This document shows positions 1 to 64,000 of a DNA stretch of 64,000 nt, piece after piece. A program made the position numbers and the translations under genes. A model generated the notes under the pieces. The model did not search any database. It was not told where the DNA came from and saw only the letters and a list, made by a program, of their open reading frames with translations. The stretch comes from SAR92 clade bacterium H231. GTDB taxonomy: Bacteria; Pseudomonadota; Gammaproteobacteria; Pseudomonadales; Porticoccaceae. Positions within the stretch are counted from its first letter, which is position 1; every line of letters begins with the position of its first letter. The stretch is taken from positions 248,001-312,000 of the forward strand of contig JAOALC010000004.1 of NCBI GenBank assembly GCA_025153775.1. Reading direction: 5' to 3'.

Positions 1-104
1 TGCGGCTCAAACAGCTCCCACATATCGATTTCGGCCGCTGTTGCAGACAGCGCGCCGTCACCGTATTTGAGGCAGCACTTGCCACATTGGTTACAGTCTT
101 TCAT
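1..104 (-). CDS. YkgJ-type cysteine-cluster protein, 5' part (runs off the window)
   Basis: Reverse-strand reading gives a protein beginning MKDCNQCGKCCLKYGDGALS, with the CxxCGxCC cluster typical of the YkgJ / UPF0153 family of small putative metal (Zn or Fe) binding proteins. Only the first 34 residues are in the window. The start was chosen at the ATG just before the cysteine cluster; an in-frame GTG about 48 bases upstream is possible. It lies just outside the leftmost attC site, so it may be the chromosomal flank of the array, or itself a further cassette; the window does not decide this. Confidence 0.7.
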   Translation of the reverse strand, partial: MKDCNQCGKCCLKYGDGALSATAAEIDMWELFEP

Positions 105-221
105 ATGTTGAATGGCTTCACTGTAGGTGGTAAGGAGAAAGTGTATCACCGACAGTCCACCCAGGTGGTGGGTTTAGCCTATGTAAGGGGGCGAGTCTAT
201 GTATGGCCTATCGCCGAAGAA

Positions 222-279
222 ATATAACGCCGAAAGCAGCGGGAGGCGAAGCCGTTCGACTGCCTTGACTTGTTATGGG
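222..279 (-). other. attC: attC recombination site (leftmost)
   Basis: The site starts with ATAACGCC and ends with GTTATGG, the inverted core pair that bounds an attC. Between them lie GC-rich imperfect arms and a central GGCGAAGCC element. It belongs to the toxin-antitoxin cassette on its right, since in this array the attC is on the left of each cassette. It is the last attC seen before the window's left edge. Confidence 0.75.
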
Positions 280-283
280 CTTT

Positions 284-313
284 ATACCAGTATTTGGTAT
301 TTATTGGTATAAA
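284..313 (+). promoter_or_regulatory. Probable operator/promoter of the ParDE-type cassette
   Basis: Three copies of a hexamer half-site occur in 27 bases: ATACCA at 284-289 and TGGTAT at 295-300 and 305-310. The first two form an inverted repeat, the last two a direct repeat. They sit 15-40 bases before the antitoxin ATG, where a ribbon-helix-helix antitoxin would repress its own promoter. TATAAA at 308-313 is a -10-like candidate, and a TTGACT at 265-270 inside the attC is a -35-like candidate for an alternative promoter. The assignment is inference from position and symmetry. Confidence 0.45.
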
Positions 314-325
314 AGAGGTGGCCCC

Positions 326-565
326 ATGCCTAAAAATACAAGTATTTCCCTTGGAGAGCACTTTGATAGCTTTATCGCCCAGCAAATTACAGAGGGTAGG
401 TACGCCTCTACTAGCGAGGTAGTACGTGCCGCCCTGAGGTTGCTTGAAGATAACGAGCAAAAAATAACCACACTTCGTAAGTTGCTTGAGGAAGGTGAAA
501 ATAGCGGTACAGCCGAATATAGCTATGAAGCGCTGATGAATGAAATTGACGATGAACTTGGTTAA
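326..565 (+). CDS. ParD-like ribbon-helix-helix antitoxin
   Basis: A 79-residue protein that would neutralise the toxin encoded directly downstream and repress the shared promoter. The N-terminal part (ISLGEHFDSFIAQQITEGRY then STSEVVRAALRLLE) is the ribbon-helix-helix pattern of the ParD/CC2985 antitoxin family; the acidic C-terminal half would wrap the toxin. The ATG at 326 is preferred over upstream starts because it has a GAGGTGG Shine-Dalgarno sequence and matches the family's N-terminus. The stop overlaps the next start (TAATG), implying translational coupling. The pair reads rightward, against nearly all other cassette genes. Confidence 0.88.
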   Translation: MPKNTSISLGEHFDSFIAQQITEGRYASTSEVVRAALRLLEDNEQKITTLRKLLEEGENSGTAEYSYEALMNEIDDELG

Positions 566-867
566 TGGGCACATTTACTTTAACCAATAAAGCCAAGGCT
601 GATTTGAAATCTGTAGCCACTTACACTCAGCGTAAGTGGGGTAAAAACCAGCGCGGGATTTACTTGAAGCAATTTGATGATGCTTTCCATTTGCTTGCTG
701 ATACTCCTGATGTCGGGATCAACTGTGATTTTATTAAATTAGGCTATCGTAAATTTCCAAATATCAGTCATGTGATTTTTTACCAAACGATAAATGATAC
801 TCAAATCGAAATTATCCGGATTTTACACAAGCGCATGGATGTAGAGAAAAACTTGAAGAACCCATAA
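565..867 (+). CDS. ParE/RelE-superfamily toxin
   Basis: A 100-residue partner of the upstream antitoxin. The pattern of an N-terminal helical pair (LTNKAKADLKSVATYTQRKW), a GYRKFP segment and a C-terminal I.IIRILHKRMD strand matches the ParE branch of the ParE/RelE toxin superfamily; ParE members inhibit DNA gyrase, but that target is not shown here. The start overlaps the antitoxin stop by one base (TAATG). The next attC begins at the stop codon, so operon and attC together fill one cassette. Such pairs in arrays are generally thought to stabilise the array against cassette loss. Confidence 0.88.
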   Translation: MGTFTLTNKAKADLKSVATYTQRKWGKNQRGIYLKQFDDAFHLLADTPDVGINCDFIKLGYRKFPNISHVIFYQTINDTQIEIIRILHKRMDVEKNLKNP

Positions 868-919
868 CGCTCCGGCTCACAAGAGAGCGAAGCGATTCCT
901 GTGCAGCCGATTGTTAGGC
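862..919 (-). other. attC: attC recombination site
   Basis: Bounded by CATAACGC and GTTAGGC, with inverted arms CGGCTCAC / GTGCAGCCG around a central GAGCGAAGCG. The right core contains the TAA stop of the oxidoreductase gene, the classic overlap of a cassette gene with its own attC. Confidence 0.85.
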
Positions 920-1489
920 TATTGAGCCAAGGTCTTTTGCTATAGCAATCCATTTTTCTCTTTGCTGTTGGTTCGAACCTTTTATTGGACCAAATTCTGA
1001 TATTTTCACGACTTTAATGCCACAAAACTCAAGAATTGTTTTTTTCATTTCATTATGTCCAGGTCTGTGAAATATCCAACGATAATACCAGGGCGGAGTA
1101 TCCATAGTAACCATCAGGTGCGCTGTGCGTCCTGAAAGTAATTTATCCGGTAGAGAAACCCCTCGATACTTAAACGCAAAACCTGGCAGGAAAACCCGAT
1201 CAAAAAAACCTTTCATTAAAGCAGGCATGGTCCCCCACCAATTAGGATAAATAAAAACTATATGATTTGCCCATTGAATAAGTTCCTGGGCTTTTGTTAA
1301 GTCAGGCTCAAGCTCCTGAATTTTATTGTAGCCATTCCAGAGTATTGGATCGAACTTTAATTCACCAAGTTGAAGTTCGCGAACTTCTGAACCGCTTACC
1401 TTTGCTCTGTCGATGTACGCCCTGGTTAATGAACCACAGAAACTATTTGAGTCGGGGTGCCCAAGAATGACGAGTATATTCTTTTTCAT
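914..1489 (-). CDS. NAD(P)H-dependent flavodoxin-fold oxidoreductase (quinone reductase-like)
   Basis: A 191-residue member of the Flavodoxin_2 family (NQO1/MdaB/KefF/YwrO relatives), which bind FMN or FAD and reduce quinones or other electrophiles with NAD(P)H. Supporting segments are ILVILGHPDSNSFCGSL at the N-terminus (flavin phosphate binding), IVFIYPNWWGTMPALMKGF near residues 98-116 (flavin ring contact) and the FDRVFLPGFAF stretch that follows. The length is normal for the family. It starts a few bases after the cassette's 5' boundary and its stop lies in its own attC, so it is a single-gene cassette. The substrate cannot be inferred. Confidence 0.85.
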   Translation of the reverse strand: MKKNILVILGHPDSNSFCGSLTRAYIDRAKVSGSEVRELQLGELKFDPILWNGYNKIQELEPDLTKAQELIQWANHIVFIYPNWWGTMPALMKGFFDRVFLPGFAFKYRGVSLPDKLLSGRTAHLMVTMDTPPWYYRWIFHRPGHNEMKKTILEFCGIKVVKISEFGPIKGSNQQQREKWIAIAKDLGSIA

Positions 1490-1501
1490 GGGTAACTTGG
1501 T

Positions 1502-1586
1502 AACCTAACGCCGCGGTTTGGGGCTGACATGAAGCGCCAGCGGAATGGCAGTCCCAGCCAAAGGCGACAACACCGCCTTGTTAAAT
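1502..1586 (-). other. attC: attC recombination site
   Basis: Bounded by CCTAACGCC and GTTAAAT, with outer arms GGCGG-type / ACCGCC and longer imperfect inner arms with a GAAGCGCC element. About 85 bases. It belongs to the cassette of the small membrane protein to its right. Confidence 0.8.
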
Positions 1587-1589
1587 TTT

Positions 1590-2072
1590 TTAGTGTCTAA
1601 GCTGTAAATACTTAGAGAATACTTTCTCTGAATTTGACAGCTCATACAGAATCTCCTTCATGATAGCTGCTCGCTGTTTGGCAACTCCCTGCTCAATTTT
1701 GCCGGAGTCTTCTAGTTCTTGATTGTATAGAGTGAGGTTTACCGCCAGACCCCAAACCTTTTTGTCAACGTACTCGGCTATTTGCTTAGAATAAGTGAAT
1801 CTCATGCCTTTTGTAGCTTGAAGAAATGCCACCTCAGCTTCTGGTGTCATTTTCCCAAGCGAGCCGATGTTACCAAGAAAATCTTTAACAGTTTCGTATT
1901 GCTTATACCTTCTGTCGAAGAGTTCATGTCTAAGCCGATTTCTGTTTGTATGCCACTGTAGAGCTGCAAACACCAATGCCATAAATGCAATAGATGGCGT
2001 AGCTAACGCAGCTACGAAATCTACCACTTCAGGGTATGAAGACAAATATTTTTCAAAGCACTGTAGGTTCAT
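1590..2072 (-). CDS. Unrecognised cassette protein with one N-terminal membrane segment
   Basis: A 160-residue protein with no family I recognise. Residues about 17-40 (VDFVAALATPSIAFMALVFA) form one hydrophobic, probably transmembrane, segment. It is followed by a basic stretch with RHELFDRRYKQYE, a motif I associate with several uncharacterised one-helix membrane proteins, then a mostly helical soluble domain. The stop lies just beyond its attC and the ATG is about nine bases from the 5' cassette boundary, so it has almost no leader of its own. It sits two cassettes away from a Shedu-like gene; a role in defence is possible but unsupported. Confidence 0.7.
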   Translation of the reverse strand: MNLQCFEKYLSSYPEVVDFVAALATPSIAFMALVFAALQWHTNRNRLRHELFDRRYKQYETVKDFLGNIGSLGKMTPEAEVAFLQATKGMRFTYSKQIAEYVDKKVWGLAVNLTLYNQELEDSGKIEQGVAKQRAAIMKEILYELSNSEKVFSKYLQLRH

Positions 2073-2076
2073 AGAA

Positions 2077-2131
2077 ATTTAACGCCTCAATCAGGTGCGC
2101 CGTAGGCGTCACCTGGATTTACTTGTTAGCT
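2077..2131 (-). other. attC: attC recombination site
   Basis: Bounded by TTAACGCC and GTTAGCT, with perfect CAGGTG / CACCTG inner arms around CGCCGTAGGCGT. Its right core contains the TAA stop of the racemase gene. One of the shortest sites of the array (about 55 bases). Confidence 0.85.
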
Positions 2132-2830
2132 GGCACTTTTGCACGTTGCCAATTTAACAGCTTGTGCTGCATGAATTGTTGTTGTGTCGTACAGCGGTAC
2201 TTTTGTATGCTGTTGCTGAATGAGTAAAGCTATCTCAGTACAACCAAGAATCACAGCCTCTGCACCTTGCGAGAACAACTTATCAACGATTTTTATGTAT
2301 TCTGACCTTGAGCTGTCGTTGATTTTGCCAAGACATAACTCGTTGTAAATTATGTCATGAACAATATCTCGGTCCTGCTCGTCGGGAACGATAACTTCTA
2401 TACCATGTTTCTCTGAAATTCGATTTCTATAGAAACCTTGTTCCATTGTGAATTTAGTACCAAGTAAACCAACTCGCTTAATATTATCAGTTATCAGCTT
2501 CTCTGCTGTTGCGTCTGCAATATGAACAAGTGGAATAGATATTGAGGACTGAACTTCTTCTGCAACTTTATGCATTGTGTTTGTACAAATGAGAAGAAAG
2601 TCCGCTCCACCTGCTTCGACAGCTTTTGCTGCATTAGAAAGTATTTTTGCGGTTTTGTCCCAGCAGCCTTTATGCTGAAGCTTTTCTATCTCGTCAAAGT
2701 CAACGCTGTAAAGGCAAATTTTAGCCGAATGTAATCCACCAAGAACAGTCTTTATTCCTTCATTTATTTCTTTGTAATAACTTGCAGTGGATTCCCAGCT
2801 CATCCCTCCAAGAAGACCGATAGTTTTCAT
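2126..2830 (-). CDS. Aspartate/glutamate racemase family protein (amino-acid racemase)
   Basis: A 234-residue, full-length member of the PLP-independent Asp/Glu/hydantoin racemase superfamily, closest in pattern to YgeA-type broad amino-acid racemases. The two catalytic cysteines are visible: C82 in the ICTNTMH motif and C197 in the LGCTEIAL motif, with an N-terminal GLLGGMSWEST loop. It would interconvert an L- and a D-amino acid in the cytosol. It is alone in its cassette, with its stop inside its own attC and a roughly 40-base leader. Substrate unknown; D-amino-acid production for wall or signalling use is only a possibility. Confidence 0.88.
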   Translation of the reverse strand: MKTIGLLGGMSWESTASYYKEINEGIKTVLGGLHSAKICLYSVDFDEIEKLQHKGCWDKTAKILSNAAKAVEAGGADFLLICTNTMHKVAEEVQSSISIPLVHIADATAEKLITDNIKRVGLLGTKFTMEQGFYRNRISEKHGIEVIVPDEQDRDIVHDIIYNELCLGKINDSSRSEYIKIVDKLFSQGAEAVILGCTEIALLIQQQHTKVPLYDTTTIHAAQAVKLATCKSAS

Positions 2831-2862
2831 TTCTTTCTCGTTTAATTCGATATTTGATTGTG

Positions 2863-2933
2863 TCAGTTAACTCCAAAAGCAGCGGACCGAAAAAGCGCAG
2901 CTTTTTTGTGTCCGCTGGCTTGCCTTGTTAGCT
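2863..2933 (-). other. attC: attC recombination site
   Basis: Bounded by CAGTTAACTCC and GTTAGCT, with strong arms AGCGGAC / GTCCGCT and inner GAAAAAGC / GCTTTTTT. The right core contains the TAA stop of the Shedu-like gene. Confidence 0.83.
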
Positions 2934-3884
2934 GTCATGACCCACGATCCTTTTTGCGCGCTCTAACACGTGATCATAAGTCATGATTGTTAGATTGTGA
3001 TAGCCAGAGTTTAAAATTCTAAAGGCCTCTATTTGCTTATCATTCCAATCATTGGAGCGGCCAAAAATAAGAATGCACCGCGGCTTGATTGTCTTGACTC
3101 CATCAACTCTCTCTAGAAACTTTATGCTATTGGCTTCTCTCTCAACATCAAAGATATATGATGATGCCTGGATTACAGCTTTGATTAAGTCTGTAGATGG
3201 CACGTAATTACCGTGATCTATTGTTTTAGCCCAGAAAGTCATGCCTCCTTCTGGGCGCTTTATTTCTATAATGTCTAGGAATCCATCGTATGCTTCCATT
3301 AAAAAATCAGTGATATTTTGCGTATCAATAGATCTCTCGTCGAGGATACGAACAAAGTCACTCCCTAGAACCCAGCTATTTTTCTCAAACCAAGCCTGCC
3401 AGTTTGATTCTACTAGGTCATTATTTAGCATTGAGCTAAATTCAGTTATGGCTTTTACACGCTTAGCGTGTAAAAGCCCAGCTTCAAGGGCTTCTGGAAT
3501 GACGTCATTCGATAGAACAAAATCTATTAATTGCTTTTTATCAGGAAGTGAAAAAAGAGCCTTTATTTGCTCCGCATTGGACTTTTCGAATGGTCGATCT
3601 AAGGGGATAAATGCCTTAACACCCTCTTTAAAAGGCTCGTAATTGTTTTGTAGGAACTGGATAAGATTAACAAACTCTTCATTGTCGAAGGTGAGCTCAC
3701 TCTTAGGAGTTAATGTTTCAGGCTCTTCTGTCTCATCCCAATCTTTAGGCTTCTTATATCTCCCTACCTTAAGAGTAACTTCGTCAGCTCTTGTGTTGTG
3801 AGGTATTTTCCAGAATGCCGCACGAGTTATGACCTGCGGCCTGTTCCGCAGGACTGTAAACAATTTATCTTTGACTCTAGACAT
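2928..3884 (-). CDS. Shedu-like (DUF4263) anti-phage nuclease
   Basis: A 318-residue protein whose C-terminal half matches the Shedu immune nuclease SduA (PF14082). Visible features are ESNWQAWFEKNSWVLG near 159-174, then a PD-(D/E)xK-type core with D193 (TDFL) and E207-I-K209 in the DGFLDIIEIKRPEGG segment, a QASSYIF helix, and the end motif CILIFGRSNDW ... FRILNSGYHNLTIMTYDHV. Shedu proteins are single-gene defence nucleases; residues 1-130 here are a less conserved N-terminal region of the sort that varies between Shedu types. All expected catalytic residues are present, so it looks intact. It occupies one cassette, stop inside its attC. Confidence 0.85.
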   Translation of the reverse strand: MSRVKDKLFTVLRNRPQVITRAAFWKIPHNTRADEVTLKVGRYKKPKDWDETEEPETLTPKSELTFDNEEFVNLIQFLQNNYEPFKEGVKAFIPLDRPFEKSNAEQIKALFSLPDKKQLIDFVLSNDVIPEALEAGLLHAKRVKAITEFSSMLNNDLVESNWQAWFEKNSWVLGSDFVRILDERSIDTQNITDFLMEAYDGFLDIIEIKRPEGGMTFWAKTIDHGNYVPSTDLIKAVIQASSYIFDVEREANSIKFLERVDGVKTIKPRCILIFGRSNDWNDKQIEAFRILNSGYHNLTIMTYDHVLERAKRIVGHDS

Positions 3885-3903
3885 TACTCGATCTTTGAAA
3901 GAC

Positions 3904-3987
3904 AGCTAACGCCTCAATGTGCGGCACCCAAAGCAACGCTTTGGGTGTCCAGCGCCGTAGGCGCGATGCACCATTGACTTGTTAAGC
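3904..3987 (-). other. attC: attC recombination site
   Basis: Bounded by GCTAACGCC and GTTAAGC. Outer arms TCAATG / CATTGA and inner perfect arms CACCCAAAGC / GCTTTGGGTG. The right core contains the stop of the following lipoprotein gene. Confidence 0.85.
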
Positions 3988-4365
3988 GCTTGGGACTTTG
4001 GCAACATTTGAAGCCTCTAGGTTTATTGGCGGCAACCCTGCTTTTTGCCTAGTTTCGATAATGTACTTTATAAACTCTGGCCCTGTTGGCCCTACATAGG
4101 ATTTTAGAGTTCTTTCAGTGCCCAGAGTGTATATGTGCTTTATTCGTGAATTCCAGTAATCGTTCCATATTTCTCTTGAGTATGGCTCCGTTAGATAGCC
4201 GCTTGGCGACTCCTTTTTTATTTCTCGTGCGATGGCGCTATCAATCGATTCCTTCAGAGTCGATGCGTAGTGCTCACGATTGTAAGACTCCTGTCCTTTA
4301 AAGATATTTGCTGTGCTACATCCCCAAGTAACAGCAATTAACAATATTAGAGCTAGATTTTTCAT
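3982..4365 (-). CDS. Small predicted lipoprotein, unknown function
   Basis: A 127-residue protein I do not recognise. It opens with KNLALILLIAVTWGC, a short signal peptide ending at a cysteine in a near-canonical lipobox (TWGC; the large residue before Gly is atypical), so it is probably an envelope lipoprotein. The mature part is hydrophilic with a Tyr/Trp-rich centre (YSREIWNDYWNSRIKHIY). The ATG lies eight bases inside the cassette's 5' boundary and the stop is in its own attC. Confidence 0.7.
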   Translation of the reverse strand: MKNLALILLIAVTWGCSTANIFKGQESYNREHYASTLKESIDSAIAREIKKESPSGYLTEPYSREIWNDYWNSRIKHIYTLGTERTLKSYVGPTGPEFIKYIIETRQKAGLPPINLEASNVAKVPSA

Positions 4366-4368
4366 TGG

Positions 4369-4445
4369 CGCTTAACGCCCCGCATCAGCCGCAAATTTGC
4401 AAGCGAAGCGCGGCAAATTTGTCGGTCTGCATACGATTGTTATGC
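4369..4445 (-). other. attC: attC recombination site
   Basis: Bounded by CTTAACGCC and GTTATGC, with long arms CCGCAAATTTG / CAAATTTGTCGG around CAAGCGAAGCGCG. About 76 bases. Confidence 0.85.
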
Positions 4446-4449
4446 GTGC

Positions 4450-4815
4450 TCATGTAAGTTCCCAATCTTTTTCTATTTTGGCGACTTCATCTGATGCCCA
4501 TTGTTTCTTTAGGTTCTCGCCTCGGCCCCCGTCAGGAGGAACATGGATTGTTCTTTGGGCCTCAAATTTTTCGACTATCTTTTGTTGCATGTATGGCTTC
4601 ATTGCTGCGTAGGTGGAGGTGTTCCCAAAGTTTTCATTTTCCCACTCAAAAGCATCAATTTCGGATCTCCATTTCTCAATGAGCGATTTTCGATACTCAA
4701 ATTTAGACCTGCGCTTTTCAATTGCCCAATGCACCCATGGCGCAATCAAGCTCCCAACAACTCCGCCAATCAATCCTAATAGTGCTGGTGTGAACCAACT
4801 CAAATCATACTCCAA
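4450..4815 (-). CDS. Unrecognised small protein with one N-terminal membrane segment
   Basis: A 121-residue protein without a recognised family. Residues 8-30 (FTPALLGLIGGVVGSLIAPWV) are a glycine-rich transmembrane segment, followed by a basic, charged helical region (EKRRSKFEYRKSLIEKWRSEID). The start appears to be TTG at 4815, since an in-frame TAA lies two codons upstream and no ATG precedes the membrane segment. The general plan (one N-terminal helix, basic KRR..YRK boundary, soluble tail) resembles the product of the gene ending at 1590. Confidence 0.65.
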   Translation of the reverse strand: MEYDLSWFTPALLGLIGGVVGSLIAPWVHWAIEKRRSKFEYRKSLIEKWRSEIDAFEWENENFGNTSTYAAMKPYMQQKIVEKFEAQRTIHVPPDGGRGENLKKQWASDEVAKIEKDWELT

Positions 4816-4825
4816 TGGTTAAACA

Positions 4826-4914
4826 CGCATAACGCCCGCATTTGGGGCCGTAGTAAAGCGCAGCGAAACGAAGGTCCCAGCCCCGCAGGGGCGAACAACA
4901 TGCGCTTGTTAGCT
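4826..4914 (-). other. attC: attC recombination site
   Basis: Bounded by CATAACGCC and GTTAGCT. Outer arms GCCCGCAT / CATGCGC and inner GGGGCC-type arms with GCGCAGCGAAACG. About 88 bases; belongs to the TIR cassette. Confidence 0.82.
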
Positions 4915-4920
4915 GATTTT

Positions 4921-5811
4921 TCAAATGGAATAGCCCGCACTACGAAGTTCTGTATCCAGCTCGTCTTTCCAGGTACCGGCCGCATCCATTGATACATAAA
5001 CAACTCCACTAATGTCATTTGGTGTTTCAACGCTACCCTTAACCAAAGCTGCGACACGCTGGCGCGAAAGCTTTGCTATCAAATAGCCGTGTTCAAACAC
5101 TACGTTTTGCCTAGCCCTCCACTTGTAACTTAATGAGTCTCTCTTTGCTCCTACATCACATTCCGTATAAAGAACAATCCCAAAGCCAACATTACTGTAG
5201 TGATCAATTTTCTCTATAATGGTTCTTCCACCATTGGCTTGTAAGTGAAGGATAATTGGTTCTAGGCCTTTTGATTCTACATAAGCCTTAACGTCATTTT
5301 TGGCGTGCTCATCATGGCCATGAACGATAAAGACCTGATTCTTATTAAATTGCTCGCCAGCCTCTGCAGGTTTGTTTTCAAATGCAAATCCTGCATCAGC
5401 CTCAGGGACTACAGGGGTTTTCCTAGAGGCTAAGAGCTTACGTAAATCAGCTCTTTTGACAGCCCAATGGGTGCGGTGAAATTCAAAACTGTCGATGCCA
5501 AGCTCTAATGTTAAATCTACGATTTCTTGAGGTGTAAGCACCTCAACATCAGCATTTCTTTCGAATCTAATACGGTAATCATAATTTGATCTAGTTATAT
5601 TTGTGATTGTCGCGACAAAGGCGCCATCTTCATATTGCTCTTGCATCAATAAGGCAGGAAACCCTTTAATCTCTCCAACATTTTCAGCACTCAGATTTCT
5701 AAACCTCATCTGTGTTTCTGAGTCGGTATATTCAAGAAATCTTGAAGCTGAAACCGTGATTTCATTCTCTGGGTCATTTGGACCAACGTATCCAATTATC
5801 AGGTTATACAT
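4921..5811 (-). CDS. TIR-domain protein of the CAP12/Pycsar-type TIR family, candidate anti-phage NADase
   Basis: A 296-residue protein. Residues about 158-296 fit the TIR-like family PF10137 (CAP12/Pycsar effector TIR, earlier called predicted nucleotide-binding TIR-like): NQVFIVHGHDEHAKNDV opens the domain, IVLYTECDVGA is a central strand, and RARQNVVFEHGYLIAKL holds the likely catalytic E240. TIR domains with this glutamate typically cleave NAD+ on infection. The N-terminal 130 residues, including ELGIDSFEFHRTHWAVK near 103-119, are a probable sensor or regulatory part that I cannot name. No cyclase or other partner is in the cassette, so it may act alone. The ATG at 5811 has an AGGAT Shine-Dalgarno sequence; a TTG one codon earlier is less likely. 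Confidence 0.85.
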   Translation of the reverse strand: MYNLIIGYVGPNDPENEITVSASRFLEYTDSETQMRFRNLSAENVGEIKGFPALLMQEQYEDGAFVATITNITRSNYDYRIRFERNADVEVLTPQEIVDLTLELGIDSFEFHRTHWAVKRADLRKLLASRKTPVVPEADAGFAFENKPAEAGEQFNKNQVFIVHGHDEHAKNDVKAYVESKGLEPIILHLQANGGRTIIEKIDHYSNVGFGIVLYTECDVGAKRDSLSYKWRARQNVVFEHGYLIAKLSRQRVAALVKGSVETPNDISGVVYVSMDAAGTWKDELDTELRSAGYSI

Positions 5812-5823
5812 CAACTATCCTAT

Positions 5824-5889
5824 TCAGCTAACGCTTGCTTGTGGGGCGAAATGCGCAGTATTTTGTCCCACACCAAGACCTTATTAGGT
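5824..5889 (-). other. attC: attC recombination site with imperfect right core
   Basis: Left core GCTAACGC, right core ATTAGGT (first base differs from the usual G). Arms TTGCTTGTGGG / CCCACACCAAG are strong. The altered core may weaken recombination at this site. Confidence 0.7.
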
Positions 5890-5897
5890 GAATTGGG

Positions 5898-6056
5898 ATG
5901 AATGACAAAAAATGTGATAACCCTGCTGACTGGTTTATGCTGATTGTGGCCATTTTCATTGCGTGGCTGCCTGCAATTGTTGGAGAGCTAAATAAAGACC
6001 AGAAAGTGAAACAGCAAACCCCCACAGCCATTTCCAGTGAGCGAGATAGAAAGTGA
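5898..6056 (+). CDS. Small membrane protein (52 aa) in rightward orientation
   Basis: A short open frame too small for many gene callers. It begins MNDKKCDNPADW, runs through a single hydrophobic segment (FMLIVAIFIAWLPAIVG, residues 13-29) and ends in a charged tail. The TTGGG before the ATG is only a weak ribosome site. It starts nine bases from an attC core and fills the left half of a cassette otherwise empty of long genes. Clear membrane helix with charged flanks supports a real protein; the family is unknown. Confidence 0.5.
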   Translation: MNDKKCDNPADWFMLIVAIFIAWLPAIVGELNKDQKVKQQTPTAISSERDRK

Positions 6057-6090
6057 CGAATCTTCTAACAACCTCTGCCGTCCAATGCCG

Positions 6091-6186
6091 CTAAACATCG
6101 CCGCCGATAATGTGCATGCTGGAATCTGGCGTGTTTTCGTATGGGACCCATTCGCCTTCGTACCATTTGCGGATTTTCTCCCACAT
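6091..6186 (-). CDS. Very small conserved-looking protein (31 aa)
   Basis: A leftward open frame beginning MWEKIRKWYEGEWVPYENTP and ending after IIGGDV. It is Trp/Tyr/Glu-rich and its start lies 12 bases from the cassette's 5' boundary (GTTAGGTGAATAAACTATG), the usual position of cassette genes in this array. It converges with the 52-residue frame on the other strand, and both seem to share one cassette. It could be the surviving start of a longer gene. No function inferred. Confidence 0.4.
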   Translation of the reverse strand: MWEKIRKWYEGEWVPYENTPDSSMHIIGGDV

Positions 6187-6195
6187 AGTTTATTC

Positions 6196-6260
6196 ACCTA
6201 ACGCCCAAAGCAGCGGCGCGCGTTAGCGGGCAGCAATCAGGGCCGGACCTGCGCAACTTT
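6196..6260 (-). other. attC: Degenerate or truncated attC site
   Basis: A good left core (CACCTAACGCCC) and the start of GC-rich arms (AAAGCAGCGGCGCGCGTTAGCGGGC) are present, but no right core GTTRRRY is found at a normal distance. A GTTAGCG at 6222-6228 is too close, and GTTATGT at 6461 too far. The site seems interrupted or partly deleted. Confidence 0.5.
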
Positions 6261-6489
6261 TTGATTTGTATGAAAATGGCTAACCGGAATACGTATTTTG
6301 AAATCTTAGAGGGTTCACTTTGGCATTAAAAAAGTCATTTTAATAAGTCTGCCACCTCATTAGGTCCGCTTTTCTTAGCACAGCATTTTACACCGCAAAA
6401 CCGGTGTTCTAAGCAGAAAATCTGCCTCTATTTGAGCACATTCTTCTATCATATTAGTAAGTTATGTTGGCCCGACCCCGCTAACCCCG
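6261..6489. other. Non-coding part of a decayed cassette
   Basis: About 230 AT-rich bases without a credible gene on either strand. It ends with a duplicated CCCCGCTAA next to the DinB-fold gene's stop instead of a normal attC core. Read as the remains of an attC or ORF-less cassette after rearrangement. Confidence 0.4.
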
Positions 6490-6969
6490 CTAACCCAAAA
6501 AATTTGTAACAACGTCTTTTTCAGGAGCTATAGCGTTTTGATGCATCAGTACCCCAACATTTCCTCGATGGTATGTTCCATGGTTTACAACATGAAATAT
6601 TATTTCACTTTTGGACATGCAGCCTTCTTCACCATTAGTAAATTGAAATCTGACGTTATCGCTTAACTCTGGCTCAGTGATATTATTCGCATAGTCAATA
6701 TACCACTGGTCTACAATTTTTACAGACTCGTACAGCTCGCCCAATGCTGGAAACGAAGTTGTATTTGTCGCTGTGTATGAGTGTGCTACTCCCTTCAGAT
6801 GCGCCTTGAAAATACAATCTACAACGTGGGCATGATTAAGCGTGCCAATTATTGACTTAATATCTTCTACATTTTCAATTTCCGGGCTTGACATCAACTT
6901 GGAGAAAAGCCCTTCATTTGCCCAAGCCTTATACTCCGTCAACATTTTAATCATATCAATTGAGGACAT
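6490..6969 (-). CDS. DinB-family (DinB/YfiT fold) putative metal-dependent protein
   Basis: A 159-residue four-helix-bundle protein of the DinB/YfiT superfamily, which includes bacillithiol and mycothiol S-transferases and many unassigned metal-binding enzymes. The histidine triad is visible: H46/H48 in LNHAHVVD and H130 and H134 in HVVNHGTYHRGNV. The opening (MLTEYKAWANEGLFSKL) fits the first helix. A good AAGGAA Shine-Dalgarno sequence precedes the ATG, so translation need not depend on the neighbouring cassette. The substrate is unknown; this is not the DNA polymerase DinB. Confidence 0.85.
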   Translation of the reverse strand: MSSIDMIKMLTEYKAWANEGLFSKLMSSPEIENVEDIKSIIGTLNHAHVVDCIFKAHLKGVAHSYTATNTTSFPALGELYESVKIVDQWYIDYANNITEPELSDNVRFQFTNGEEGCMSKSEIIFHVVNHGTYHRGNVGVLMHQNAIAPEKDVVTNFLG

Positions 6970-6990
6970 AGATTTTTCCTTCAGTATTTA

Positions 6991-7108
6991 CGCATAACGC
7001 CTTGCTCAACGGCACATGCTGCGGAGAGCGTTTTTGTGTAGGATGGAGCGAAGCGATACACAAAAACGAGCGTAGCAGTATGTGTCCGCGTGCAGCAATT
7101 TGTTAGGC
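6991..7108 (-). other. attC: Long attC recombination site
   Basis: Bounded by GCATAACGCC and GTTAGGC, about 117 bases, the longest of the array. Nested arms CACATGCTGC / GCAGTATGTG and GTTTTTGTGTA / TACACAAAAAC with GGAGCGAAGCGA in the centre. The right core includes the stop of the following gene. Confidence 0.87.
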
Positions 7109-7759
7109 ATTGCCTGCTCTAGCCTCATTCTTAGAAATTATTTCATTTAACTTTACGGCTGCCAATTCTTGCGCTATTGGATTTAGATGGTTTAGAGCTT
7201 GCCCCACTTTTCCAGTAGCCTCGTCAGCAGACAATACTTCTCCTGTTTCAACTAGGTGATCGAGCCACGGCATTAAAATAGAAAGCTCTAACATTGTACT
7301 TGCCGCCAAATCAACCGTTGATATGTTCGATTTAGCTATATTATCAGGTAATTTCTCCGAACTACCCATTTCATGCACGGCTTCGAGGCGATCTTTAACC
7401 AACTCGTGCAATGACATTATTTTTTGATAACTATACATTACTTGATGGAGAAGGTCTGAAGGGAAAGCGTGTAGGCTAGACAGCTTTTCCGTGTAGACTC
7501 TGTAATATAAATCTTGATCTATCTTGACTATAGGGTTTTGGTAAATCATTGATGCTATAACACCGCAGCTCTGTAGAGACATACCTGCCTCAACAGACAA
7601 TATTGCTGCTAAGCCTTTAATTTCGTTATTTTTTTCATCTTCTTTTTGTTTCTTGACTGCATTAATTTGGGTGCGAGTTGTGAGCACAACAATACTTGCG
7701 CCCATAAGCGCGATGAATGCAGATATTATTGTTTGAAACTCTTTGATGAACTCAATCAT
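7103..7759 (-). CDS. Unrecognised protein with N-terminal membrane segment and coiled region
   Basis: A 218-residue protein I cannot place in a family. Residues about 8-28 (FQTIISAFIALMGASIVVLTT) form a membrane helix, followed by a charged, probably coiled-coil linker (INAVKKQKEDEKNNEIKGL) and a long helical domain with several Met/Ser-rich stretches. The arrangement of an N-terminal anchor, coiled linker and helical soluble domain is again that of the other small membrane proteins in this array. The stop is inside its own attC and the ATG is about 12 bases inside the 5' boundary. Confidence 0.7.
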   Translation of the reverse strand: MIEFIKEFQTIISAFIALMGASIVVLTTRTQINAVKKQKEDEKNNEIKGLAAILSVEAGMSLQSCGVIASMIYQNPIVKIDQDLYYRVYTEKLSSLHAFPSDLLHQVMYSYQKIMSLHELVKDRLEAVHEMGSSEKLPDNIAKSNISTVDLAASTMLELSILMPWLDHLVETGEVLSADEATGKVGQALNHLNPIAQELAAVKLNEIISKNEARAGNA

Positions 7760-7764
7760 TACTG

Positions 7765-7844
7765 ATGCCTAACGCCGCCAGCAGGGGCCGAAAAACCAGA
7801 GCGAAGCGGCGGTTTTTTATTCCCTCTGGCTGGCTTTGTTAGGT
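7765..7844 (-). other. attC: attC recombination site
   Basis: Bounded by GCCTAACGCC and GTTAGGT. Arms GCCAGCAGGG / CCCTCTGGCTGGC and inner CCGAAAAACC / GGTTTTTT around AGAGCGAAGCGGC. The right core contains the stop of the next gene. Confidence 0.87.
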
Positions 7845-8357
7845 GCATTTTTCGGTAGATAGCCAAACCATAGCACTATAGATAGGATGCCCATCTTTTT
7901 TCCTGATCATAAATTTTTCATAACTTGTTGAAGCTATTCGTTCGCACCTTGATGTAAGTGCAATACCTATTTCTTTAGCCAAACTTGATGCTAGTATTGC
8001 TTGGTTTATGGGCTCTCGAAGTGCAGTTACTTTTGGGTTATGCATATTCCCAGCCGAACTCAATGCCTCTGCATGCAACTCTGGATAATTAGAGCTTAGG
8101 AACTCATGCAGTTCCTTTTGCAGTACATGGTCATCTTCTGAAAGAAACACTCTGAAATTTCTAAGCCAAATATCCTTTGGCACTGAGTTTACAGCCTCAG
8201 TAAGTGGTAGTTCTCCCCTGTGAGTGTCGTATAAAGTTGCCCAATGCTCATGAATAGATACATCCCAGCCTGAAGCAGAAGCAGAAGCAGAAGCAGAAGC
8301 AGAAGCATAAACAAAGCTTGAAGCCGTAAGAATTAATGTGGCTACGATATTTCTCAT
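7839..8357 (-). CDS. Secreted protein with an Ala-Ser repeat at the signal-peptide junction
   Basis: A 172-residue predicted exported protein. It starts MRNIVATLILTASSFVYA, a standard signal peptide, followed at once by a run of Ala-Ser pairs (about residues 18-29) and then a soluble domain with two late cysteines (about 146 and 171) that could pair outside the cytoplasm. No family recognised. The start was set at the ATG at 8357, which lies in GTTATGAG, a core-like sequence; upstream in-frame starts would precede the signal peptide by ten residues. The repeat is encoded by six copies of a hexamer. Confidence 0.72.
   Translation of the reverse strand: MRNIVATLILTASSFVYASASASASASASGWDVSIHEHWATLYDTHRGELPLTEAVNSVPKDIWLRNFRVFLSEDDHVLQKELHEFLSSNYPELHAEALSSAGNMHNPKVTALREPINQAILASSLAKEIGIALTSRCERIASTSYEKFMIRKKDGHPIYSAMVWLSTEKCT
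8272..8307. repeat. Hexanucleotide tandem repeat, six copies of GAAGCA
   Basis: Six perfect copies of GAAGCA on the + strand, encoding Ala-Ser on the other strand at the signal-peptide junction. A six-base unit keeps the frame, so copy-number change would alter only the length of the Ala-Ser run. Confidence 0.95.
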
Positions 8358-8476
8358 AACGCGACCATTGTAGGAAAGCCAATACAAATACCCAGATAAT
8401 GAGGGAAACTTTTCCTTGTGCCAAAGTTTAGCCCCGATGCCATTATCATAATATTATTGGGGCCCGGAGTTATGCT
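8355..8476 (-). other. Possible degenerate attC (ORF-less cassette)
   Basis: CATAACGC at 8355 and GTTATGC near 8471 have the polarity of an attC core pair about 120 bases apart, and the next certain attC starts at 8530. If real, they define a cassette of about 175 bases without a gene. Arm pairing is weak, so this is tentative. No gene is visible between 8358 and 8530. Confidence 0.3.
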
Positions 8477-8529
8477 GGTCGATGCCGCGAAGATAATTAT
8501 TGCTGGTAAGAATTCCAATCTCTCAAATT

Positions 8530-8642
8530 TTCCTTAAGTAACCTAACGTCTAAGTTCAGCTGCAATTGATGCGGCGTGCGGTTCCGCGCAAAGCGCGGGT
8601 TCGTGCGACGGGTCAATTGTCAGTTGCAACGCAATGTTAGGC
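8530..8642 (-). other. attC: attC recombination site
   Basis: Bounded by ACCTAACGTC and GTTAGGC, about 112 bases. Arms GCTGCAATTGA / TCAATTGTCAGTTGC and an inner CCGCGC AAA GCGCGG hairpin. Confidence 0.85.
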
Positions 8643-8650
8643 ATACGACA

Positions 8651-9085
8651 CTATTCCAATGGAAAGTCGTAGCGTATGAATCCGCGGTACTTAGCAACTT
8701 TGTCATATAGTATGCGCGCCGTCTCGTTCTCTTCCTGAGTATTCCAATAGTACCTATCAGCTCCACTCAATTTCGCCTGATCTGCAACAGCGTTTATCAA
8801 TTCGCGAGCGACGCCAAGGCCTCGCGACTCCTGCGCAGTAAATAGGTCCTGAAGATAACAAGTACGTGGCGACCAAATTGTTGTGTGAAATAGAAAATGA
8901 GCGATTCCAACAAGCTTCCCTTCTACTTTTGCTCCTAAACCAAGAACTTCAGTTCCTTCAAGCAGCCTTGCCCATGCGATCTCATATTCTTTGTCACTGG
9001 TCGGCGTTTGATAGAACTCTTTATACCCCATCGCCAACTCTCGCCACTCGGACCAATCTCCAGCTCTAAATCGCGAAATTTTCAA
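8651..9085 (-). CDS. GNAT-family N-acetyltransferase
   Basis: A 144-residue acetyl-CoA-dependent acetyltransferase. The acetyl-CoA loop is visible near residues 79-98 (LQDLFTAQESRGLGVARELI, the Q/R-x-x-G-x-G pattern), with the preceding strand LVGIAHFLFH and the C-terminal YYWNTQEEN..ARILYDKVA helix typical of GNAT proteins. The start is TTG at 9085, supported by a strong GAGGAG Shine-Dalgarno sequence at the right distance. It fills one cassette. GNAT cassettes are common in arrays and include aminoglycoside-modifying enzymes, but nothing here points to a drug substrate. Confidence 0.87.
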   Translation of the reverse strand: MKISRFRAGDWSEWRELAMGYKEFYQTPTSDKEYEIAWARLLEGTEVLGLGAKVEGKLVGIAHFLFHTTIWSPRTCYLQDLFTAQESRGLGVARELINAVADQAKLSGADRYYWNTQEENETARILYDKVAKYRGFIRYDFPLE

Positions 9086-9108
9086 TCACATCTCCTCGTT
9101 GTTTAGTT

Positions 9109-9201
9109 GCATAACGCCTCAATAATGGGCCGGAACGCAGCGGCGAAGCCGCGGAGTTGAGGTCCAGCCCCGCAGGAGCGCCATTGATTGATTTGTTATG
9201 A
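9109..9201 (-). other. attC: attC recombination site
   Basis: Bounded by GCATAACGCC and GTTATGA. Arms TCAATAATGG / CCATTGATTGA with an inner GCGGCGAAGCCGC hairpin. The right core contains the TAA stop of the DJ-1/PfpI gene. Confidence 0.87.
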
Positions 9202-9804
9202 GTTTTTACGCCACTCAAATTCCATTTGCCTCGCTGTTTTTTCTGCAAGCTCTAAACCGGCAAGCCTTGATACTAGGTGAAGGCTCATATCTATGCCAGC
9301 TGATATGCCACCCGATGAAACAAACTTCCCTTCATCGACCCAGCGACAAGAATCAACAACGTTTATATTAGGATACGATTCACGGAGTTCTTCAATATTT
9401 TCCCAGTGAGTAGTAACTTCGAGGTTTTCCAGCAATCCGGCTTGAGCAAGGATGAAAGCCCCTGTACATACCGACGCTACGACCCTAGCTTTCTCCGATG
9501 TAGCAGCTACCCAGCTTACTACGTTGGCCTTGGTTAATTCTTCTGTATGGATGCCACCAACAACAATCAATATATCTATTTCTGGGTGGGCACTAAAATC
9601 ATAATGTGGATTTAAGCTATAGCCGCCTCTTGCATTAACAGGGCGATTTTCTTCGGCTACTAAAAAAACGTTGAATGAGCTTTCGGAGTTAGTAAGTCGA
9701 GTGGCTGTTGAAAACACTTCAAAGGGGCCAGAAAAATCTAGTACTTCCGCATTCTCGTAGATATAGATTCCAATATTCAATGCACGATCTCTCTCAATAC
9801 TCAT
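9196..9804 (-). CDS. DJ-1/PfpI family protein (class I glutamine amidotransferase-like)
   Basis: A 202-residue DJ-1/PfpI superfamily protein, most like the isonitrile-hydratase / AraC-associated ThiJ branch. The nucleophile elbow is C113 in ARVVASVCTGAFILAQAG, with VVGGIHTEEL before it and the early ENAEVLDFSGPFEVF segment holding the family's acidic residue. Members include hydratases, chaperones and glyoxalase-like enzymes; which applies is not clear. The start is the ATG at 9804, inside the core GTTATGAG of the adjoining attC; a longer frame from 9849 would be coded by the attC itself. Confidence 0.85.
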   Translation of the reverse strand: MSIERDRALNIGIYIYENAEVLDFSGPFEVFSTATRLTNSESSFNVFLVAEENRPVNARGGYSLNPHYDFSAHPEIDILIVVGGIHTEELTKANVVSWVAATSEKARVVASVCTGAFILAQAGLLENLEVTTHWENIEELRESYPNINVVDSCRWVDEGKFVSSGGISAGIDMSLHLVSRLAGLELAEKTARQMEFEWRKNS

Positions 9805-9858
9805 AACGTGTGAATCAGGGGCGGAGGTACGACGTCCCGCTGCATTCAAATGTTAGCA
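9800..9858 (-). other. attC: attC recombination site
   Basis: Bounded by CTCATAACG and GTTAGCA, about 57 bases. Arms TGAATCAGGGGCGG / CCCGCTGCATTCA. Its left core supplies the start codon of the DJ-1/PfpI gene on the neighbouring cassette, and its right end overlaps the 3' end of the next gene, whose TGA falls within the attC. Confidence 0.83.
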
Positions 9859-10454
9859 CCACAAACTGCGATCATACCTATCGATGTTGTGATGACTGAA
9901 GTCAAAGAGAATAAAAATAATGTAAGATTTCCCCAGAAGTATGTTGATCTGCGATTTCTCATATTCCAGTCAACAAAGTCTTCTGTCGTATTTGATTTTG
10001 GTGGCAATGCATCTTCCCAGTAACGCTTGGTGTACAACATCTCATCATCAGGCACAGGAGGGAGCAAGGTTGAGGTCTTTTCCAGCGAAACAGCACCCAC
10101 TAGGCCCATTGCCCACGCCGTCTTCGTGACCAAGAGTGCACTTTCAAGCGATGCTTTAAATGCGTTCTTGCATGATTGGCACGCAGAGTATGCGATCAGA
10201 ATTGAAAACGCAGATAACAAAACCAAGCTGAGACACACAAGAAACTTAGGGAAACCAGTTTTAGTAAAGTGTAGCCCTAACACTGTGAATTCTGCCGTTA
10301 ATATAAGAGCTAGGTTCTTTAGCCCTGTATCTCTATGTTTAAGAAACCAGTCTGTGTGACGACCATAATTGGATGCGGCAAAATCAAGGAGATTTGGTAA
10401 GTAATTGTTGTTGCCTTTGGAAGAGTCTATCCATTTCGCAGTATCATTATTCAC
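9846..10454 (-). CDS. Unrecognised multi-pass membrane protein
   Basis: A 202-residue protein with about three membrane segments: near 48-66 and 69-92 (FLVCLSLVLLSAFSILIAYSA) and near 174-198 (FLFSLTSVITTSIGMIAVC). The loop between the second and third is long and soluble (about residues 93-170). I do not recognise a family. The start is GTG at 10454, supported by a GGAAAG Shine-Dalgarno sequence. It is the first of three consecutive cassettes that encode only small membrane proteins. Confidence 0.72.
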   Translation of the reverse strand: MNNDTAKWIDSSKGNNNYLPNLLDFAASNYGRHTDWFLKHRDTGLKNLALILTAEFTVLGLHFTKTGFPKFLVCLSLVLLSAFSILIAYSACQSCKNAFKASLESALLVTKTAWAMGLVGAVSLEKTSTLLPPVPDDEMLYTKRYWEDALPPKSNTTEDFVDWNMRNRRSTYFWGNLTLFLFSLTSVITTSIGMIAVCGANI

Positions 10455-10475
10455 AGTTCTTTCCTTCCTTTACTG

Positions 10476-10558
10476 CTTACGTTTACAGCAAACGCGTATT
10501 GGTTGATGTGAGGAACGAGCAGCGACCAATACGTCGTTTTTGACTGTTTTTGTTATGC
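10476..10558 (-). other. attC: attC recombination site with divergent left core
   Basis: Right core GTTATGC is good and inner arms CGTATTGGT / ACCAATACG are perfect; the left core (CTTACGTTTACAGCAAACGC) departs from the array's usual TAACGCC. Confidence 0.72.
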
Positions 10559-11035
10559 ATCCGCTGTAAGAATGTCATTGATTTTTCTCTTCCTAGCAAA
10601 CGCTCTTTCAACTGTCATTGATAAAAAATACACAATAAGTGCGATAGCTAATTTGGATGAGTTTTCAAAATAAAAAGCAAGGAGGATAAGTAAAAAGCCG
10701 CAGGAAAGCATACTATTTGCTTCAGCATGCGCTTTACTTACCTTGCTGACCAATAATGCATACTCTGGATTCGCTTTAGCTTTAGCATATTTACTTTCTG
10801 GATCGCTTTTTATGTATTTTTCAATTGTTTTCACCACAAAGCCAACTATCGGTTGAACTATATGCCCCGCCAAATATGCAAAAAATGCATATAAGACTAA
10901 ATTTGAAGGCGAAACAGAAAACGGCTTCTCTGTTAAGTAAAAGTAAAAAATGACACCAACACACCCCGGTATAAATCTAGCATACCAATCAAAATGAAAA
11001 TCCGGAACTTTGGTGCTAAGAGCTTCAATATTCAT
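10553..11035 (-). CDS. Unrecognised membrane protein (160 aa)
   Basis: A protein with about four hydrophobic segments (near 18-34, 46-66, 110-123 and 127-142) and a charged central loop (KTIEKYIKSDPESKYAKAKANPE). No family recognised. An AAAGGG Shine-Dalgarno sequence seven bases before the ATG indicates efficient translation from within the cassette. The stop is in its own attC. Its place between two other membrane-protein cassettes may be chance. Confidence 0.72.
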   Translation of the reverse strand: MNIEALSTKVPDFHFDWYARFIPGCVGVIFYFYLTEKPFSVSPSNLVLYAFFAYLAGHIVQPIVGFVVKTIEKYIKSDPESKYAKAKANPEYALLVSKVSKAHAEANSMLSCGFLLILLAFYFENSSKLAIALIVYFLSMTVERAFARKRKINDILTADA

Positions 11036-11050
11036 CTAACTACCCTTTTT

Positions 11051-11131
11051 GCATAACGCCGCCATAAAAGGCGAGCAACTTGTTGCGAGTCCAGCGCGTG
11101 TGACGCGCGATTTTTGATGGCCTTGTTATGT
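11051..11131 (-). other. attC: attC recombination site
   Basis: Bounded by GCATAACGCC and GTTATGT. Arms GCCATAAAA / TTTTTGATGGC with inner GCGCGTGTGACGCGCG palindrome. Confidence 0.85.
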
Positions 11132-11141
11132 TCGATGCCCA

Positions 11142-11486
11142 TTAGAGCGGAACCTTACCTGAACTGTATGCCCACCATACTAGTAAAAATGGGGCGAAAA
11201 TAATGTGCAGCCTAAATAGAAAGAAAGCTGAATAAAATAGGGAGCCGCTCAATGTTCCATTTTTGGTGTACACGTATATATTTTTTAGATATTCATAAGG
11301 TTCACGTGTGCCATGAGTAGCTAACGTAGCCAAACTTATATAGCTTATAAATGCTATTACACCTGCAATAGTACTTCCTTCCTTCCAAACAACCATTGCT
11401 GCCGCTGTTATTAGCGTATTCCCCGCTAAAGAAAACCATTTGTCTGGTAAGCCGCTGTCATAAAAATCTTTGAAAAACGGCCTCAC
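11142..11486 (-). CDS. Unrecognised small membrane protein (114 aa), first cassette of the array
   Basis: Four hydrophobic stretches (about 19-34, 41-57, 82-93 and 95-107) suggest a compact membrane protein; the family is unknown. The start is GTG at 11486 behind a strong GAGGAGG Shine-Dalgarno sequence. By the polarity of the array this is the attI-proximal, most recently inserted cassette position. Confidence 0.7.
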   Translation of the reverse strand: MRPFFKDFYDSGLPDKWFSLAGNTLITAAAMVVWKEGSTIAGVIAFISYISLATLATHGTREPYEYLKNIYVYTKNGTLSGSLFYSAFFLFRLHIIFAPFLLVWWAYSSGKVPL

Positions 11487-11505
11487 TTGGATTCCTCCTC
11501 AAACA

Positions 11506-11555
11506 ACATAACAGTCTAATTATGAAGCCTCTCGCCCTCATAATAATTGTTATCG
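11506..11555 (-). other. Terminal attC-like element at the array's right end
   Basis: ACATAAC at 11506-11512 and GTTATCG at 11549-11555 form an inverted core pair, with AATTATGA / TCATAATAATT arms between them. At 50 bases it is shorter than the other sites. It could be a decayed attC or part of an attI; no integrase gene follows. Confidence 0.45.
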
Positions 11556-12079
11556 AGACGCCCTTCTAAAATGTGTAATCAGATATCTTTTTATATGCTT
11601 TAACTAACTGATTTATATATAAAATGACCAGAAATGAAGTGCATTGCGCTATTATCGGGGCACTTTTTTGAGTGGCGTCGTCTATTTATGGAGAGGTGTC
11701 GCTTATTTTTAGGCAACTCAAAGGCGTACATTAGTGGTCAGGTTATTTCGCTGTATTTATTAGGTCCAGACTCGATTTTAATGACTGAAAAGACACAGCA
11801 AGATCGGCTTGATTCTTTGCCTGGCAAGCTACCGCAGAAAGTCTGACTTTCCATTTGGCCCAGCAACTTATAGCTAACCATTGGTTTGGGCTATAAGAAC
11901 TACTAACCCAACAAGTAAGACAGTTTAAGAGGAGAAATCCCCACCTCTGATATGAATATTGGCAGATGATTGGATTGGGAGCTGAGCAGAGAAAGATCTA
12001 TTTGATTATTAAAAACATGGGATTACCGCCCCAAGCGCACATTAATTGTTTGAGCTAAAAGGTTTAAGCCACGAAATAG
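11556..12079. other. Array boundary region without a recognisable gene
   Basis: About 520 bases. The longest frames are a 70-residue one on the + strand (11,634-11,846) and a 30-residue one (11,966-12,058); neither has a clear ribosome site or resembles a tyrosine recombinase. I looked for the C-terminal R..H..R..Y motifs of an integron integrase and saw none. It may hold remnants of a lost attI/intI platform, but nothing in the sequence proves it. Confidence 0.5.
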
Positions 12080-12328
12080 CTAAATATCCAACAACCGCCC
12101 AATCTGGGCCGCTGTGAATGGCCAGCCCTTCTCCTGGCCATTAGCCAATACAACTGGAATGCGAATGCCGTATTTTTGCTGTAACTCGGCATCGGTGTGA
12201 ATATCCACCTCCATAAGCGTTAGCCCCCTTTCCGACATTAGCGGATAGAGTAGTGCCTTAGCCTGCTCACAGAGATGGCAATTAGGGCCGGTGTAGATGA
12301 TCAACTGGTTCGCTGACGGCTTATGCAT
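12080..12328 (-). CDS. Glutaredoxin-like thiol-disulfide protein (DUF836)
   Basis: An 82-residue protein of the glutaredoxin-like DUF836 family. The redox motif is C17-H-L-C20 in IYTGPNCHLCEQAKALL, with the cis-proline segment GIRIPVVLANG and the Trp-containing end GWPFTAAQIGRLL. The start overlaps the end of the YoeB toxin gene by eight bases, so the three genes are one transcript, an unusual partner for a toxin-antitoxin pair. Confidence 0.85.
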   Translation of the reverse strand: MHKPSANQLIIYTGPNCHLCEQAKALLYPLMSERGLTLMEVDIHTDAELQQKYGIRIPVVLANGQEKGWPFTAAQIGRLLDI

Positions 12329-12581
12329 AATGAGTCCATAGTCTTAATACTTTTACCGCCTGCTGGGCTTCTAACACCTGATAGACCAGGCGGTGTTGAA
12401 TGTTGATGCGCCGGGAGTAGGCTCCCGCCAGGTCACCTACAAGCTTTTCGTAAGGTGGTGGATTTTGATAGGGATTGCTCTGCAAAATCTCGAGCAACTG
12501 GCTGGCCTTGGACTTGAGGCCCGCCGCTGCCAGTTTTTTCGCGTCTTTTTGTGCCTGCCTAGTGAAGTGCAGCTGCCACAT
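12321..12581 (-). CDS. yoeB: YoeB-type mRNA interferase toxin
   Basis: An 86-residue toxin that would cleave mRNA at the ribosome. The WQLHFTRQAQKDAKKL opening, the NPPPYEKLVGDLAGAYSRRI segment, the INIQHRLVYQV strand and the C-terminal RLWTHYA are diagnostic of the YoeB/Txe family; the catalytic Glu (in YEKL or the QHRLVY region), Arg and C-terminal His-Tyr are present. The ATG overlaps the antitoxin stop (TAATG), giving coupled translation. Confidence 0.92.
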   Translation of the reverse strand: MWQLHFTRQAQKDAKKLAAAGLKSKASQLLEILQSNPYQNPPPYEKLVGDLAGAYSRRINIQHRLVYQVLEAQQAVKVLRLWTHYA

Positions 12582-12823
12582 TACCAATCCAGTTCCTTTT
12601 TGGTGTCTTTAAGGTCAGTTTCCATGCCCTCGCGAATAGATTCTCGCATACCTGGAATTGCCAATAGGAACAAGGTTTCGTTGATTGCGCTCCAGTCCTC
12701 TTCTGAAAGGAGCACTGCGTTGCTTCTTTTGCCTTTGATAATAATCGGCTGATGGGTATTCGCGGTCTCATCAATCAGCTTGTAGAGATTGGTTCTGGCT
12801 TCGGTGACATTGTATGTGGTCAT
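12581..12823 (-). CDS. yefM: YefM/Phd-family antitoxin
   Basis: An 80-residue antitoxin and likely autorepressor. It begins TTYNVTEARTNLYKLIDE, the conserved N-terminus of YefM, followed by HQPIIIKGKRSNAVLLSEEDW and an acidic toxin-binding tail. The ATG at 12,823 is chosen because of a GGAGG Shine-Dalgarno sequence and family alignment; an upstream in-frame start adds only six residues. It is transcribed from a palindromic promoter just upstream. Confidence 0.92.
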   Translation of the reverse strand: MTTYNVTEARTNLYKLIDETANTHQPIIIKGKRSNAVLLSEEDWSAINETLFLLAIPGMRESIREGMETDLKDTKKELDW

Positions 12824-12842
12824 AGCTACCTCCAAGAACAAA

Positions 12843-12871
12843 AGCGTACGCTATTACGTACGCAATATCAA
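12843..12871 (-). promoter_or_regulatory. Palindromic promoter/operator of yefM-yoeB
   Basis: A perfect inverted repeat GCGTACG / CGTACGC at 12,844-12,863 lies 20 bases before the yefM ATG. On the minus strand TTGATA (12,871-12,866) and TACGCT (12,848-12,843) stand 17 bases apart and give a -35/-10 candidate overlapping the palindrome. YefM-YoeB complexes are known to repress through palindromes with a GTAC core, as here. Confidence 0.55.
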
Positions 12872-12886
12872 TCAGGTAATGGGTCG

Positions 12887-15064
12887 CTAACCAAAACTAC
12901 TGCGCCTGGTGATTTTCCAGACATTGTGAATACGCGGGTTGCGCTCAAAATCCATATCCAATGTTTGGGGTGTGATATTTTGGCAATCAAACTGGCGCAA
13001 GGTCAGCTCGTCCATTTTAAATTTGCGGAAGTTATTGGAGAAAATCAGTACGCCATTGGGGGCCAGTTTGGCCATGGCGTTGCGGATCATATCGCCGTGA
13101 TCGCGCTGAATATCTAGCACTGAATCCATTTTCTTGGAGTTGGAGAAGGTGGGTGGATCCAGGAAGATCACATCGTACAGCTCCCCTTCTTCTTCCAGCC
13201 ACTTGAGGCAATCGGCGCGCAGCAGTTCATGCTTGCTGGCACTCATGCTATTTAGTTCGAAGTTGCGCCCAGCCCAATCTAAGTAGGTATTGGACATATC
13301 AATGCTCAGTGAGCTTTTGGCGCCCGCCAGAGCGGCCTGCACTGAGGCGGCGGCGGTATAACAAAATAGGTTGAGAAAGCTTTTGCCTTTGACCAGATCG
13401 CCAATCATGGCGCGCACTGGGCGATGATCGAGAAATAGGCCGGTATCCAAATAGTCAGAGAGATTAACCTCAAACCGCCCGCGGCCCTCGGTTACCTCAA
13501 TAATATCGCTGGCCCCCTCGGTTGCGCGCTGATACTGGCTGTCACCCTTTTGGCGGCGGCGCTCTTTGTAATGGGTTTTGCCGCGATAATTGGCGGAGAA
13601 TTCTTTAACTGCCTGCTTCACCTCGGCAAAGCGCTCGCGGGCCACCTTCTCTGAGATGGTGGCTGGCGGGGCATATTCCTGCACATAGACAGACTGATCA
13701 TAGATATCCACGGCCACGGCATATTCGGGGATATCGGCATCGTAGAGTCGGTAGCAGCTGATATTGGATTTCTTGCGCCAGCTATCCAGTCGGCGCTGAT
13801 TTTTCTTTAGTCGATTGAGGACCATGCGGGCGCCCTCGGTCAGCTCTTGGGCTGGTGCCGGGGTACTTAACCGCTCGGCAATGCGAGCGGACTTGGAGGT
13901 CATATCGGTAAATACCAGCAACTTACAGGGAATGGTGCCGTTAAATAAACTGTACTGTTTGGTGGGGCTTAGGTCAGTTTGACGACCCAGGTCCACATTG
14001 CCTGTAAAGATAGCGGCCTTCCAGCCATTGAAGTTCTTTTGCAGCACTGTGCCCAGTTTTTGGTACAGGGGAATCAACTCATCAATCTCACCCAGGCGTT
14101 CACCATAGGGAGGGTTGGTCAGCAATAGACCATGTTCTGCTGTGGGTTTGCCAAACTGGTCGATTGGCTTGTGGGCCAGACGAATATGCTCATCCAATCC
14201 GGCGTTTTCAATATTTTGCGTAGTAAATTCCAGCACGCGAGGATTGGCATCGTAACCGCGAATATCCAGCTCGAGCTTTTCCAGCCCGGCGGCCTTGCGC
14301 TCCTGAGCTTCGACTACCAACGAATCCCAAAGCGCCTGATCGTGTTGTAGCCAGTAATGGAAACCATAGTGCCCCCGCAGAATGCCCGGGGCTATATCTG
14401 CGGCCATCATGGCGCCTTCTATAATCAATGTGCCGCTGCCGCACATGGGGTCTAGCAGGGCTCCACCCTGAGATGCAATCTCTGGCCAGCCAGCGCGCAA
14501 CAATAGTGCTACTGCGAGATTTTCTTTTATAGGGGCGCTGCCCTGCCCACTTCGATAACCTCTGCGGTGCAAACTTTCACCGGAGATATCCAGGGATACA
14601 GTTACCCGGCCTTTATGCTGGCGCACCTGAATACGAATATCCGGGTTTTTGGTATCCACATCCGGGCGCTCGCCCTCAATGCGACGAATACGGTCTACCA
14701 CCGCATCCTTGACCCGCTGGGAGCCATACATGGTGTTGTCGATATGTCGGGAGGTGCCTATAAAGTCTATAGCTATGCTCTGGGCGGCCGTAAAGTGGCT
14801 CTCCCAGGCAATATCGTTACATTGTTGATATAGATCATCTGCACTGTTGAGCATAAAACTGTGCAGCGGCAGTAAAATGCGGTTGGCCAGCCTTGACCAG
14901 AGACAGGCGCGATAGGCCAGCTCCAACGAGCCCTCGAAGTGCACGGCGGCCACGGTTTCCTTGACCCCAGAGGCACCCAGCTGTTGCAACTCGTTTGCTA
15001 GCAGAAGCTCCAGTCCCTTGGGACAGGTAGCCAACCATGACTGATGATCCATTCCGACACTCAC
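12887..15064 (-). CDS. rlmL: Bifunctional 23S rRNA methyltransferase RlmKL
   Basis: A 725-residue two-domain enzyme that makes m2G2445 and m7G2069 in 23S rRNA. An N-terminal THUMP region is followed by the first SAM methyltransferase domain (LLDPMCGSGTLIIEGA near 204-219 and TNPPYGERLGE near 312) and a second Rossmann methyltransferase domain (FLNLFCYTAAASVQAALAGA and FLDPPTFSNSKKMD). Length equals that of E. coli RlmKL (about 700). The GTG start has an AAGGG Shine-Dalgarno sequence eight bases upstream; an in-frame ATG four codons later is an alternative. Single gene, between the toxin-antitoxin unit and rmf. Confidence 0.95.
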   Translation of the reverse strand: MSVGMDHQSWLATCPKGLELLLANELQQLGASGVKETVAAVHFEGSLELAYRACLWSRLANRILLPLHSFMLNSADDLYQQCNDIAWESHFTAAQSIAIDFIGTSRHIDNTMYGSQRVKDAVVDRIRRIEGERPDVDTKNPDIRIQVRQHKGRVTVSLDISGESLHRRGYRSGQGSAPIKENLAVALLLRAGWPEIASQGGALLDPMCGSGTLIIEGAMMAADIAPGILRGHYGFHYWLQHDQALWDSLVVEAQERKAAGLEKLELDIRGYDANPRVLEFTTQNIENAGLDEHIRLAHKPIDQFGKPTAEHGLLLTNPPYGERLGEIDELIPLYQKLGTVLQKNFNGWKAAIFTGNVDLGRQTDLSPTKQYSLFNGTIPCKLLVFTDMTSKSARIAERLSTPAPAQELTEGARMVLNRLKKNQRRLDSWRKKSNISCYRLYDADIPEYAVAVDIYDQSVYVQEYAPPATISEKVARERFAEVKQAVKEFSANYRGKTHYKERRRQKGDSQYQRATEGASDIIEVTEGRGRFEVNLSDYLDTGLFLDHRPVRAMIGDLVKGKSFLNLFCYTAAASVQAALAGAKSSLSIDMSNTYLDWAGRNFELNSMSASKHELLRADCLKWLEEEGELYDVIFLDPPTFSNSKKMDSVLDIQRDHGDMIRNAMAKLAPNGVLIFSNNFRKFKMDELTLRQFDCQNITPQTLDMDFERNPRIHNVWKITRRSSFG

Positions 15065-15210
15065 AAATATGACCCTTTCATTACTTCTAGGAATAACGCG
15101 CAGTTTATATAGACAAACAAAATCTTCGACAGAATCGGGAGAATTTGGTCAACTGGTATCAGCGCAAAAAGGCGCTCATTCTATCGCTCTTTAAACAATT
15201 TTGTTTGATA

Positions 15211-15251
15211 AAAACTGCTCTCAGCAGATTTTATAAGCTGAACAGCAGTTT
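15211..15251 (+). promoter_or_regulatory. Stem-loop in the rmf leader
   Basis: AAAACTGCT (15,211) pairs with AGCAGTTT (15,244), and the shorter palindrome CTGCT CTC AGCAG lies on its left arm, so two alternative hairpins can form 25 bases before the rmf ribosome site. Function is unknown; it could affect mRNA stability or stationary-phase expression. Confidence 0.4.
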
Positions 15252-15276
15252 CCTAAATAAACCCTTAGGAGATGAT

Positions 15277-15483
15277 GTGAAAAAACATAAAAGAGATCAG
15301 GACCACCGGTCGTATGTGAAAGGCTATCAGGCCGCGATTCAAGAACGTTCATTGGCAACATGCCCCTATCAAGAACAATCGATTATGGCGTATCACTGGT
15401 CAAGAGGTTGGCGCGAGGGACGCGAGGATTACTGGAATGGATTTAATCAGGCTTCTTTCCAGCAAAAAGCCGCTAGTTTATAA
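15277..15483 (+). CDS. rmf: Ribosome modulation factor RMF
   Basis: A 68-residue basic protein that dimerises 70S ribosomes into inactive 100S particles in stationary phase. KKHKRDQDHRSYVKGYQAAI, then ERSLATCPY and WSRGWREGREDY reproduce the conserved RMF pattern KRxR...GYQAG...CPY...WxxGWREA. The start is GTG with AGGAG five bases upstream; longer upstream frames lack similarity. It stands alone and is followed by a shared terminator. Confidence 0.93.
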   Translation: MKKHKRDQDHRSYVKGYQAAIQERSLATCPYQEQSIMAYHWSRGWREGREDYWNGFNQASFQQKAASL

Positions 15484-15642
15484 ATAGGCTCTCTTAGTAA
15501 ATACGCGATTTAAGCTGAGTTAAATTCATCATAAACTGCTAAATAGCTCTAAATAGCACTAACAAGAATTAACAGCGAATCAAACTTAAGCGGAAATCTG
15601 TTCCGCTTCCGGCTCACAGACAAAAGAACTTGATGAGCCACC

Positions 15643-15682
15643 AAAAAGGCCGCAACTCATGTGAAGTTGCGGCCTTTTTTTT
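15643..15682. terminator. Bidirectional intrinsic terminator between rmf and gdhB
   Basis: Stem AAAAAGGCCGCAACT / AGTTGCGGCCTTTTTT with a short CATGTGA-type loop and T-runs on both sides. It serves rmf on the + strand and the glutamate dehydrogenase gene on the other, whose stop codon touches its edge. Confidence 0.92.
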
Positions 15683-18600
15683 AGGATCGCCCTGCCTCCA
15701 AGGATGCCTGCACCAGATCCAGCAGCTCTCTGAGAGCCACAGAAATCATGGCAAAATCCGGTGCTGCGCTGCGGCGCAAATCCTTGACCATCGACTGCCA
15801 GCGATCAATTAGCGGCTGCTGCTGAACCTGCCAATCTTCAAATACCGACTGCATATTCTCAGCATTCGAGGCCAGCAGACAGCTGGTTAAACGGCGGCGC
15901 TGACTCTCCAGATCATCCACATAGGACTCTCGGGCCAGGTCTTGCCAGCGATTTTCCGGCTGCAGGCCCACAATCTGAGCCATAAACCAATCCAGGGATA
16001 GATACTCGCCCAGAGTAAAGTACAGCTGAGCTGTCTGCTCTACGGCTCTGTCCTGCTTGAGCGCTGTATCCACAATACCCAGACTTAAAAAGATGCTATC
16101 AGAGGCCGCCAATCTGGCCGCCATCTGGGGCTCTACAGACCTGTTGATCAGCGAGTCTTTTTCTATGCCCCAAAGCCCCACCCACTCTTGCTGCTCTCGC
16201 TTGGGCATATGTTCAATCACCGCCAACATAGGCTCGGCAAACTGCTGAATAATCAGGTCGCAGTCCAGATTAAGCCTGCGGTTGCGCAGAAACCATCTGG
16301 TGGTTCGACGCACCAGGCGAATCAGCCTGTGCAATAGATCCAGCTGCACATCCGCGGCCAGATTGTTGTCGGTTTCAATACTCTGCCAAAGCTTATCAAT
16401 ACCCAAAATATTGATCACAATGGTATAGGCGCGAATCACCTCGCCACTGGAGGCACCGGTGGATTCCATCTGCCTAAAGAAGAAGCTAAAGCCCATGCGA
16501 TCCACCAGATCATTAGCTAGCTGGGTCGCGGCAATCTCGTGGCTCAGCTGGTGCTGCGCAACCGCTTGCGGATAGCGATCAATCAGCTGCTGAGGAAATG
16601 CCCGATTTACCGATCTGGCCAGCCAGGGTTCAGACAACAGGTCGGCTTCCAGCAGAGCTTCTTTTAACATTACCTTGGAGTAACAGACCAGCACAGATAA
16701 CTCGGGCCTGGTCCACACCGGCAGATTGCGGTTAATACGCTCGCTGAGCTGGTCATCTGTGGGCAAAAATTCCAGTTCCCGGTCCAGGCGGCCAGTCTCT
16801 TCGAGCCAGGCCATAAACCTCTGGTATTCCGCGTACTGCTCACCACTGCGGTGCATTGCCAAGCTGATAGCCTGGGTCTGACGCCTATTATTATGTAATA
16901 CCAGATCGGCCACAGTGTCGGTCATAGAGGCTAAAAATTGATTGCGCTCATCCATAGCCAGACGGCCAGCCATAACCTCTTTATTGAGCAGTATCTTGAT
17001 ATTAACTTCATGGTCAGAGCAGTCGACGCCGCCAGCATTATCTATAAAGTCGGTGTTACAGAGGCCGCCACTAAGGCAGAATTCAACCCGCGCCCGCTGG
17101 GTCATGCCCAGATTGCCACCTTCACCAAACACCTTACAGCTCAGCTCACTACCATTAATGCGCAGGCTGTCATTGGCCCTGTCACCCACCTGCAGATGGC
17201 TCTCTGCAGAGGCTTTCACATAGGTACCAATACCGCCGTTCCATATAAGATCAACCTCAGATTTAAGCAGTGCGGTGATCAGCTGGGTAGGCGTCAGCTC
17301 ATTCTCATCTATATTAAATCGCGCCTTAATTTGCGGTGTCAGCTTCAGCGACTTAGCTGACCGGGAATATACGGCAGCGCCCTCAGATAGCAGAGATTTA
17401 TCAAAGTCATCCCAGGTGCTTCTGGGTGTTTCGAACAAACGCTTGCGCTCTTTAAAGGTCGCCGCAGCAACCGGATTTGGGTCTACAAAAATATGCAGAT
17501 GATTAAAGGCCGCCACCAGCTGAATATGTTGGGATAACAGCATGCCATTGCCAAAGACATCACCACCCATATCACCTATGCCAACTACGCTGAAGTCCTG
17601 CTGTTGAATATCCATACCAATTTCACGGAAATGGCGCTGTACCGCAACCCAGGCTCCCCGGGCTGTAATACCCATACCTTTGTGGTCATAACCATTGCCT
17701 CCACCTGAGGCAAAGGCATCTCCGAGCCAGAATTGATTGGCCTCGGAAATTTCATTGGCTATATCAGAGAAGGTAGCTGTGCCCTTATCTGCAGCCACTA
17801 CCAGATAGGGGTCATCCCCATCCCGGCGCACCACGTCCTGCGGCGGTATCACCTGGCCCTCAATGAGGTTATCAGTAATATCGAGCAGAGCCTGTATATA
17901 CAGCATATAACTAGCTATGCCCTCTTGCAGCCAGGCCTCTCTGCCCTCTGCCATAGAGGCCTGCTTGGCCACAAAGCCCCCTTTGGCGCCTGTGGGTACT
18001 ATCACAGCATTTTTAACCTGCTGAGCCTTCACTAGGCCGAGCACCTCGGTGCGGTAATCCTCGAGCCGATCTGACCAGCGCAGGCCACCGCGGGCTACTT
18101 TGCCACCACGCAGATGCACACCCTCTACCCGGGGCGAATAGACAAAGACTTCAAAGGCAGGCTTGGGTTTAGGGGCCAGAGATAGTTTTGCAGACTCCAG
18201 CTTGACCGAGATATAGGATTTGTGGGTGCCATCGGCAAAGGTTTGGAAAAAATTGGTGCGCAGAGTTGCCTGAATCACCTCAAGATAGCCACGAATCACA
18301 TTGTCTTCGCTGATATTGTCGACCGCATCCAGGGCTTCAACTATCTTATTAACCAGACCGGCCGAGCGATCACTGCGGCTATTACCCGCATAACGGGGAT
18401 CAAAATAACTTTTAAACAGTGCCACCAGATTGCGGGTGATATCCAGATAGCGAGACAATGTATCTGCAATAAAGTCCTGGCTGTAGGAAATGCCCAACTG
18501 TTTAAGGTAGCGAGCGTAGAGGCGCAACATAGCCACCGCGCGCCAGTCGAGACGCGCGCCTATAACCAGTCGGTTAAAGCTGTCATTCTCTGCATCGCCC

Positions 18601-20531
18601 TTCCATACGGTACTGAGCGCCTCTTTAAAACTGCCCTGCACCGCCGAGACATCCACATTCACGTCCAGGGAGAACGATAGATTAAATTCTTGCATCCACA
18701 GCTGATGCTCATTGTCTGGCTGTATCAGATAGGGATGCTCCATAACCACTCGGAACCCCAGATTCTCCAACATGGGAATCATATCTGAGAGTTCCAGAGG
18801 CGCATGGCGATGGAATAGCGCCAGCTGCAAGTCATTGTTCTCTGCCTGGTGCTGATGCTTTAGATCTATGGCCAGCTCAGTGGCATCCTCCAAGCCATCG
18901 AACAATGCTATATGAGCCAGCGCCTCATCCGGAGCATAGAGCTCTCTATAGGCCGAGGGAAAGGCGCTTCTAAAGCGCCGACCCAGAGCCAGGCCATCGG
19001 CCTCACCCAGAGTCTCCAGCGCACGGTCAGCAAAGGTATCGGACCAACCTCTGGTCACCTGCTTTACCAGTTCCTCAAGCTGCCTACCCTGTACCCCAAG
19101 TTTTTTCTTGTTGCTGATCTGATAAACCAGGTAGATTCGCACCAACACAGATTCTGGCAAGAACTGGGTGCTGTATTCATTTTCTGTTGAATCCAGCTGC
19201 TCACCTATAACCTGCTGAATTTTCTGCCGGGCGCTGGTACTGAAATGTTCTCTGGGAATATAGACAATACAGCTGACAAACTTGTCGAAGGGGTCCGGGT
19301 GAACAAACACTCGCGTGGCTCGCCGCTCATAGATCTGCCAGATACCTATAATAGTTTCAGCCAGGGCCTCGCGGCCAACATGAAACAGCTCGTCCCGCGG
19401 ATGGAAATCCAGAATTGCCATCAACGCCTTGCCATCGTGGCTATTGGGACTAAAACCAGAGTGCTCCAACACCCAGTTAACTTTTTTGCGCAACAGTGGG
19501 ATACGCCGCGGGCTGTAGGAATAGAACTGCGAGGTATACAGCCCAAGAAAGCGCACCTCACCAATGGGTTGCCCAGACTTATTGTAGCGTTTGACTACTA
19601 TATAGTCTGAGTACACATCCCTGTGCACCCGCGAGCGCTCAGAGGATTTGGTCACAGCCAGAAGATCATCGCTCTGATAGAGCCCACTGACCCCAGGGCT
19701 CAACTCATCGATTAACTCCCGCCGAGCTTCGCGCCCGTATTTTTTAAACAGGCCGCAGCGGCTTTCTGGTACTTCGCACAGATACTGTTTGCCGCCCTCG
19801 GGCACCAGCTTATATTCGACACAGCCGGTAAAGGTAAAGTAACCATTGTAAATCCAGCGTAAAAACTCCAGAGACTCCTCCAGATCTTCAACCTCTGGAG
19901 CATTTTCTTGAAGTTCAACAATCAGGCCATCAACACGCTGGCGCATGGGGTCGAAAGCGTCGACCACTTCCTCCACATCGTCCAGAACGGCCATCAATTC
20001 GAGCTGCAGATCAGCCAACTCTGACTCGGCGTGAAGATCCACCTCGACAAGAATAAGCGCTTCGCGCTGAGCGCCCTCTAAATAATCCTTGTGGGTGCTT
20101 TCAAGCAGCCCCTGATCATTGCGCAGGGCCCACACAGGGTTACTCTGCAATGTATAGATATTAAGCCCGCGGCGGTTGAGTACAATGCGCAGGGAGTCCA
20201 CCAAAAACGGCATATCCCGCTGATTGATGTAGATACTGGTGTAGCGGCTGGACCAACCATCAGACTCAGGTCTAGGATTAAATACCCGCAGAGCTGCATG
20301 GCAGCCATTAACCGGCTCGGCCGCCAGCGCACTAAAACTGAGCAACCCCCAGAGACTGTGAAAAATATCCTCTGCAGGGCGATCTAAATAGTCGGCATCT
20401 GGATAAAAGTGCATGGCGCTGACAACAAACTGCTCAAATTGTCTAGCCTGGGATTTATTGAGATTCTTTTTGGCAATACTGGTCAGCGACTTTAGCAAAT
20501 CAGTGCGCTGGCCTTTAGTTTTTGCATCCAT
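15681..20531 (-). CDS. gdhB: NAD-specific glutamate dehydrogenase, GDH180 type
   Basis: A 1616-residue cytosolic enzyme of the large bacterial NAD-GDH class (about 1,600 residues), converting glutamate to 2-oxoglutarate and ammonia, mostly for amino-acid catabolism. The long N-terminal part carries ACT-like regulatory regions (for example DMPFLVDSLRIVLNRRG). The catalytic core has VPTGAKGGFVAK near residue 845, GDMGGDVFGNGMLLS, DPNP, and EGGNLGMTQRARVEF further on. The ATG at 20,531 fits the length. Read divergently from the MoxR/Bat operon. Confidence 0.95.
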   Translation of the reverse strand: MDAKTKGQRTDLLKSLTSIAKKNLNKSQARQFEQFVVSAMHFYPDADYLDRPAEDIFHSLWGLLSFSALAAEPVNGCHAALRVFNPRPESDGWSSRYTSIYINQRDMPFLVDSLRIVLNRRGLNIYTLQSNPVWALRNDQGLLESTHKDYLEGAQREALILVEVDLHAESELADLQLELMAVLDDVEEVVDAFDPMRQRVDGLIVELQENAPEVEDLEESLEFLRWIYNGYFTFTGCVEYKLVPEGGKQYLCEVPESRCGLFKKYGREARRELIDELSPGVSGLYQSDDLLAVTKSSERSRVHRDVYSDYIVVKRYNKSGQPIGEVRFLGLYTSQFYSYSPRRIPLLRKKVNWVLEHSGFSPNSHDGKALMAILDFHPRDELFHVGREALAETIIGIWQIYERRATRVFVHPDPFDKFVSCIVYIPREHFSTSARQKIQQVIGEQLDSTENEYSTQFLPESVLVRIYLVYQISNKKKLGVQGRQLEELVKQVTRGWSDTFADRALETLGEADGLALGRRFRSAFPSAYRELYAPDEALAHIALFDGLEDATELAIDLKHQHQAENNDLQLALFHRHAPLELSDMIPMLENLGFRVVMEHPYLIQPDNEHQLWMQEFNLSFSLDVNVDVSAVQGSFKEALSTVWKGDAENDSFNRLVIGARLDWRAVAMLRLYARYLKQLGISYSQDFIADTLSRYLDITRNLVALFKSYFDPRYAGNSRSDRSAGLVNKIVEALDAVDNISEDNVIRGYLEVIQATLRTNFFQTFADGTHKSYISVKLESAKLSLAPKPKPAFEVFVYSPRVEGVHLRGGKVARGGLRWSDRLEDYRTEVLGLVKAQQVKNAVIVPTGAKGGFVAKQASMAEGREAWLQEGIASYMLYIQALLDITDNLIEGQVIPPQDVVRRDGDDPYLVVAADKGTATFSDIANEISEANQFWLGDAFASGGGNGYDHKGMGITARGAWVAVQRHFREIGMDIQQQDFSVVGIGDMGGDVFGNGMLLSQHIQLVAAFNHLHIFVDPNPVAAATFKERKRLFETPRSTWDDFDKSLLSEGAAVYSRSAKSLKLTPQIKARFNIDENELTPTQLITALLKSEVDLIWNGGIGTYVKASAESHLQVGDRANDSLRINGSELSCKVFGEGGNLGMTQRARVEFCLSGGLCNTDFIDNAGGVDCSDHEVNIKILLNKEVMAGRLAMDERNQFLASMTDTVADLVLHNNRRQTQAISLAMHRSGEQYAEYQRFMAWLEETGRLDRELEFLPTDDQLSERINRNLPVWTRPELSVLVCYSKVMLKEALLEADLLSEPWLARSVNRAFPQQLIDRYPQAVAQHQLSHEIAATQLANDLVDRMGFSFFFRQMESTGASSGEVIRAYTIVINILGIDKLWQSIETDNNLAADVQLDLLHRLIRLVRRTTRWFLRNRRLNLDCDLIIQQFAEPMLAVIEHMPKREQQEWVGLWGIEKDSLINRSVEPQMAARLAASDSIFLSLGIVDTALKQDRAVEQTAQLYFTLGEYLSLDWFMAQIVGLQPENRWQDLARESYVDDLESQRRRLTSCLLASNAENMQSVFEDWQVQQQPLIDRWQSMVKDLRRSAAPDFAMISVALRELLDLVQASLEAGRS

Positions 20532-20794
20532 GAGCGGGCTTTGAAACCTTTTTGTGTTTTATAAGTCTGTAATCTGGTGTTATTCAATGTCCTATATGCA
20601 GAGTAACAAATAGCAGTTGAATTTAGATACAAAAATTTAAACCATTTGCCAACAAATAATGACATTAGTTCTGTCTAAATATAGACCAAAATCCTGCCAT
20701 TACAGGCCATATAAAACTGCATTTGAGACTTGCCCTCTTTGCAACTAAACTCTGCATCCGCTTTAACAACCGAACCAATTTTTAGGGGTTACTT
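20532..20794. promoter_or_regulatory. Divergent intergenic region between gdhB and the MoxR/Bat operon
   Basis: About 260 AT-rich bases that must contain the two divergent promoters. No convincing consensus pair could be singled out and no gene is visible. A TAGGGG ribosome site precedes the moxR start. Confidence 0.5.
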
Positions 20795-21748
20795 TTGCAC
20801 CAGAATATAAATCAACTCAAGGACTGGCTGGCCAGCAAAATTGTCGGCCAGGAACATCTGATAGAGCGATTGATGATCGCCTTGCTCGCCGATGGTCATC
20901 TTCTTGTAGAGGGCGCCCCTGGGTTGGCCAAGACCAAAGCTATCAAGACATTGTCCGAGGGTATGGATGCCGACTTTCACCGGGTTCAATTCACGCCTGA
21001 TTTGCTGCCGGCGGATATCACAGGCAGTGATATCTATCGCCCCCAGGAAGGTACCTTTGAATTTCAGGCTGGGCCTCTATTTCACAACCTGGTACTGGCT
21101 GATGAAATTAACCGTGCGCCAGCCAAGGTGCAGTCTGCCCTGCTGGAAGCTATGGCTGAACGTCAGATATCCGTGGGCAAAAACACCTATCCACTGCCCG
21201 AGCTATTTCTGGTTATGGCAACCCAGAACCCCATAGAGCAAGAGGGTACCTACCCCCTGCCCGAGGCACAGATGGACCGCTTTCTGATGCATATTATGGT
21301 CGACTACCCGGCACCGGAAACCGAGCGTATGATCCTCAACCTATCCCGTCAGGAAGCGCTGAAGACTGAGCAGACCGGCGTCGAAGCTCTGACCCAGGAG
21401 ACCCTATTTGAAGCTCGCAAGCAGGTGCTAGCCGTGCATATGGCCGAGCCTGTTGAGGAGTATCTGGTGCAACTTATTCTGGCCACCAGAAATACCAGTG
21501 CCTACGGCGGCGATCTGGCCCTGTGGCTAGACTTTGGCGCCAGCCCCAGGGCCACTATTGCCCTGGACCGCTGCAGCCGCGCACTGGCCTGGATGGAGGG
21601 GCGAGACTTTGTTACCCCAGACGATATTCGCGCTGTTGCTCAGGATGTATTGCGCCATCGTCTGATTCTTAGCTTCGAAGCTGAAGCTGCTGGCATCACC
21701 GCCAACCAGGTGATAGACAAACTGCTGGCCACGGTGCCCTCAGCCTAG
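20795..21748 (+). CDS. MoxR-family AAA+ ATPase
   Basis: A 317-residue AAA+ ATPase of the MoxR family, thought to act as a chaperone for von Willebrand factor A (VWA) proteins encoded downstream. Walker A is GAPGLAKT near residues 40-47, Walker B LVLADEINRAPAKVQSALLEAM, sensor 1 ATQNPIEQEGTYPLPEAQMDRF, all typical. The start is TTG at 20,795 with AGGGG upstream, the only start before the conserved N-terminus. It opens an operon of six genes ending at 27,804. Confidence 0.92.
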   Translation: MHQNINQLKDWLASKIVGQEHLIERLMIALLADGHLLVEGAPGLAKTKAIKTLSEGMDADFHRVQFTPDLLPADITGSDIYRPQEGTFEFQAGPLFHNLVLADEINRAPAKVQSALLEAMAERQISVGKNTYPLPELFLVMATQNPIEQEGTYPLPEAQMDRFLMHIMVDYPAPETERMILNLSRQEALKTEQTGVEALTQETLFEARKQVLAVHMAEPVEEYLVQLILATRNTSAYGGDLALWLDFGASPRATIALDRCSRALAWMEGRDFVTPDDIRAVAQDVLRHRLILSFEAEAAGITANQVIDKLLATVPSA

Positions 21749-21761
21749 CGGCCTGTCACTG

Positions 21762-22742
21762 ATGAATCAGTCAGATAACAGCCAGCCAGGCAGCCAATCA
21801 GAGGGCGATCACCCAGCGATTGCCAATCTTAGCCATATGGTCAAGCTGCGCCATGGCGCTCGTGAACTGACTGGATTTCCCAGAATACAGGCGCGACAGA
21901 TGCTTGCGGGCGGGCATAAATCTAAGTTTCGCGGTCGCGGTATGGATTTTGATTCGGTGCGCATCTATCAGCCCGGAGATGATGTGCGCAGCATTGACTG
22001 GCGAGTAACGGCCCGCACCCAGACTCCCCATACCAAAATTTTTACGGAAGAGCGCGAGCGCCCCATTTTGGTCATTAGTGATCTGCGCAGCTCTATGTTC
22101 TTTGGCAGCCAGCGACTCAAATCTGTGGTTGCCTGTGAAATCTCTGCCGCCCTGGCCTGGGCCGGTCTGGCAGCCAATGACCGGGCTGGCGGCCTGGTCT
22201 TTGGTGCTCAGCAACAGACTGATATTAAGGCTCGCCGCAGTCATCATGCGGTGCTGCAATATATTCACAGCCTGCAGGAGTTCAGCGGTAAGTTACTCAA
22301 CCCAGAGCCAGATCGCTTTAGCCTTGCCCAGCTACTGGAAGAATCGCGACGTTTTATACTGCCTGGCAGCACCGTCTTTATTGTCAGCGACTTCCATGAT
22401 CTGGATAACAGTTGCGAGCGCCATCTGTTCGAACTGGCGCGCCATGCCAACCTTAATTTCTGTCATGTTTTCGATAGCATAGAAACTGAGCTGCCACCGC
22501 CCTCAGTGTATGCAGTTACAGACGGCCAGCAACAGACCCTGCTGGACACTGGTAGCCAAAAACTGCGCCAGCGCTATGCGGATGCCTTTATGCAGCGCGG
22601 CCAGACCCTGCGCAAATTGAGCGAACAGCTTTCTGCTGGGCTGCTGCCCTTTGATACCGCCGACAATATAATGTCGGTGCTGGCCCGCGCCTATGGCAAA
22701 CGTCGCAGCTCGTCTCGATCCAGCAGGTCAGCGCAACCATGA
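21762..22742 (+). CDS. DUF58 protein of the MoxR/Bat operon
   Basis: A 326-residue DUF58 protein. The signature GRGMDFDSVRIYQPGDDVRSIDWRV is clear (split here: RGMDFDSVRIYQPGDD then VRSIDWRVTARTQTPHTKIF), and the following RPILVISDLRSSMFFG stretch resembles a VWA MIDAS strand. DUF58 genes almost always follow moxR and are believed to be its partners. Spaced 13 bases after moxR. Cytosolic, function not known in detail. Confidence 0.92.
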   Translation: MNQSDNSQPGSQSEGDHPAIANLSHMVKLRHGARELTGFPRIQARQMLAGGHKSKFRGRGMDFDSVRIYQPGDDVRSIDWRVTARTQTPHTKIFTEERERPILVISDLRSSMFFGSQRLKSVVACEISAALAWAGLAANDRAGGLVFGAQQQTDIKARRSHHAVLQYIHSLQEFSGKLLNPEPDRFSLAQLLEESRRFILPGSTVFIVSDFHDLDNSCERHLFELARHANLNFCHVFDSIETELPPPSVYAVTDGQQQTLLDTGSQKLRQRYADAFMQRGQTLRKLSEQLSAGLLPFDTADNIMSVLARAYGKRRSSSRSSRSAQP

Positions 22743-22752
22743 GTATCGCACC

Positions 22753-23247
22753 ATGAACCCTAGCGACCCTCTGGCCGAGCTGCGGGATATTCATCTGCCC
22801 AGTAGCGTATCAGCCTGGCCACTGGCCCCGGGCTGGTGGATACTTATTGCTATCGCCTGCGCTGGGCTGAGCGCACTGTTTATTGTTTGCCTTCGCCGCC
22901 ACCGAGCCCGCCTCTATCGTCGGCAGGCCCTGATACAGTTGCAACAGATTGAGCAGAGTTCTAACAACCAGGTTGTGGCTCTGATAGAGCTGCTCAAGAA
23001 AACCGCCAATAGCGCTTACCCGGGCCAACATTACAGCAGCCTGAGCATCAATGAATTTTTTATATTCCTCGCACAGAGCTGTCCGGCGGCACTGTTCCCC
23101 AAGCCGCCAGACAACCTCAATAGCCTGCTCTATGCAAAAGAGACCGAACTGGACCCTCAGCTCGCAGAACAGCTGATTAAAAATACAAGGGTCTGGATTC
23201 GCCAACACCTGCCCAGCCATAAACTGGATTATCAGTCCCTATGTTAA
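22753..23247 (+). CDS. DUF4381 membrane protein of the Bat operon
   Basis: A 164-residue DUF4381 protein with one membrane segment (about 26-46, PGWWILIAIACAGLSALFIV) preceded by DPLAELRDIHLPSSVSAWPLA, the family's opening. The ATG at 22,753 is chosen over an upstream in-frame ATG because it starts the conserved region. The last codons overlap the next gene by seven bases. Confidence 0.88.
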   Translation: MNPSDPLAELRDIHLPSSVSAWPLAPGWWILIAIACAGLSALFIVCLRRHRARLYRRQALIQLQQIEQSSNNQVVALIELLKKTANSAYPGQHYSSLSINEFFIFLAQSCPAALFPKPPDNLNSLLYAKETELDPQLAEQLIKNTRVWIRQHLPSHKLDYQSLC

Positions 23248-24251
23248 ATTTAGTCTGGCCCTGGGTGCTGGCACTGGCCCCGATACCATTTATCTATCGC
23301 TGGTGGCGCAAACCAGCAGCCACTAATACCAGGGCACTGCGCGCACCATTGCTGGCCAGTGCGGCAGAGGGTATCAATAGCGCAGATGGCAGCCAGCAAT
23401 GGCTGAGGCGATTACTTTTACTGCTGCTCAGCCTCTGTTGGCTAGCCAGTCTTTTGGCGCTGTCCCGACCCCTCTGGGTGGGCGAACCTGTGGCTCTGCC
23501 CACCGATGGTCGTGACATTTTATTAGCCGTAGATATTTCCGGCAGTATGGCGCGCGATGATATGGAGCTGCGAGGGCGACAGGTCAACCGATTAGTGGCG
23601 GTAAAATCTGTGGTCGGTGACTTTGTAGTGGAGCGCAAAGGTGACCGACTGGGGCTAATACTCTTTGGCGAAAAAGCCTATCTGCAGACACCACTCACCT
23701 TCGATCGCCTAACCATGCAAACTCTGTTAAACGAGGCGCAAATTGGCTTTGCGGGTAACAATGGCACAGCTATTGGCGACGCCATAGGGCTGGCAGTTAA
23801 GCGCCTTCAGGAACGCCCAGAAAATCATCGCGTGGTTATCCTGCTGACTGACGGTGCCAACAATGCCGGTGAACTGGATCCATTAAAAGCTGCAGATTTA
23901 GCCCGCCGCGCCAAGGTTAAAATCTACACCATAGGCATAGGTGCCGAGGTTCAGGAAACCTGGGGGCTGTTTGGCAAGCGAGTCACCAACCCCAGCGCCG
24001 ATCTGGATGAAACTGCCCTCAGCAATATTGCAGAAGCCACTGGCGGCCAGTTTTTTCGCGCCAGAAATCCTCAGGAGCTGCAGGCAATTTATGCAGAACT
24101 TAACCGACTGGAACCCATAGAGCAGGATGCCGAAACCCTGCGCCCTATAGCTGCTCTATTTCACTGGCCTCTGGGCTTGGCCTTTGTGCTTAGCCTGTTG
24201 ATCGCACTGCTGCGTTTTGTTGCAGGTAACCCCAGAGGTGAGCATGTCTGA
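23241..24251 (+). CDS. batA: BatA: membrane-anchored VWA-domain protein
   Basis: A 336-residue protein with an N-terminal membrane segment (residues 55-75, LLLLLLSLCWLASLLAL), a periplasmic or cytosolic VWA domain with the MIDAS motif DISGSMARDD near residue 95 and the ILLTDGANNAGELD segment, and a C-terminal membrane helix. BatA/BatB proteins are linked to oxidative or envelope stress tolerance (Bacteroides aerotolerance). The gene overlaps the next one by eight bases. Confidence 0.92.
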   Translation: MLNLVWPWVLALAPIPFIYRWWRKPAATNTRALRAPLLASAAEGINSADGSQQWLRRLLLLLLSLCWLASLLALSRPLWVGEPVALPTDGRDILLAVDISGSMARDDMELRGRQVNRLVAVKSVVGDFVVERKGDRLGLILFGEKAYLQTPLTFDRLTMQTLLNEAQIGFAGNNGTAIGDAIGLAVKRLQERPENHRVVILLTDGANNAGELDPLKAADLARRAKVKIYTIGIGAEVQETWGLFGKRVTNPSADLDETALSNIAEATGGQFFRARNPQELQAIYAELNRLEPIEQDAETLRPIAALFHWPLGLAFVLSLLIALLRFVAGNPRGEHV

Positions 24252-26088
24252 CTGGCTACCTGCCCTGAGCGATTTCCATTTTATGCGGCCCTGGTGGTTT
24301 TTGGGTCTGGTCCCAGCTCTGCTGGCCCTAGGTCTATACCAGTGGCGCAGGCGCAGTGCCGGCAATTGGGAGAAAATTATCAACCCAGCCCTGCTGCCCT
24401 TTTTAATGGAGGGCGCTGGCCTAAACAGTCGTAAATCTAACTGGTTATTAACTGGCCTGGGTTTGGCCTGGGCAATTTGCTGCATCAGCCTGGCTGGTCC
24501 AACCTGGCAACAGTTACCTCAGCCTGTGCTTAAACAGGACAGTGCTGCCATACTGGTATTTGATCTGTCCCCCTCCATGCTGGCCGAAGATATTTCCCCC
24601 AGCCGCCTGGTCCGAGCGCGCTTTAAATTAATCGATATTCTTAACAGTCGCCGCGAAGGTTTTACTGCACTAGTAGTCTATGGTGGAGAAGCTCATACAG
24701 TGTCGCCCCTGACTGAGGACAACAATACCATCATCAGTCTGGTGCCCATACTGCACCCAACGCTCTTGCCAGAGTACGGCAGCAATACCGAAGAGGCCGT
24801 AGCCATGGCCATAGAACTGGCTGCCAATGGTGGCTATGAACAGGCTGATATTATTTTAATTAGCGATGGGGTTTCCCCCGCGGCCTTTGGCAGCCTCAAA
24901 ACAATTATCGGGCAAGCGGGAAAATATCGCCTATCAATACTTGGGGTGGGTACTGCCGAGGGTGCGCCAATTCCCCTGGGTAGCAGCGGCTTTGTTAAAG
25001 ACCGCAGCGGCAGTATTCTTATTCCCAAGCTGGACTCAGCTTCAATGCAGAGACTGGCCAATAGCAATGCTGGTATCTATCGCGATATCAGCGCCGATGA
25101 CAGCGATATCAATGATTTGTTAAAAGTCACAGAACAGGGTTTTACCGATGCGACCAGAGAGGTAGATCGCTCCTTTGATCTTTGGGATGACCAGGGCTTT
25201 TGGCTGATTGTGCTGCTTTTACCTGCATTGATCCTTAGCTTTCGCAAAGGTTCAGTGGTAGTGATACTGATCGCTCCGCTACTCAGCCTGAGCGAACCGG
25301 TCACCGCCTCCATCTGGCAGGACCTTTGGCAGAATCCAGACCAGCAAGGCCTAGAAGCCTTAGATGCTGGTGATGCAGCTGCGGCCCAGAGTCTGTTTGA
25401 AGATAGTCAATGGCGTGGCAGCGCTGCCTATCGCGCCGAGGATTACGCGAGTGCCATTGGTGAATTTATTGGCCAAGATAGCCCAGACGCCCATTACAAC
25501 CGCGGCAATGCCCTGGCCAAGTCCGGAGATCTGGAGGGCGCTATCGACGCCTATAATAGAGCACTTGAGTTGCAGCCAGAGATGGAAGATGCATTAGCCA
25601 ATCGCGACCTTGTCGAGAAGCTACAACAGCAGCAAGAGCAAAATAAAGAGCAGGAGCAGGATCAAGACCAACAATCAGATCAGCAACAACAAAACCAGGA
25701 TCAGAACCAAGAGTCTTCACAACAGCAGAACCAAGAATCTCAGCAGTCACAGAATAAAGAGCAAGGGGAAGAAGGCAGCGAGCAACAGCAGGAGGCCAAG
25801 ACACAAAAAGAGCAGCAGGAAGAGGAAAAGCAGCAGGAAGAGGAAGAGCAACAGACAGAGCGACAGGAACAGCAGCAAAAAGAACAGGAGCAGGAGCAGA
25901 AAGCCCAGCCCGCAGACCCTGAACTCAGTGACCAAGACAAGCAAAACCAACAGGAAATCGAGCAGATGTTGCGCCAGGTACCAGATGATCCCGGCGGTCT
26001 GCTGCGAGAAAAATTTCGCTACCAGTCGCGGCAGCGCGCACTGGAGCAACGACGTCCCAAACCACCCAACGAGCAAGAGCGCTGGTAA
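24244..26088 (+). CDS. batB: BatB-BatC fusion: VWA domain, TPR repeats and Gln/Glu-rich tail
   Basis: A 614-residue protein that joins a BatB-type VWA protein (membrane segments near 15-35 and 65-85, MIDAS DLSPSMLAED near 103, a helix near 320-345) to a BatC-like TPR region (about 370-460, with SAAYRAEDYASAIGEF and HYNRGNALAKSGDLEGAIDA). Residues 460-560 are almost entirely Gln/Glu/Lys, a low-complexity tail. The ATG at 24,244 overlaps the end of batA. The fused layout is known from other gammaproteobacteria. Confidence 0.92.
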   Translation: MSDWLPALSDFHFMRPWWFLGLVPALLALGLYQWRRRSAGNWEKIINPALLPFLMEGAGLNSRKSNWLLTGLGLAWAICCISLAGPTWQQLPQPVLKQDSAAILVFDLSPSMLAEDISPSRLVRARFKLIDILNSRREGFTALVVYGGEAHTVSPLTEDNNTIISLVPILHPTLLPEYGSNTEEAVAMAIELAANGGYEQADIILISDGVSPAAFGSLKTIIGQAGKYRLSILGVGTAEGAPIPLGSSGFVKDRSGSILIPKLDSASMQRLANSNAGIYRDISADDSDINDLLKVTEQGFTDATREVDRSFDLWDDQGFWLIVLLLPALILSFRKGSVVVILIAPLLSLSEPVTASIWQDLWQNPDQQGLEALDAGDAAAAQSLFEDSQWRGSAAYRAEDYASAIGEFIGQDSPDAHYNRGNALAKSGDLEGAIDAYNRALELQPEMEDALANRDLVEKLQQQQEQNKEQEQDQDQQSDQQQQNQDQNQESSQQQNQESQQSQNKEQGEEGSEQQQEAKTQKEQQEEEKQQEEEEQQTERQEQQQKEQEQEQKAQPADPELSDQDKQNQQEIEQMLRQVPDDPGGLLREKFRYQSRQRALEQRRPKPPNEQERW

Positions 26089-27804
26089 ATGAATGTACAG
26101 TCTTTAAAACTATTAATTGCCCTCTGTCTGATCACAGCCTCAGTTTTCAGCTGGGCAGAACTGACAGCTAAAGTTGACCGCAATCTGTTAGATACCAATG
26201 AAACAGTGCAGCTGGTGGTTCGCTACAGTGGCCAGGCAATGACCTCAGAGCCCGACTTTGGGGTTCTGCAAAAAGACTTTGACATACTCAGCAACAATCG
26301 CCAGCAGCAATACTCCTGGATCAATGGTCAATCTCAATCCTACACTGACTGGAATATGGTGCTTATGCCGAAGCGCAGCGGCACTATTCTAATTCCCTCC
26401 ATCAGCTACAAAAATGAAGTGAGCAACGCCTTAGAAATAACTGTGCGCCCGGTCAATAGAATTACCGCAGGAGCAGGCAAGCAACCGGTTTATACCGAGA
26501 CCCTGGTTGACAGACAGGCGGTCTATATTCAACAGCAAATTATTCTGACCCAGCGCCTGTACACCTCGGTGCAGCTCCAGGACCTGAGCCTATCGGAGCT
26601 GGAGATAGACAATGCTCTGGTAAGACGCATTGGTGAAAATCAATTTCAAAAAATGATTAATGGCCGCAATTATCTGGTTATAGAAGTCAAGTACGCGCTA
26701 TTTCCTCAGGTCAGCGGAAAGCTGGATATTCCCCCCATGAGGTTCGGCGCTTTTGAGAGTAGCAGTCGACAATTTGGTGCTTTCTCCAGTCGCGGCAAGC
26801 AGCTCTTCCGCAATACTCAGGCCAAGACCATAGATGTGATGGCCAAGCCCGCCCATATAGCACCGGCCGAATGGATGCCCAGCAGCAGGGTCGAACTGCA
26901 GGAACAGTGGAGCAGCGACATCAATAATTTAACACTGGGTGAGCCAATCACCCGAACCATTAGCCTGAGCGCGCAGGGCCTGACCGGAGCTCAGATTCAG
27001 CCCTTAGCCAATCCAGAGAGTACTGATTACAAAACCTATCCGGACCAAGCAAAAATTGAGGAGCAGATAAGCTCCGCCGGTATCCTCGGCACCCGCACTG
27101 AAACAGTGGCTCTGGTACCTATGCGTTTGGGGGAGATTCTTATGCCGCCCATTGAAGTGCGCTGGTGGGATACCGAAAACCAGCGCATGCGGACTAGCAC
27201 AGTACCAGCGGTAACCTTACAGGTGGGCGCTGCCGCTACTATTACATCTGCGCCCCTGTCCCAGCTGCAGGCAGATCAGCCGAGCACCCCACTGGCACTG
27301 ACACCGCTGAGCATACAGCCAGAACCACTGGAACAATCAGCATTGGTCAAATGGTCGCTGGCATTTAACGCACTGCTGCTTACCGCCCTGATTGCCCTGT
27401 TTACAATACGCAGAAAACAACCCTCGCGGCGCAGCCCTCAACAGACCGCTGATGATAGTCTGCAGCTCAGTCTCAGCCAAAAATTAAAGCTGGCAGAAAA
27501 ACAGGCTGGAGAAAATAATCTCACCGGCATGCGCGATAGTATTTTGGACTGGGGTAAAACACTGCTCACCAACAACCCGCCAAGCACATTGAAACAGCTA
27601 GCAGACCAAATGCAAGATCAAGATCTAAAAGCAGCATTTGAACAGCTGGATCGCCAGCTATACAAAGGCGATAACTGCGCTGATGATCTAGACCTAAAGA
27701 GGCTTATCAAACAGCTTAGAACCAAGTCTTCAAGAATAGCAACTGAGGCTAAAAAGCAACCTAAAGGACAGGTATTAAATTCACTATATCCTGGCAAACA
27801 ATAA
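26089..27804 (+). CDS. batD: BatD-family oxygen-tolerance protein
   Basis: A 571-residue BatD protein. It has a signal peptide (SLKLLIALCLITASVFSWA), then repeated beta-rich domains beginning LTAKVDRNLLDTNETVQLVV, the typical BatD opening, a membrane helix near 425-445, and a cytosolic helical tail. The ATG directly follows the batB-C stop (TAAATG). Last gene of the operon. Confidence 0.9.
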   Translation: MNVQSLKLLIALCLITASVFSWAELTAKVDRNLLDTNETVQLVVRYSGQAMTSEPDFGVLQKDFDILSNNRQQQYSWINGQSQSYTDWNMVLMPKRSGTILIPSISYKNEVSNALEITVRPVNRITAGAGKQPVYTETLVDRQAVYIQQQIILTQRLYTSVQLQDLSLSELEIDNALVRRIGENQFQKMINGRNYLVIEVKYALFPQVSGKLDIPPMRFGAFESSSRQFGAFSSRGKQLFRNTQAKTIDVMAKPAHIAPAEWMPSSRVELQEQWSSDINNLTLGEPITRTISLSAQGLTGAQIQPLANPESTDYKTYPDQAKIEEQISSAGILGTRTETVALVPMRLGEILMPPIEVRWWDTENQRMRTSTVPAVTLQVGAAATITSAPLSQLQADQPSTPLALTPLSIQPEPLEQSALVKWSLAFNALLLTALIALFTIRRKQPSRRSPQQTADDSLQLSLSQKLKLAEKQAGENNLTGMRDSILDWGKTLLTNNPPSTLKQLADQMQDQDLKAAFEQLDRQLYKGDNCADDLDLKRLIKQLRTKSSRIATEAKKQPKGQVLNSLYPGKQ

Positions 27805-27896
27805 ACTCCAGACAGCGAAAATAGGCTATATTCCGGTTTACTTTGCAGGCCCAGAGAAGCACTTTAGGTAAACCAATAACTAGAGGAAGCACCCAA

Positions 27897-28241
27897 ATGT
27901 CAGAGCAGCCTTATGAGCACCAGAGTGAAAACCCCAGCCCCCATGACCACAATGACCAAAAAACCCTCAGCCAGAAAAATGCTGCAAGCTATTGGCAGGC
28001 CAATCTGCGCCTGCTGGCAAAGCTTTTAGCCATCTGGTTTGCCCTGTCATTTGGCTGTGGAATTCTTCTGGTTGACTGGCTGGACCAGTTTACCTTTTTC
28101 GGCTTTAAGCTGGGTTTCTGGATTGCTCAGCAAGGAGCTATCTATGTATTTGTTGCGCTGATATTTATTTACGCCTGGCGCATACAGATTATTGAACGTC
28201 AATATGGCGTTGATGACGATGCTGAGGACAGTTCAGTATGA
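27897..28241 (+). CDS. DUF4212 small subunit of a sodium:solute symporter
   Basis: A 114-residue protein with two membrane helices (about 43-63 and 72-95) and the DUF4212 pattern AASYWQANLRLLAKLLAIWF ... FGFKLGFWIAQQGAIYVFV. It always accompanies an ActP-like symporter and is read as its small subunit. The ATG at 27,897 with GAGGA upstream starts the hydrophilic N-terminus. It overlaps the next gene by four bases (ATGA). Confidence 0.92.
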   Translation: MSEQPYEHQSENPSPHDHNDQKTLSQKNAASYWQANLRLLAKLLAIWFALSFGCGILLVDWLDQFTFFGFKLGFWIAQQGAIYVFVALIFIYAWRIQIIERQYGVDDDAEDSSV

Positions 28242-29929
28242 GCACTCAGCTACTGACTTATTTATTCGTGGGTGCCTCCTTTGCACTCTATATAGGCATT
28301 GCCATCTGGTCGCGCGCAGGCTCCACCAAAGATTTCTATGTGGCCGGTGGTGGCGTACATCCGGTGGTCAATGGTATGGCCACTGCAGCCGACTGGATGA
28401 GTGCGGCTTCGTTTATTTCTATGGCTGGCATTATTTCCTTTATGGGCCGCGACGGCTCTGTCTATCTGCTCGGCTGGACCGGTGGCTATGTGCTGCTGGC
28501 ACTGTTACTGGCGCCCTACCTGCGTAAGTTTGGTCGCTTTACGGTGCCCGACTTTATTGGCGAGCGCTACTACTCCAAGACAGCGCGCATAGTGGCGGTT
28601 ATCTGCCTGATCTTTGTGTCCTTTACCTATGTGGCCGGCCAGATGCGCGGTGTGGGCATTGTGTTTTCACGCTTTCTTGAGGTGGAGGTGGAAACCGGCG
28701 TTATTATCGGCATGGCCGTGGTGTTTATGTATGCGGTGCTCGGCGGTATGAAAGGTATTACCTATACTCAGGTAGCCCAGTACTGCGTGCTAATTTTTGC
28801 CTACATGGTACCGGCTATTTTTATCTCCATTATGATCACCGGCAACCCAATACCCCAACTGGGGTTTGGCTCTGAGGTCGCCGATGGCTCCGGACTCTCG
28901 GTACTGGAAAAGCTCGATGGCCTATTGTCTGATCTCGGCTTTGGCAACTATACCGAGGGCAGCAAATCTACCATAGATGTATTTGCTATCACTGCCGCCC
29001 TGATGTTTGGTACCGCCGGCCTGCCCCATGTGCTGGTGCGCTTTTTTACTGTGCCTAAGGTGTCCGATGCGCGAAAATCTGCCGGCTATGCACTGGCTTT
29101 TATTGCCATTCTCTACACTACGGCGCCGGCCGTCGCCTCCTTTGCCCGCCTCAATCTGGTGGACACTGTGCACAATACCAGCTATGAACAGGCGCCCCAG
29201 TGGTTTAGCAACTGGGAAAATACCGGCCTGGTGGGATGGCAGGATAAAAATAATGATGGCCTGATGCAGTACAGCGCAGGCGCAGATAATGAAGTCACCA
29301 TTGACCGCGATATTATGGTGCTGGCCAATCCAGAGATTGCCGATCTTCCCGGCTGGGTCATTGCCCTAGTGGCTGCAGGAGGTGTGGCTGCCGCCCTTTC
29401 GACAGCTGCCGGGTTGCTGCTGGTAATATCCAGTTCTGTGTCCCATGATTTGCTCAAGCAAACTCTAATGCCCGCCATTACCGAAAAACAGGAGCTGCTA
29501 TTTGCCAGAATTGCCGCTGCTGTGGCCGTCTGTATTGCAGGCCTATTTGGCATCTACCCTCCCGCCTTTGTGGCACAGGTGGTTGCCTTTGCCTTTGGTC
29601 TGGCGGCCGCTTCATTATTCCCCGCTATTCTGCTGGGTATCTTTAGCAAAAGGGTCAACAAAGAGGGCGCTATCGCCGGCATGCTGCTGGGGCTGGTGTT
29701 TACTTTTTCCTATATTGTCTATTTTAAATTTGTCTCGCCAGAGCTTAACAGCGCCGAACACTGGTGGCTGGGTATCTCACCTGAGGGTATTGGCTTTATA
29801 GGTATGCTGCTCAATATAGGGGTCGCGTTTGGGGTTAGCCGCTTCTACGCACCGCCCCCCGCCGAGGTGCAGAATCTGGTGGATAATATTCGTATTCCCA
29901 GTGGCGCGGCAATTGCCCAGAGCCACTAA
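28238..29929 (+). CDS. ActP-like sodium:solute symporter (large subunit)
   Basis: A 563-residue SSS-family transporter with about 13 membrane segments; the segment DFYVAGGGVHPVVNGMATAADWMSAASF near the N-terminus (given here as DFYVAGGGVHPVVNG / MATAADWMSAASF) and GTAGLPHVLVRFFTVP around residue 265 are typical for acetate/pyruvate-type carriers. The paired DUF4212 gene places it in the VC2705-like subgroup. The exact solute is unknown; small carboxylates are likely. Confidence 0.9.
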   Translation: MSTQLLTYLFVGASFALYIGIAIWSRAGSTKDFYVAGGGVHPVVNGMATAADWMSAASFISMAGIISFMGRDGSVYLLGWTGGYVLLALLLAPYLRKFGRFTVPDFIGERYYSKTARIVAVICLIFVSFTYVAGQMRGVGIVFSRFLEVEVETGVIIGMAVVFMYAVLGGMKGITYTQVAQYCVLIFAYMVPAIFISIMITGNPIPQLGFGSEVADGSGLSVLEKLDGLLSDLGFGNYTEGSKSTIDVFAITAALMFGTAGLPHVLVRFFTVPKVSDARKSAGYALAFIAILYTTAPAVASFARLNLVDTVHNTSYEQAPQWFSNWENTGLVGWQDKNNDGLMQYSAGADNEVTIDRDIMVLANPEIADLPGWVIALVAAGGVAAALSTAAGLLLVISSSVSHDLLKQTLMPAITEKQELLFARIAAAVAVCIAGLFGIYPPAFVAQVVAFAFGLAAASLFPAILLGIFSKRVNKEGAIAGMLLGLVFTFSYIVYFKFVSPELNSAEHWWLGISPEGIGFIGMLLNIGVAFGVSRFYAPPPAEVQNLVDNIRIPSGAAIAQSH

Positions 29930-29974
29930 AGAGTGCCAGAGCCACTAAAGAGTGCCAGAGCCACTAAAGAACGC
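29918..29974. repeat. Three tandem copies of a 19-base unit spanning the symporter stop
   Basis: The unit CAGAGCCACTAAAGAGTGC is repeated at 29,918, 29,937 and 29,956 (the last with AACGC for GTGC). The first copy holds the final codons and TAA of the symporter, so each copy carries its own stop codon. It looks like a recent slippage duplication. Confidence 0.95.
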
Positions 29975-29999
29975 CTTGAGATAAGGATTAAAAAATCCC

Positions 30000-30027
30000 A
30001 AAAAAAGGAGGCTGAACAAGCCTCCTA
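30000..30027 (-). terminator. Intrinsic terminator downstream of pepN
   Basis: On the minus strand AGGAGGC TTGTTCA GCCTCCT forms a hairpin followed by a seven-base T-run. It ends transcripts coming from pepN or from a small RNA in the 200 bases between. Confidence 0.82.
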
Positions 30028-30241
30028 AGTATTGGGTTAGATGCAGCCCAGACGGAAAGTGCTAACCGGAGTTAGCACTCCAGAACTCCTGGCAAAAGCC
30101 AAGAAGAACATCAGTCTGGTCGTCTGGACATCAGTCCGGATCGTGCAGGATCGGCGAACTGATACCTAAAGCCTAGTCCAAAGTGACCGTCTTTGCATTG
30201 GACAGCGCCGCGACTCTAAGCATAAGACTGGCGCTGGCAAA
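30028..30241 (-). other. Structured intergenic region, possible small RNA or long pepN 3' UTR
   Basis: About 210 bases between pepN and its terminator. It contains a perfect hairpin GTGCTAAC CGGA GTTAGCAC (30,059-30,078) and two near-copies of a 16-base ACATCAGTC-type repeat around 30,108 and 30,130. Several GGA triplets occur on both strands, a feature of Csr/Rsm-binding RNAs. No promoter is convincing and no gene is seen. Confidence 0.35.
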
Positions 30242-32872
30242 TTATAGAGACTTTGAGACTATTTCCTGCAGATCCTTAACCAAATTTGGCTCTTTCGCAA
30301 TGCTTTGCAATGCATTTTGCATAAGCTGACGATTGGGCTCAGGGAATTTCTTCCACTTGGTCAATGGGGTAACCAGCCGCGCGGCAACCTGGGGGTTAAC
30401 CGAATTCAAAGCAAGAATCTGCTCAGTTAAAAAGCGGTATCCAGACCCATCCTGATTGTGGAAGTTAACATGGTTGGCGTTGGCAAAGGCTCCAATCAGA
30501 CTGCGAATTTTATTTGGATTGGTCATGGTAAAGGCTTCGTGATCCATCAGATCAACCACTCGTCTCAGACCATTGGCCTGACTGTTAGTAGCCTGGATCT
30601 GCAACCACAGATTCATAACCAAGGCTTCATCTCTAAACTGCTGCTCAAATAAAGCCAGTGCCCTGGTCGCGTAGTCAGATGCCTCGGGGCAGTTGACCAG
30701 CGCACTCAGTGCTGCTGCCTGATCGGTCATATTATCGGCATTTTGAAACTGAGCCCAGGCCAGCTCAACACCAGTACCCACTAGCATAAGGTAGCCCAAA
30801 GCAGCATTTTTCAAGCTGCGACTACCCATTTGCTCAACATTGGGCCTGTAGGCCTGCTGAGTCATATTGCCCTGATACACAGCCTGCAACTCGTCCATCA
30901 GGCAGCCGGCCAGTGCAGTGCGCATAAATAATCTGGCATCGTGAATAGCATCCACATAGATAGTTTCAGCCTCTTCATGGAGCAGCGCCTCAGTGGGTAA
31001 CTGAAGCATCAGCGCCACCATAGCGGGATCCAGGGATCTATCTGCTAACAGAGCCTTAAATGCCTCCACTAGCTGACCGTCCACAACCATTGGGCGATCC
31101 TGCCTGCTGTCCTCTACCAGCTGTTTTAATACAGTCAGGCAGAGGGTCTGGCAGGCATCCCAGCGATTAAACCCATCGCTATCATGGGCCATAAGATGGG
31201 CTAGCTGCTCTGCACTGTAGTTGTAACTCAGCTTAACCGGCGCTGAAAAGCCGCGCAGCAGCGAGGGTACGGGCTCTTGATTAATATTTTCAATCACCAG
31301 CCGCTGACTGGCCTCAGTCATCTCGAACACTGTCTCCGTCTGCCCTGCGCTATTGAGTGGCATATCGGCGCCATCGGCCGCCACCAGGCCCAACTTAATC
31401 GGGATCACCAGCGGCAGCTTGTCGGTCTGCCCCGGCGTGGCCGGGCAGCTCTGTTCAAAATCTAGAGTATAGGTTTTGGCTTCGGCATCATATTGCGAGC
31501 GCACTGTCACTACCGGGGTGCCAGCCTGTTTATACCAGCGACGGAACTGAGTCAGATCGCGACCACTGGCGTCTTCCATGGCACTGACAAACTCCTCAAT
31601 GGTAACTGCCTGGCCATCGTGGCGATCAAAGTACAGATCTGTGGCCTGCCGATAGGTCTCAGGGCCCAACAGGCTGTGGTACATACGCACAATCTCGGCG
31701 CCCTTTTCGTAGACCGTCAGGGTGTAAAAATTATTGATCTCCATGTAGGAGTCCGGCTGCACCTGGTGAGCCATGGGACCGCCGTCTTCAGCAAACTGAT
31801 GGGTGCGCAAATAGGACACATCCTCAATACGCTTTACCGTGGGGCTGTTCATATCCGCAGAGAACTGACAGTCACGAAATACAGTAAAGCCTTCTTTTAG
31901 ACTGAGCTGAAACCAGTCGCGCACATTGACTCGATTGCCTGACCAGTTGTGGAAATATTCGTGAGCCACAATTCCCTCAACCCGCAAAAATGAGGCATCG
32001 GTAGTGGTTTTTGGGTTGGCCAGAACAGCGGAGGTATTAAAGATATTTAGGCCTTTATTTTCCATGGCTCCCATATTGAAATCGTCCACAGCCACAATCA
32101 TAAAGATATCTAGGTCGTACTCGCGCCCGTAGACTTCCTCGTCCCAGCGCATGGAGTTTTTCAGCGATAGCATGGCGTGATCGCACTTATCCAGATCTTT
32201 CTCTTCAACAAAAATCTGTAGTGGAATCTGGCGCCCAGACATGGTGGTAAAGCTATCTTCAACTACAGACAATGTGCCAGCCACCAGCGCAAATAGGTGG
32301 GAGGGTTTCTTAAAGGGATCGTGCCAGGTCACACTGTGGCGACCCCCGTCGAGATCGGCGCGCTCTATGGCATTGCCATTGGACAGCAACACCGGATAGC
32401 TGGCCTTGTCCGCCACTATTTTAACGGTGAATACCGACATAATATCCGGGCGATCAGGAAAGTAGGTAATACGACGAAAACCCTCAGCTTCGCACTGGGT
32501 GCAGTACATGGTTCGCGATCGGTAGAGCCCCATCATAGAGGTGTTTAGCTGGGGCTGGATCAGCACCTCTGTGCTAATAACGCAGCTATCAGAAAGATTG
32601 GGCACCCTCAGCAGGTTGTCGGCGATACTGTAGGCGCTGCTATCCAGGCGCTGACCATCTATGGCGATCCACTGCAACTGCACATCGCCCTTGCTATTAA
32701 GTTCTAATACAGCAGCTTTATCGCTGCTATCGGGGTTGCGTCGCACCGCCAGATTAGTGGTGACTCTGGTCTGTTCGTCGCCAAGATCAAAAACCAGATC
32801 TGTGGTGTCGACCAAAAATGGGGAGACCTGATAATCCTTGAGGTAAATGGTTTGCGGTAGCGCGTCTTTCAC
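30242..32872 (-). CDS. pepN: Aminopeptidase N
   Basis: An 876-residue M1-family zinc aminopeptidase of the gammaproteobacterial PepN type (about 870 residues), which removes N-terminal residues from peptides in the cytoplasm. The exopeptidase motif GAMEN is near 265-269 and the zinc site HEYFH with its downstream Glu (KEGFTVF) near 300-325. The opening DYQVSPFLVDTTDLVFDLGD is typical. Intact. Confidence 0.95.
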   Translation of the reverse strand: MKDALPQTIYLKDYQVSPFLVDTTDLVFDLGDEQTRVTTNLAVRRNPDSSDKAAVLELNSKGDVQLQWIAIDGQRLDSSAYSIADNLLRVPNLSDSCVISTEVLIQPQLNTSMMGLYRSRTMYCTQCEAEGFRRITYFPDRPDIMSVFTVKIVADKASYPVLLSNGNAIERADLDGGRHSVTWHDPFKKPSHLFALVAGTLSVVEDSFTTMSGRQIPLQIFVEEKDLDKCDHAMLSLKNSMRWDEEVYGREYDLDIFMIVAVDDFNMGAMENKGLNIFNTSAVLANPKTTTDASFLRVEGIVAHEYFHNWSGNRVNVRDWFQLSLKEGFTVFRDCQFSADMNSPTVKRIEDVSYLRTHQFAEDGGPMAHQVQPDSYMEINNFYTLTVYEKGAEIVRMYHSLLGPETYRQATDLYFDRHDGQAVTIEEFVSAMEDASGRDLTQFRRWYKQAGTPVVTVRSQYDAEAKTYTLDFEQSCPATPGQTDKLPLVIPIKLGLVAADGADMPLNSAGQTETVFEMTEASQRLVIENINQEPVPSLLRGFSAPVKLSYNYSAEQLAHLMAHDSDGFNRWDACQTLCLTVLKQLVEDSRQDRPMVVDGQLVEAFKALLADRSLDPAMVALMLQLPTEALLHEEAETIYVDAIHDARLFMRTALAGCLMDELQAVYQGNMTQQAYRPNVEQMGSRSLKNAALGYLMLVGTGVELAWAQFQNADNMTDQAAALSALVNCPEASDYATRALALFEQQFRDEALVMNLWLQIQATNSQANGLRRVVDLMDHEAFTMTNPNKIRSLIGAFANANHVNFHNQDGSGYRFLTEQILALNSVNPQVAARLVTPLTKWKKFPEPNRQLMQNALQSIAKEPNLVKDLQEIVSKSL

Positions 32873-32888
32873 TAGAACTGTCCTTAAA

Positions 32889-33719
32889 TTAATTGATGGT
32901 GAACTGCACGTTGTAGGCAGTGTATTTGCGGATATTAATCACGCCAGTATCAAGAATAAGATACTGCCCTTTAATCCCTTTTAACACACCCTCAACAAGG
33001 GGTTGCTTATCAAGATTTAGGCTCTTCACTTTTTCGGGAAACTCATGCACCGGGAAGTTAATCTGGGTGGTGGTTTCGTTGTAGAGACGCTGCAGGGCTT
33101 GCAGACCAAATTCCTGTTCGAGTAATTCTAGACCAGATTCGGCCTTGGCCATCAGCTCATCGCGAATAACCGCTAAGTCTACCGACTCAGCATTGCCTTT
33201 AAGCATCTTCTGCCAGCTGGTTTTGTCGGCGACAAACTCGCGAATACAGTCTTCTATCAGGCCCGCCTGATAACGAGTTTGCACTCTAAAAATAGGTAAC
33301 CCCTGAGTCGCCCCCTGGTCAATCCAGCGAGTGGGCAGCTGGGTGCCTCTGGTAATACCAACTTTAACGCCAGAGCTATTAGCCAGATAGACAAAATGGT
33401 CGGTGAAACAATACTTCTCACCCCAGGCCGGGTCACGGCAGGTACCATGGTGAAAGTGACACCGCTCCGGGCTCATAATGCAGGTATCGCACTGGGGCAG
33501 CTTGGTAAAACAGGGGTAACAGTAGCCCTGACTAAAGCTCTTTTTCGAGCGACGACCGCAGTGAATGCAGTGGATATCACCTATATGCTCTATAGCTATG
33601 CTCTTACCTATGGCGTCATTCAGAGGAATTCGCTGATCGTCCAATGGTAGTTGGTAAGCAACCGTATCACCCAGAGTCACTTCCATTTTTGACAGATGGC
33701 CTGAGGCTTGTATTGACAT
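32889..33719 (-). CDS. DUF2797 cysteine-rich protein
   Basis: A 276-residue DUF2797 protein. The middle holds several CxxC pairs (CIHCGRRSKKSFSQGYCYPC, then CDTC, CHFHHGTC), likely a metal-binding part, followed by VYLANSSGVKVGITRG, a GIY-YIG-like strand, and PTRWIDQGA. Function unknown; possibly nucleic-acid related. The ATG at 33,719 overlaps the stop of the upstream gene (TAATG). Confidence 0.88.
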   Translation of the reverse strand: MSIQASGHLSKMEVTLGDTVAYQLPLDDQRIPLNDAIGKSIAIEHIGDIHCIHCGRRSKKSFSQGYCYPCFTKLPQCDTCIMSPERCHFHHGTCRDPAWGEKYCFTDHFVYLANSSGVKVGITRGTQLPTRWIDQGATQGLPIFRVQTRYQAGLIEDCIREFVADKTSWQKMLKGNAESVDLAVIRDELMAKAESGLELLEQEFGLQALQRLYNETTTQINFPVHEFPEKVKSLNLDKQPLVEGVLKGIKGQYLILDTGVINIRKYTAYNVQFTIN

Positions 33720-33976
33720 TATTCTTTCCACTTGAGAGTTTTTTGTTCTTCCGCCGCGGGAACCACCGGCTCACAGGCGGTGGATTTGGGTGGCACATAG
33801 CCGGTGCGTTCGTCGGCGGGCTTGCGCTGATCATAGGCGATAACAGCCTGTATGCAGAGTTCTCGCTGCCCATCGCTGATTGTCCTGCCATCTGGCCAGC
33901 GACCAATTTCGATTGCACGTTTAAGGCTTTCATAGACCTCTGGAGTAATACTCTCGAGTAGCTGTTGCAAATCCAT
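33719..33976 (-). CDS. YeaC-like DUF1315 protein
   Basis: An 85-residue protein like E. coli YeaC (DUF1315): MDLQQLLESITPEVYESLKR then AIEIGRWPDGRTISDGQRE match the conserved first half. Function unknown. The ATG at 33,976 fits the family N-terminus; upstream starts add seven unrelated residues. Co-transcribed with DUF2797 and rhomboid. Confidence 0.85.
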   Translation of the reverse strand: MDLQQLLESITPEVYESLKRAIEIGRWPDGRTISDGQRELCIQAVIAYDQRKPADERTGYVPPKSTACEPVVPAAEEQKTLKWKE

Positions 33977-33997
33977 AGTTAACCGATCACCCCTCAA

Positions 33998-34594
33998 TTA
34001 TCTGCGTCTAGCTGCTGAAACCAGTCCAAACACCAGACCCAGCAACATACCAATCAATAGGCCGCCAACATGAGCACCATTGGCCACACCAATACCTAAC
34101 AAGAGCTTCAGTACGCCTGTCATACCCACTAATAGCCAGATCAACATAAACCCCAGAATACCCGGGGGTAATTGCAGTTCAGGCTGGGGCACAAATTGAC
34201 CTTTAATCCAAATATAACCCAGCAGTGCATAGACCACACCAGACATTCCGCCAAAATAAGCACTGCCCTGCCAGCTGTACTGGATCAGATTTGAAATAGC
34301 GCCACTCACAAGTACCAGCAGCAACAGATGCATAGAGCCATAGAGACGCTCAACCCGACCGCCAAGCAAAGCCAGCCACAGGCAATTGAACACCAGGTGC
34401 ATAAGGCCAAAATGCAGGAAAATAGGGGTAATTACATTCCAGTACTGGCCATCGACTAGGCCATCAAACATAAGCCCGCGGGCCAGGGGAAAAGCAAAGC
34501 TGGCGAGCGCTGCTCCCAGCAGGCTGCCGAGTAACAGTAGAGTAACCCCAGGATGCAGTTTGGCGGCAAGCCACCATCTGGCGCTGTCAGACAT
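33998..34594 (-). CDS. Rhomboid-family intramembrane serine protease
   Basis: A 198-residue six-helix rhomboid. Catalytic Ser118 lies in FGGMSGVVYALLGY and His175 in NGAHVGGLLIGML; the FLHFGLMHLVFNCLWL segment with its H/N residues is also conserved. It would cleave membrane-spanning proteins within the inner membrane. The ATG at 34,594 has AGGA upstream. Confidence 0.92.
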   Translation of the reverse strand: MSDSARWWLAAKLHPGVTLLLLGSLLGAALASFAFPLARGLMFDGLVDGQYWNVITPIFLHFGLMHLVFNCLWLALLGGRVERLYGSMHLLLLVLVSGAISNLIQYSWQGSAYFGGMSGVVYALLGYIWIKGQFVPQPELQLPPGILGFMLIWLLVGMTGVLKLLLGIGVANGAHVGGLLIGMLLGLVFGLVSAARRR

Positions 34595-34603
34595 AAACAA
34601 TTC

Positions 34604-35500
34604 CTAATCAGATGCTTTTTTTACGCCTAGACGGCTGCCCCAGCCCAGTTTTGATCTACAGACCCCATAAAAATTATTGTCTTTGGGGTGAATCAGAAGA
34701 ATATCGTTATCGTGCTTTTTAATAGTGATCACGTCGCCGGGCTCAGTGCCAACATCATTGTGGCCATCGCAGGTAATTAGTGGGTGCAGTTCATTCCTCG
34801 CGCTAACCCTTATTTCGATTTTGGCGCCGCCGTGCAACACAATCGGGCGGCTGCTCAGAGTATGGGGATTTAGCGGCACCACCACCATAGCATCGAGCTC
34901 GGGAAACAGCAGCGGCCCACCGGCGCTCAGGGCATAGGCCGTGGAACCTGTGGGCGTGGAGACTATTAGGCCATCAGAGCGCTGGCTGTAGACAAATTCT
35001 CCATCAACATAGAGCTCAAAGGTCATCATGCGCACCGACATGCCCGGATGCATCACAATATCGTTCACTGCTGTGCCAGTGCCAATCTCAGTGCCATTGC
35101 GGGTCACAGTGGTCTCGAGCAGAAAGCGTCTGGTCTGCTTATACTCGCCCTGCAGCACAGGCCACACGCGCTCTTCGATTTCATCTGGAGAAATATCAGT
35201 TAAAAAGCCCAGTCGCCCGCGGTTAATGCCCAGCAGTGGGACGCCGCAGGCGGCCATTTTGCGACAGGCACTCAGCATACTGCCATCGCCGCCAACAACA
35301 ATACCCAGGTCAATGGCACCGGGAAACTGTTCTATTGGCAGCACCTTATCAATCGGCCAGTCCACCAGGCTCGCAGCCTGTTCCTCGTAGACCACTTCGC
35401 GGCCCTGGGCGCGCAGAAAGGCCTCTAACTTATGCAGAGACTCCTTAACCTCGGGCACATCCAGGCTACCTAGTAATCCTATACGCTGAAAATGGGACAT
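34604..35500 (-). CDS. nadK: NAD kinase
   Basis: A 298-residue ATP-NAD kinase that makes NADP+. The GGDGS motif is at about 70-74 (LGIVVGGDGSMLSA), with NRGRLGFLTDI, then GSTAYALSAGGP and the ICDGH-type segment (TCDGHNDVGTEPGD). Normal length. First gene of the leftward group nadK-rhomboid-yeaC-like-DUF2797. Confidence 0.95.
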   Translation of the reverse strand: MSHFQRIGLLGSLDVPEVKESLHKLEAFLRAQGREVVYEEQAASLVDWPIDKVLPIEQFPGAIDLGIVVGGDGSMLSACRKMAACGVPLLGINRGRLGFLTDISPDEIEERVWPVLQGEYKQTRRFLLETTVTRNGTEIGTGTAVNDIVMHPGMSVRMMTFELYVDGEFVYSQRSDGLIVSTPTGSTAYALSAGGPLLFPELDAMVVVPLNPHTLSSRPIVLHGGAKIEIRVSARNELHPLITCDGHNDVGTEPGDVITIKKHDNDILLIHPKDNNFYGVCRSKLGWGSRLGVKKASD

Positions 35501-35600
35501 AGCATGCTTCTTGTAAAAGTGTGTTGCCGATTATACAGACTGTGGCCAGATTTCCTTTAATTTCAGGCATAATAGCGGCAATCAGGTTGGACATTAAATT

Positions 35601-36110
35601 ATGGCAACAGCGCAAAAAAGTATAGTTCTTATCGGCATGCCCGGCGCAGGCAAGAGCACCATTGGTATCCTGCTGGCCAAAGAGCTGGGGCTGGATTTTG
35701 TAGATACAGATATCAGTATTCAGGTGCGCTGGGGCAAATCTCTGCAGGAAATCACCGATGAGTCTGGCTATAAGGTTCTGCGTGACTATGAAGAACAGGT
35801 GCTGCTAAGCGAAGATATTGACCAGAGGGTAGTGGCCACTGGAGGCAGTGCGGTCTATTCTGAAGCTGGGATGGCGCGCCTAAAAGCTAAGGCAAGGGTT
35901 ATTTTTCTCGATGTATCTCTGCCTGCACTAAAACAGCGCGTCCGCAACTTTGAGACTCGCGGCGTGGCCCGGCGCCCGGATCAGAGCTTTGAGGATTTGT
36001 TTGCTGAGCGCAGAGCCCTGTATCAGCACTATGCCGACATCAGCCTAGACTGCAGCCACCTCGGAGTGAATGAGGCGCTGCAGGCAATTGTTGACCGACT
36101 TCAGAAGTGA
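35601..36110 (+). CDS. Shikimate kinase-like P-loop kinase
   Basis: A 169-residue P-loop kinase of the shikimate kinase family: Walker A GMPGAGKST at residues 12-20, DFVDTDISIQ (substrate Asp pair), RDYEEQVL and VVATGGSAVYSE match AroK/AroL. In gammaproteobacteria aroK is usually beside aroB; this isolated copy has a less typical RWGKSLQEI segment, so it may be a second or divergent kinase. Confidence 0.8.
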   Translation: MATAQKSIVLIGMPGAGKSTIGILLAKELGLDFVDTDISIQVRWGKSLQEITDESGYKVLRDYEEQVLLSEDIDQRVVATGGSAVYSEAGMARLKAKARVIFLDVSLPALKQRVRNFETRGVARRPDQSFEDLFAERRALYQHYADISLDCSHLGVNEALQAIVDRLQK

Positions 36111-36111
36111 A

Positions 36112-37305
36112 TTATTTAAGCACCGACAAAATCGAGTCACTCAGGTAACCAATATTGTTCGAGTTAATACCAGCGAGATTAACCCTGCTGGACGACACAA
36201 TATAGACCCCATATTCTTCGCGCAGCTGATCCAGCTGTGCTGTATTCAGCCCTAAAAATGAGAACATCCCTTTCTGCTGCTTGATATGGCTAAAGTCGAT
36301 GCCAGCGGCATTATTGCGAATATTGTCTGCCAGCAAACTGCGCATGGACTGAATACGCTCGCGCACCTCAGTCAACTCAGCTTCCCAGCTGGCTCGCAGC
36401 TGCTGATCACCCAGAACCAGTGACACTAGCAGAGCGCCGTGGGCCGGAGGCATGGAATACATCTGTCGCGCCACCGACATAGTCTGAGAGGCAACAATAT
36501 CCGCCTGTTCGGCACTGTCGGCAATAAAGGTAATTGAACCTGTCCGCTCACGGTAAAGACCAAAGTTTTTCGAGCATGAAGAGGCAACAACCAGCTCTGG
36601 CAATCGCTCTGCCATCATGCGCAGCCCGTAGGCATCCTCGTCAAGACCATCACCCAATCCCTGATAAGCTGTGTCTATAAAGGGTATAAAACCGCGCTCT
36701 AGGGCCAGATCAGCAATCAGATCCCACTGCTCATGGGTCAGATCTGCGCCGGTCGGGTTGTGGCAGCAGCCGTGCAGTAGCACCATATCTCCAGCGGGCA
36801 CCTGCCCCAGGGTTTCCAGCATGGCCTGGGTTTCAATCTGGTGGCTGTCGCGGTTGTAGTAGGGATATTCTTCAATCTCAAAACCGGCTCCGCCCAACAG
36901 AGGAATATGATTAGGCCAGGTAGGCACTCCTACCCAGAGCTTGGCTTCTGGGCGCGCTCGCTGAATCACCTCGGCGCCCACACGCAGTGCCCCGGAACCA
37001 CCTGGGGTCTGAATACTTTTGATACGCCCAGAGTTTAAGATGCTGTGATCTGCGCCAAATAGCAGCTCAAGAATACGCTGATTGTAGTCCGGGTCGCCAG
37101 CAATCCCCTGATAGGATTTAGTGGTCTCAAGCTGCATTAACTGGGTTTCCGCCTCTTTGACTGAGGTCATAACGGGCGTAAGCCCCAGATCATTCATGTA
37201 AACGCCTACACCTAAATCGATTTTATTAGTGCGGGTATCTGCTCTAAATGCTGCCATCAATCCCAGAATTGGGTCCATAGCGACGGGCTTCAAACTCTCA
37301 AACAT
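36112..37305 (-). CDS. Aspartate/aromatic aminotransferase (class I)
   Basis: A 397-residue PLP enzyme of the AspC/TyrB group. The Schiff-base lysine is near residue 245 in ASSCSKNFGLYRERTGS; HGCCHNPTGADLTHEQW and TPGGSGALRVGAEVI are also diagnostic. It transfers amino groups between aspartate or aromatic amino acids and 2-oxoglutarate. AspC versus TyrB is not resolved. Converges with the kinase gene with one base between stops. Confidence 0.92.
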   Translation of the reverse strand: MFESLKPVAMDPILGLMAAFRADTRTNKIDLGVGVYMNDLGLTPVMTSVKEAETQLMQLETTKSYQGIAGDPDYNQRILELLFGADHSILNSGRIKSIQTPGGSGALRVGAEVIQRARPEAKLWVGVPTWPNHIPLLGGAGFEIEEYPYYNRDSHQIETQAMLETLGQVPAGDMVLLHGCCHNPTGADLTHEQWDLIADLALERGFIPFIDTAYQGLGDGLDEDAYGLRMMAERLPELVVASSCSKNFGLYRERTGSITFIADSAEQADIVASQTMSVARQMYSMPPAHGALLVSLVLGDQQLRASWEAELTEVRERIQSMRSLLADNIRNNAAGIDFSHIKQQKGMFSFLGLNTAQLDQLREEYGVYIVSSSRVNLAGINSNNIGYLSDSILSVLK

Positions 37306-37376
37306 TGCGGTTTCCTGAAGTTGGGTTGGAGACGGTAAATTTTGGACGCTAGTTTACTATGGTTAGATAAATTATT

Positions 37377-38177
37377 TTAGCGATTTGCGTTAAGAAAGCT
37401 GATTACCGAGCTATTAAACTGCTTGGGCTTTTCAGCATGCAACCAATGGCCGGCACCCTCAATCACCAGGAGCTCAGATGCAGGGAACAGCGAACTGATC
37501 AATGGCCGGTGTTTATCCTGAATATAGGCCGATAGCTCGCCCTTGAGAAATAAACAGGGACCGTTAAAAGGCGGCCCGTCGGGGGCTTCTACTAGGCTGT
37601 TACTGTAGTTGGCAACAATGGATCTAACGTTGAGCTTAAGGCTAAAACCACCCCGATCGTCAGGCTGCAGATTTTTTAAAATAAAGCCTCTGGTGGCCAT
37701 ATCGGGGATATAGCCTGCCAGTATCTGATCCGCGGATTTGCGATTCTGAATACTGCTGTTCTGCAGTTCGTTTAGAGCATCCACCACATGGCTATTGCTC
37801 TGGGGGTAATTGACTGGCGCTATATCGGCGACCACCAGGCTACGAACCCTATCCGGCCAAGTCTGCGCTATCTGCATGGCAATTTTCCCGCCCAGGGAAT
37901 GGCCTATCAGATGAGCCTCAGGTAACCCTAGGTCATCCATCAGTTCGATAATATCCCCGGCCATGAGAGGGATTGTCATCAAATCCTCATGGGGTGAGTC
38001 ACCATGGTTGCGCAAATCAACCGCAATCACCCTATATTCAGCTGACAGCTCCCGAGCCAAATTGCCCAGGTTGCTGAGAGAGCCGAACATACCGTGCATC
38101 AGAATTGCCGCTGGCTTGCTGTCCGAGTCTTCTCGGCTCGGCTCTGCGGCGCTTTGCTCTACATAGTTAAGCTTCAA
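37377..38177 (-). CDS. Alpha/beta hydrolase, YbfF-like
   Basis: A 266-residue alpha/beta hydrolase. Nucleophile S94 lies in LIGHSLGGKIAMQIA, the oxyanion region in ILMHGMFGSLSNLG, the histidine near the end in GAGHWLHAEKP. YbfF-type esterases cleave short acyl esters or thioesters; the substrate here is unknown. The ATG is 15 bases from the next gene upstream. Confidence 0.9.
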   Translation of the reverse strand: MKLNYVEQSAAEPSREDSDSKPAAILMHGMFGSLSNLGNLARELSAEYRVIAVDLRNHGDSPHEDLMTIPLMAGDIIELMDDLGLPEAHLIGHSLGGKIAMQIAQTWPDRVRSLVVADIAPVNYPQSNSHVVDALNELQNSSIQNRKSADQILAGYIPDMATRGFILKNLQPDDRGGFSLKLNVRSIVANYSNSLVEAPDGPPFNGPCLFLKGELSAYIQDKHRPLISSLFPASELLVIEGAGHWLHAEKPKQFNSSVISFLNANR

Positions 38178-38192
38178 TTGATTACTCGCCGA

Positions 38193-39023
38193 TTATTGAT
38201 TGGCCGCGCGATTGCGATACTTCTCTTTGTTTTTGCGCCCCTGCTCATAGAGCTTGGGACGGATCCTGCGGCGCAGCCCCGGAAATAAATAACTCAAGGT
38301 AGTCATCTTGGCGCCAAAGGCTGGCATGGAAATCTCAGTTTCTTCACCAGCTGCCAGAGCCACCACCGCATCGGCCACCTGTTCCGCAGAGCTCATGGGC
38401 TGGGAGAATACAATATCTTCCACCTGATCAATCTCATCCATAATAAAGCCGGTATCGATCGGGCCCGGAGATACCACAGCTACATGGATATTAGCTTCTC
38501 GCAGTTCATCGGCAAGGGCATAGGTAAAGGCACGCAGCCCAGCCTTGGTGCCCGAATAGGTCGCAGCGCCCTGCAGGGGCGCGCGGCCCGCCAGAGAACC
38601 TACATTGACTATGGCACCAGAGCCTGAGCGACGTAAAAATGGAATCGCAGCACAGGACAGAACCATGGGCGCCCGAAGATTAATATCAACCATGGCAGCA
38701 ACGGCTTCCGGTGTCACAGTCTCTAGATTGCCACGGCTGTGCATACCGGCGTTGTTAATCACCACATCTACCTGGCCAAACTTGGCCTCCGCTTTTTTCA
38801 ACAGCTTGATACAGTCATTGGAATCCGCCACATCCATAGCCACAGTTAATACCTCAGTGCCCTGACCCCGCAGCTCCTTGGCTATCTTGTTAAGGCCGGC
38901 GCGACCCCGAGCAACCAGTACCAGCTTAGAATTGTGCGCGGCAAAAGCTCGAGCACAGGCGGCACCAACTCCCGCAGAGGCACCAGTAATAACAACAGTC
39001 TTGCCAGCAAAATTTCTATTCAT
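38193..39023 (-). CDS. Short-chain dehydrogenase/reductase
   Basis: A 276-residue classical SDR: TGASAGVGAACA near 14-25 binds the dinucleotide, NNAGMHS and the catalytic Ser/Tyr/Lys set (VGSLAGRAP then YSGTKAGLRAF) are present. The C-terminal part is basic and extends beyond the core, possibly membrane-associated. Substrate unknown. Confidence 0.9.
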   Translation of the reverse strand: MNRNFAGKTVVITGASAGVGAACARAFAAHNSKLVLVARGRAGLNKIAKELRGQGTEVLTVAMDVADSNDCIKLLKKAEAKFGQVDVVINNAGMHSRGNLETVTPEAVAAMVDINLRAPMVLSCAAIPFLRRSGSGAIVNVGSLAGRAPLQGAATYSGTKAGLRAFTYALADELREANIHVAVVSPGPIDTGFIMDEIDQVEDIVFSQPMSSAEQVADAVVALAAGEETEISMPAFGAKMTTLSYLFPGLRRRIRPKLYEQGRKNKEKYRNRAANQ

Positions 39024-39047
39024 TCTCTTAAACCTTTTTAGTTTTAA

Positions 39048-39959
39048 TTATTGGCCACTCAGCAGGTCAGTCAATGCATCTTCGAGTAGAGGATACTGGA
39101 AGTTAAATCCGCTGTCTTGAACTTTACTTGGAACTACTCTCTGACCCTGCAACAGTAACTCTTCGCCCATTTGGCCGAACAGTATTCTAACCAGCGGCCC
39201 AGGCATGGGAAAAATAGCTGGCCTATGCAGAGCTGCACCCAACTGCCGGGTAAACTCTCGGTTGCGCACTGGATTGGGCGCCGTTGCATTGACCGGACCA
39301 CTGAGATCTGACTGATCAACAGAGTGTAAAATCAAGGCTACCATATCGTCGATATGAATCCAGGGCATCCACTGCTGACCGTCCCCCACCGGCCCTCCCA
39401 GTCCAAACTTAAATGGCGGCAGCATCTTGGCCAGTGCACCCTCCTCTCCCAGCACAATGCCGGTGCGCAGATAGATCAGCCTGGTACCCAGAGACTCAAA
39501 TGGCGCGGCACTCTGCTCCCATTGCTGGCAGAGCTGATGTGAGAAGTTATCCACCGCACCAGCAGATTCATCGACCGGCTTATCCTGCCCATTGCCAGCC
39601 CCGTAGAAACCTATAGCTGAGCCACTGATCAGCACCTGGGGCCGCTGTTCTCTGGCAGCAAAAAACTGGTAGAGCGCCTGGGTGGTAGCCACTCGACTAT
39701 CAATAAATTTTTGCTTGCGGGCCTCTGTCCAACGCCCGGCGGCCAATGGCTCACCGGCAAGATTGACCACGGCGTCCACAGGCTCTCCCTGGGTCAGCCT
39801 ATCCAGTGAGTCTATTAGCCTGATTCCAGCGGGCAATCTGCCGGCCGCAGAAGCCGTGTCGCGGGTCAACACTATAACCTGCCAGCCATGGGCCATAGCC
39901 TGGGCGCTGAGGTGGCGGCCAATAAACCCAGTGCCGCCGGTGATTAACATAGTCTTCAT
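39048..39959 (-). CDS. TIGR01777 family epimerase (YfcH-like)
   Basis: A 303-residue NAD-dependent epimerase/dehydratase-fold protein with C-terminal DUF1731, like E. coli YfcH. The GxxGxxG loop is ITGGTGFIGRHL; NLAGEPLAAGRWTEARKQ and SGSAIGFYG follow in family order; the end VPSKVQDSGFNFQYPLLEDAL is DUF1731. Start set at the ATG before MLITGG. Confidence 0.92.
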   Translation of the reverse strand: MKTMLITGGTGFIGRHLSAQAMAHGWQVIVLTRDTASAAGRLPAGIRLIDSLDRLTQGEPVDAVVNLAGEPLAAGRWTEARKQKFIDSRVATTQALYQFFAAREQRPQVLISGSAIGFYGAGNGQDKPVDESAGAVDNFSHQLCQQWEQSAAPFESLGTRLIYLRTGIVLGEEGALAKMLPPFKFGLGGPVGDGQQWMPWIHIDDMVALILHSVDQSDLSGPVNATAPNPVRNREFTRQLGAALHRPAIFPMPGPLVRILFGQMGEELLLQGQRVVPSKVQDSGFNFQYPLLEDALTDLLSGQ

Positions 39960-40104
39960 AACTGCTCTCCCTGGGTTTTTATACGAGATAAAATTCATTA
40001 CTGACCACAATAATTATTTTGCCCCCCCGCAACTGTATTGCTATTATAGCTGTCTTCTTAAGTGACTAAATTTTCCCTACAACCAAACACCTCTAGGCAT
40101 TTAT

Positions 40105-41208
40105 ATGAGTCTTGCTGATAAAGTATTGGCGGTAAACAACGATCTTCCCATTCGCACCGACGAACCTGTGCACAGCGGTAAAGTGCGCTGCGTCTACTGG
40201 CTTACCGAAGCCGACAGCCGCCGCCTGATCGCTGAAAATAACTACGATGTCGCGCCCGATGCGCCACTGGCGATTATGGTCATCAGCGACCGTATTTCAG
40301 CCTTTGAATGCATCTGGCGTGGTGAGGGCGGCATGAACGGTATACCTGGCAAAGGGGCCGCACTCAATGCCATCTCTAATCAGTGGTTCAAACTGTTTCG
40401 CGAGCAGGGCCTGGCCGACAGCCATATTCTCGATGTTCCCCACCCTCTGGTGTGGATTGTGCAGAAAGCCCGCCCGGTTATGATTGAAGCAATTTGCCGT
40501 CAGTATATAACCGGCTCTATGTGGCGCTCTTATGCCAAGGGCGAGCGTGATTTCTGTGGTATTAAGATCGCCGAGGGTCTGGAGAGGGATCAGAAGCTAC
40601 CCGAACTGCTTATCACTCCCTCAACTAAGGGCATACTCACTGGCATACCAGGTGTTCCAGAGGTGGATGACGTCAATGTCTCACGCTCAGATATTGAGAA
40701 TAACTACCAGAGCTTTAAGTTTAACTCTCTGCAAGATATAGATGTCTATGAAAAGCTTCTGGGCGAAGGCTTTGATGTGATTAGCAACGAGCTAGCCAAG
40801 CTAGACCAGATTTTTGTGGATACTAAGTTTGAGTTTGGCTATGTCACAGACCGAGCTGGTAACGAGAAGCTAATCTATATGGATGAAGTGGGCACTCCTG
40901 ATTCATCGCGTATCTGGGATGGTCCAAGTTACCGAGATGGCAAGGTAGTAGAGAATTCCAAAGAGGGTTTTCGGCAGCTGTTGCTCAGCCACTTCCCCGA
41001 CCCCGATATTCTGCTGGATAAAAACCGCATGGACGAGCGCCGCGCTCTGGCCGCAGACAACGATCTACCAGAATCAGTAATGATGGCGGTATCCGAGACC
41101 TATGTGAGCATGGCTGAGAAAATTACCGGCCAGCCACTGGTTATCTCAGATAACCCCAAAGCTGAGATTATTGAGATTCTAAAAGACAGATACGGGCTTA
41201 TCGACTAG
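40105..41208 (+). CDS. purC: Phosphoribosylaminoimidazole-succinocarboxamide synthase (long form)
   Basis: A 367-residue SAICAR synthase for purine synthesis, of the longer (about 360) class rather than the 237-residue E. coli type. Signature segments are [29 protein letters not shown] and [19 protein letters not shown], then [12 protein letters not shown]. Its end overlaps the convergent sdaA by four bases. Confidence 0.93.
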
Positions 41209-42605
41209 CATTCGATAATATTGACTGGCACCTCAAGAACATGGGTTGCCAGTCCGCCCCGGGAAGTCTCTTTATAGCGCTTGTTCATATCCTCACCGGT
41301 TTTACGCATAGTCCGAATAACCTTATCCAGCGACACAAAGTGGGAACCATCCCCACTCAGAGCCACACGCGCTGCATGAATAGCCTTAACTGACGCCATA
41401 GCATTGCGCTCGATACAGGGCACCTGCACCAGTCCCCCGATGGGGTCGCAGGTCAATCCCAGATTGTGTTCCATACCAATTTCCGCCGCATTCTCGACCT
41501 GGGCAGGGCTGCCCCCCAAAACCTCGGCCAGGGCGCCAGCCGCCATAGAGCAGGCAGAGCCCACCTCCCCCTGGCAACCCACCTCTGCGCCGCTGATTGA
41601 TGCATTCTTTTTATACAGAATACCAATAGCAGCAGCGGTGAGCAGAAACCTCACCGCCATTTCATCAGAGGCATCGGGAATAAATCTCATATAGTAATGC
41701 AGCACTGCAGGAATAATACCAGCTGCACCATTGGTGGGCGCGGTCACCACTCGGCCACCGGCAGCATTTTCTTCATTGACTGCCAGAGCGTAGAGAGTGA
41801 CCCAATCCAGCACTGCCAGAGGATCAGCCACAGCCGTTTCCGGGCGATGCAATAGCTGCTGGTGCAGCTCCCGGGCGCGACGTGGCACATTGAGACCGCC
41901 GGGCAAAATACCACCATTAGCAATTCCGTTGTTTACACAGGACTGCATAACAGACCAGAGATGCAGCAAACCATCTCTGGTCTCCTGCTCAGGACGCCAG
42001 GCTGTCTCATTTTCCAACATCACATCAGAGATGCTCAGGTCATGATCAGCACAGATCTGTAATAATTCATTTGCAGAGCCAAAGCCATAGGTGAGTTGCT
42101 TGCTGTCCTCTACTATGTAATCTGAATCTGTAGCTGATTCATCCACTACAAATCCCCCGCCCACCGAAAAAAATGTGCGCTTGCTCAGTTCATTGCCAGA
42201 CTGATCAAAAGCCGCAAACACCATGCCATTGGGATGAAAAGCCAGCGCCTTGCGACGGTGCAACTTAAAGTCGAGATCATGGTTGTAATCTATAGCATGC
42301 TCCCCCAATAGACAGAGGCGTCTATTGTCGCGAATAGCAGCCACACGCCCTGCAATAGTGGGCACATGCACCTGATCCGGCACTTCCCCCTCCAGCCCCA
42401 ACAGAACCGCCTTAGGCGTACCATGACCTTTGCCCGTGGCTCCAAGAGAGCCATAGAGCTCAGCCGTTACTCGACTGACCTGGTCCAGAAGCCCATGGCT
42501 CTTGAGAGCCTTTACAAATTGATTGGCCGCCAACATAGGGCCCACTGTATGGGAGCTCGATGGGCCTATGCCCACTTTAAATAAATCAAACGCGCTGATA
42601 GCCAT
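41205..42605 (-). CDS. sdaA: L-serine ammonia-lyase (single-chain, iron-sulfur)
   Basis: A 466-residue L-serine dehydratase that turns serine into pyruvate and ammonia with a [4Fe-4S] cluster. [20 protein letters not shown]-type opening (here [20 protein letters not shown]) is diagnostic, with cluster cysteines in [21 protein letters not shown] and [16 protein letters not shown]. Full length compared with E. coli SdaA (454). Confidence 0.95.
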
Positions 42606-42886
42606 GGTTTAATACTCTAGTGCAAAACAGTCTGCAACCAACCTGTTGAGAGTCCCGATCTAATCGAGCCCCAGTGACATTTAAAAATAGACCATAGAGT
42701 TCAGTTTAGCGATCTCTCAGAGCCTAAGGCTTAGCATATTAAGGGCCTGGCATATTCCCAGAGATAACAAAACCGACCAGAGTATGACTGTACCCGCCAA
42801 AGTGGATAAAAACTTGGTGCGGCTATTACATTTACTGGGGGTTTGCGTTAGAGTCTTGCGTTTCCAAAACAATTTGGCCACAAGCA
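42606..42886. other. Intergenic region between sdaA and the unknown gene at 42,887
   Basis: About 280 bases with no convincing gene; it must hold the divergent promoters. Nothing further recognised. Confidence 0.5.
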
Positions 42887-43363
42887 ATGACCGAAAAACA
42901 AAGTATTAATATAGATGCACGTAAGCTGTTCAACCTAGGCGCTAATTTATTAGTGGCAGCCTTTGTCAGACAAAAACCAGAAGCCGCAAAAACCCTGTTC
43001 AAAGATCTTAAACGGGGAGTCAGAGTGAGTTCTGGGCAGCTGACTGCAGAGAACACTGGTGCCGTAATCCCTATCAAATTAGAGCTTGAGCGCAGCGAGT
43101 ATAGAGGGCAGTTTAACTTTCCCAATTTTGATGCTTCTGTCAGGGCGCTGTTACAGAAGTTTGAAACTGAGGTGCGCAAGGATAAAGAACTCAAAGATCT
43201 GCGCACTCTAACCAATGAAGCCAATGGCGGCATTCTGTTCAATCTTCCCAGCGGTGTTGAGATCGATGGCGATATCAATGTGTTGATGATGTCGATAGAA
43301 CCTTTTGACGACTGCCTGGTGGTGCGTCTGATGTTTATGGATCCAGCCCAGTTTCAAACCTGA
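42887..43363 (+). CDS. Conserved-looking protein of unknown function beside a LuxR regulator
   Basis: A 158-residue soluble protein with no signal peptide or membrane helix and no family that I recognise. It has an alpha-beta pattern with GAVIPIKLELERSEYRGQF, a charged helix (VRALLQKFETEVRKDKELKD) and a hydrophobic closing strand (DDCLVVRLMFMDPAQF). It precedes, by 28 bases and on the same strand, a LuxR-type regulator, so the two may be co-transcribed. Confidence 0.65.
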   Translation: MTEKQSINIDARKLFNLGANLLVAAFVRQKPEAAKTLFKDLKRGVRVSSGQLTAENTGAVIPIKLELERSEYRGQFNFPNFDASVRALLQKFETEVRKDKELKDLRTLTNEANGGILFNLPSGVEIDGDINVLMMSIEPFDDCLVVRLMFMDPAQFQT

Positions 43364-43391
43364 TAAGCCCCTGGATTAAAGACTGTAGATA

Positions 43392-44225
43392 ATGAGTAAT
43401 ACATTAAAGGACTTCAGCGATAAACTGGCGGCAATCATGCCGGAAATCGGCAGCGATCGTTTACCCTCGCTGTTGCTCGCCATGCTGAAAAGTCTGGTGC
43501 CTTTTGATAATGCGCTTATTATCCATTACGACCGTAACGAGACTCCATCTGTCCACTACAACGATATTCCGCCACTGGAGCGAGAGAGCCAGATTGACCT
43601 ATTTGTCAACGGCGCCTATCTGTTAGATCCTTTCTATCGCGCCGCTGTAGATAAAAAGCGATCTGGCCTGCACCGCCTCAGTGACCTGGCACCAGAGGGT
43701 TTTGAAAAAACCGAGTACTACCGCAGTTACTTTAAGCACACAGAGATCAAGGATGAAATTGGCTATATTATTCATATTTCTCCAGATCAATTTCTCAATA
43801 TCTCTCTGAGTCGACTGTCTTTTGCCCAGCGCTTTAATCGCAGCCAAATCAGCACTCTGTCGGATATAGGTGCTGTGGTGGAGGCTATCTGTAAGGCTCA
43901 GTGGGGCACTGAAATTAAACCTCAGGATTCATCTGGCGGAAGTAATCAGCTACCTAACCAATTGGACAGCGCCCTCAAGCATTTCGGTACTGCCTATCTG
44001 ACTGATCGCGAGTCTCAGGTAGTGCAACTGTTTCTTCACGGTCATTCGACCAAGTCTATTGCTGAGCGTTTGGGAATTTCACCAGAGACCGTCAAGCTGC
44101 ATCGCAAGAACAGTTACGCCAAGTTGGATGTTTCTTCTCAGGCGGAATTGTTTTATTTGTTTATCGATTCGCTAGCTAGTTTGAGTGATTATTCTGGTGG
44201 TGATCCGTTGGTTGGGTATTTGTAG
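43392..44225 (+). CDS. LuxR-family transcriptional regulator
   Basis: A 277-residue regulator. The C-terminal part (about 200-265) is a clear LuxR helix-turn-helix: LTDRESQVVQLFLHGHSTKS then IAERLGISPETVKLHRKN. The N-terminal 180 residues form a sensor domain without an evident autoinducer-binding motif, nor a receiver domain. Possible partner: the preceding gene. Target unknown. Confidence 0.87.
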   Translation: MSNTLKDFSDKLAAIMPEIGSDRLPSLLLAMLKSLVPFDNALIIHYDRNETPSVHYNDIPPLERESQIDLFVNGAYLLDPFYRAAVDKKRSGLHRLSDLAPEGFEKTEYYRSYFKHTEIKDEIGYIIHISPDQFLNISLSRLSFAQRFNRSQISTLSDIGAVVEAICKAQWGTEIKPQDSSGGSNQLPNQLDSALKHFGTAYLTDRESQVVQLFLHGHSTKSIAERLGISPETVKLHRKNSYAKLDVSSQAELFYLFIDSLASLSDYSGGDPLVGYL

Positions 44226-44259
44226 ACTAGTCCCATGAAGTTTGAGGTAAGCCTTACAA

Positions 44260-46833
44260 TCAAGCCTTCACAAACTTGACTCGATCATCTTCCAAGTCCC
44301 CAGAAATACTATCCCCAGGCGCAAACTTACCAGCCAAAATGCTCTCCGCCAGTGGATTCTCAATCAACTGCTGAATCGTCCGCTTCAACGGCCTGGCCCC
44401 ATACACAGGGTCAAACCCAACCTCCAATAACTTATCCATCACAGTATCACTAAGCACCAGACTCAGATCATGGTCCGCCAGCCGGCGATTCAATAACTCC
44501 AACTGGATGCCAGCAATACCTGCCAACTCATCCTTAGCCAGCGGATGGAATACCACAGTCTCATCCACCCGATTGATAAACTCCGGCCGAAAATGGGCAC
44601 CCACAACATCCATTACTGCCGACTTCATGGTCTCGTAATTCTCTTCACCTGCCAGCATCTGAATCACATCAGAGCCCAGGTTCGAGGTCATCACAATCAC
44701 CGTATTTTTAAAATCAACCGTACGACCCTGGCCATCAGTTAGACGACCATCGTCCAGCACCTGCAATAGTATATTAAACACATCCGGGTGGGCCTTCTCC
44801 ACCTCATCCAGCAACAGCACCGAATAGGGGCGACGGCGCACAGCCTCAGTAATATAACCGCCCTCCTCATAGCCCACATAACCGGGAGGCGCGCCAATTA
44901 GCCTGGCTACAGAGTGTTTTTCCATAAACTCCGACATATCAATGCGCACCATGGCATCCTCACTGTCGAATAAAAATTCTGCCAGAGACTTACAGAGTTC
45001 AGTTTTACCCACCCCCGTAGGGCCCAAAAACAAAAATGAGCCATTGGGGCGGTTGGGATCTGCAAGCCCAGCGCGAGATCGACGCACAGCATTAGAGACA
45101 GCTATCACCGCCTCATCCTGCCCCATCACACGGTTGTGCAGAGACTCCTCCATGCGCAGCAACTTATCCCGCTCGCCCTCCAACATCTTAGACACTGGTA
45201 TACCAGTCCATTTAGAGACCACCTCAGCAATCTCCTCCTCAGTCACCTTGTTTCTCAGCAGCTTTTTCTCGGCCTGCTCCTCGGCCCCAGCACTGGCCAA
45301 CTGCTTTTCCAACTCTGGAATAATGCTGTACTGAATCTGCGCCATTTGCTCCAGATCCCCGGCGCGATGGGCAGCCTCCAGATTCACCTTAGCCTGCTCG
45401 AGCTCGGCTTTGATATGGGTAGCGCCTTGCATAGAAGCCTTTTCCGCTTTCCATATCTCTTCCAGGTCGGCAAACTCCTTCTCCAACTCTGCAATATCTT
45501 CCTCAAGTTTGGTCTGGCGTTTTTTCGCGGCTGCGTCCTTATCCTTCTTCACCGCCTCACGCTCAATTTTTAACTGAATCAAACGGCGCTCCAGACGGTC
45601 CATCTCCTCCGGTTTGGAATCGATCTCCATACGAATTCGACTGCCCGCCTCATCAATCAGATCAATCGCCTTATCCGGCAACTGTCGATCAGTGATATAG
45701 CGCTGTGAGAGTTTAGCCGCAGACACAATCGCACTGTCAGTGATCTCAACTCCATGGTGCACCTCATAGCGCTCCTTCAAGCCACGAAGAATCGCAATAG
45801 TGTCCTCCTCGCTGGGCTCCTCCACCAATACCTTTTGAAAACGCCGCTCCAGAGCAGCATCCTTCTCAATATTCTGGCGATACTCATCCAGAGTAGTAGC
45901 ACCTACGCAGTGCAATTCACCCCGGGCAAGAGCAGGCTTGAGCATATTGCCCGCATCCAGCGAACCCTCAGCCTTGCCCGCACCCACCATGGTATGAATT
46001 TCATCAATAAACAGGATAATCTGCCCCTCCTGTTTGGACAGATCTTTAAGTACCGCCTTCAAGCGCTCTTCAAAGTCGCCGCGAAATTTAGCGCCCGCTA
46101 ACAGAGCACCCAGATCCAGAGTCAAAACACGCTTACTCTTGAGGCCCTCAGGAACTTCGCCATTGACAATGCGCTGAGCCAACCCCTCAACAATTGCGGT
46201 TTTACCCACACCGGGCTCACCAATTAACACCGGGTTATTTTTAGTACGGCGCTGCAGCACCTGAATAGTGCGGCGAATCTCGTCGTCTCGACCAATTACC
46301 GGATCCAGCTTGCCCTGCTCCGCCCTCTCAGTTAGATCGATGGTGTATTTATCCAGGGCCTCACGCTGACCTTCCGCAGCTGCATCAGTCACAGCCTCAC
46401 CTCCACGAACAGCTTCTATAGCCGCCTTGGCTTTTTTAGTGTCGCCAAATTTGGCCAGAGTTTTTCCCAGTAGACCATTGTCTTCCAGGGCAGCCCAGAG
46501 CACCATTTCGCTGGAGATAAACTGATCGCCCTTTTGCTGAGCGGCGCGATCTGCCATATTCATCAAGCGTCCCAGGTCCTGGGATAAATTGGCATCACCA
46601 GTGGGGCTTGTCACCTTGGCTAATTGATCAAGCTGACCATTTAAAGCCTCTTGCAAACCATTGGCATCATAGCCGGCACGGTTAAGAATAGGCCGCACCG
46701 AGCCGCCCTGTTGGTTGAGAAGAGCCAGTAAAAGATGGGCAGGTTCGATGGCAGAATGGTCATTGCCTATGGCTATGGACTGGGCCTCTGCCAGTGCGTT
46801 TTGCAGCTGATTGGTTAATTTATCGACTCGCAT
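44260..46833 (-). CDS. clpB: ClpB disaggregase (Hsp104 family)
   Basis: An 857-residue AAA+ chaperone, the same length as E. coli ClpB, which rescues aggregated proteins with DnaK. N-domain with double Clp repeats, first Walker [15 protein letters not shown] near 205, coiled-coil M-domain about 410-525, second Walker [15 protein letters not shown] near 605, and a D2 end. ATG at 46,833 matches [11 protein letters not shown] with GGGA upstream. Confidence 0.97.
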
Positions 46834-46933
46834 ATCAATTCCCAATAATAGTTTGTGGCCTAGGATAATAGTTGGGGGTGGCTATGGGACTTTTCAATAG
46901 CTGAACAAAATCGAGTTGATAAGAATCAATAGA

Positions 46934-46974
46934 TATAAAAAAAGCCCCGTCGCACTTGAGCACGACGGGGCTTT
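46934..46974 (-). terminator. Intrinsic terminator after pntB
   Basis: Stem AAAGCCCCGTCG / CGACGGGGCTTT with a ten-base loop, and on the minus strand a T-run directly after. It ends the pnt operon ahead of clpB. Confidence 0.92.
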
Positions 46975-46991
46975 GCTAGCCTGATAGCTGT

Positions 46992-48437
46992 CTAGGCTTG
47001 ATTCAGCGCAGTGGTCATCTCGATCACTGCCTTTTTACCATCGCCGTACACCATTAACGTATGGTCCATGGCAAATAGCGGATTGGGCAGCCCAGCAAAG
47101 CCGGGGCTGAGAGATCGCTTAATTACCACCACATTTTTGGCCTTATCCACATTCAGAATTGGCATACCATAGATTGGGCTGCCCTCAGACTCGCGGGCCA
47201 TTGGATTGGTCACATCATTGGCACCGATAATAATCACCACATCAGTATCCTCAAATGTTGGATTGATTCTATCCATCTCCACTAACTTGTCGTAGGGAAC
47301 CTCAGCCTCGGCTAATAGCACATTCATATGGCCAGGCATACGGCCTGCTACCGGGTGAATACCGTACTCAACCTCTGTGCCTCTGGCTTCCATGGCATCA
47401 GCCAGTTCGCGCACCGCGTGTTGGGCCTGAGCCATGGCCATACCATAGCCGGGCACAATGACCACACGCTCGGCCATTTCCAGCATCAGAGCCACTTCAT
47501 CGGGCTGGGCACTGGTAACCTTGCCGGCATAGACTTCATCTGCATCCACTATGTCACCACCGGCCGCCATCTTGCCGAACAGCACATTGGCCAGCGAGCG
47601 GTTCATCGCGACACACATAATTTGCGTCAGAATCAGACCAGAGGTGCCCACCAGTGAACCGGCGACAATCAATACTGTATTGCCCAGGATAAAGCCCGCC
47701 AGTGCCGCAGCTATACCAGAGTAGGAGTTAAGTAGAGCGATAACCACCGGCATATCGGCGCCACCAATAGGCATTACCAGGAACAGACCCAGCAGCAGAG
47801 CCAGCGCCACAATACTAACCATAGCCGCTGTATTGCCTGGGTCCATCACCAGAGCAACCACCGCAGCTACTGCTGCCGCGAGGAAAATCGCATTGCCAAT
47901 GGGACCGCCGGGCAGTCCGTAGCTCTTTTTCATCAGTTCCTGCAGTTTGGCAAAGGCGACAAAGCTACCGGTCAGAGTGACCGCACCAATCAGCACTGTC
48001 AGGCCAATAGAGACCAGAGCAATTGTGCCCTCGGCACCCTGCCCAAAGGCACTGGCACTCAGTACCACAGGGGTAAGAATATCGGCGAAAGATGTAGGCG
48101 CCTGACCCAGCTGAGAATAGTATTCCGCCAGAGCGATAGTTAGCGAGGCACCGCCACCAAAGCCATTGAGCAGTGCCACCATTTGCGGCATGGAGGTCAT
48201 CTGGATTCTCAGGGCCATGGTTGCACCCACAATACCGCCCACCAACACACCGGCAATAATATAGCTGAAGTTAACAATGCTGCTGTCGAGTAATGTCACC
48301 ACCACAGCGATCAACATTCCCAGGGCTGATAATCTATTGCCACGCACAGCAGTCTTGGGTTTGGTCAGACCTTTGATGCCGAGAATAAATAGAATGCCGG
48401 CAAACAGATAAACGAAACTCACAATAGTTGGATTCAT
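46992..48437 (-). CDS. pntB: NAD(P) transhydrogenase beta subunit
   Basis: A 481-residue membrane subunit that couples proton entry to hydride transfer from NADH to NADP+. About nine membrane helices followed by the NADP(H)-binding domain III with VIVPGYGMAMAQAQHAV and GANDVTNPMARE, KRSLSPGFAGLPNPLF. Third gene of the operon. Confidence 0.96.
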   Translation of the reverse strand: MNPTIVSFVYLFAGILFILGIKGLTKPKTAVRGNRLSALGMLIAVVVTLLDSSIVNFSYIIAGVLVGGIVGATMALRIQMTSMPQMVALLNGFGGGASLTIALAEYYSQLGQAPTSFADILTPVVLSASAFGQGAEGTIALVSIGLTVLIGAVTLTGSFVAFAKLQELMKKSYGLPGGPIGNAIFLAAAVAAVVALVMDPGNTAAMVSIVALALLLGLFLVMPIGGADMPVVIALLNSYSGIAAALAGFILGNTVLIVAGSLVGTSGLILTQIMCVAMNRSLANVLFGKMAAGGDIVDADEVYAGKVTSAQPDEVALMLEMAERVVIVPGYGMAMAQAQHAVRELADAMEARGTEVEYGIHPVAGRMPGHMNVLLAEAEVPYDKLVEMDRINPTFEDTDVVIIIGANDVTNPMARESEGSPIYGMPILNVDKAKNVVVIKRSLSPGFAGLPNPLFAMDHTLMVYGDGKKAVIEMTTALNQA

Positions 48438-48440
48438 CGC

Positions 48441-48722
48441 TTACTTCCTCTTAAACATGGCAAGCATGCGATTAGTGACTAGATAACCACCCACCACATT
48501 GATGGTGGCCAGTGTCACGGCAATAAAGCCAAGACCATTGACCAACAGGGGGGAACTGTCAGAACCAGCTGCCAGCAGTGCGCCCACCAGAGTAATACCA
48601 GAGACCGCATTGGTACCCGACATCAGGGGGGTGTGCAATGTGGGTGGCACCTTGGTGATCAACTCAACACCAAGAAACAGCGACAGCACAAAGAGTGCCA
48701 GTAATAAAATTAGAATTTCCAT
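48441..48722 (-). CDS. pntAB: NAD(P) transhydrogenase alpha subunit part 2 (membrane part)
   Basis: A 93-residue membrane protein with three helices corresponding to the C-terminal part of E. coli PntA; TLHTPLMSGTNAVSGITLVG is diagnostic. The alpha subunit is therefore split into two genes, as in many alpha- and gammaproteobacteria. Spacing three bases on each side. Confidence 0.94.
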   Translation of the reverse strand: MEILILLLALFVLSLFLGVELITKVPPTLHTPLMSGTNAVSGITLVGALLAAGSDSSPLLVNGLGFIAVTLATINVVGGYLVTNRMLAMFKRK

Positions 48723-48725
48723 GGT

Positions 48726-49910
48726 TTAGGCCCCTTCCGGCTGTGATTCTAGCTCTGGCAGATTAAGTAGTTTACGCATATGGGGATGGGGAACCTCACC
48801 CTGATGAGCAACCACAGTACCGGCGACTATCTCATCGTTAAAATCTAGGTTGAGGTTGCCCTCTTCATCGAGAATGAGCTCCAGCAATGTCTGCATATTT
48901 TTACCCAGCATCTGGCTGGCGTGATAGGCCAGCTCCGAGGGCACATTTTCCGGGCCCAAAATAGTCACATCATGGGCCATCACTGTTTTGCCCTGCTCAG
49001 TCAAATCGCAGTTACCACCGCGCTCTGCGGCCAGGTCTACAATCACTGCACCTGGCTTCATGGCCTTCACCATATCCTCGGTCACCAGAATTGGTGACTT
49101 GGCGCCGGGAATCGCCGCAGTGGTAATAATAATATCCTGCTGGGCCACCACCTCGGTCATCAGCTCCCGCTGACGACGCAAGAAGTCTTCGCCCTGCTCT
49201 TTGGCGTAACCACCTGCACCTTCAGACTCGCCAGTATCAAGGTCCAGCTCAATGGGTTTGGCACCCACCGACAATATTTGCTCGCGTGCAGCGGGACGCA
49301 CATCATAGGCTTCCACCACAGCACCGAGCCGCTTGGCGGTGGCGCAGGCCTGCAATCCGGCAACACCCACACCCATAATTAATACCCGCGCTGGCTGCAA
49401 GGTGCCTGCGGCGGTCATCAGCATAGGAAAAATTCTTGGTGCGGCAGAGGCACCCATAAGTACGGCTTTGTAGCCCGCCAGGGTGGCCATGGAGGACAGT
49501 ACATCCATGCTCTGGGCACGACTGATTCTGGGTACCAGCTCCAGTGCTATGGCAGTGGCTCCCCTGTCGGCAACCGCCTGAGCGGCCTGGGGAGAGGCCA
49601 GCGGGTCCATCATGCCGATAATCAGCTGCCCACTGCGCAGCCGCGCCAGATCATCGTCACTGTTTTCATTGTTTGAGCCAAAGCTCTGAACTTGCAAGAT
49701 AATATCTGCACTGGCAAATATCTCTGCGCGATCTGCGGTAATTGTTGCTCCAGTCGCAGAGTATTCTGCATCCGGGTAGCCTGCTGCACTACCTGCATCT
49801 GCTTGGATAAGTACCTTTACACTTCTGTCTGTCAGAGACTGGACATTGGCAGGGGACATGGCGACACGTTTCTCACCGGCTTTGATTTCCGAGGGAATTC
49901 CGATAATCAC
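48726..49910 (-). CDS. pntAA: NAD(P) transhydrogenase alpha subunit part 1
   Basis: A 394-residue soluble NAD(H)-binding domain I of the transhydrogenase. IGIPSEIKAGEKRVAMSPAN is the AlaDH/PNT opening; the nucleotide loop VLIMGVGVAGLQACATAKRLG and the QDIIITTAAIPG segment are present. First gene of pntAA-pntAB-pntB. Confidence 0.95.
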   Translation of the reverse strand: MIIGIPSEIKAGEKRVAMSPANVQSLTDRSVKVLIQADAGSAAGYPDAEYSATGATITADRAEIFASADIILQVQSFGSNNENSDDDLARLRSGQLIIGMMDPLASPQAAQAVADRGATAIALELVPRISRAQSMDVLSSMATLAGYKAVLMGASAAPRIFPMLMTAAGTLQPARVLIMGVGVAGLQACATAKRLGAVVEAYDVRPAAREQILSVGAKPIELDLDTGESEGAGGYAKEQGEDFLRRQRELMTEVVAQQDIIITTAAIPGAKSPILVTEDMVKAMKPGAVIVDLAAERGGNCDLTEQGKTVMAHDVTILGPENVPSELAYHASQMLGKNMQTLLELILDEEGNLNLDFNDEIVAGTVVAHQGEVPHPHMRKLLNLPELESQPEGA

Positions 49911-50111
49911 TCAATTCTCCTATAATTGAAAATGAATAAGTCATTCTTTATAACTTACGTGAATGCTAGCAAATAAAGTCACTATCGAGTAATCGATTTA
50001 GGAATAATAGCTATTACATATTAATGATAGTCCCACAGGCTCAAGCCTAGAGGCGGTTGTAGCGGAATTACTGATCAAACAGAGAATCTGTATTTGAAGG
50101 CTGAGTGCGAC

Positions 50112-51065
50112 CTAGATTAGGCGGGAAACAGAAAAGTCGGCCAATTCGATCATTACTGATTTAAATTTATTATCGGGCAATTGCTGCAGCGCCTGCTTCG
50201 CTAAGCCAGCCTCCTTCTGAGCAAGCTCCATGCTATAGGCTATGCCACCTGAGGCCTGCACAGCACTCAGAATGCCACAAAAATTCTCTTTGCTTTTGCG
50301 GGTGATTGCATCGCAGATCAAGTTGCGCTGAGCTTCCTCCACATTATCTCTGGCAAAAATCAGCGGCAAAGTCATTTTGCCCTCGGCTAAATCATCACCC
50401 ACATTTTTACCTATGGATTCAACATCCCCCTGATAATCCAGCACATCATCAACAATCTGAAATGCCATACCCAGATGTCTGCCGTAATCAGCCATCAAGT
50501 TGGACTCAGTACCTGCAAGTACAGCACCAGCGCCGGCAGCAGCCTCAAATAGCTTGGCGGTTTTGCGATAGATCACCTGCAGATAGATATCCTCACAGAT
50601 AGCGGGATTACCCGCATTGGCCATCTGCTGAACTTCGCCCTCCGAAATCACATTGGTCGCATCAGCCATCAGGCCCATAATCGGCATATCGCCAACCTCC
50701 ACCAACATCTGGAAAGCCCTGGAGTACAGAAAATCACCCACCAGCACGCTGGGCGCATTGCCCCACTGGGCATTGGCCGTCTCGCGGCCCCGGCGCAGCG
50801 CAGATACATCGACCACATCATCGTGCAATAGGGTTGCAGTATGGATAAACTCGATCACAGCGGCCATTTTTAAATGCTGCGAGCCGCTGTAACCATTGGC
50901 CAGAGCGCTGAGCAATAAGACAACAGGACGCAGCCTCTTACCTCCGGCTTCCACTATGTAATGGCCGATATTCTCCACCAGCCCGACGTCTGATTGCAGC
51001 TGGCTGACAATCAACTCATTGACTGCAGTAAATTCTTCTTTGATGGATTGGTGAAAAGACAACAT
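50112..51065 (-). CDS. ispB: Polyprenyl (octaprenyl) diphosphate synthase
   Basis: A 317-residue trans-prenyltransferase that makes the quinone side chain. First Asp-rich motif DDVVD at about 82-86, second DDVLD in FQIVDDVLDYQGDVE, and GGKRLRPVVLLLSA. Best fit is IspB by length and layout, chain length not decided by sequence. Divergent to fabA. Confidence 0.93.
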   Translation of the reverse strand: MLSFHQSIKEEFTAVNELIVSQLQSDVGLVENIGHYIVEAGGKRLRPVVLLLSALANGYSGSQHLKMAAVIEFIHTATLLHDDVVDVSALRRGRETANAQWGNAPSVLVGDFLYSRAFQMLVEVGDMPIMGLMADATNVISEGEVQQMANAGNPAICEDIYLQVIYRKTAKLFEAAAGAGAVLAGTESNLMADYGRHLGMAFQIVDDVLDYQGDVESIGKNVGDDLAEGKMTLPLIFARDNVEEAQRNLICDAITRKSKENFCGILSAVQASGGIAYSMELAQKEAGLAKQALQQLPDNKFKSVMIELADFSVSRLI

Positions 51066-51251
51066 TGGTTATTGGGTTTGCCGTTTAAAATACGTGGTGC
51101 ATGCTAGGCAGCCCCTCCCCTGCTGTCAACCCAAAATGTCCTGCCAGCCCAGCCGCAGCAGCCTTATTGTCTGCTGGCAGAGGCTTAAATAGTTGCTGCA
51201 ACGAGCAGAACTGGGTACGATGCGCGCTCCGAACCAAATCTCAAGGAACTC

Positions 51252-51773
51252 ATGTCCTTCACCCCAAAATCCTCATACTCTAAAGAAGAAATACTCGCGA
51301 GCAGTCGCGGCGAATTGTTTGGCCCAGGCAACGCCAAGCTTCCAGCACCCAATATGCTGATGATCGACCGCATTGTCGAAATCAACAATGATGGCGGCAA
51401 ACACGGCCTGGGACAGATTGTCGCTGAAATCGATATCACTCCTGATCTCTGGTTCTTTGACTGTCATTTTGAAGGTGATCCCGTCATGCCAGGCTGTCTT
51501 GGCCTAGATGCCCTCTGGCAACTGGTAGGTTTCTTTCTTGTCTGGAATGGCAATAGCGGCCGCGGCCGCGCACTGGGCGCAGGCAATGTAAAGTTCTTTG
51601 GTCAGATATTACCCACGGCCAAAAAAGTCACCTACAGACTGGACCTCAAACGCTTGGTACAGCGGCGCCTGATTATGGGTATCGCCGATGGCTCTGTTGA
51701 GGTAGATGGTCGCGAAATCTATACTGCTGAAGACCTCAAGGTTGGGCTTTTTTCCAGTACTGAAGACTTTTAA
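51252..51773 (+). CDS. fabA: 3-hydroxydecanoyl-ACP dehydratase/isomerase
   Basis: A 173-residue FabA that dehydrates 3-hydroxydecanoyl-ACP and isomerises it, starting unsaturated fatty acid synthesis. Active-site H72 lies in [20 protein letters not shown]; the length and [17 protein letters not shown]-type opening fit FabA. AAGGA upstream of the ATG. With fabB downstream by 57 bases it forms the fabAB unit. Confidence 0.96.
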
Positions 51774-51830
51774 CAGCAGCTCGGCACATTAAATAATATT
51801 TAACTCAGAAAACCAGCAAGAGGACTATCG

Positions 51831-53045
51831 ATGAGACGCGCAGTAATTACCGGCCTTGGAATTGTTTCCTGTCTTGGCAACGACAGGGAATCAGTCACCA
51901 AATCTCTGCGAGAAGGTATCTCCGGTATTCGCCGTCGTGAAGATTTTGTCGAAATGGGACTGCGCTGCCACGTGGGTGCTGTGCTGGATATAGACCCCAA
52001 AGAGCACATTGATCGCAAAGTGCTGCGTTTTATGGGTGCCTCTGCTTCCTATGCCTACATTGCCACGGATCGCGCAATTGCCGATGCCGGGCTCAGCGAA
52101 GACATGGTCTCTAACCCACGCACAGGTCTGGTTATGGGCGCCGGTGGCGTTTCTGGCGAAATGTTTACCGAAAGCATAGATGTAATGCGCGAGCGCGGCA
52201 TCAAGCGAGCCGGACCCTACCGGGTGACTCAAATTATGGCCAGCACAGTCTCTGCCTGTGTAGCCACCCCGTTTAAGATTAAAGGCGTCAACTATTCCAT
52301 GGCCTCAGCCTGCGCAACCAGCGCCCACTGTATTGGCCATGCTCTGGAACTTATTCAGCTGGGTAAGCAAGATATAGTGCTGGCCGGCGGTTCCGAGGAT
52401 ATGCACTGGTCTATGGCTGGCCCCTTTGATGCCATGGGTGCATTGACAAGCAAATACAACGATACCCCCGAAATAGCCTCCAGAGCCTATGATGCGGAGC
52501 GCGATGGCTTTGCTCCTGGACTGGGCGCTGGCACCGTGGTGGTTGAAGAGCTGGAACATGCCCTTGCCCGCGGCGCCAATATTATCTGCGAAATTACCGG
52601 CTACGGTGCCACCTCAGATGGTGCCGATATGGTGTCTCCATCCGGTGAAGGCGCAGAGCGCAGCATGAAGATGGCGATGGAGACCGCCAGCGGACCCATA
52701 GACTATATCAATGCCCATGGCACCAGCACGCCAGTGGGTGATATTGCCGAGCTGGGCGCGATTCGCAATACCTTTGGTGATAACTGCCCAGATATCAGCT
52801 CCACCAAATCACTCTCAGGCCACAGCCTGGGAGCAGCAGGTGTCCATGAAGCAATCTACTGCATGCTGATGATGGAAGCCGGGTTTGTTACTGGCTCCGC
52901 TCATATTGATAAGCTCGATGATCATGCCGCCGGCTTGCCTATTCTGCTTGAGACTAAAGATAAAAAGTTGGATCGAGTGATGTCCAACAGCTTTGGCTTT
53001 GGCGGCACCAACGCAACCTTGGTGATGGAACGCTACTCCAGCTAA
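51831..53045 (+). CDS. fabB: 3-oxoacyl-ACP synthase I
   Basis: A 404-residue beta-ketoacyl-ACP synthase of the FabB type. Catalytic C161 in [13 protein letters not shown], then [12 protein letters not shown] and [16 protein letters not shown] provide the two histidines. It elongates the unsaturated intermediate made by FabA. AGAGG upstream of the ATG. Confidence 0.96.
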
Positions 53046-53055
53046 TCCCTCACCC

Positions 53056-53092
53056 CATTAAAAAAGGCGGCCAATGCCGCCTTTTTTAATGC
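53056..53092. terminator. Bidirectional terminator between fabB and the DUF885 gene
   Basis: CATTAAAAAAGGCGGC CAAT GCCGCCTTTTTTAATG is a near-perfect hairpin with T-runs on both strands, serving two convergent genes. Confidence 0.95.
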
Positions 53093-53100
53093 CTGGCTTT

Positions 53101-54939
53101 TTATTGTCCAGCCACCCAATCTTTAATGCGCTGTTCCAAAATATCCAAGGGGATGGGGCCAGCCTCCAGCACTCGATCATGGAAGCTGCGAATATCAAAA
53201 TCCTCTCCCAGCTCTTGGCTCGCATATTGCCGCAACTCTTTGATCTTTAACTCACCCATTTTGTAAGCCAGTGCCTGGCCGGGCCAGACTATATAGCGAT
53301 CAATCTCCACGGTAATATCATGCTCAGACTTGGCACTATTGGCGATAAAAAAGTCGATCGCACGCTGACGACTCCAGCCCAGCGAATGCATACCTGTATC
53401 CACTACCAACCGCACCGCGCGCCACATTTCGTAAGTCAGTTGACCAAACTTGCTGTAGGGATCTTTATAAAAGCCCATCTCCTCACCCAGGCTCTCCGAG
53501 TACAGACCCCAACCCTCAACAAAGGCGGTAATACGGTAGAGATCGCGACGCCAGGGATGAACATTAGTCTGCTCTTTGGCCAGAGAGATTTGCAGATGGT
53601 GCCCAGGCATAGCCTCATGCAATGTCAGTGCCTCCATCTCCCACTTGGGTCTGGTATCTAGTGCGTAGGTATTAGCAAAAAAGATCCCTGCCCGCCCCAT
53701 GGACTGGGCGCCAGACTGGTAATAGGCCGTTGTCTGAGATTTCTCCGCATAGCTGGGAATCATCTTTACGCCGTAGGGTAGCCGGGGCAATACACCAAAC
53801 AATGCCGGCAACTCTGCATCCGCGCGCTTAGCAATATCCCTATACTCACGCATCAGGTCTTCTTTGTTGGTGAAATAAAACTGCGGGTCGCGGCGTAAAA
53901 ATTCAGTAAAGGCATCAAAATCACCTTCGAAGCCTGAATCAATAATCACCTGCTCCATGGCTGCACGGATCCGCGCCACTTCCCTGAGACCCAGGGCATG
54001 AATCTGCTCTGCAGTTAAATCTGTGGTAGTCGAACGCGCCGCGCGATGGGCGTACCATGCCTGGCCATTGGCAAGGTTGGATAGGCCGACCGCCTGCACC
54101 GCATTAGGCAGGTAGTCGGTTTCTAAAAACCGCTGCAACTTCTTGTAGGCCGGCGCTATGCCATTTTGATAGGCCGCTATTGCGCGGGCTTTAAGCTGCT
54201 TCTGCTGGTCGGGGGAAATACTATCGGGAAAACTCACAAAGGCACCCAGCAGTGGGCTGTCCATGGGGTCGTCAAATAGCTGATTAGCCACCTGCCCAGG
54301 CACATCGCGCAGGGTGATGGCTGGCGGTGTGATCCCAGCTTCAAGCCCTTGCTTCATCAAAACTATGGTCTGCATAATCAAGCTATCTGCCGATTCCAGG
54401 CGGGCGATAATATCCCTATAGTCCGTTAGTTTCCGGCTCGGCATCAAGCTAATCATTTGCGCCAAATCTTGCTGCACACCACCCATCTGATTGATCGGCA
54501 TTAACTCATCGGGAAATGCCTGAGCAGCCACATTGGCGCTGAGGTCTTTATGGAATAGCTGAAAATCCAATATCGCCGACTCACCTAGGGAATCGACCGA
54601 AATAGTCTCGACTGCTTTTAGCAGCGTGCGGCTGTCCCGGTTGCGCTGCTCTATGGCCTCTGGAGAATAATCTGTCCAGCGATCATTCTGTCCGGCATAA
54701 CCTAGCCAGGTGGCGGCCTCTGGGTACTGGGTCATCTGGTAGTCATAGACCAAATCCATCAGAGCGGCGAGACGCTCATCCTGACTGGCATAGCCGTTTT
54801 CCTCTGTCACCAGATCCAATCTGGCCTGATAGTCGCTTAGTGCGGCGATAGATTGGGCAGACATAGCGGTCAACAGCAGTATCCCAACCAGCAACCCCAG
54901 TCTCTGGACCATTTTGCTGATATTAAATAATGTACTCAT
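53101..54939 (-). CDS. DUF885 family secreted hydrolase-like protein
   Basis: A 612-residue DUF885 protein (putative zinc peptidase-like family). It has a signal peptide (LGLLVGILLLTAMSAQSIAA), acts probably in the periplasm, and carries the HEAMPGHHLQISLA motif whose histidines and glutamate are typical of metallopeptidase sites, followed by EGWGLYSESLGEEMG. The substrate is not known. Confidence 0.9.
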   Translation of the reverse strand: MSTLFNISKMVQRLGLLVGILLLTAMSAQSIAALSDYQARLDLVTEENGYASQDERLAALMDLVYDYQMTQYPEAATWLGYAGQNDRWTDYSPEAIEQRNRDSRTLLKAVETISVDSLGESAILDFQLFHKDLSANVAAQAFPDELMPINQMGGVQQDLAQMISLMPSRKLTDYRDIIARLESADSLIMQTIVLMKQGLEAGITPPAITLRDVPGQVANQLFDDPMDSPLLGAFVSFPDSISPDQQKQLKARAIAAYQNGIAPAYKKLQRFLETDYLPNAVQAVGLSNLANGQAWYAHRAARSTTTDLTAEQIHALGLREVARIRAAMEQVIIDSGFEGDFDAFTEFLRRDPQFYFTNKEDLMREYRDIAKRADAELPALFGVLPRLPYGVKMIPSYAEKSQTTAYYQSGAQSMGRAGIFFANTYALDTRPKWEMEALTLHEAMPGHHLQISLAKEQTNVHPWRRDLYRITAFVEGWGLYSESLGEEMGFYKDPYSKFGQLTYEMWRAVRLVVDTGMHSLGWSRQRAIDFFIANSAKSEHDITVEIDRYIVWPGQALAYKMGELKIKELRQYASQELGEDFDIRSFHDRVLEAGPIPLDILEQRIKDWVAGQ

Positions 54940-55032
54940 AGCAACCTCTTTTTATTATTCTGGATATTGGCCTATAAAAACCCCGTGGGGATACAGCACT
55001 ATAGCTGTGGCCCGATACTTAAAGGACAAAAT

Positions 55033-55062
55033 AAAAGGGAACTGCCCAGGCAGTTCCCTTTT
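55033..55062. terminator. Intrinsic terminator after the peroxiredoxin gene
   Basis: AAAAGGGAACTGCC CA GGCAGTTCCCTTTT, a perfect 14-base stem, with T-run on the minus strand. Confidence 0.93.
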
Positions 55063-55100
55063 AGATATCATCGGTGAAGGGCTATTTCACCACTAGCAGC

Positions 55101-55577
55101 TTAGAGCGCGGCTAAAATAGCCTCGGCACTAGAGCCTTCCAGGGCGCCGGCATCAACATTGAGCAGGCTTACCACACCGTCGTCAACGATCATTGCGAAA
55201 CGCTTGCTGCGAGTGCCCATACCAAACCCAGTGCCGTCCAACTCAAGACCCACAGCTTTGGTAAAGTCGCCATTGCCATCTGCCAGCATCATTAGGTGAT
55301 CGGCATTGGCGCTCTGGCCCCAGGCGTGCATCACAAATACATCATTGACGGCCATACAGGCAACAGTGTCCACACCTTTGGCCTTGATATCATCGACATG
55401 CACCACAAAACCTGGCAGGTGAGCCGCCGAACAGGTGGGAGTAAAGGCGCCGGGAACAGCGAACAGAACCACTTTTTTTCCTGCGAAAATATCCGCTGTG
55501 CTGATGCCCGTGGGACCCTCGGCACCCATAATGGTAAACATTCCCTCAGGAATTTTATCGCCAACTTGAATTGTCAT
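55101..55577 (-). CDS. Peroxiredoxin (Prx5-type)
   Basis: A 158-residue thiol peroxidase of the AhpE/Prx5 group. The peroxidatic cysteine C49 lies in VPGAFTPTCSAAHLPGF, and the GFGMGTRSKRFAMIVDDG segment is typical of Prx5. It reduces hydroperoxides with glutaredoxin or thioredoxin as donor; which is used here is not visible. GAGGT upstream of the ATG. Single gene. Confidence 0.93.
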   Translation of the reverse strand: MTIQVGDKIPEGMFTIMGAEGPTGISTADIFAGKKVVLFAVPGAFTPTCSAAHLPGFVVHVDDIKAKGVDTVACMAVNDVFVMHAWGQSANADHLMMLADGNGDFTKAVGLELDGTGFGMGTRSKRFAMIVDDGVVSLLNVDAGALEGSSAEAILAAL

Positions 55578-55659
55578 ATGGACCTCATTGATTATTAGTT
55601 TTTAAATAGAGCGGCCACAGTAAAGCCTGGGGTCGCCCAAAGTATTTTTGCCTACAGCC

Positions 55660-56172
55660 CTAGAACGGAATGTCGTCGTCAAATGCCCCGCCCTGCTGCT
55701 GAGGTGCGCTCTGCTGTGGTGCGCTCTGCTGAGGTGCACTCTGTTGCTGTTGCGGCGCACTCTGCTGCTGAGCCTGAGGCGCTGACTGCTGATAACTGCC
55801 CTGAGACTGATCATAGTCTCCAGATTGCTGACCACCGCGGCTGTCCAACATCTGCATTTCGCTGGCAACAATTTCAGTGGTGTAGCGGTCCTGTCCGTCC
55901 TGGCCCTGCCACTTGCGCGTACGCAATGAGCCTTCAATATAGAGCTTCGAGCCCTTCTTCACATACTCGCCTGCAATCTCGGCCAAGCGGTTGAAAAATA
56001 CCACTCGGTGCCATTCGGTGCGTTCTTGCTGGTCACCGGTGTTTTTGTCTTTCCATGATTCAGATGTGGCGAGGCTGAGATTGGTTACAGCGCCACCAGA
56101 TGGCATAAAGCGTGTTTCTGGATCCTGACCACAGTTACCCACAATGATGACTTTATTGACTCCGCGTGCCAT
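55660..56172 (-). CDS. ssb: Single-stranded DNA-binding protein
   Basis: A 170-residue SSB. The OB fold covers residues 1-110 ([20 protein letters not shown] ... [23 protein letters not shown]); then a Gln/Ser/Ala/Pro-rich linker with QQSAPQ repeats, and the acidic tail DDDIPF that binds partner proteins. The adjacent MFS and uvrA arrangement is the one seen in Pseudomonas. Confidence 0.97.
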
Positions 56173-56241
56173 TGATTTCCCCTGTTTTCTCTGAGTTAAG
56201 TAGCGACAAAATCCCTGATAAAATCACAGTTAAAAGCACCA

Positions 56242-57630
56242 TCAAATGGGACGATTGTCAGTACGGTTAAAATACGGTTTTAGGCTTTGCATATCCACCT
56301 TTTGCTTATCAACTTTGATATAGGCCAAAGGTTCGCCTTCAACCAAGAGTATATCTTCTACCCCAGTTATTGTTGAAACTATTTTTGCAAATTCCTGGCG
56401 GTCTGTATCACCCACCTGCAATACCAATGTCTGCAGAGCTCTGGGTGACTGCAATCCCAGGGCCAGTAACCACCAGATAAACAAAACTCCGGCGATCAGT
56501 AAAAATAGTCCGCTAAACCCGTAATACTGCAGGCTCCAGCCACCAAGTACCCCTCCGGCAAAGGCGCCAAAAAACTGGCAGGTGGAATAGATGCCCATGG
56601 CAGTGCCTCGATTACCCACTGGGCAGACCTTGCTTAACCAGGAGGGTAGCGACGCTTCAAGCAAATTAAAGGCAGCAAAGAATGCCAGCAGCATCAGCGG
56701 AGTCAACAGCGGACTTCTGTGCACAGCTAGCACCAGCATGGAGACGGCAAGCACGGCCACTGCAGAGACAAAACTAAGCTTTTGTTGCTGGTGGCGCTCA
56801 CCCAGAATCATAGCGGGAACCATTGCCACAAACCCACCACCCAGCAGAGCGGCATAGACCCACCACAGATCCCTGTCAGCTATACCCAGCTCATCGGTAA
56901 GAATAGTCGGAATCACCACAAAGGCTGCCATCAGCGCCAGATGCAGAGCAAAGACACCCAGATTTAAGCGCAGCAATACAGGGTTACTGAGCAGCTGTCC
57001 GATCTGAGCAATATCGGTCAAGGTCTCGCGATTGCGCTGCACAGCTATGGCTCTGGGCACCTGGGATACGAATATCAGTAGTCCCAGCACGCCCAGGCCC
57101 GCTGTCAGCCAAAATATTGCCGCCAGGCCGCCATAGTTAGCTATTAGCGGGCCCAGAATCATAGCCACCATAAACGATAGACCAATACTGGCCCCTATGG
57201 CTGCCATGGCCTTGGTGCGGTTTTCTTCGCAGGTTAGATCTGTGACCATAGCCATCAACGTACTGGCTATGGCGCCCATACCCTGCATGGCTCGACCGAT
57301 CATCAGCTGAGTCATAGTCTCTGCATTGGCTGCAAATATACTGCCCGCCACAAACATCAGCAGACCACCAACAATGACTGGCCGCCGCCCTATGCGATCC
57401 GATAGCAGCCCCAGCGGAATTTGCAGCATAGCCTGGGTAAGACCATAGACTCCCAGCGTCAATCCCAGCAGCAGCGGCGAGGCATCTGCATAGTCATTCA
57501 TATACAGCCCGAGAACCGGTAGCACCATAAACAGGCCGAGCATTCTAACGCCGTACAGGCTTGCCAGAGAGGCCGTAGCTCGCCGTTCGACGGCAGAAAA
57601 AGTCGATGAAGATTGAGTGGTTTTAGTCAA
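56242..57630 (-). CDS. YajR-like MFS transporter
   Basis: A 462-residue major facilitator with 12 membrane helices; GVYGLTQAMLQIPLGLLSDRIGRRPVI carries the MFS motif A (quoted in part here: GLLSDRIGRRP). A C-terminal ferredoxin-like YAM-type domain (about 395-455, LQVGDTDRQEFAKIVSTITG) follows as in E. coli YajR. Substrate unknown, likely a drug or metabolite exporter. Confidence 0.9.
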   Translation of the reverse strand: MTKTTQSSSTFSAVERRATASLASLYGVRMLGLFMVLPVLGLYMNDYADASPLLLGLTLGVYGLTQAMLQIPLGLLSDRIGRRPVIVGGLLMFVAGSIFAANAETMTQLMIGRAMQGMGAIASTLMAMVTDLTCEENRTKAMAAIGASIGLSFMVAMILGPLIANYGGLAAIFWLTAGLGVLGLLIFVSQVPRAIAVQRNRETLTDIAQIGQLLSNPVLLRLNLGVFALHLALMAAFVVIPTILTDELGIADRDLWWVYAALLGGGFVAMVPAMILGERHQQQKLSFVSAVAVLAVSMLVLAVHRSPLLTPLMLLAFFAAFNLLEASLPSWLSKVCPVGNRGTAMGIYSTCQFFGAFAGGVLGGWSLQYYGFSGLFLLIAGVLFIWWLLALGLQSPRALQTLVLQVGDTDRQEFAKIVSTITGVEDILLVEGEPLAYIKVDKQKVDMQSLKPYFNRTDNRPI

Positions 57631-57847
57631 GATGGTTTCAAATGCTTCTAATAAAATTCGGACACCATCTTAACAGCGCAGTGGGGCACCGAGAATATTT
57701 ATCGGCAATTTTTTGTAAAACAGGGTCTATTCAGGCGGCCTGGTCGTAAATAGTTGGGTATGGCAAATTCACTTTGCCCAAGGCGGGTTCAGCGCCCTAT
57801 AATTACTGGTTTTTTACAGCCCCTTAATAAATGACAAAGAAGCACTA

Positions 57848-60670
57848 ATGGATACCATTCAGGTTAGGGGCGCACGCACCCACAATCTTAAAAATATCGA
57901 TCTAGATATTCCCCGCGACAAGCTGATTGTTATCACTGGGCTGTCTGGGTCGGGCAAGTCATCTCTGGCATTTGATACATTGTATGCCGAGGGGCAGCGA
58001 CGCTATGTAGAGTCCCTGTCCACCTATGCTCGACAATTTTTGTCGATGATGGAAAAGCCAGATGTAGACCATGTAGAGGGTCTCTCCCCCGCTATCTCCA
58101 TCGAACAAAAGTCCACTTCCCACAACCCTCGTTCCACCGTGGGCACCATCACTGAAATTTACGACTATCTGCGCCTGCTATTTGCCCGAGCTGGCGAACC
58201 TCGCTGCCCGGACCATGGTCAGGCACTCAATGCTCAGACCGTGAGCCAGATGGTCGATCAGGTACTGGCGCTGCCAGAGGGCAGCAAACTGATGCTGTTG
58301 GCACCAGTGATCAAGGATCGCAAAGGTGAGCATCTGCATCTGTTTGACAGCCTGCGCCGCCAGGGCTTTATTCGCGCCCGTATCGATGGCCTGGTCTGCG
58401 ATCTGGATGAGGCTCCGGCGCTGGATAAAAAGAAAAAACATACTATTGAGGTGGTGGTTGACCGCTTTAAGGTCAAAGAGGATATAGGCCTGCGCCTGGC
58501 TGAATCCTTTGAGACCGCCCTGGCCCTCGCCGAGGGACTGGCCAGCATAAGCTATATGGATGGCGGCACACCGGATCAGATATTTAGTGCCAAATTTGCC
58601 TGCCCTGTGTGCAACTACAGCCTCAATGAACTTGAGCCAAGACTGTTTTCCTTTAACAACCCAGCTGGTGCCTGCCCCACCTGCGACGGCCTGGGCGTGC
58701 ACCAGTTTTTTGATATAGATCGAGTGATCCAGCACCCGGAGGCGTCCATCTCCGAAGGCGCTATCCGCGGCTGGGATCGACGCACATTGTTTTACTACAA
58801 TATGCTCACCAGTCTCGCCGAGCACTATGACTTCGATATTGAACAACCCTGGGAGCAACTCTCCCCCATTCATCAGCAAAAGATTTTATTTGGCAGCGAC
58901 GACGAGGAGATCACCTTCAACTATGTGAACGACCGGGGCACCGTATTCCGTCGCCAGCACAGCTTTGAGGGTGTAATCAATAATATGGAGCGACGCTACC
59001 GCGAGACCGAGTCCACCTCGGTGCGCGAAGAGCTGACCAAGTATATGGCCACCTCCAACTGCCCCGAGTGCTCCGGCACCCGTCTGCGCAAATCTGCGCG
59101 CAATGTATTTATTGATGATCGCCGTATTGAAGACATAGTCTGTATGCCCGTGGGCGATTGCTGCGACTATTTTGAACAGCTTGATCTGCCCGGTCGTCAG
59201 GGCGAAATTGCCGAGAAAATTGTCAAAGAGATTCGCCAGCGCTTTAACTTCCTGGTGGATGTGGGCCTAAACTATCTCTCGCTAAACCGCAGTGCAGACA
59301 CCTTATCCGGCGGTGAAGCCCAGCGTATCAGGCTGGCCAGCCAGATTGGTGCTGGCCTTGTTGGTGTGATGTATATCCTTGACGAGCCCTCTATTGGCCT
59401 GCACCAGCGTGATAATGAACGACTCCTCAAGACCCTGGTGCGACTCAGAGATCTGGGCAATACCGTTATTGTGGTTGAGCATGATGAAGACGCTATCGCC
59501 TCTGCCGACCATATTATCGATATAGGCCCAGGTGCCGGGATACATGGTGGCGAGATTGTTGCTGAGGGTACCGCCAAGCAGATCAAAGCCAACAAAAACT
59601 CTATTACCGGGCAGTTTATGTCCGGCAAGCGAGGTATTGTTATTCCCAAGGTGCGCAACAAAGGGAAGGGTAAAACATTAAAAATTACCGGCGCCACAGG
59701 CAATAACCTGCAAAAAATTGATTTGGAAATACCCCAGGGCGTGTTTACCTGTATTACTGGCGTCTCCGGCTCAGGCAAATCGACGTTGATCAATGAAACC
59801 CTTTATCCAGCTGCAGCTGTGGCTCTTAACAAAGCCACCACATTGAAGCCTGCGGCCCATACCAAGATCACCGGCCTCAGCCATCTGGACAAATGCATAG
59901 ATATCAACCAGAGCCCAATTGGCCGCACCCCCCGCTCCAATCCGGCCACCTACACTGGCATCTTTACGCCGGTACGTGAACTGTTTGCCGGCACCCAGGA
60001 GGCTCGTTCAAGGGGCTATAACCCAGGGCGCTTTAGCTTCAATGTCAAAGGTGGACGCTGTGAAGCCTGTCAGGGTGATGGTGTCACCAAGGTGGAGATG
60101 CACTTCTTGCCTGATATCTATGTACCCTGTGATGTCTGTAAGGGCCAGCGCTACAACCGCGAGACATTGGATGTGCATTTCAAGGGTAAAAATATTCATC
60201 AGGTTCTGGATATGACTATCGAAGATGCCCGTGAATTCTTTGACGCCATTCCCGCTATTGCCCGCAAGCTGCAAACTCTGATCGATGTGGGCCTGTCCTA
60301 TATCAGCCTGGGCCAGTCAGCCACTACTCTATCTGGTGGTGAGGCACAGCGCGTTAAGCTGTCCAAGGAACTGTCCAAGCGAGATACCGGCAAGACGCTC
60401 TATATTCTCGACGAGCCTACCACCGGTTTACACTTCCATGATATTGAGCAGCTGCTAGCCGTGCTTCATCGCCTGCGCGACCATGGCAACACAGTAGTGG
60501 TGATTGAACATAATCTGGATGTGATTAAAACTGCCGACTGGATTGTTGATCTGGGCCCTGAGGGTGGCTCTGGTGGCGGGCTGATAGTAGCTCAGGGTAC
60601 ACCTGAGGAGGTGGCTTTAGTCGAGGGCTCCCATACAGGGCACTTTCTCAAAGATATTCTGGCGCGCTGA
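57848..60670 (+). CDS. uvrA: Excinuclease ABC subunit A
   Basis: A 940-residue UvrA, E. coli length. It finds DNA lesions with UvrB in nucleotide excision repair. First Walker [15 protein letters not shown], the two zinc modules ([20 protein letters not shown] region and [19 protein letters not shown] region), ABC signatures [16 protein letters not shown] and [15 protein letters not shown]. The upstream gap contains no perfect LexA box: CTG/CAG around 57,806 is spaced eight not ten bases. Confidence 0.97.
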
Positions 60671-60679
60671 TCGCTGCGC

Positions 60680-61390
60680 TCAGAAGTTAGCCTGCCAGGA
60701 TTTGTAATCGGCAATCATTTCATCGACGGCGGTCTGCTGGTACTCCCGCAGGCCGCTGAGGATAATCTTCTTAACCCCATAGCCAGCCACATCCTCACCA
60801 TCCATCAGACGAAACTGCAGCTCTACATCGCCTCGCTTACCATCGACAATCATTTGGGTCTCTGCCAGCTCAACCGACGGCTGGGCTAAATTGAGGCGAT
60901 CCAGGTGCAGCGACATAGACTGATAGATGGCCAGTGGTCGCGCCGGATTGATCATTACATTCTGTTCGGCCATCAGTGGCACCAGAATATAGGGGAAATT
61001 CTGCCCTGAGAACAGCACATAGCTACGCACCAGCTGCTCTATCATCGACTGATCAAAGGCAGCTTCAGTAGAGCGTTCAACCTGCAGATAGCATTTGCCA
61101 CGACCATCCAAAATTTCAAATTCATCGCCCGGTGCCTCGGGAAACAATAGACCTACGTCTGCGGAGACCATACCCGAAAAATTAAATGTCATCTCCTGAC
61201 TCAGACCATAGCGCTGCAGTGCTATGGCAAACAACAGATCCCCAGGCACACAGAAGCGCTTGCTATCTGCATCATGAATAGGATTAAAGTCATTGCTCAC
61301 TGCTTTGGCAAAGCGACTGCCCTGCTCCGCACTAATGGTTAGCTGGCTATCATTCTGATTGTAAAAACTATCGAGAAACATAAATGGCAT
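60680..61390 (-). CDS. DUF3581 protein
   Basis: A 236-residue DUF3581 protein, found mostly in marine gammaproteobacteria. A hot-dog-like pattern is suggested by SNDFNPIHDADSKRFCVPGD, as in MaoC-type hydratases, but no function is known. The ATG at 61,390 is used; a second in-frame ATG three codons on is equally possible. Convergent with uvrA with nine bases between stops. Confidence 0.85.
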   Translation of the reverse strand: MPFMFLDSFYNQNDSQLTISAEQGSRFAKAVSNDFNPIHDADSKRFCVPGDLLFAIALQRYGLSQEMTFNFSGMVSADVGLLFPEAPGDEFEILDGRGKCYLQVERSTEAAFDQSMIEQLVRSYVLFSGQNFPYILVPLMAEQNVMINPARPLAIYQSMSLHLDRLNLAQPSVELAETQMIVDGKRGDVELQFRLMDGEDVAGYGVKKIILSGLREYQQTAVDEMIADYKSWQANF

Positions 61391-61495
61391 TGGCCCTGAG
61401 GATCAGCCGCGCATACTAATCAGTTTAAATCTCAGGTCAAGGACAATATAGATGTGCCCTGCGGGGTATTAGCGTATCAGCGCGCTGAATCAGGG

Positions 61496-61861
61496 TTAAT
61501 CCAGCTCCGCCTCAAATTCTTCGAGCAGGTCCAGAGGCTCCATTTCCTGGCCATCAAGAGCTTCATTCCAGTTGATACCAGCCATCAACACATCGCTGTG
61601 CATACCGGGCAACCAGTCATCGAGAAACTCCTCCAGATCTATGGCCACCGGCTTATAGACAGCCCAGTCACCAGTGCAGAGCGCCTCAGCCAAACGACTG
61701 TCAGACCAAAACGGCATTACATCAATATCATGGTTGTCAATCGAACTGACCAGAGACCAGTTGCCCTGTTGATCTTGCAAGCCCCAGACACAGCCATTTT
61801 CAAGGCACTCGACAACAAGACGATCGAGGTTTTCCTGCAGGTCATCGGAAAGTGGTTCCAT
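61496..61861 (-). CDS. DUF2750 protein
   Basis: A 121-residue acidic DUF2750 protein: LDRLVVECLENGCVWGLQDQ, VMPFWSDSRLAEA and the acidic closing region match. Function unknown. The ATG at 61,861 was chosen since the family starts there; the GTG-started upstream extension would add 24 residues. Confidence 0.8.
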   Translation of the reverse strand: MEPLSDDLQENLDRLVVECLENGCVWGLQDQQGNWSLVSSIDNHDIDVMPFWSDSRLAEALCTGDWAVYKPVAIDLEEFLDDWLPGMHSDVLMAGINWNEALDGQEMEPLDLLEEFEAELD

Positions 61862-62021
61862 GAAATTGCTCAACTTTTTATTATCTACTTCGAGAAGGCT
61901 TATAGTAACCCTTTTCCCAGAAGCACCAAACACCGAGTGAGACTATTTTTGCCACTGGCCCCTACCCCCGCCTAGGCCAACAGGTAGGCTTCGCTGTTTT
62001 TGTAGCAATAGGAACAAGGAT

Positions 62022-62058
62022 GAAAAAAAGGCCCGTTAAGCTCTGGGCTACGGGCCAT
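62022..62058 (-). terminator. Intrinsic terminator after the glycine-zipper lipoprotein gene
   Basis: On the minus strand GGCCCGT ... ACGGGCC with an inner GCCCAGAGC loop, followed by seven T. Confidence 0.9.
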
Positions 62059-62066
62059 TTCAGGCT

Positions 62067-62444
62067 CTAGTTGAGTACCTTATAGCCGCGGCCTATCAAG
62101 CAGCGCTTAACTATATGTCGCTGCTCGTGGCGGGCGCGCTCATTAGACTTTACTCCCCCCAACACAGCTCCGGCACCAGCCCCGCGCTTGGTGGTATTGC
62201 TATTGCCCACTACTGCACCCAACACGGCACCAATCACGGCGCCCTCGGCCGCCCCTTCTACAGTGCGGTTACTCACATCAATATTAGCGGCATAGTCTTT
62301 ACAGTCCGCCAAATCCACCTCGTATTGGTAGGGGTCTACACCCAGGGTATCTATAATTACTTCCTTTGGCGCGCCATAGCGATAGCCGTTGGCACAGCCG
62401 GTAAGAGTGATTGCGAGTGCAATTGATAGCCATAGTTTTAACAT
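62067..62444 (-). CDS. Glycine-zipper outer-membrane lipoprotein
   Basis: A 125-residue predicted lipoprotein with signal peptide LWLSIALAITLTGC ending in a lipobox (LTGC). Its centre (GAAEGAVIGAVLGAVVGN, then GAGAGAVLGG) is a glycine-zipper membrane motif as in OsmB/SlyB/YmgG-like proteins. Likely anchored in the outer membrane. ATG at 62,444 with AAGGA upstream; the upstream extension is excluded by the signal peptide. Confidence 0.88.
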   Translation of the reverse strand: MLKLWLSIALAITLTGCANGYRYGAPKEVIIDTLGVDPYQYEVDLADCKDYAANIDVSNRTVEGAAEGAVIGAVLGAVVGNSNTTKRGAGAGAVLGGVKSNERARHEQRHIVKRCLIGRGYKVLN

Positions 62445-62517
62445 GATAAATCCTTTATTGGTCAAGTCATCCGTTGTACAGAACGCCAACCAGAGAATTT
62501 GGTTGACGCTCCCCAAG

Positions 62518-62534
62518 GGCCTCGAGCCGAGGCC
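62518..62534. other. Small perfect hairpin between two genes
   Basis: GGCCTCG AGC CGAGGCC, seven base pairs, without T-run. Could be a weak terminator or mRNA-stability element after the SPFH gene. Confidence 0.45.
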
Positions 62535-62549
62535 AATTACTGCAAATGC

Positions 62550-63401
62550 CTACTTGGTATTATTCATAATACCGCGCACTGCCGCTGGAATATCGGCCGG
62601 CAGTATCACTAGTTTAGCATTAGATGATTTAGACAGATGTTTCATTGCATCAATATATTGCTCACCTAGCAGATACATAGCGGGCAGTTCTTTGTCCTGA
62701 ATAGCCTCATTCACTTTGCTCAGCGCTTCTTTGGTGGCTTCAGCCAGCACTACCTGAGCCTCAGCATCGCGGCGGGACGCTTCCAGGCGGCCGTCGGCCT
62801 CCAGAATAGCCGCAGTCTTTTCACCATCGGCACGGGTCACAGTGGCGCGGCGCTGCCGCTCTGCTGCCGCCTGCTCTTCCATGGCCTGCTGCATTGTGCC
62901 CGAGGGGTTAATATCCTGAATCTCAACTGTCTTGAGCGTAATACCCCAGTCGGCAATATCTTCAGAGATAGAATCTTTCAGCTTGGCCTTGATCTGATCC
63001 CTAGATGACAATGCATCATCTAGCGCCATCTCACCCACAATGGAGCGCAGAGAGGTCTGTACCAATGTACGAATGGCCAGCTCATAGTCTTCAACACCAT
63101 AGACAGCTCGCTCTGGGCTAATAATATTAATATAGGCCACCGCATTGGCAATAATCACCACATTATCCAGGGTGATCACTTCCTGAGAGGGAATATCCAA
63201 CACTATATCTTTGGTAGTCGCCTTAAAGGACACGTCGTCTATATAGGGAATAATCAGATTCAGGCCAGGACTCAGTGATTTGTGAAATTTACCCAGCCGC
63301 TGAACCACCCACTTGGAACCCTGAGGTACCAGACGAATGCCTTTAAAAAGAGTAATAATCACCAGTATCAAAATTGCTACAACAACAAATGTACCTTCCA
63401 T
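62550..63401 (-). CDS. SPFH/Band 7 (stomatin-like) membrane protein
   Basis: A 283-residue QmcA-like prohibitin-homology protein. One N-terminal membrane helix (EGTFVVVAILILVIITLFKG) anchors it, followed by the Band 7 domain (VPQGSKWVVQRLGKFHKSL ... IVGEMALDDALSSRDQI) and a coiled-coil alanine/glutamate-rich tail with EEQAAAERQRRATVTRADGEK. It likely organises membrane proteases or lipids. ATG at 63,401 with AGGA upstream. Confidence 0.93.
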   Translation of the reverse strand: MEGTFVVVAILILVIITLFKGIRLVPQGSKWVVQRLGKFHKSLSPGLNLIIPYIDDVSFKATTKDIVLDIPSQEVITLDNVVIIANAVAYINIISPERAVYGVEDYELAIRTLVQTSLRSIVGEMALDDALSSRDQIKAKLKDSISEDIADWGITLKTVEIQDINPSGTMQQAMEEQAAAERQRRATVTRADGEKTAAILEADGRLEASRRDAEAQVVLAEATKEALSKVNEAIQDKELPAMYLLGEQYIDAMKHLSKSSNAKLVILPADIPAAVRGIMNNTK

Positions 63402-63420
63402 TTTCCTATCTCCTAAATCA

Positions 63421-63873
63421 TCAACTAAGTTTGGCAACCACTAGCACATTGCCTGAAATTTCTTGGATATAAAGTCGGTCGCCGAGAGCTACCTCTGAGT
63501 CGCAACTGAACTCCCACTCATCTTCGCCCAAAATCGGTGTAGTAAATCGCAACCTGCCTCTGGTATCTCCAGCGGGTAACTTAATAACCTGCCCCGACTC
63601 CCCAATGGCCGACTCGCGAGCCCCTTGGCTATTGCTGCTATCCACCATTCTGGGCTTTACCAGCTTAAACCACAGCACCGTAAATACCACCGAAAAAACA
63701 GTCCACAACAGCACCTGCAGGCTGAAGGGTATATCGACTAACAGCGCCACCACCCCCACTACCAGAGCACCGAGGCCAAACCACAAAATGGTAAAGCTGG
63801 GAATAAAGATCTCTGCCACAACCAGTACAACACCCAGCACCAACCAGTGCCAGTAAAGCATATGAAGTTCCAT
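63421..63873 (-). CDS. NfeD-family membrane protein
   Basis: A 150-residue NfeD short form: two or three membrane helices in the first 70 residues (WLVLGVVLVVAEIFIPSF, LWFGLGALVVGVVALLV) and a C-terminal OB-fold domain (VIKLPAGDTRGRLRFTTPIL). NfeD proteins work with SPFH proteins, here encoded 19 bases downstream. First gene of the pair; GAGGCG-type site upstream. Confidence 0.92.
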   Translation of the reverse strand: MELHMLYWHWLVLGVVLVVAEIFIPSFTILWFGLGALVVGVVALLVDIPFSLQVLLWTVFSVVFTVLWFKLVKPRMVDSSNSQGARESAIGESGQVIKLPAGDTRGRLRFTTPILGEDEWEFSCDSEVALGDRLYIQEISGNVLVVAKLS

Positions 63874-63922
63874 TTAACGCCTCATTTCAATAAAAGTTAC
63901 TCAAGGGTAACAAAGTTCAGTA

Positions 63923-64000
63923 TCAATCAGTAGTAATCTGCCGACACATGAGCAGCGCATCCTCGCGGCCCAGTTCGGTTTTGTAATAGTCGCGCCGCTC
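63923..64000 (-). CDS. 3' end of an unidentified gene (runs off the window)
   Basis: The last 25 codons of a leftward frame ending ERRDYYKTELGREDALLMCR then QITTD and TGA. Too short for family assignment. The clear stop, codon usage and the 50-base gap before the nfeD-like ATG support a real gene end. Confidence 0.55.
   Translation of the reverse strand, partial: ERRDYYKTELGREDALLMCRQITTD

Follow-up and report, generated by a model that had tools for sequence, protein, structure and literature searches.

A conserved N-terminal module is joined to a predicted TIR NADase in a single-gene integron cassette and to other effectors in related proteins

Single-gene defence by TIR or TIR-like proteins is already known. 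In the portions of the reports drawn on here, SpbK of B. subtilis is described as a single-gene TIR NADase whose N-terminal part docks its trigger, the portal protein YonE (PMC12847820), and Swarozyc as a single-gene, TIR-like NADase of the DUF4062 type that carries a C-terminal HTH/winged auxiliary sensor domain and is triggered by a portal protein (PMC13174449). TirC of Dictyostelium, likewise from a partial view of its report, possesses a TIR domain of the PF10137 clade, is akin to TIR-STING and is a potent NADase (PMC13142454). The TIR half of the protein studied here is itself already listed by PADLOC, as PDC-S35, a name under which our literature search found no paper. The novelty lies in the first ∼130 residues, which form a conserved module that is fused to several effectors. 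Among the matches listed in the literature on PF10137, FRG, and EVE/PUA with TIR or defence, sources covered in part, we found no description of this N-domain joined to an effector. The main text of PMC13092281 does not mention TIR or FRG, and PMC12111858, in the part consulted, deals with an unrelated ATPase–TOPRIM protein.

The gene lies in a 64,000-nt stretch of the genome of SAR92 clade bacterium H231, hereafter the window. It is transcribed from the minus strand (4921–5811), starting with the ATG at 5811 and with a stop codon that ends at 4921, and encodes a protein of 296 residues. The sequence AGGA occurs 6 nt 5′ of the ATG, and a TTG at 5814 is an alternative start that would add one residue. 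According to a Pfam scan, residues 159–276 (4984–5337, minus strand) match the TIR family PF10137 with 123.9 bits (E = 4.3e-36) against a gathering cut-off of 24.7, which removes the poor score that the earlier note had named as grounds for refutation. The catalytic Glu240 that had been proposed for this domain (codon 5092–5094) is present within the segment RARQNVVFEHG; its counterpart in the alignment is the glutamate of the NVVFEFG segment of Cap12 (PDB 9lmq; E = 2.1e-5), the only solved structure whose sequence matched the window protein at E ≤ 0.01. Proteins that combine the N-domain with PF10137 retain this residue in 15 of the 15 intact examples checked, 14 of them distinct. We refer to the C-terminus as a predicted NADase TIR domain. 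It is separated from the N-domain by a linker of residues ∼132–158, and the protein is the one PF10137 member found in a search of the genome.

The gene is carried by an integron cassette. The position of the cut within integron core sites sets the cassette ends, and the core sites GTTAGCT (5832–5826) and GTTATGC (4833–4827) delimit ∼999 nt on the minus strand (4833–5831). The cassette's own attC occupies approximately 4827–4914 (minus strand; 4827–4911, TAACAAGC...GGGCGTTATGC, according to our script), and this stretch was also folded. The attC end of the preceding cassette, at approximately 5825–5892 on the minus strand with the core GTTAGCT, gives the 5′ boundary; it was recognised by eye, the script having missed it along with other sites. 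With attC core sites thus bounding the gene on both sides and a single ORF between them, the proposal that the TIR gene travels alone on a cassette holds, while the extent first given for that cassette, 4826–5811, is replaced by about 4833–5831. On the minus strand, the simple script reported nine attC-like matches in the part of the window from 1.5 to 11.1 kb. It also returned one weak plus-strand match and, within the 20 kb to the left, three further entries; we attribute these four to chance because they do not have the TAACAA...GCGTTA form. No Rfam entry matched the first 13 kb of the window at E ≤ 1.

The array has the appearance of a cassette cluster that lacks an integrase: TIGR02249 had no match in the genome (97.8% complete, 7 contigs), in a search that matched 14 control genomes, none of them over the cut-off. 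It holds a second defence gene, a Shedu SduA (2928–3884, minus strand), three genes further along from the TIR gene (PF14082, 84.4 bits; PADLOC SduA, 511.7 bits over residues 1–317). Toxin–antitoxin pairs, of the ParDE and Phd/YoeB types, occur at the two edges of the array (275–867, plus strand, and 12321–12841, minus strand). A scan of 4800–7110 yielded one promoter-like site, fewer than in shuffled sequence, and this site lies inside the gene.

The earlier note had placed the protein in the CAP12/Pycsar family and had also stated that no cyclase or Thoeris partner was nearby. The second statement agrees with our Pfam and PADLOC scans, which detected neither among the neighbouring genes. The first does not survive as system membership. 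NCBIfam Cap12 scores of 28.5 and 24.9 bits fall far short of the cut-off (450), and we rejected CBASS Cap12 as an assignment; Pycsar was rejected on a PADLOC PycTIR score of 15.8 bits and the lack of a cyclase among the neighbouring genes scanned. A search for the SMODS cyclase (CD-NTase) returned 0 matches in the genome and matched 3 of 14 control genomes, over the cut-off in 2. Two proteins with class III cyclase domains are encoded elsewhere (C4:82720 and C1:305100), neither adjacent to the TIR gene. Thoeris ThsA, sought through the STALD domain, had no match in the genome, and this search was also silent in the control genomes (0/14).

The N-terminal module comprises residues 1–131 (5419–5811, minus strand). 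No Pfam model matched the first 130 residues at E ≤ 0.1 and no PADLOC model matched this part of the window protein or of 11 relatives at E ≤ 1, in line with the suggestion that it is a separate, unnamed domain. PDC-S35 itself matched residues 148–296 with 252.4 bits; all five PDC-S35 models matched from residue 120 or later, their best stretches never reached residues 1–119, and none matched over its whole length. A comparison of the N-domain with PDB sequences revealed no relative, two matches at E = 0.18–0.35 being to designed TPR proteins.

Relatives of the module were found in other genomes. Of the 398 genomes in a phylum sample, 10 gave a match when queried with residues 1–132, and an N-domain profile detected the module in 7 of 369 genomes of a class sample, the window's genome and G019 being in both. 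A scan of named genomes gave 183 loci, of which 80 were kept on the basis of an RTHWA pattern; 79 of these yielded an ORF (L102 did not). In 69 aligned N-domains, R24, P52, E58, R113, T114, H115, W116, A117 and K119 were invariant. The RTHWA part of this set carries the bias of the search pattern, from which R24, P52 and E58 are free. N-domain proteins recovered by searches without the pattern mostly have the same motif, L016 having RSHWA. The window N-domain retains all nine residues. It is also the most divergent of the 69 (mean identity 0.29), and its positions 13, 55 and 67 depart from the consensus W, F and G. The window copy may be silent or decaying, because its N-domain is the most divergent and the sole promoter-like site in 4800–7110 is inside the gene.

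We examined two AlphaFold models of the N-domain. Both predict a compact barrel with a pLDDT of 94–95, and the two share most of their alignment rows. The nearest solved folds were PUA-like base readers (EVE, YTH and ASCH), with modest scores. More specifically, Foldseek returned nothing at E ≤ 0.001 in the PDB (best values 0.073 and 0.0092 for the two models) or in BFVD, and the list for the first model mixed PUA-like entries with unrelated ones. VIA gave Z values below 8, a level which that tool calls common, and most of its rows were YTH, one family. Profile methods did not single out EVE: Pfam scans gave no match to PF01878, and in hhalign the N-domain profile scored 14.0 against 30 EVE proteins, below the top score (21.0) of 40 column shuffles. 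For ASCH, a search of 56 genomes yielded 5 matches, too small a number to use. On the strength of the models, the N-domain may be a PUA-like (EVE/YTH-type) barrel.

The effector to which the module is joined varies. The 79 ORFs comprised 32 with FRG, 24 with TIR_2, 11 with an NDT-like (deoxyribosyltransferase-like) part, 8 with PF10137 and 1 with SEFIR, with 3 unclear, broken or other; the types were assigned by sequence pattern, and four were moved by hand. Representatives of PF10137, FRG, TIR_2 and SEFIR scored above their Pfam cut-offs. The NDT-like part, which we take to be DrHyd, stayed below its cut-off of 28.8 bits in L012 (16.1) and L062 (21.9) and had no match in L008 and L013. PADLOC identified the FRG protein scanned as PDC-S15, and no PADLOC model matched the TIR_2 protein scanned. 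PMC9503650, in the portion consulted, assigns FRG to the ART superfamily and describes ARTs of this kind, along with TIR and DrHyd, as consumers of NAD+. The TIR_2, SEFIR, FRG and deoxyribosyltransferase-like effectors joined to the N-domain are predicted to attack NAD+ or nucleotides. Overall, the N-domain is a widespread module, unnamed in the libraries searched, that is common to several different effectors.

L066 (4998–6299) joins the N-domain to ∼300 residues without a Pfam or PADLOC match, a possible further effector type, and in L053 and L102 the N-domain and the TIR part appear to lie in broken or separate frames. PF10137 proteins with another N-terminus, each following a small overlapping gene, occur in L005 (3596–4775) and L006 (5486–6672); the window protein has matches in 1198 plasmid records (617 from Klebsiella and 419 from Escherichia), of which two of the L005/L006-type make-up were examined.

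In a tree of 124 N-domains built from 134 columns, 51 of the 113 inner branches are open. Given the starred branches, the PF10137 label must have been gained or lost at least three times, and effector and N-domain have therefore parted or joined more than once. The window N-domain and that of L004 are placed separately from the Vibrio-type and sphingomonad-type groups, but the window branch is long and of unsure placement. Two Vibrio plasmids carry proteins of the same make-up as the window protein (L002, 48.7% identity; L003, 44.5%), and each gene is flanked by attC-like sites. An AAA ATPase and HNH pair just precedes the gene in L002, and a Mrr-type restriction gene lies two genes after it. 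A Gabija-like pair (an OLD-like TOPRIM ATPase and a UvrD helicase) comes after L080, L113 has genes for a portal and a terminase beside it, and an integrase lies two ORFs further along from L114. PADLOC families numbered 55 from 110 neighbour ORFs, drawn from 55 loci (those of L025–L102 that had an ORF and spanned 9 kb or more), versus 45 from 99 control ORFs; we claim no enrichment, because these scans count families and not distinct proteins.

The module also occurs without an effector. Among 32 loci on viral contigs, 19 (L115, L116, L118 and L120–L135) encode a protein of 208–259 residues that ends with the N-domain and contains no effector, 12 are fusions and one, L106, encodes the N-domain alone (132 residues). 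The stand-alone loci are not independent: several contigs nearly duplicate one another, and 18 of the 19 (L135 left out) collapse into 11 groups at 90%. Leaving aside the reference, L128, we found an upstream partner of ∼300 residues, from a single unnamed family, at 17 of 18 loci; at the remaining locus, L125, an ORF carries the same partner motif. One of the next two downstream ORFs contains a P-loop (AAA) ATPase motif at 16 of the 19 loci; two loci have an SNF2 helicase downstream and one ends at the contig edge. The two ATPases scanned with PADLOC were identified as PDC-S06, and the helicase scanned matched the HKD+Snf2 and PLD_Helicase models. The genes upstream of these loci are presumably phage replication genes of the DUF2800/DUF2815 type. 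Several of the stand-alone proteins have a Q-G-x-NTQIA-like stretch near the N-terminus. Given the ATPase or helicase and the ∼300-residue partner as neighbours, we set aside a role as a phage decoy; the stand-alone N-domain, this partner and the ATPase or helicase form a possible multi-gene defence module. In archaea, stand-alone EVE proteins are paired with SNF2–nuclease systems, as described in part of PMC7641849.

With a separate N-domain, a TIR domain that has its Glu and no partner nearby, the best reading is the one first suggested for this gene, a single-gene system with a built-in sensor. We consider it moderately probable that the protein is a one-protein abortive-infection system in which the N-domain senses infection and releases the TIR NADase. 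In the uninfected cell, the N-domain would keep the TIR domains apart or inactive. Binding of the cue by the N-domain would allow the TIR domains to assemble and hydrolyse NAD+, and the loss of NAD+ would stop the infected cell. We infer NADase activity, autoinhibition and release, and defence alongside the computed domain make-up, Glu, cassette, effector sharing and fold. The cue is the least certain part. EVE, YTH and SRA domains are readers of modified bases, according to the parts consulted of PMC7641849 and PMC7897488; because of this and the predicted PUA-like shape, modified nucleic acid would be the most specific candidate. A modified base or other nucleic acid may therefore serve as the most specific guess, a phage protein being the main alternative. 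Given the exchange of effectors, the N-domain could instead be only an oligomerisation or localisation part.

The main alternative is nested in this reading: the same one-protein NADase defence, with an N-domain that senses a structural protein of the phage, for instance the portal, and a PUA-like shape that is incidental. SpbK and Swarozyc, TIR or TIR-like NADases triggered by portals through a non-TIR domain (PMC12847820 and PMC13174449, each in part), provide precedents, and the modest fold scores leave room for it. We nevertheless find it doubtful, since the nine invariant positions of the 69 N-domains, several of them charged or aromatic and part of them the search pattern itself, would be more typical of a conserved ligand site than of a fast-evolving face for protein recognition.

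The two remaining explanations depart further from a self-contained sensor. That the gene has no role in defence, as passive cargo of the cassette or as a stabilising toxin, the window copy being silent and drifting, would fit the toxin–antitoxin pairs at both array edges, the failure to find an integrase in the genome, the location of the sole promoter-like site and the divergence of the window N-domain. It is unlikely in view of a reading frame that is intact, of the retention of Glu240 and each of the nine invariant residues, of a cassette that has no second gene, and of the presence of the module on prophage-like elements and on plasmids near defence genes. Slightly less probable still is an N-domain that binds a small nucleotide signal made elsewhere, the protein acting as an effector in trans with a cyclase. 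The Pfam name does link PF10137 to CAP12 and Pycsar effectors, and two class III cyclase-domain proteins are encoded in the genome; however, these are not adjacent and have no visible tie to defence, the SMODS cyclase search gave no match in this genome, and the copies in three arrays (the window, L002 and L003) are all single genes between attC-like sites.

The one-protein sensor reading draws its interest from the shared N-terminal module, which is a more valuable lead than this cassette. A shared sensor module would link candidate families that PADLOC lists apart (PDC-S35 and PDC-S15) as well as several TIR proteins. It is small, predicted with high confidence and common to many proteins. 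Tentatively, the N-domain may found a new family of PUA-like base readers plugged into interchangeable NAD+-destroying effectors, with an immunity that drains NAD+ and does not cut phage DNA; we think this possible, with the odds against it. If the N-domain does read modified bases, modification-dependent immunity would be extended from nucleases to abortive NAD+ depletion.

Compared with the described systems, the window protein shares the PF10137 TIR domain with CBASS Cap12 (TIR-STING) and Pycsar PycTIR, and its Glu motif is as in Cap12; it differs from Cap12 in falling far below the model cut-off and in a genome where no SMODS cyclase was detected. Its C-terminal half is strongly similar to PDC-S35, whereas its N-terminal module lies outside those models. 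The stand-alone EVE proteins paired with SNF2–nuclease systems in archaea are a parallel to the viral-contig form, not proof of it. Against EVE proteins, the hhalign score of the N-domain was within the shuffled controls, and in modification-dependent EVE-HNH endonucleases such as VcaM4I the effector is a nuclease, whereas that of the window protein is a predicted NADase. Swarozyc resembles it as a single-gene NADase with a separate sensor domain and differs in its TIR-like family (DUF4062), its C-terminal HTH/winged domain and its portal trigger. SpbK, compared by description, likewise unites a trigger-docking N-terminal part and a TIR NADase in one protein; it differs in that its trigger is the portal YonE.
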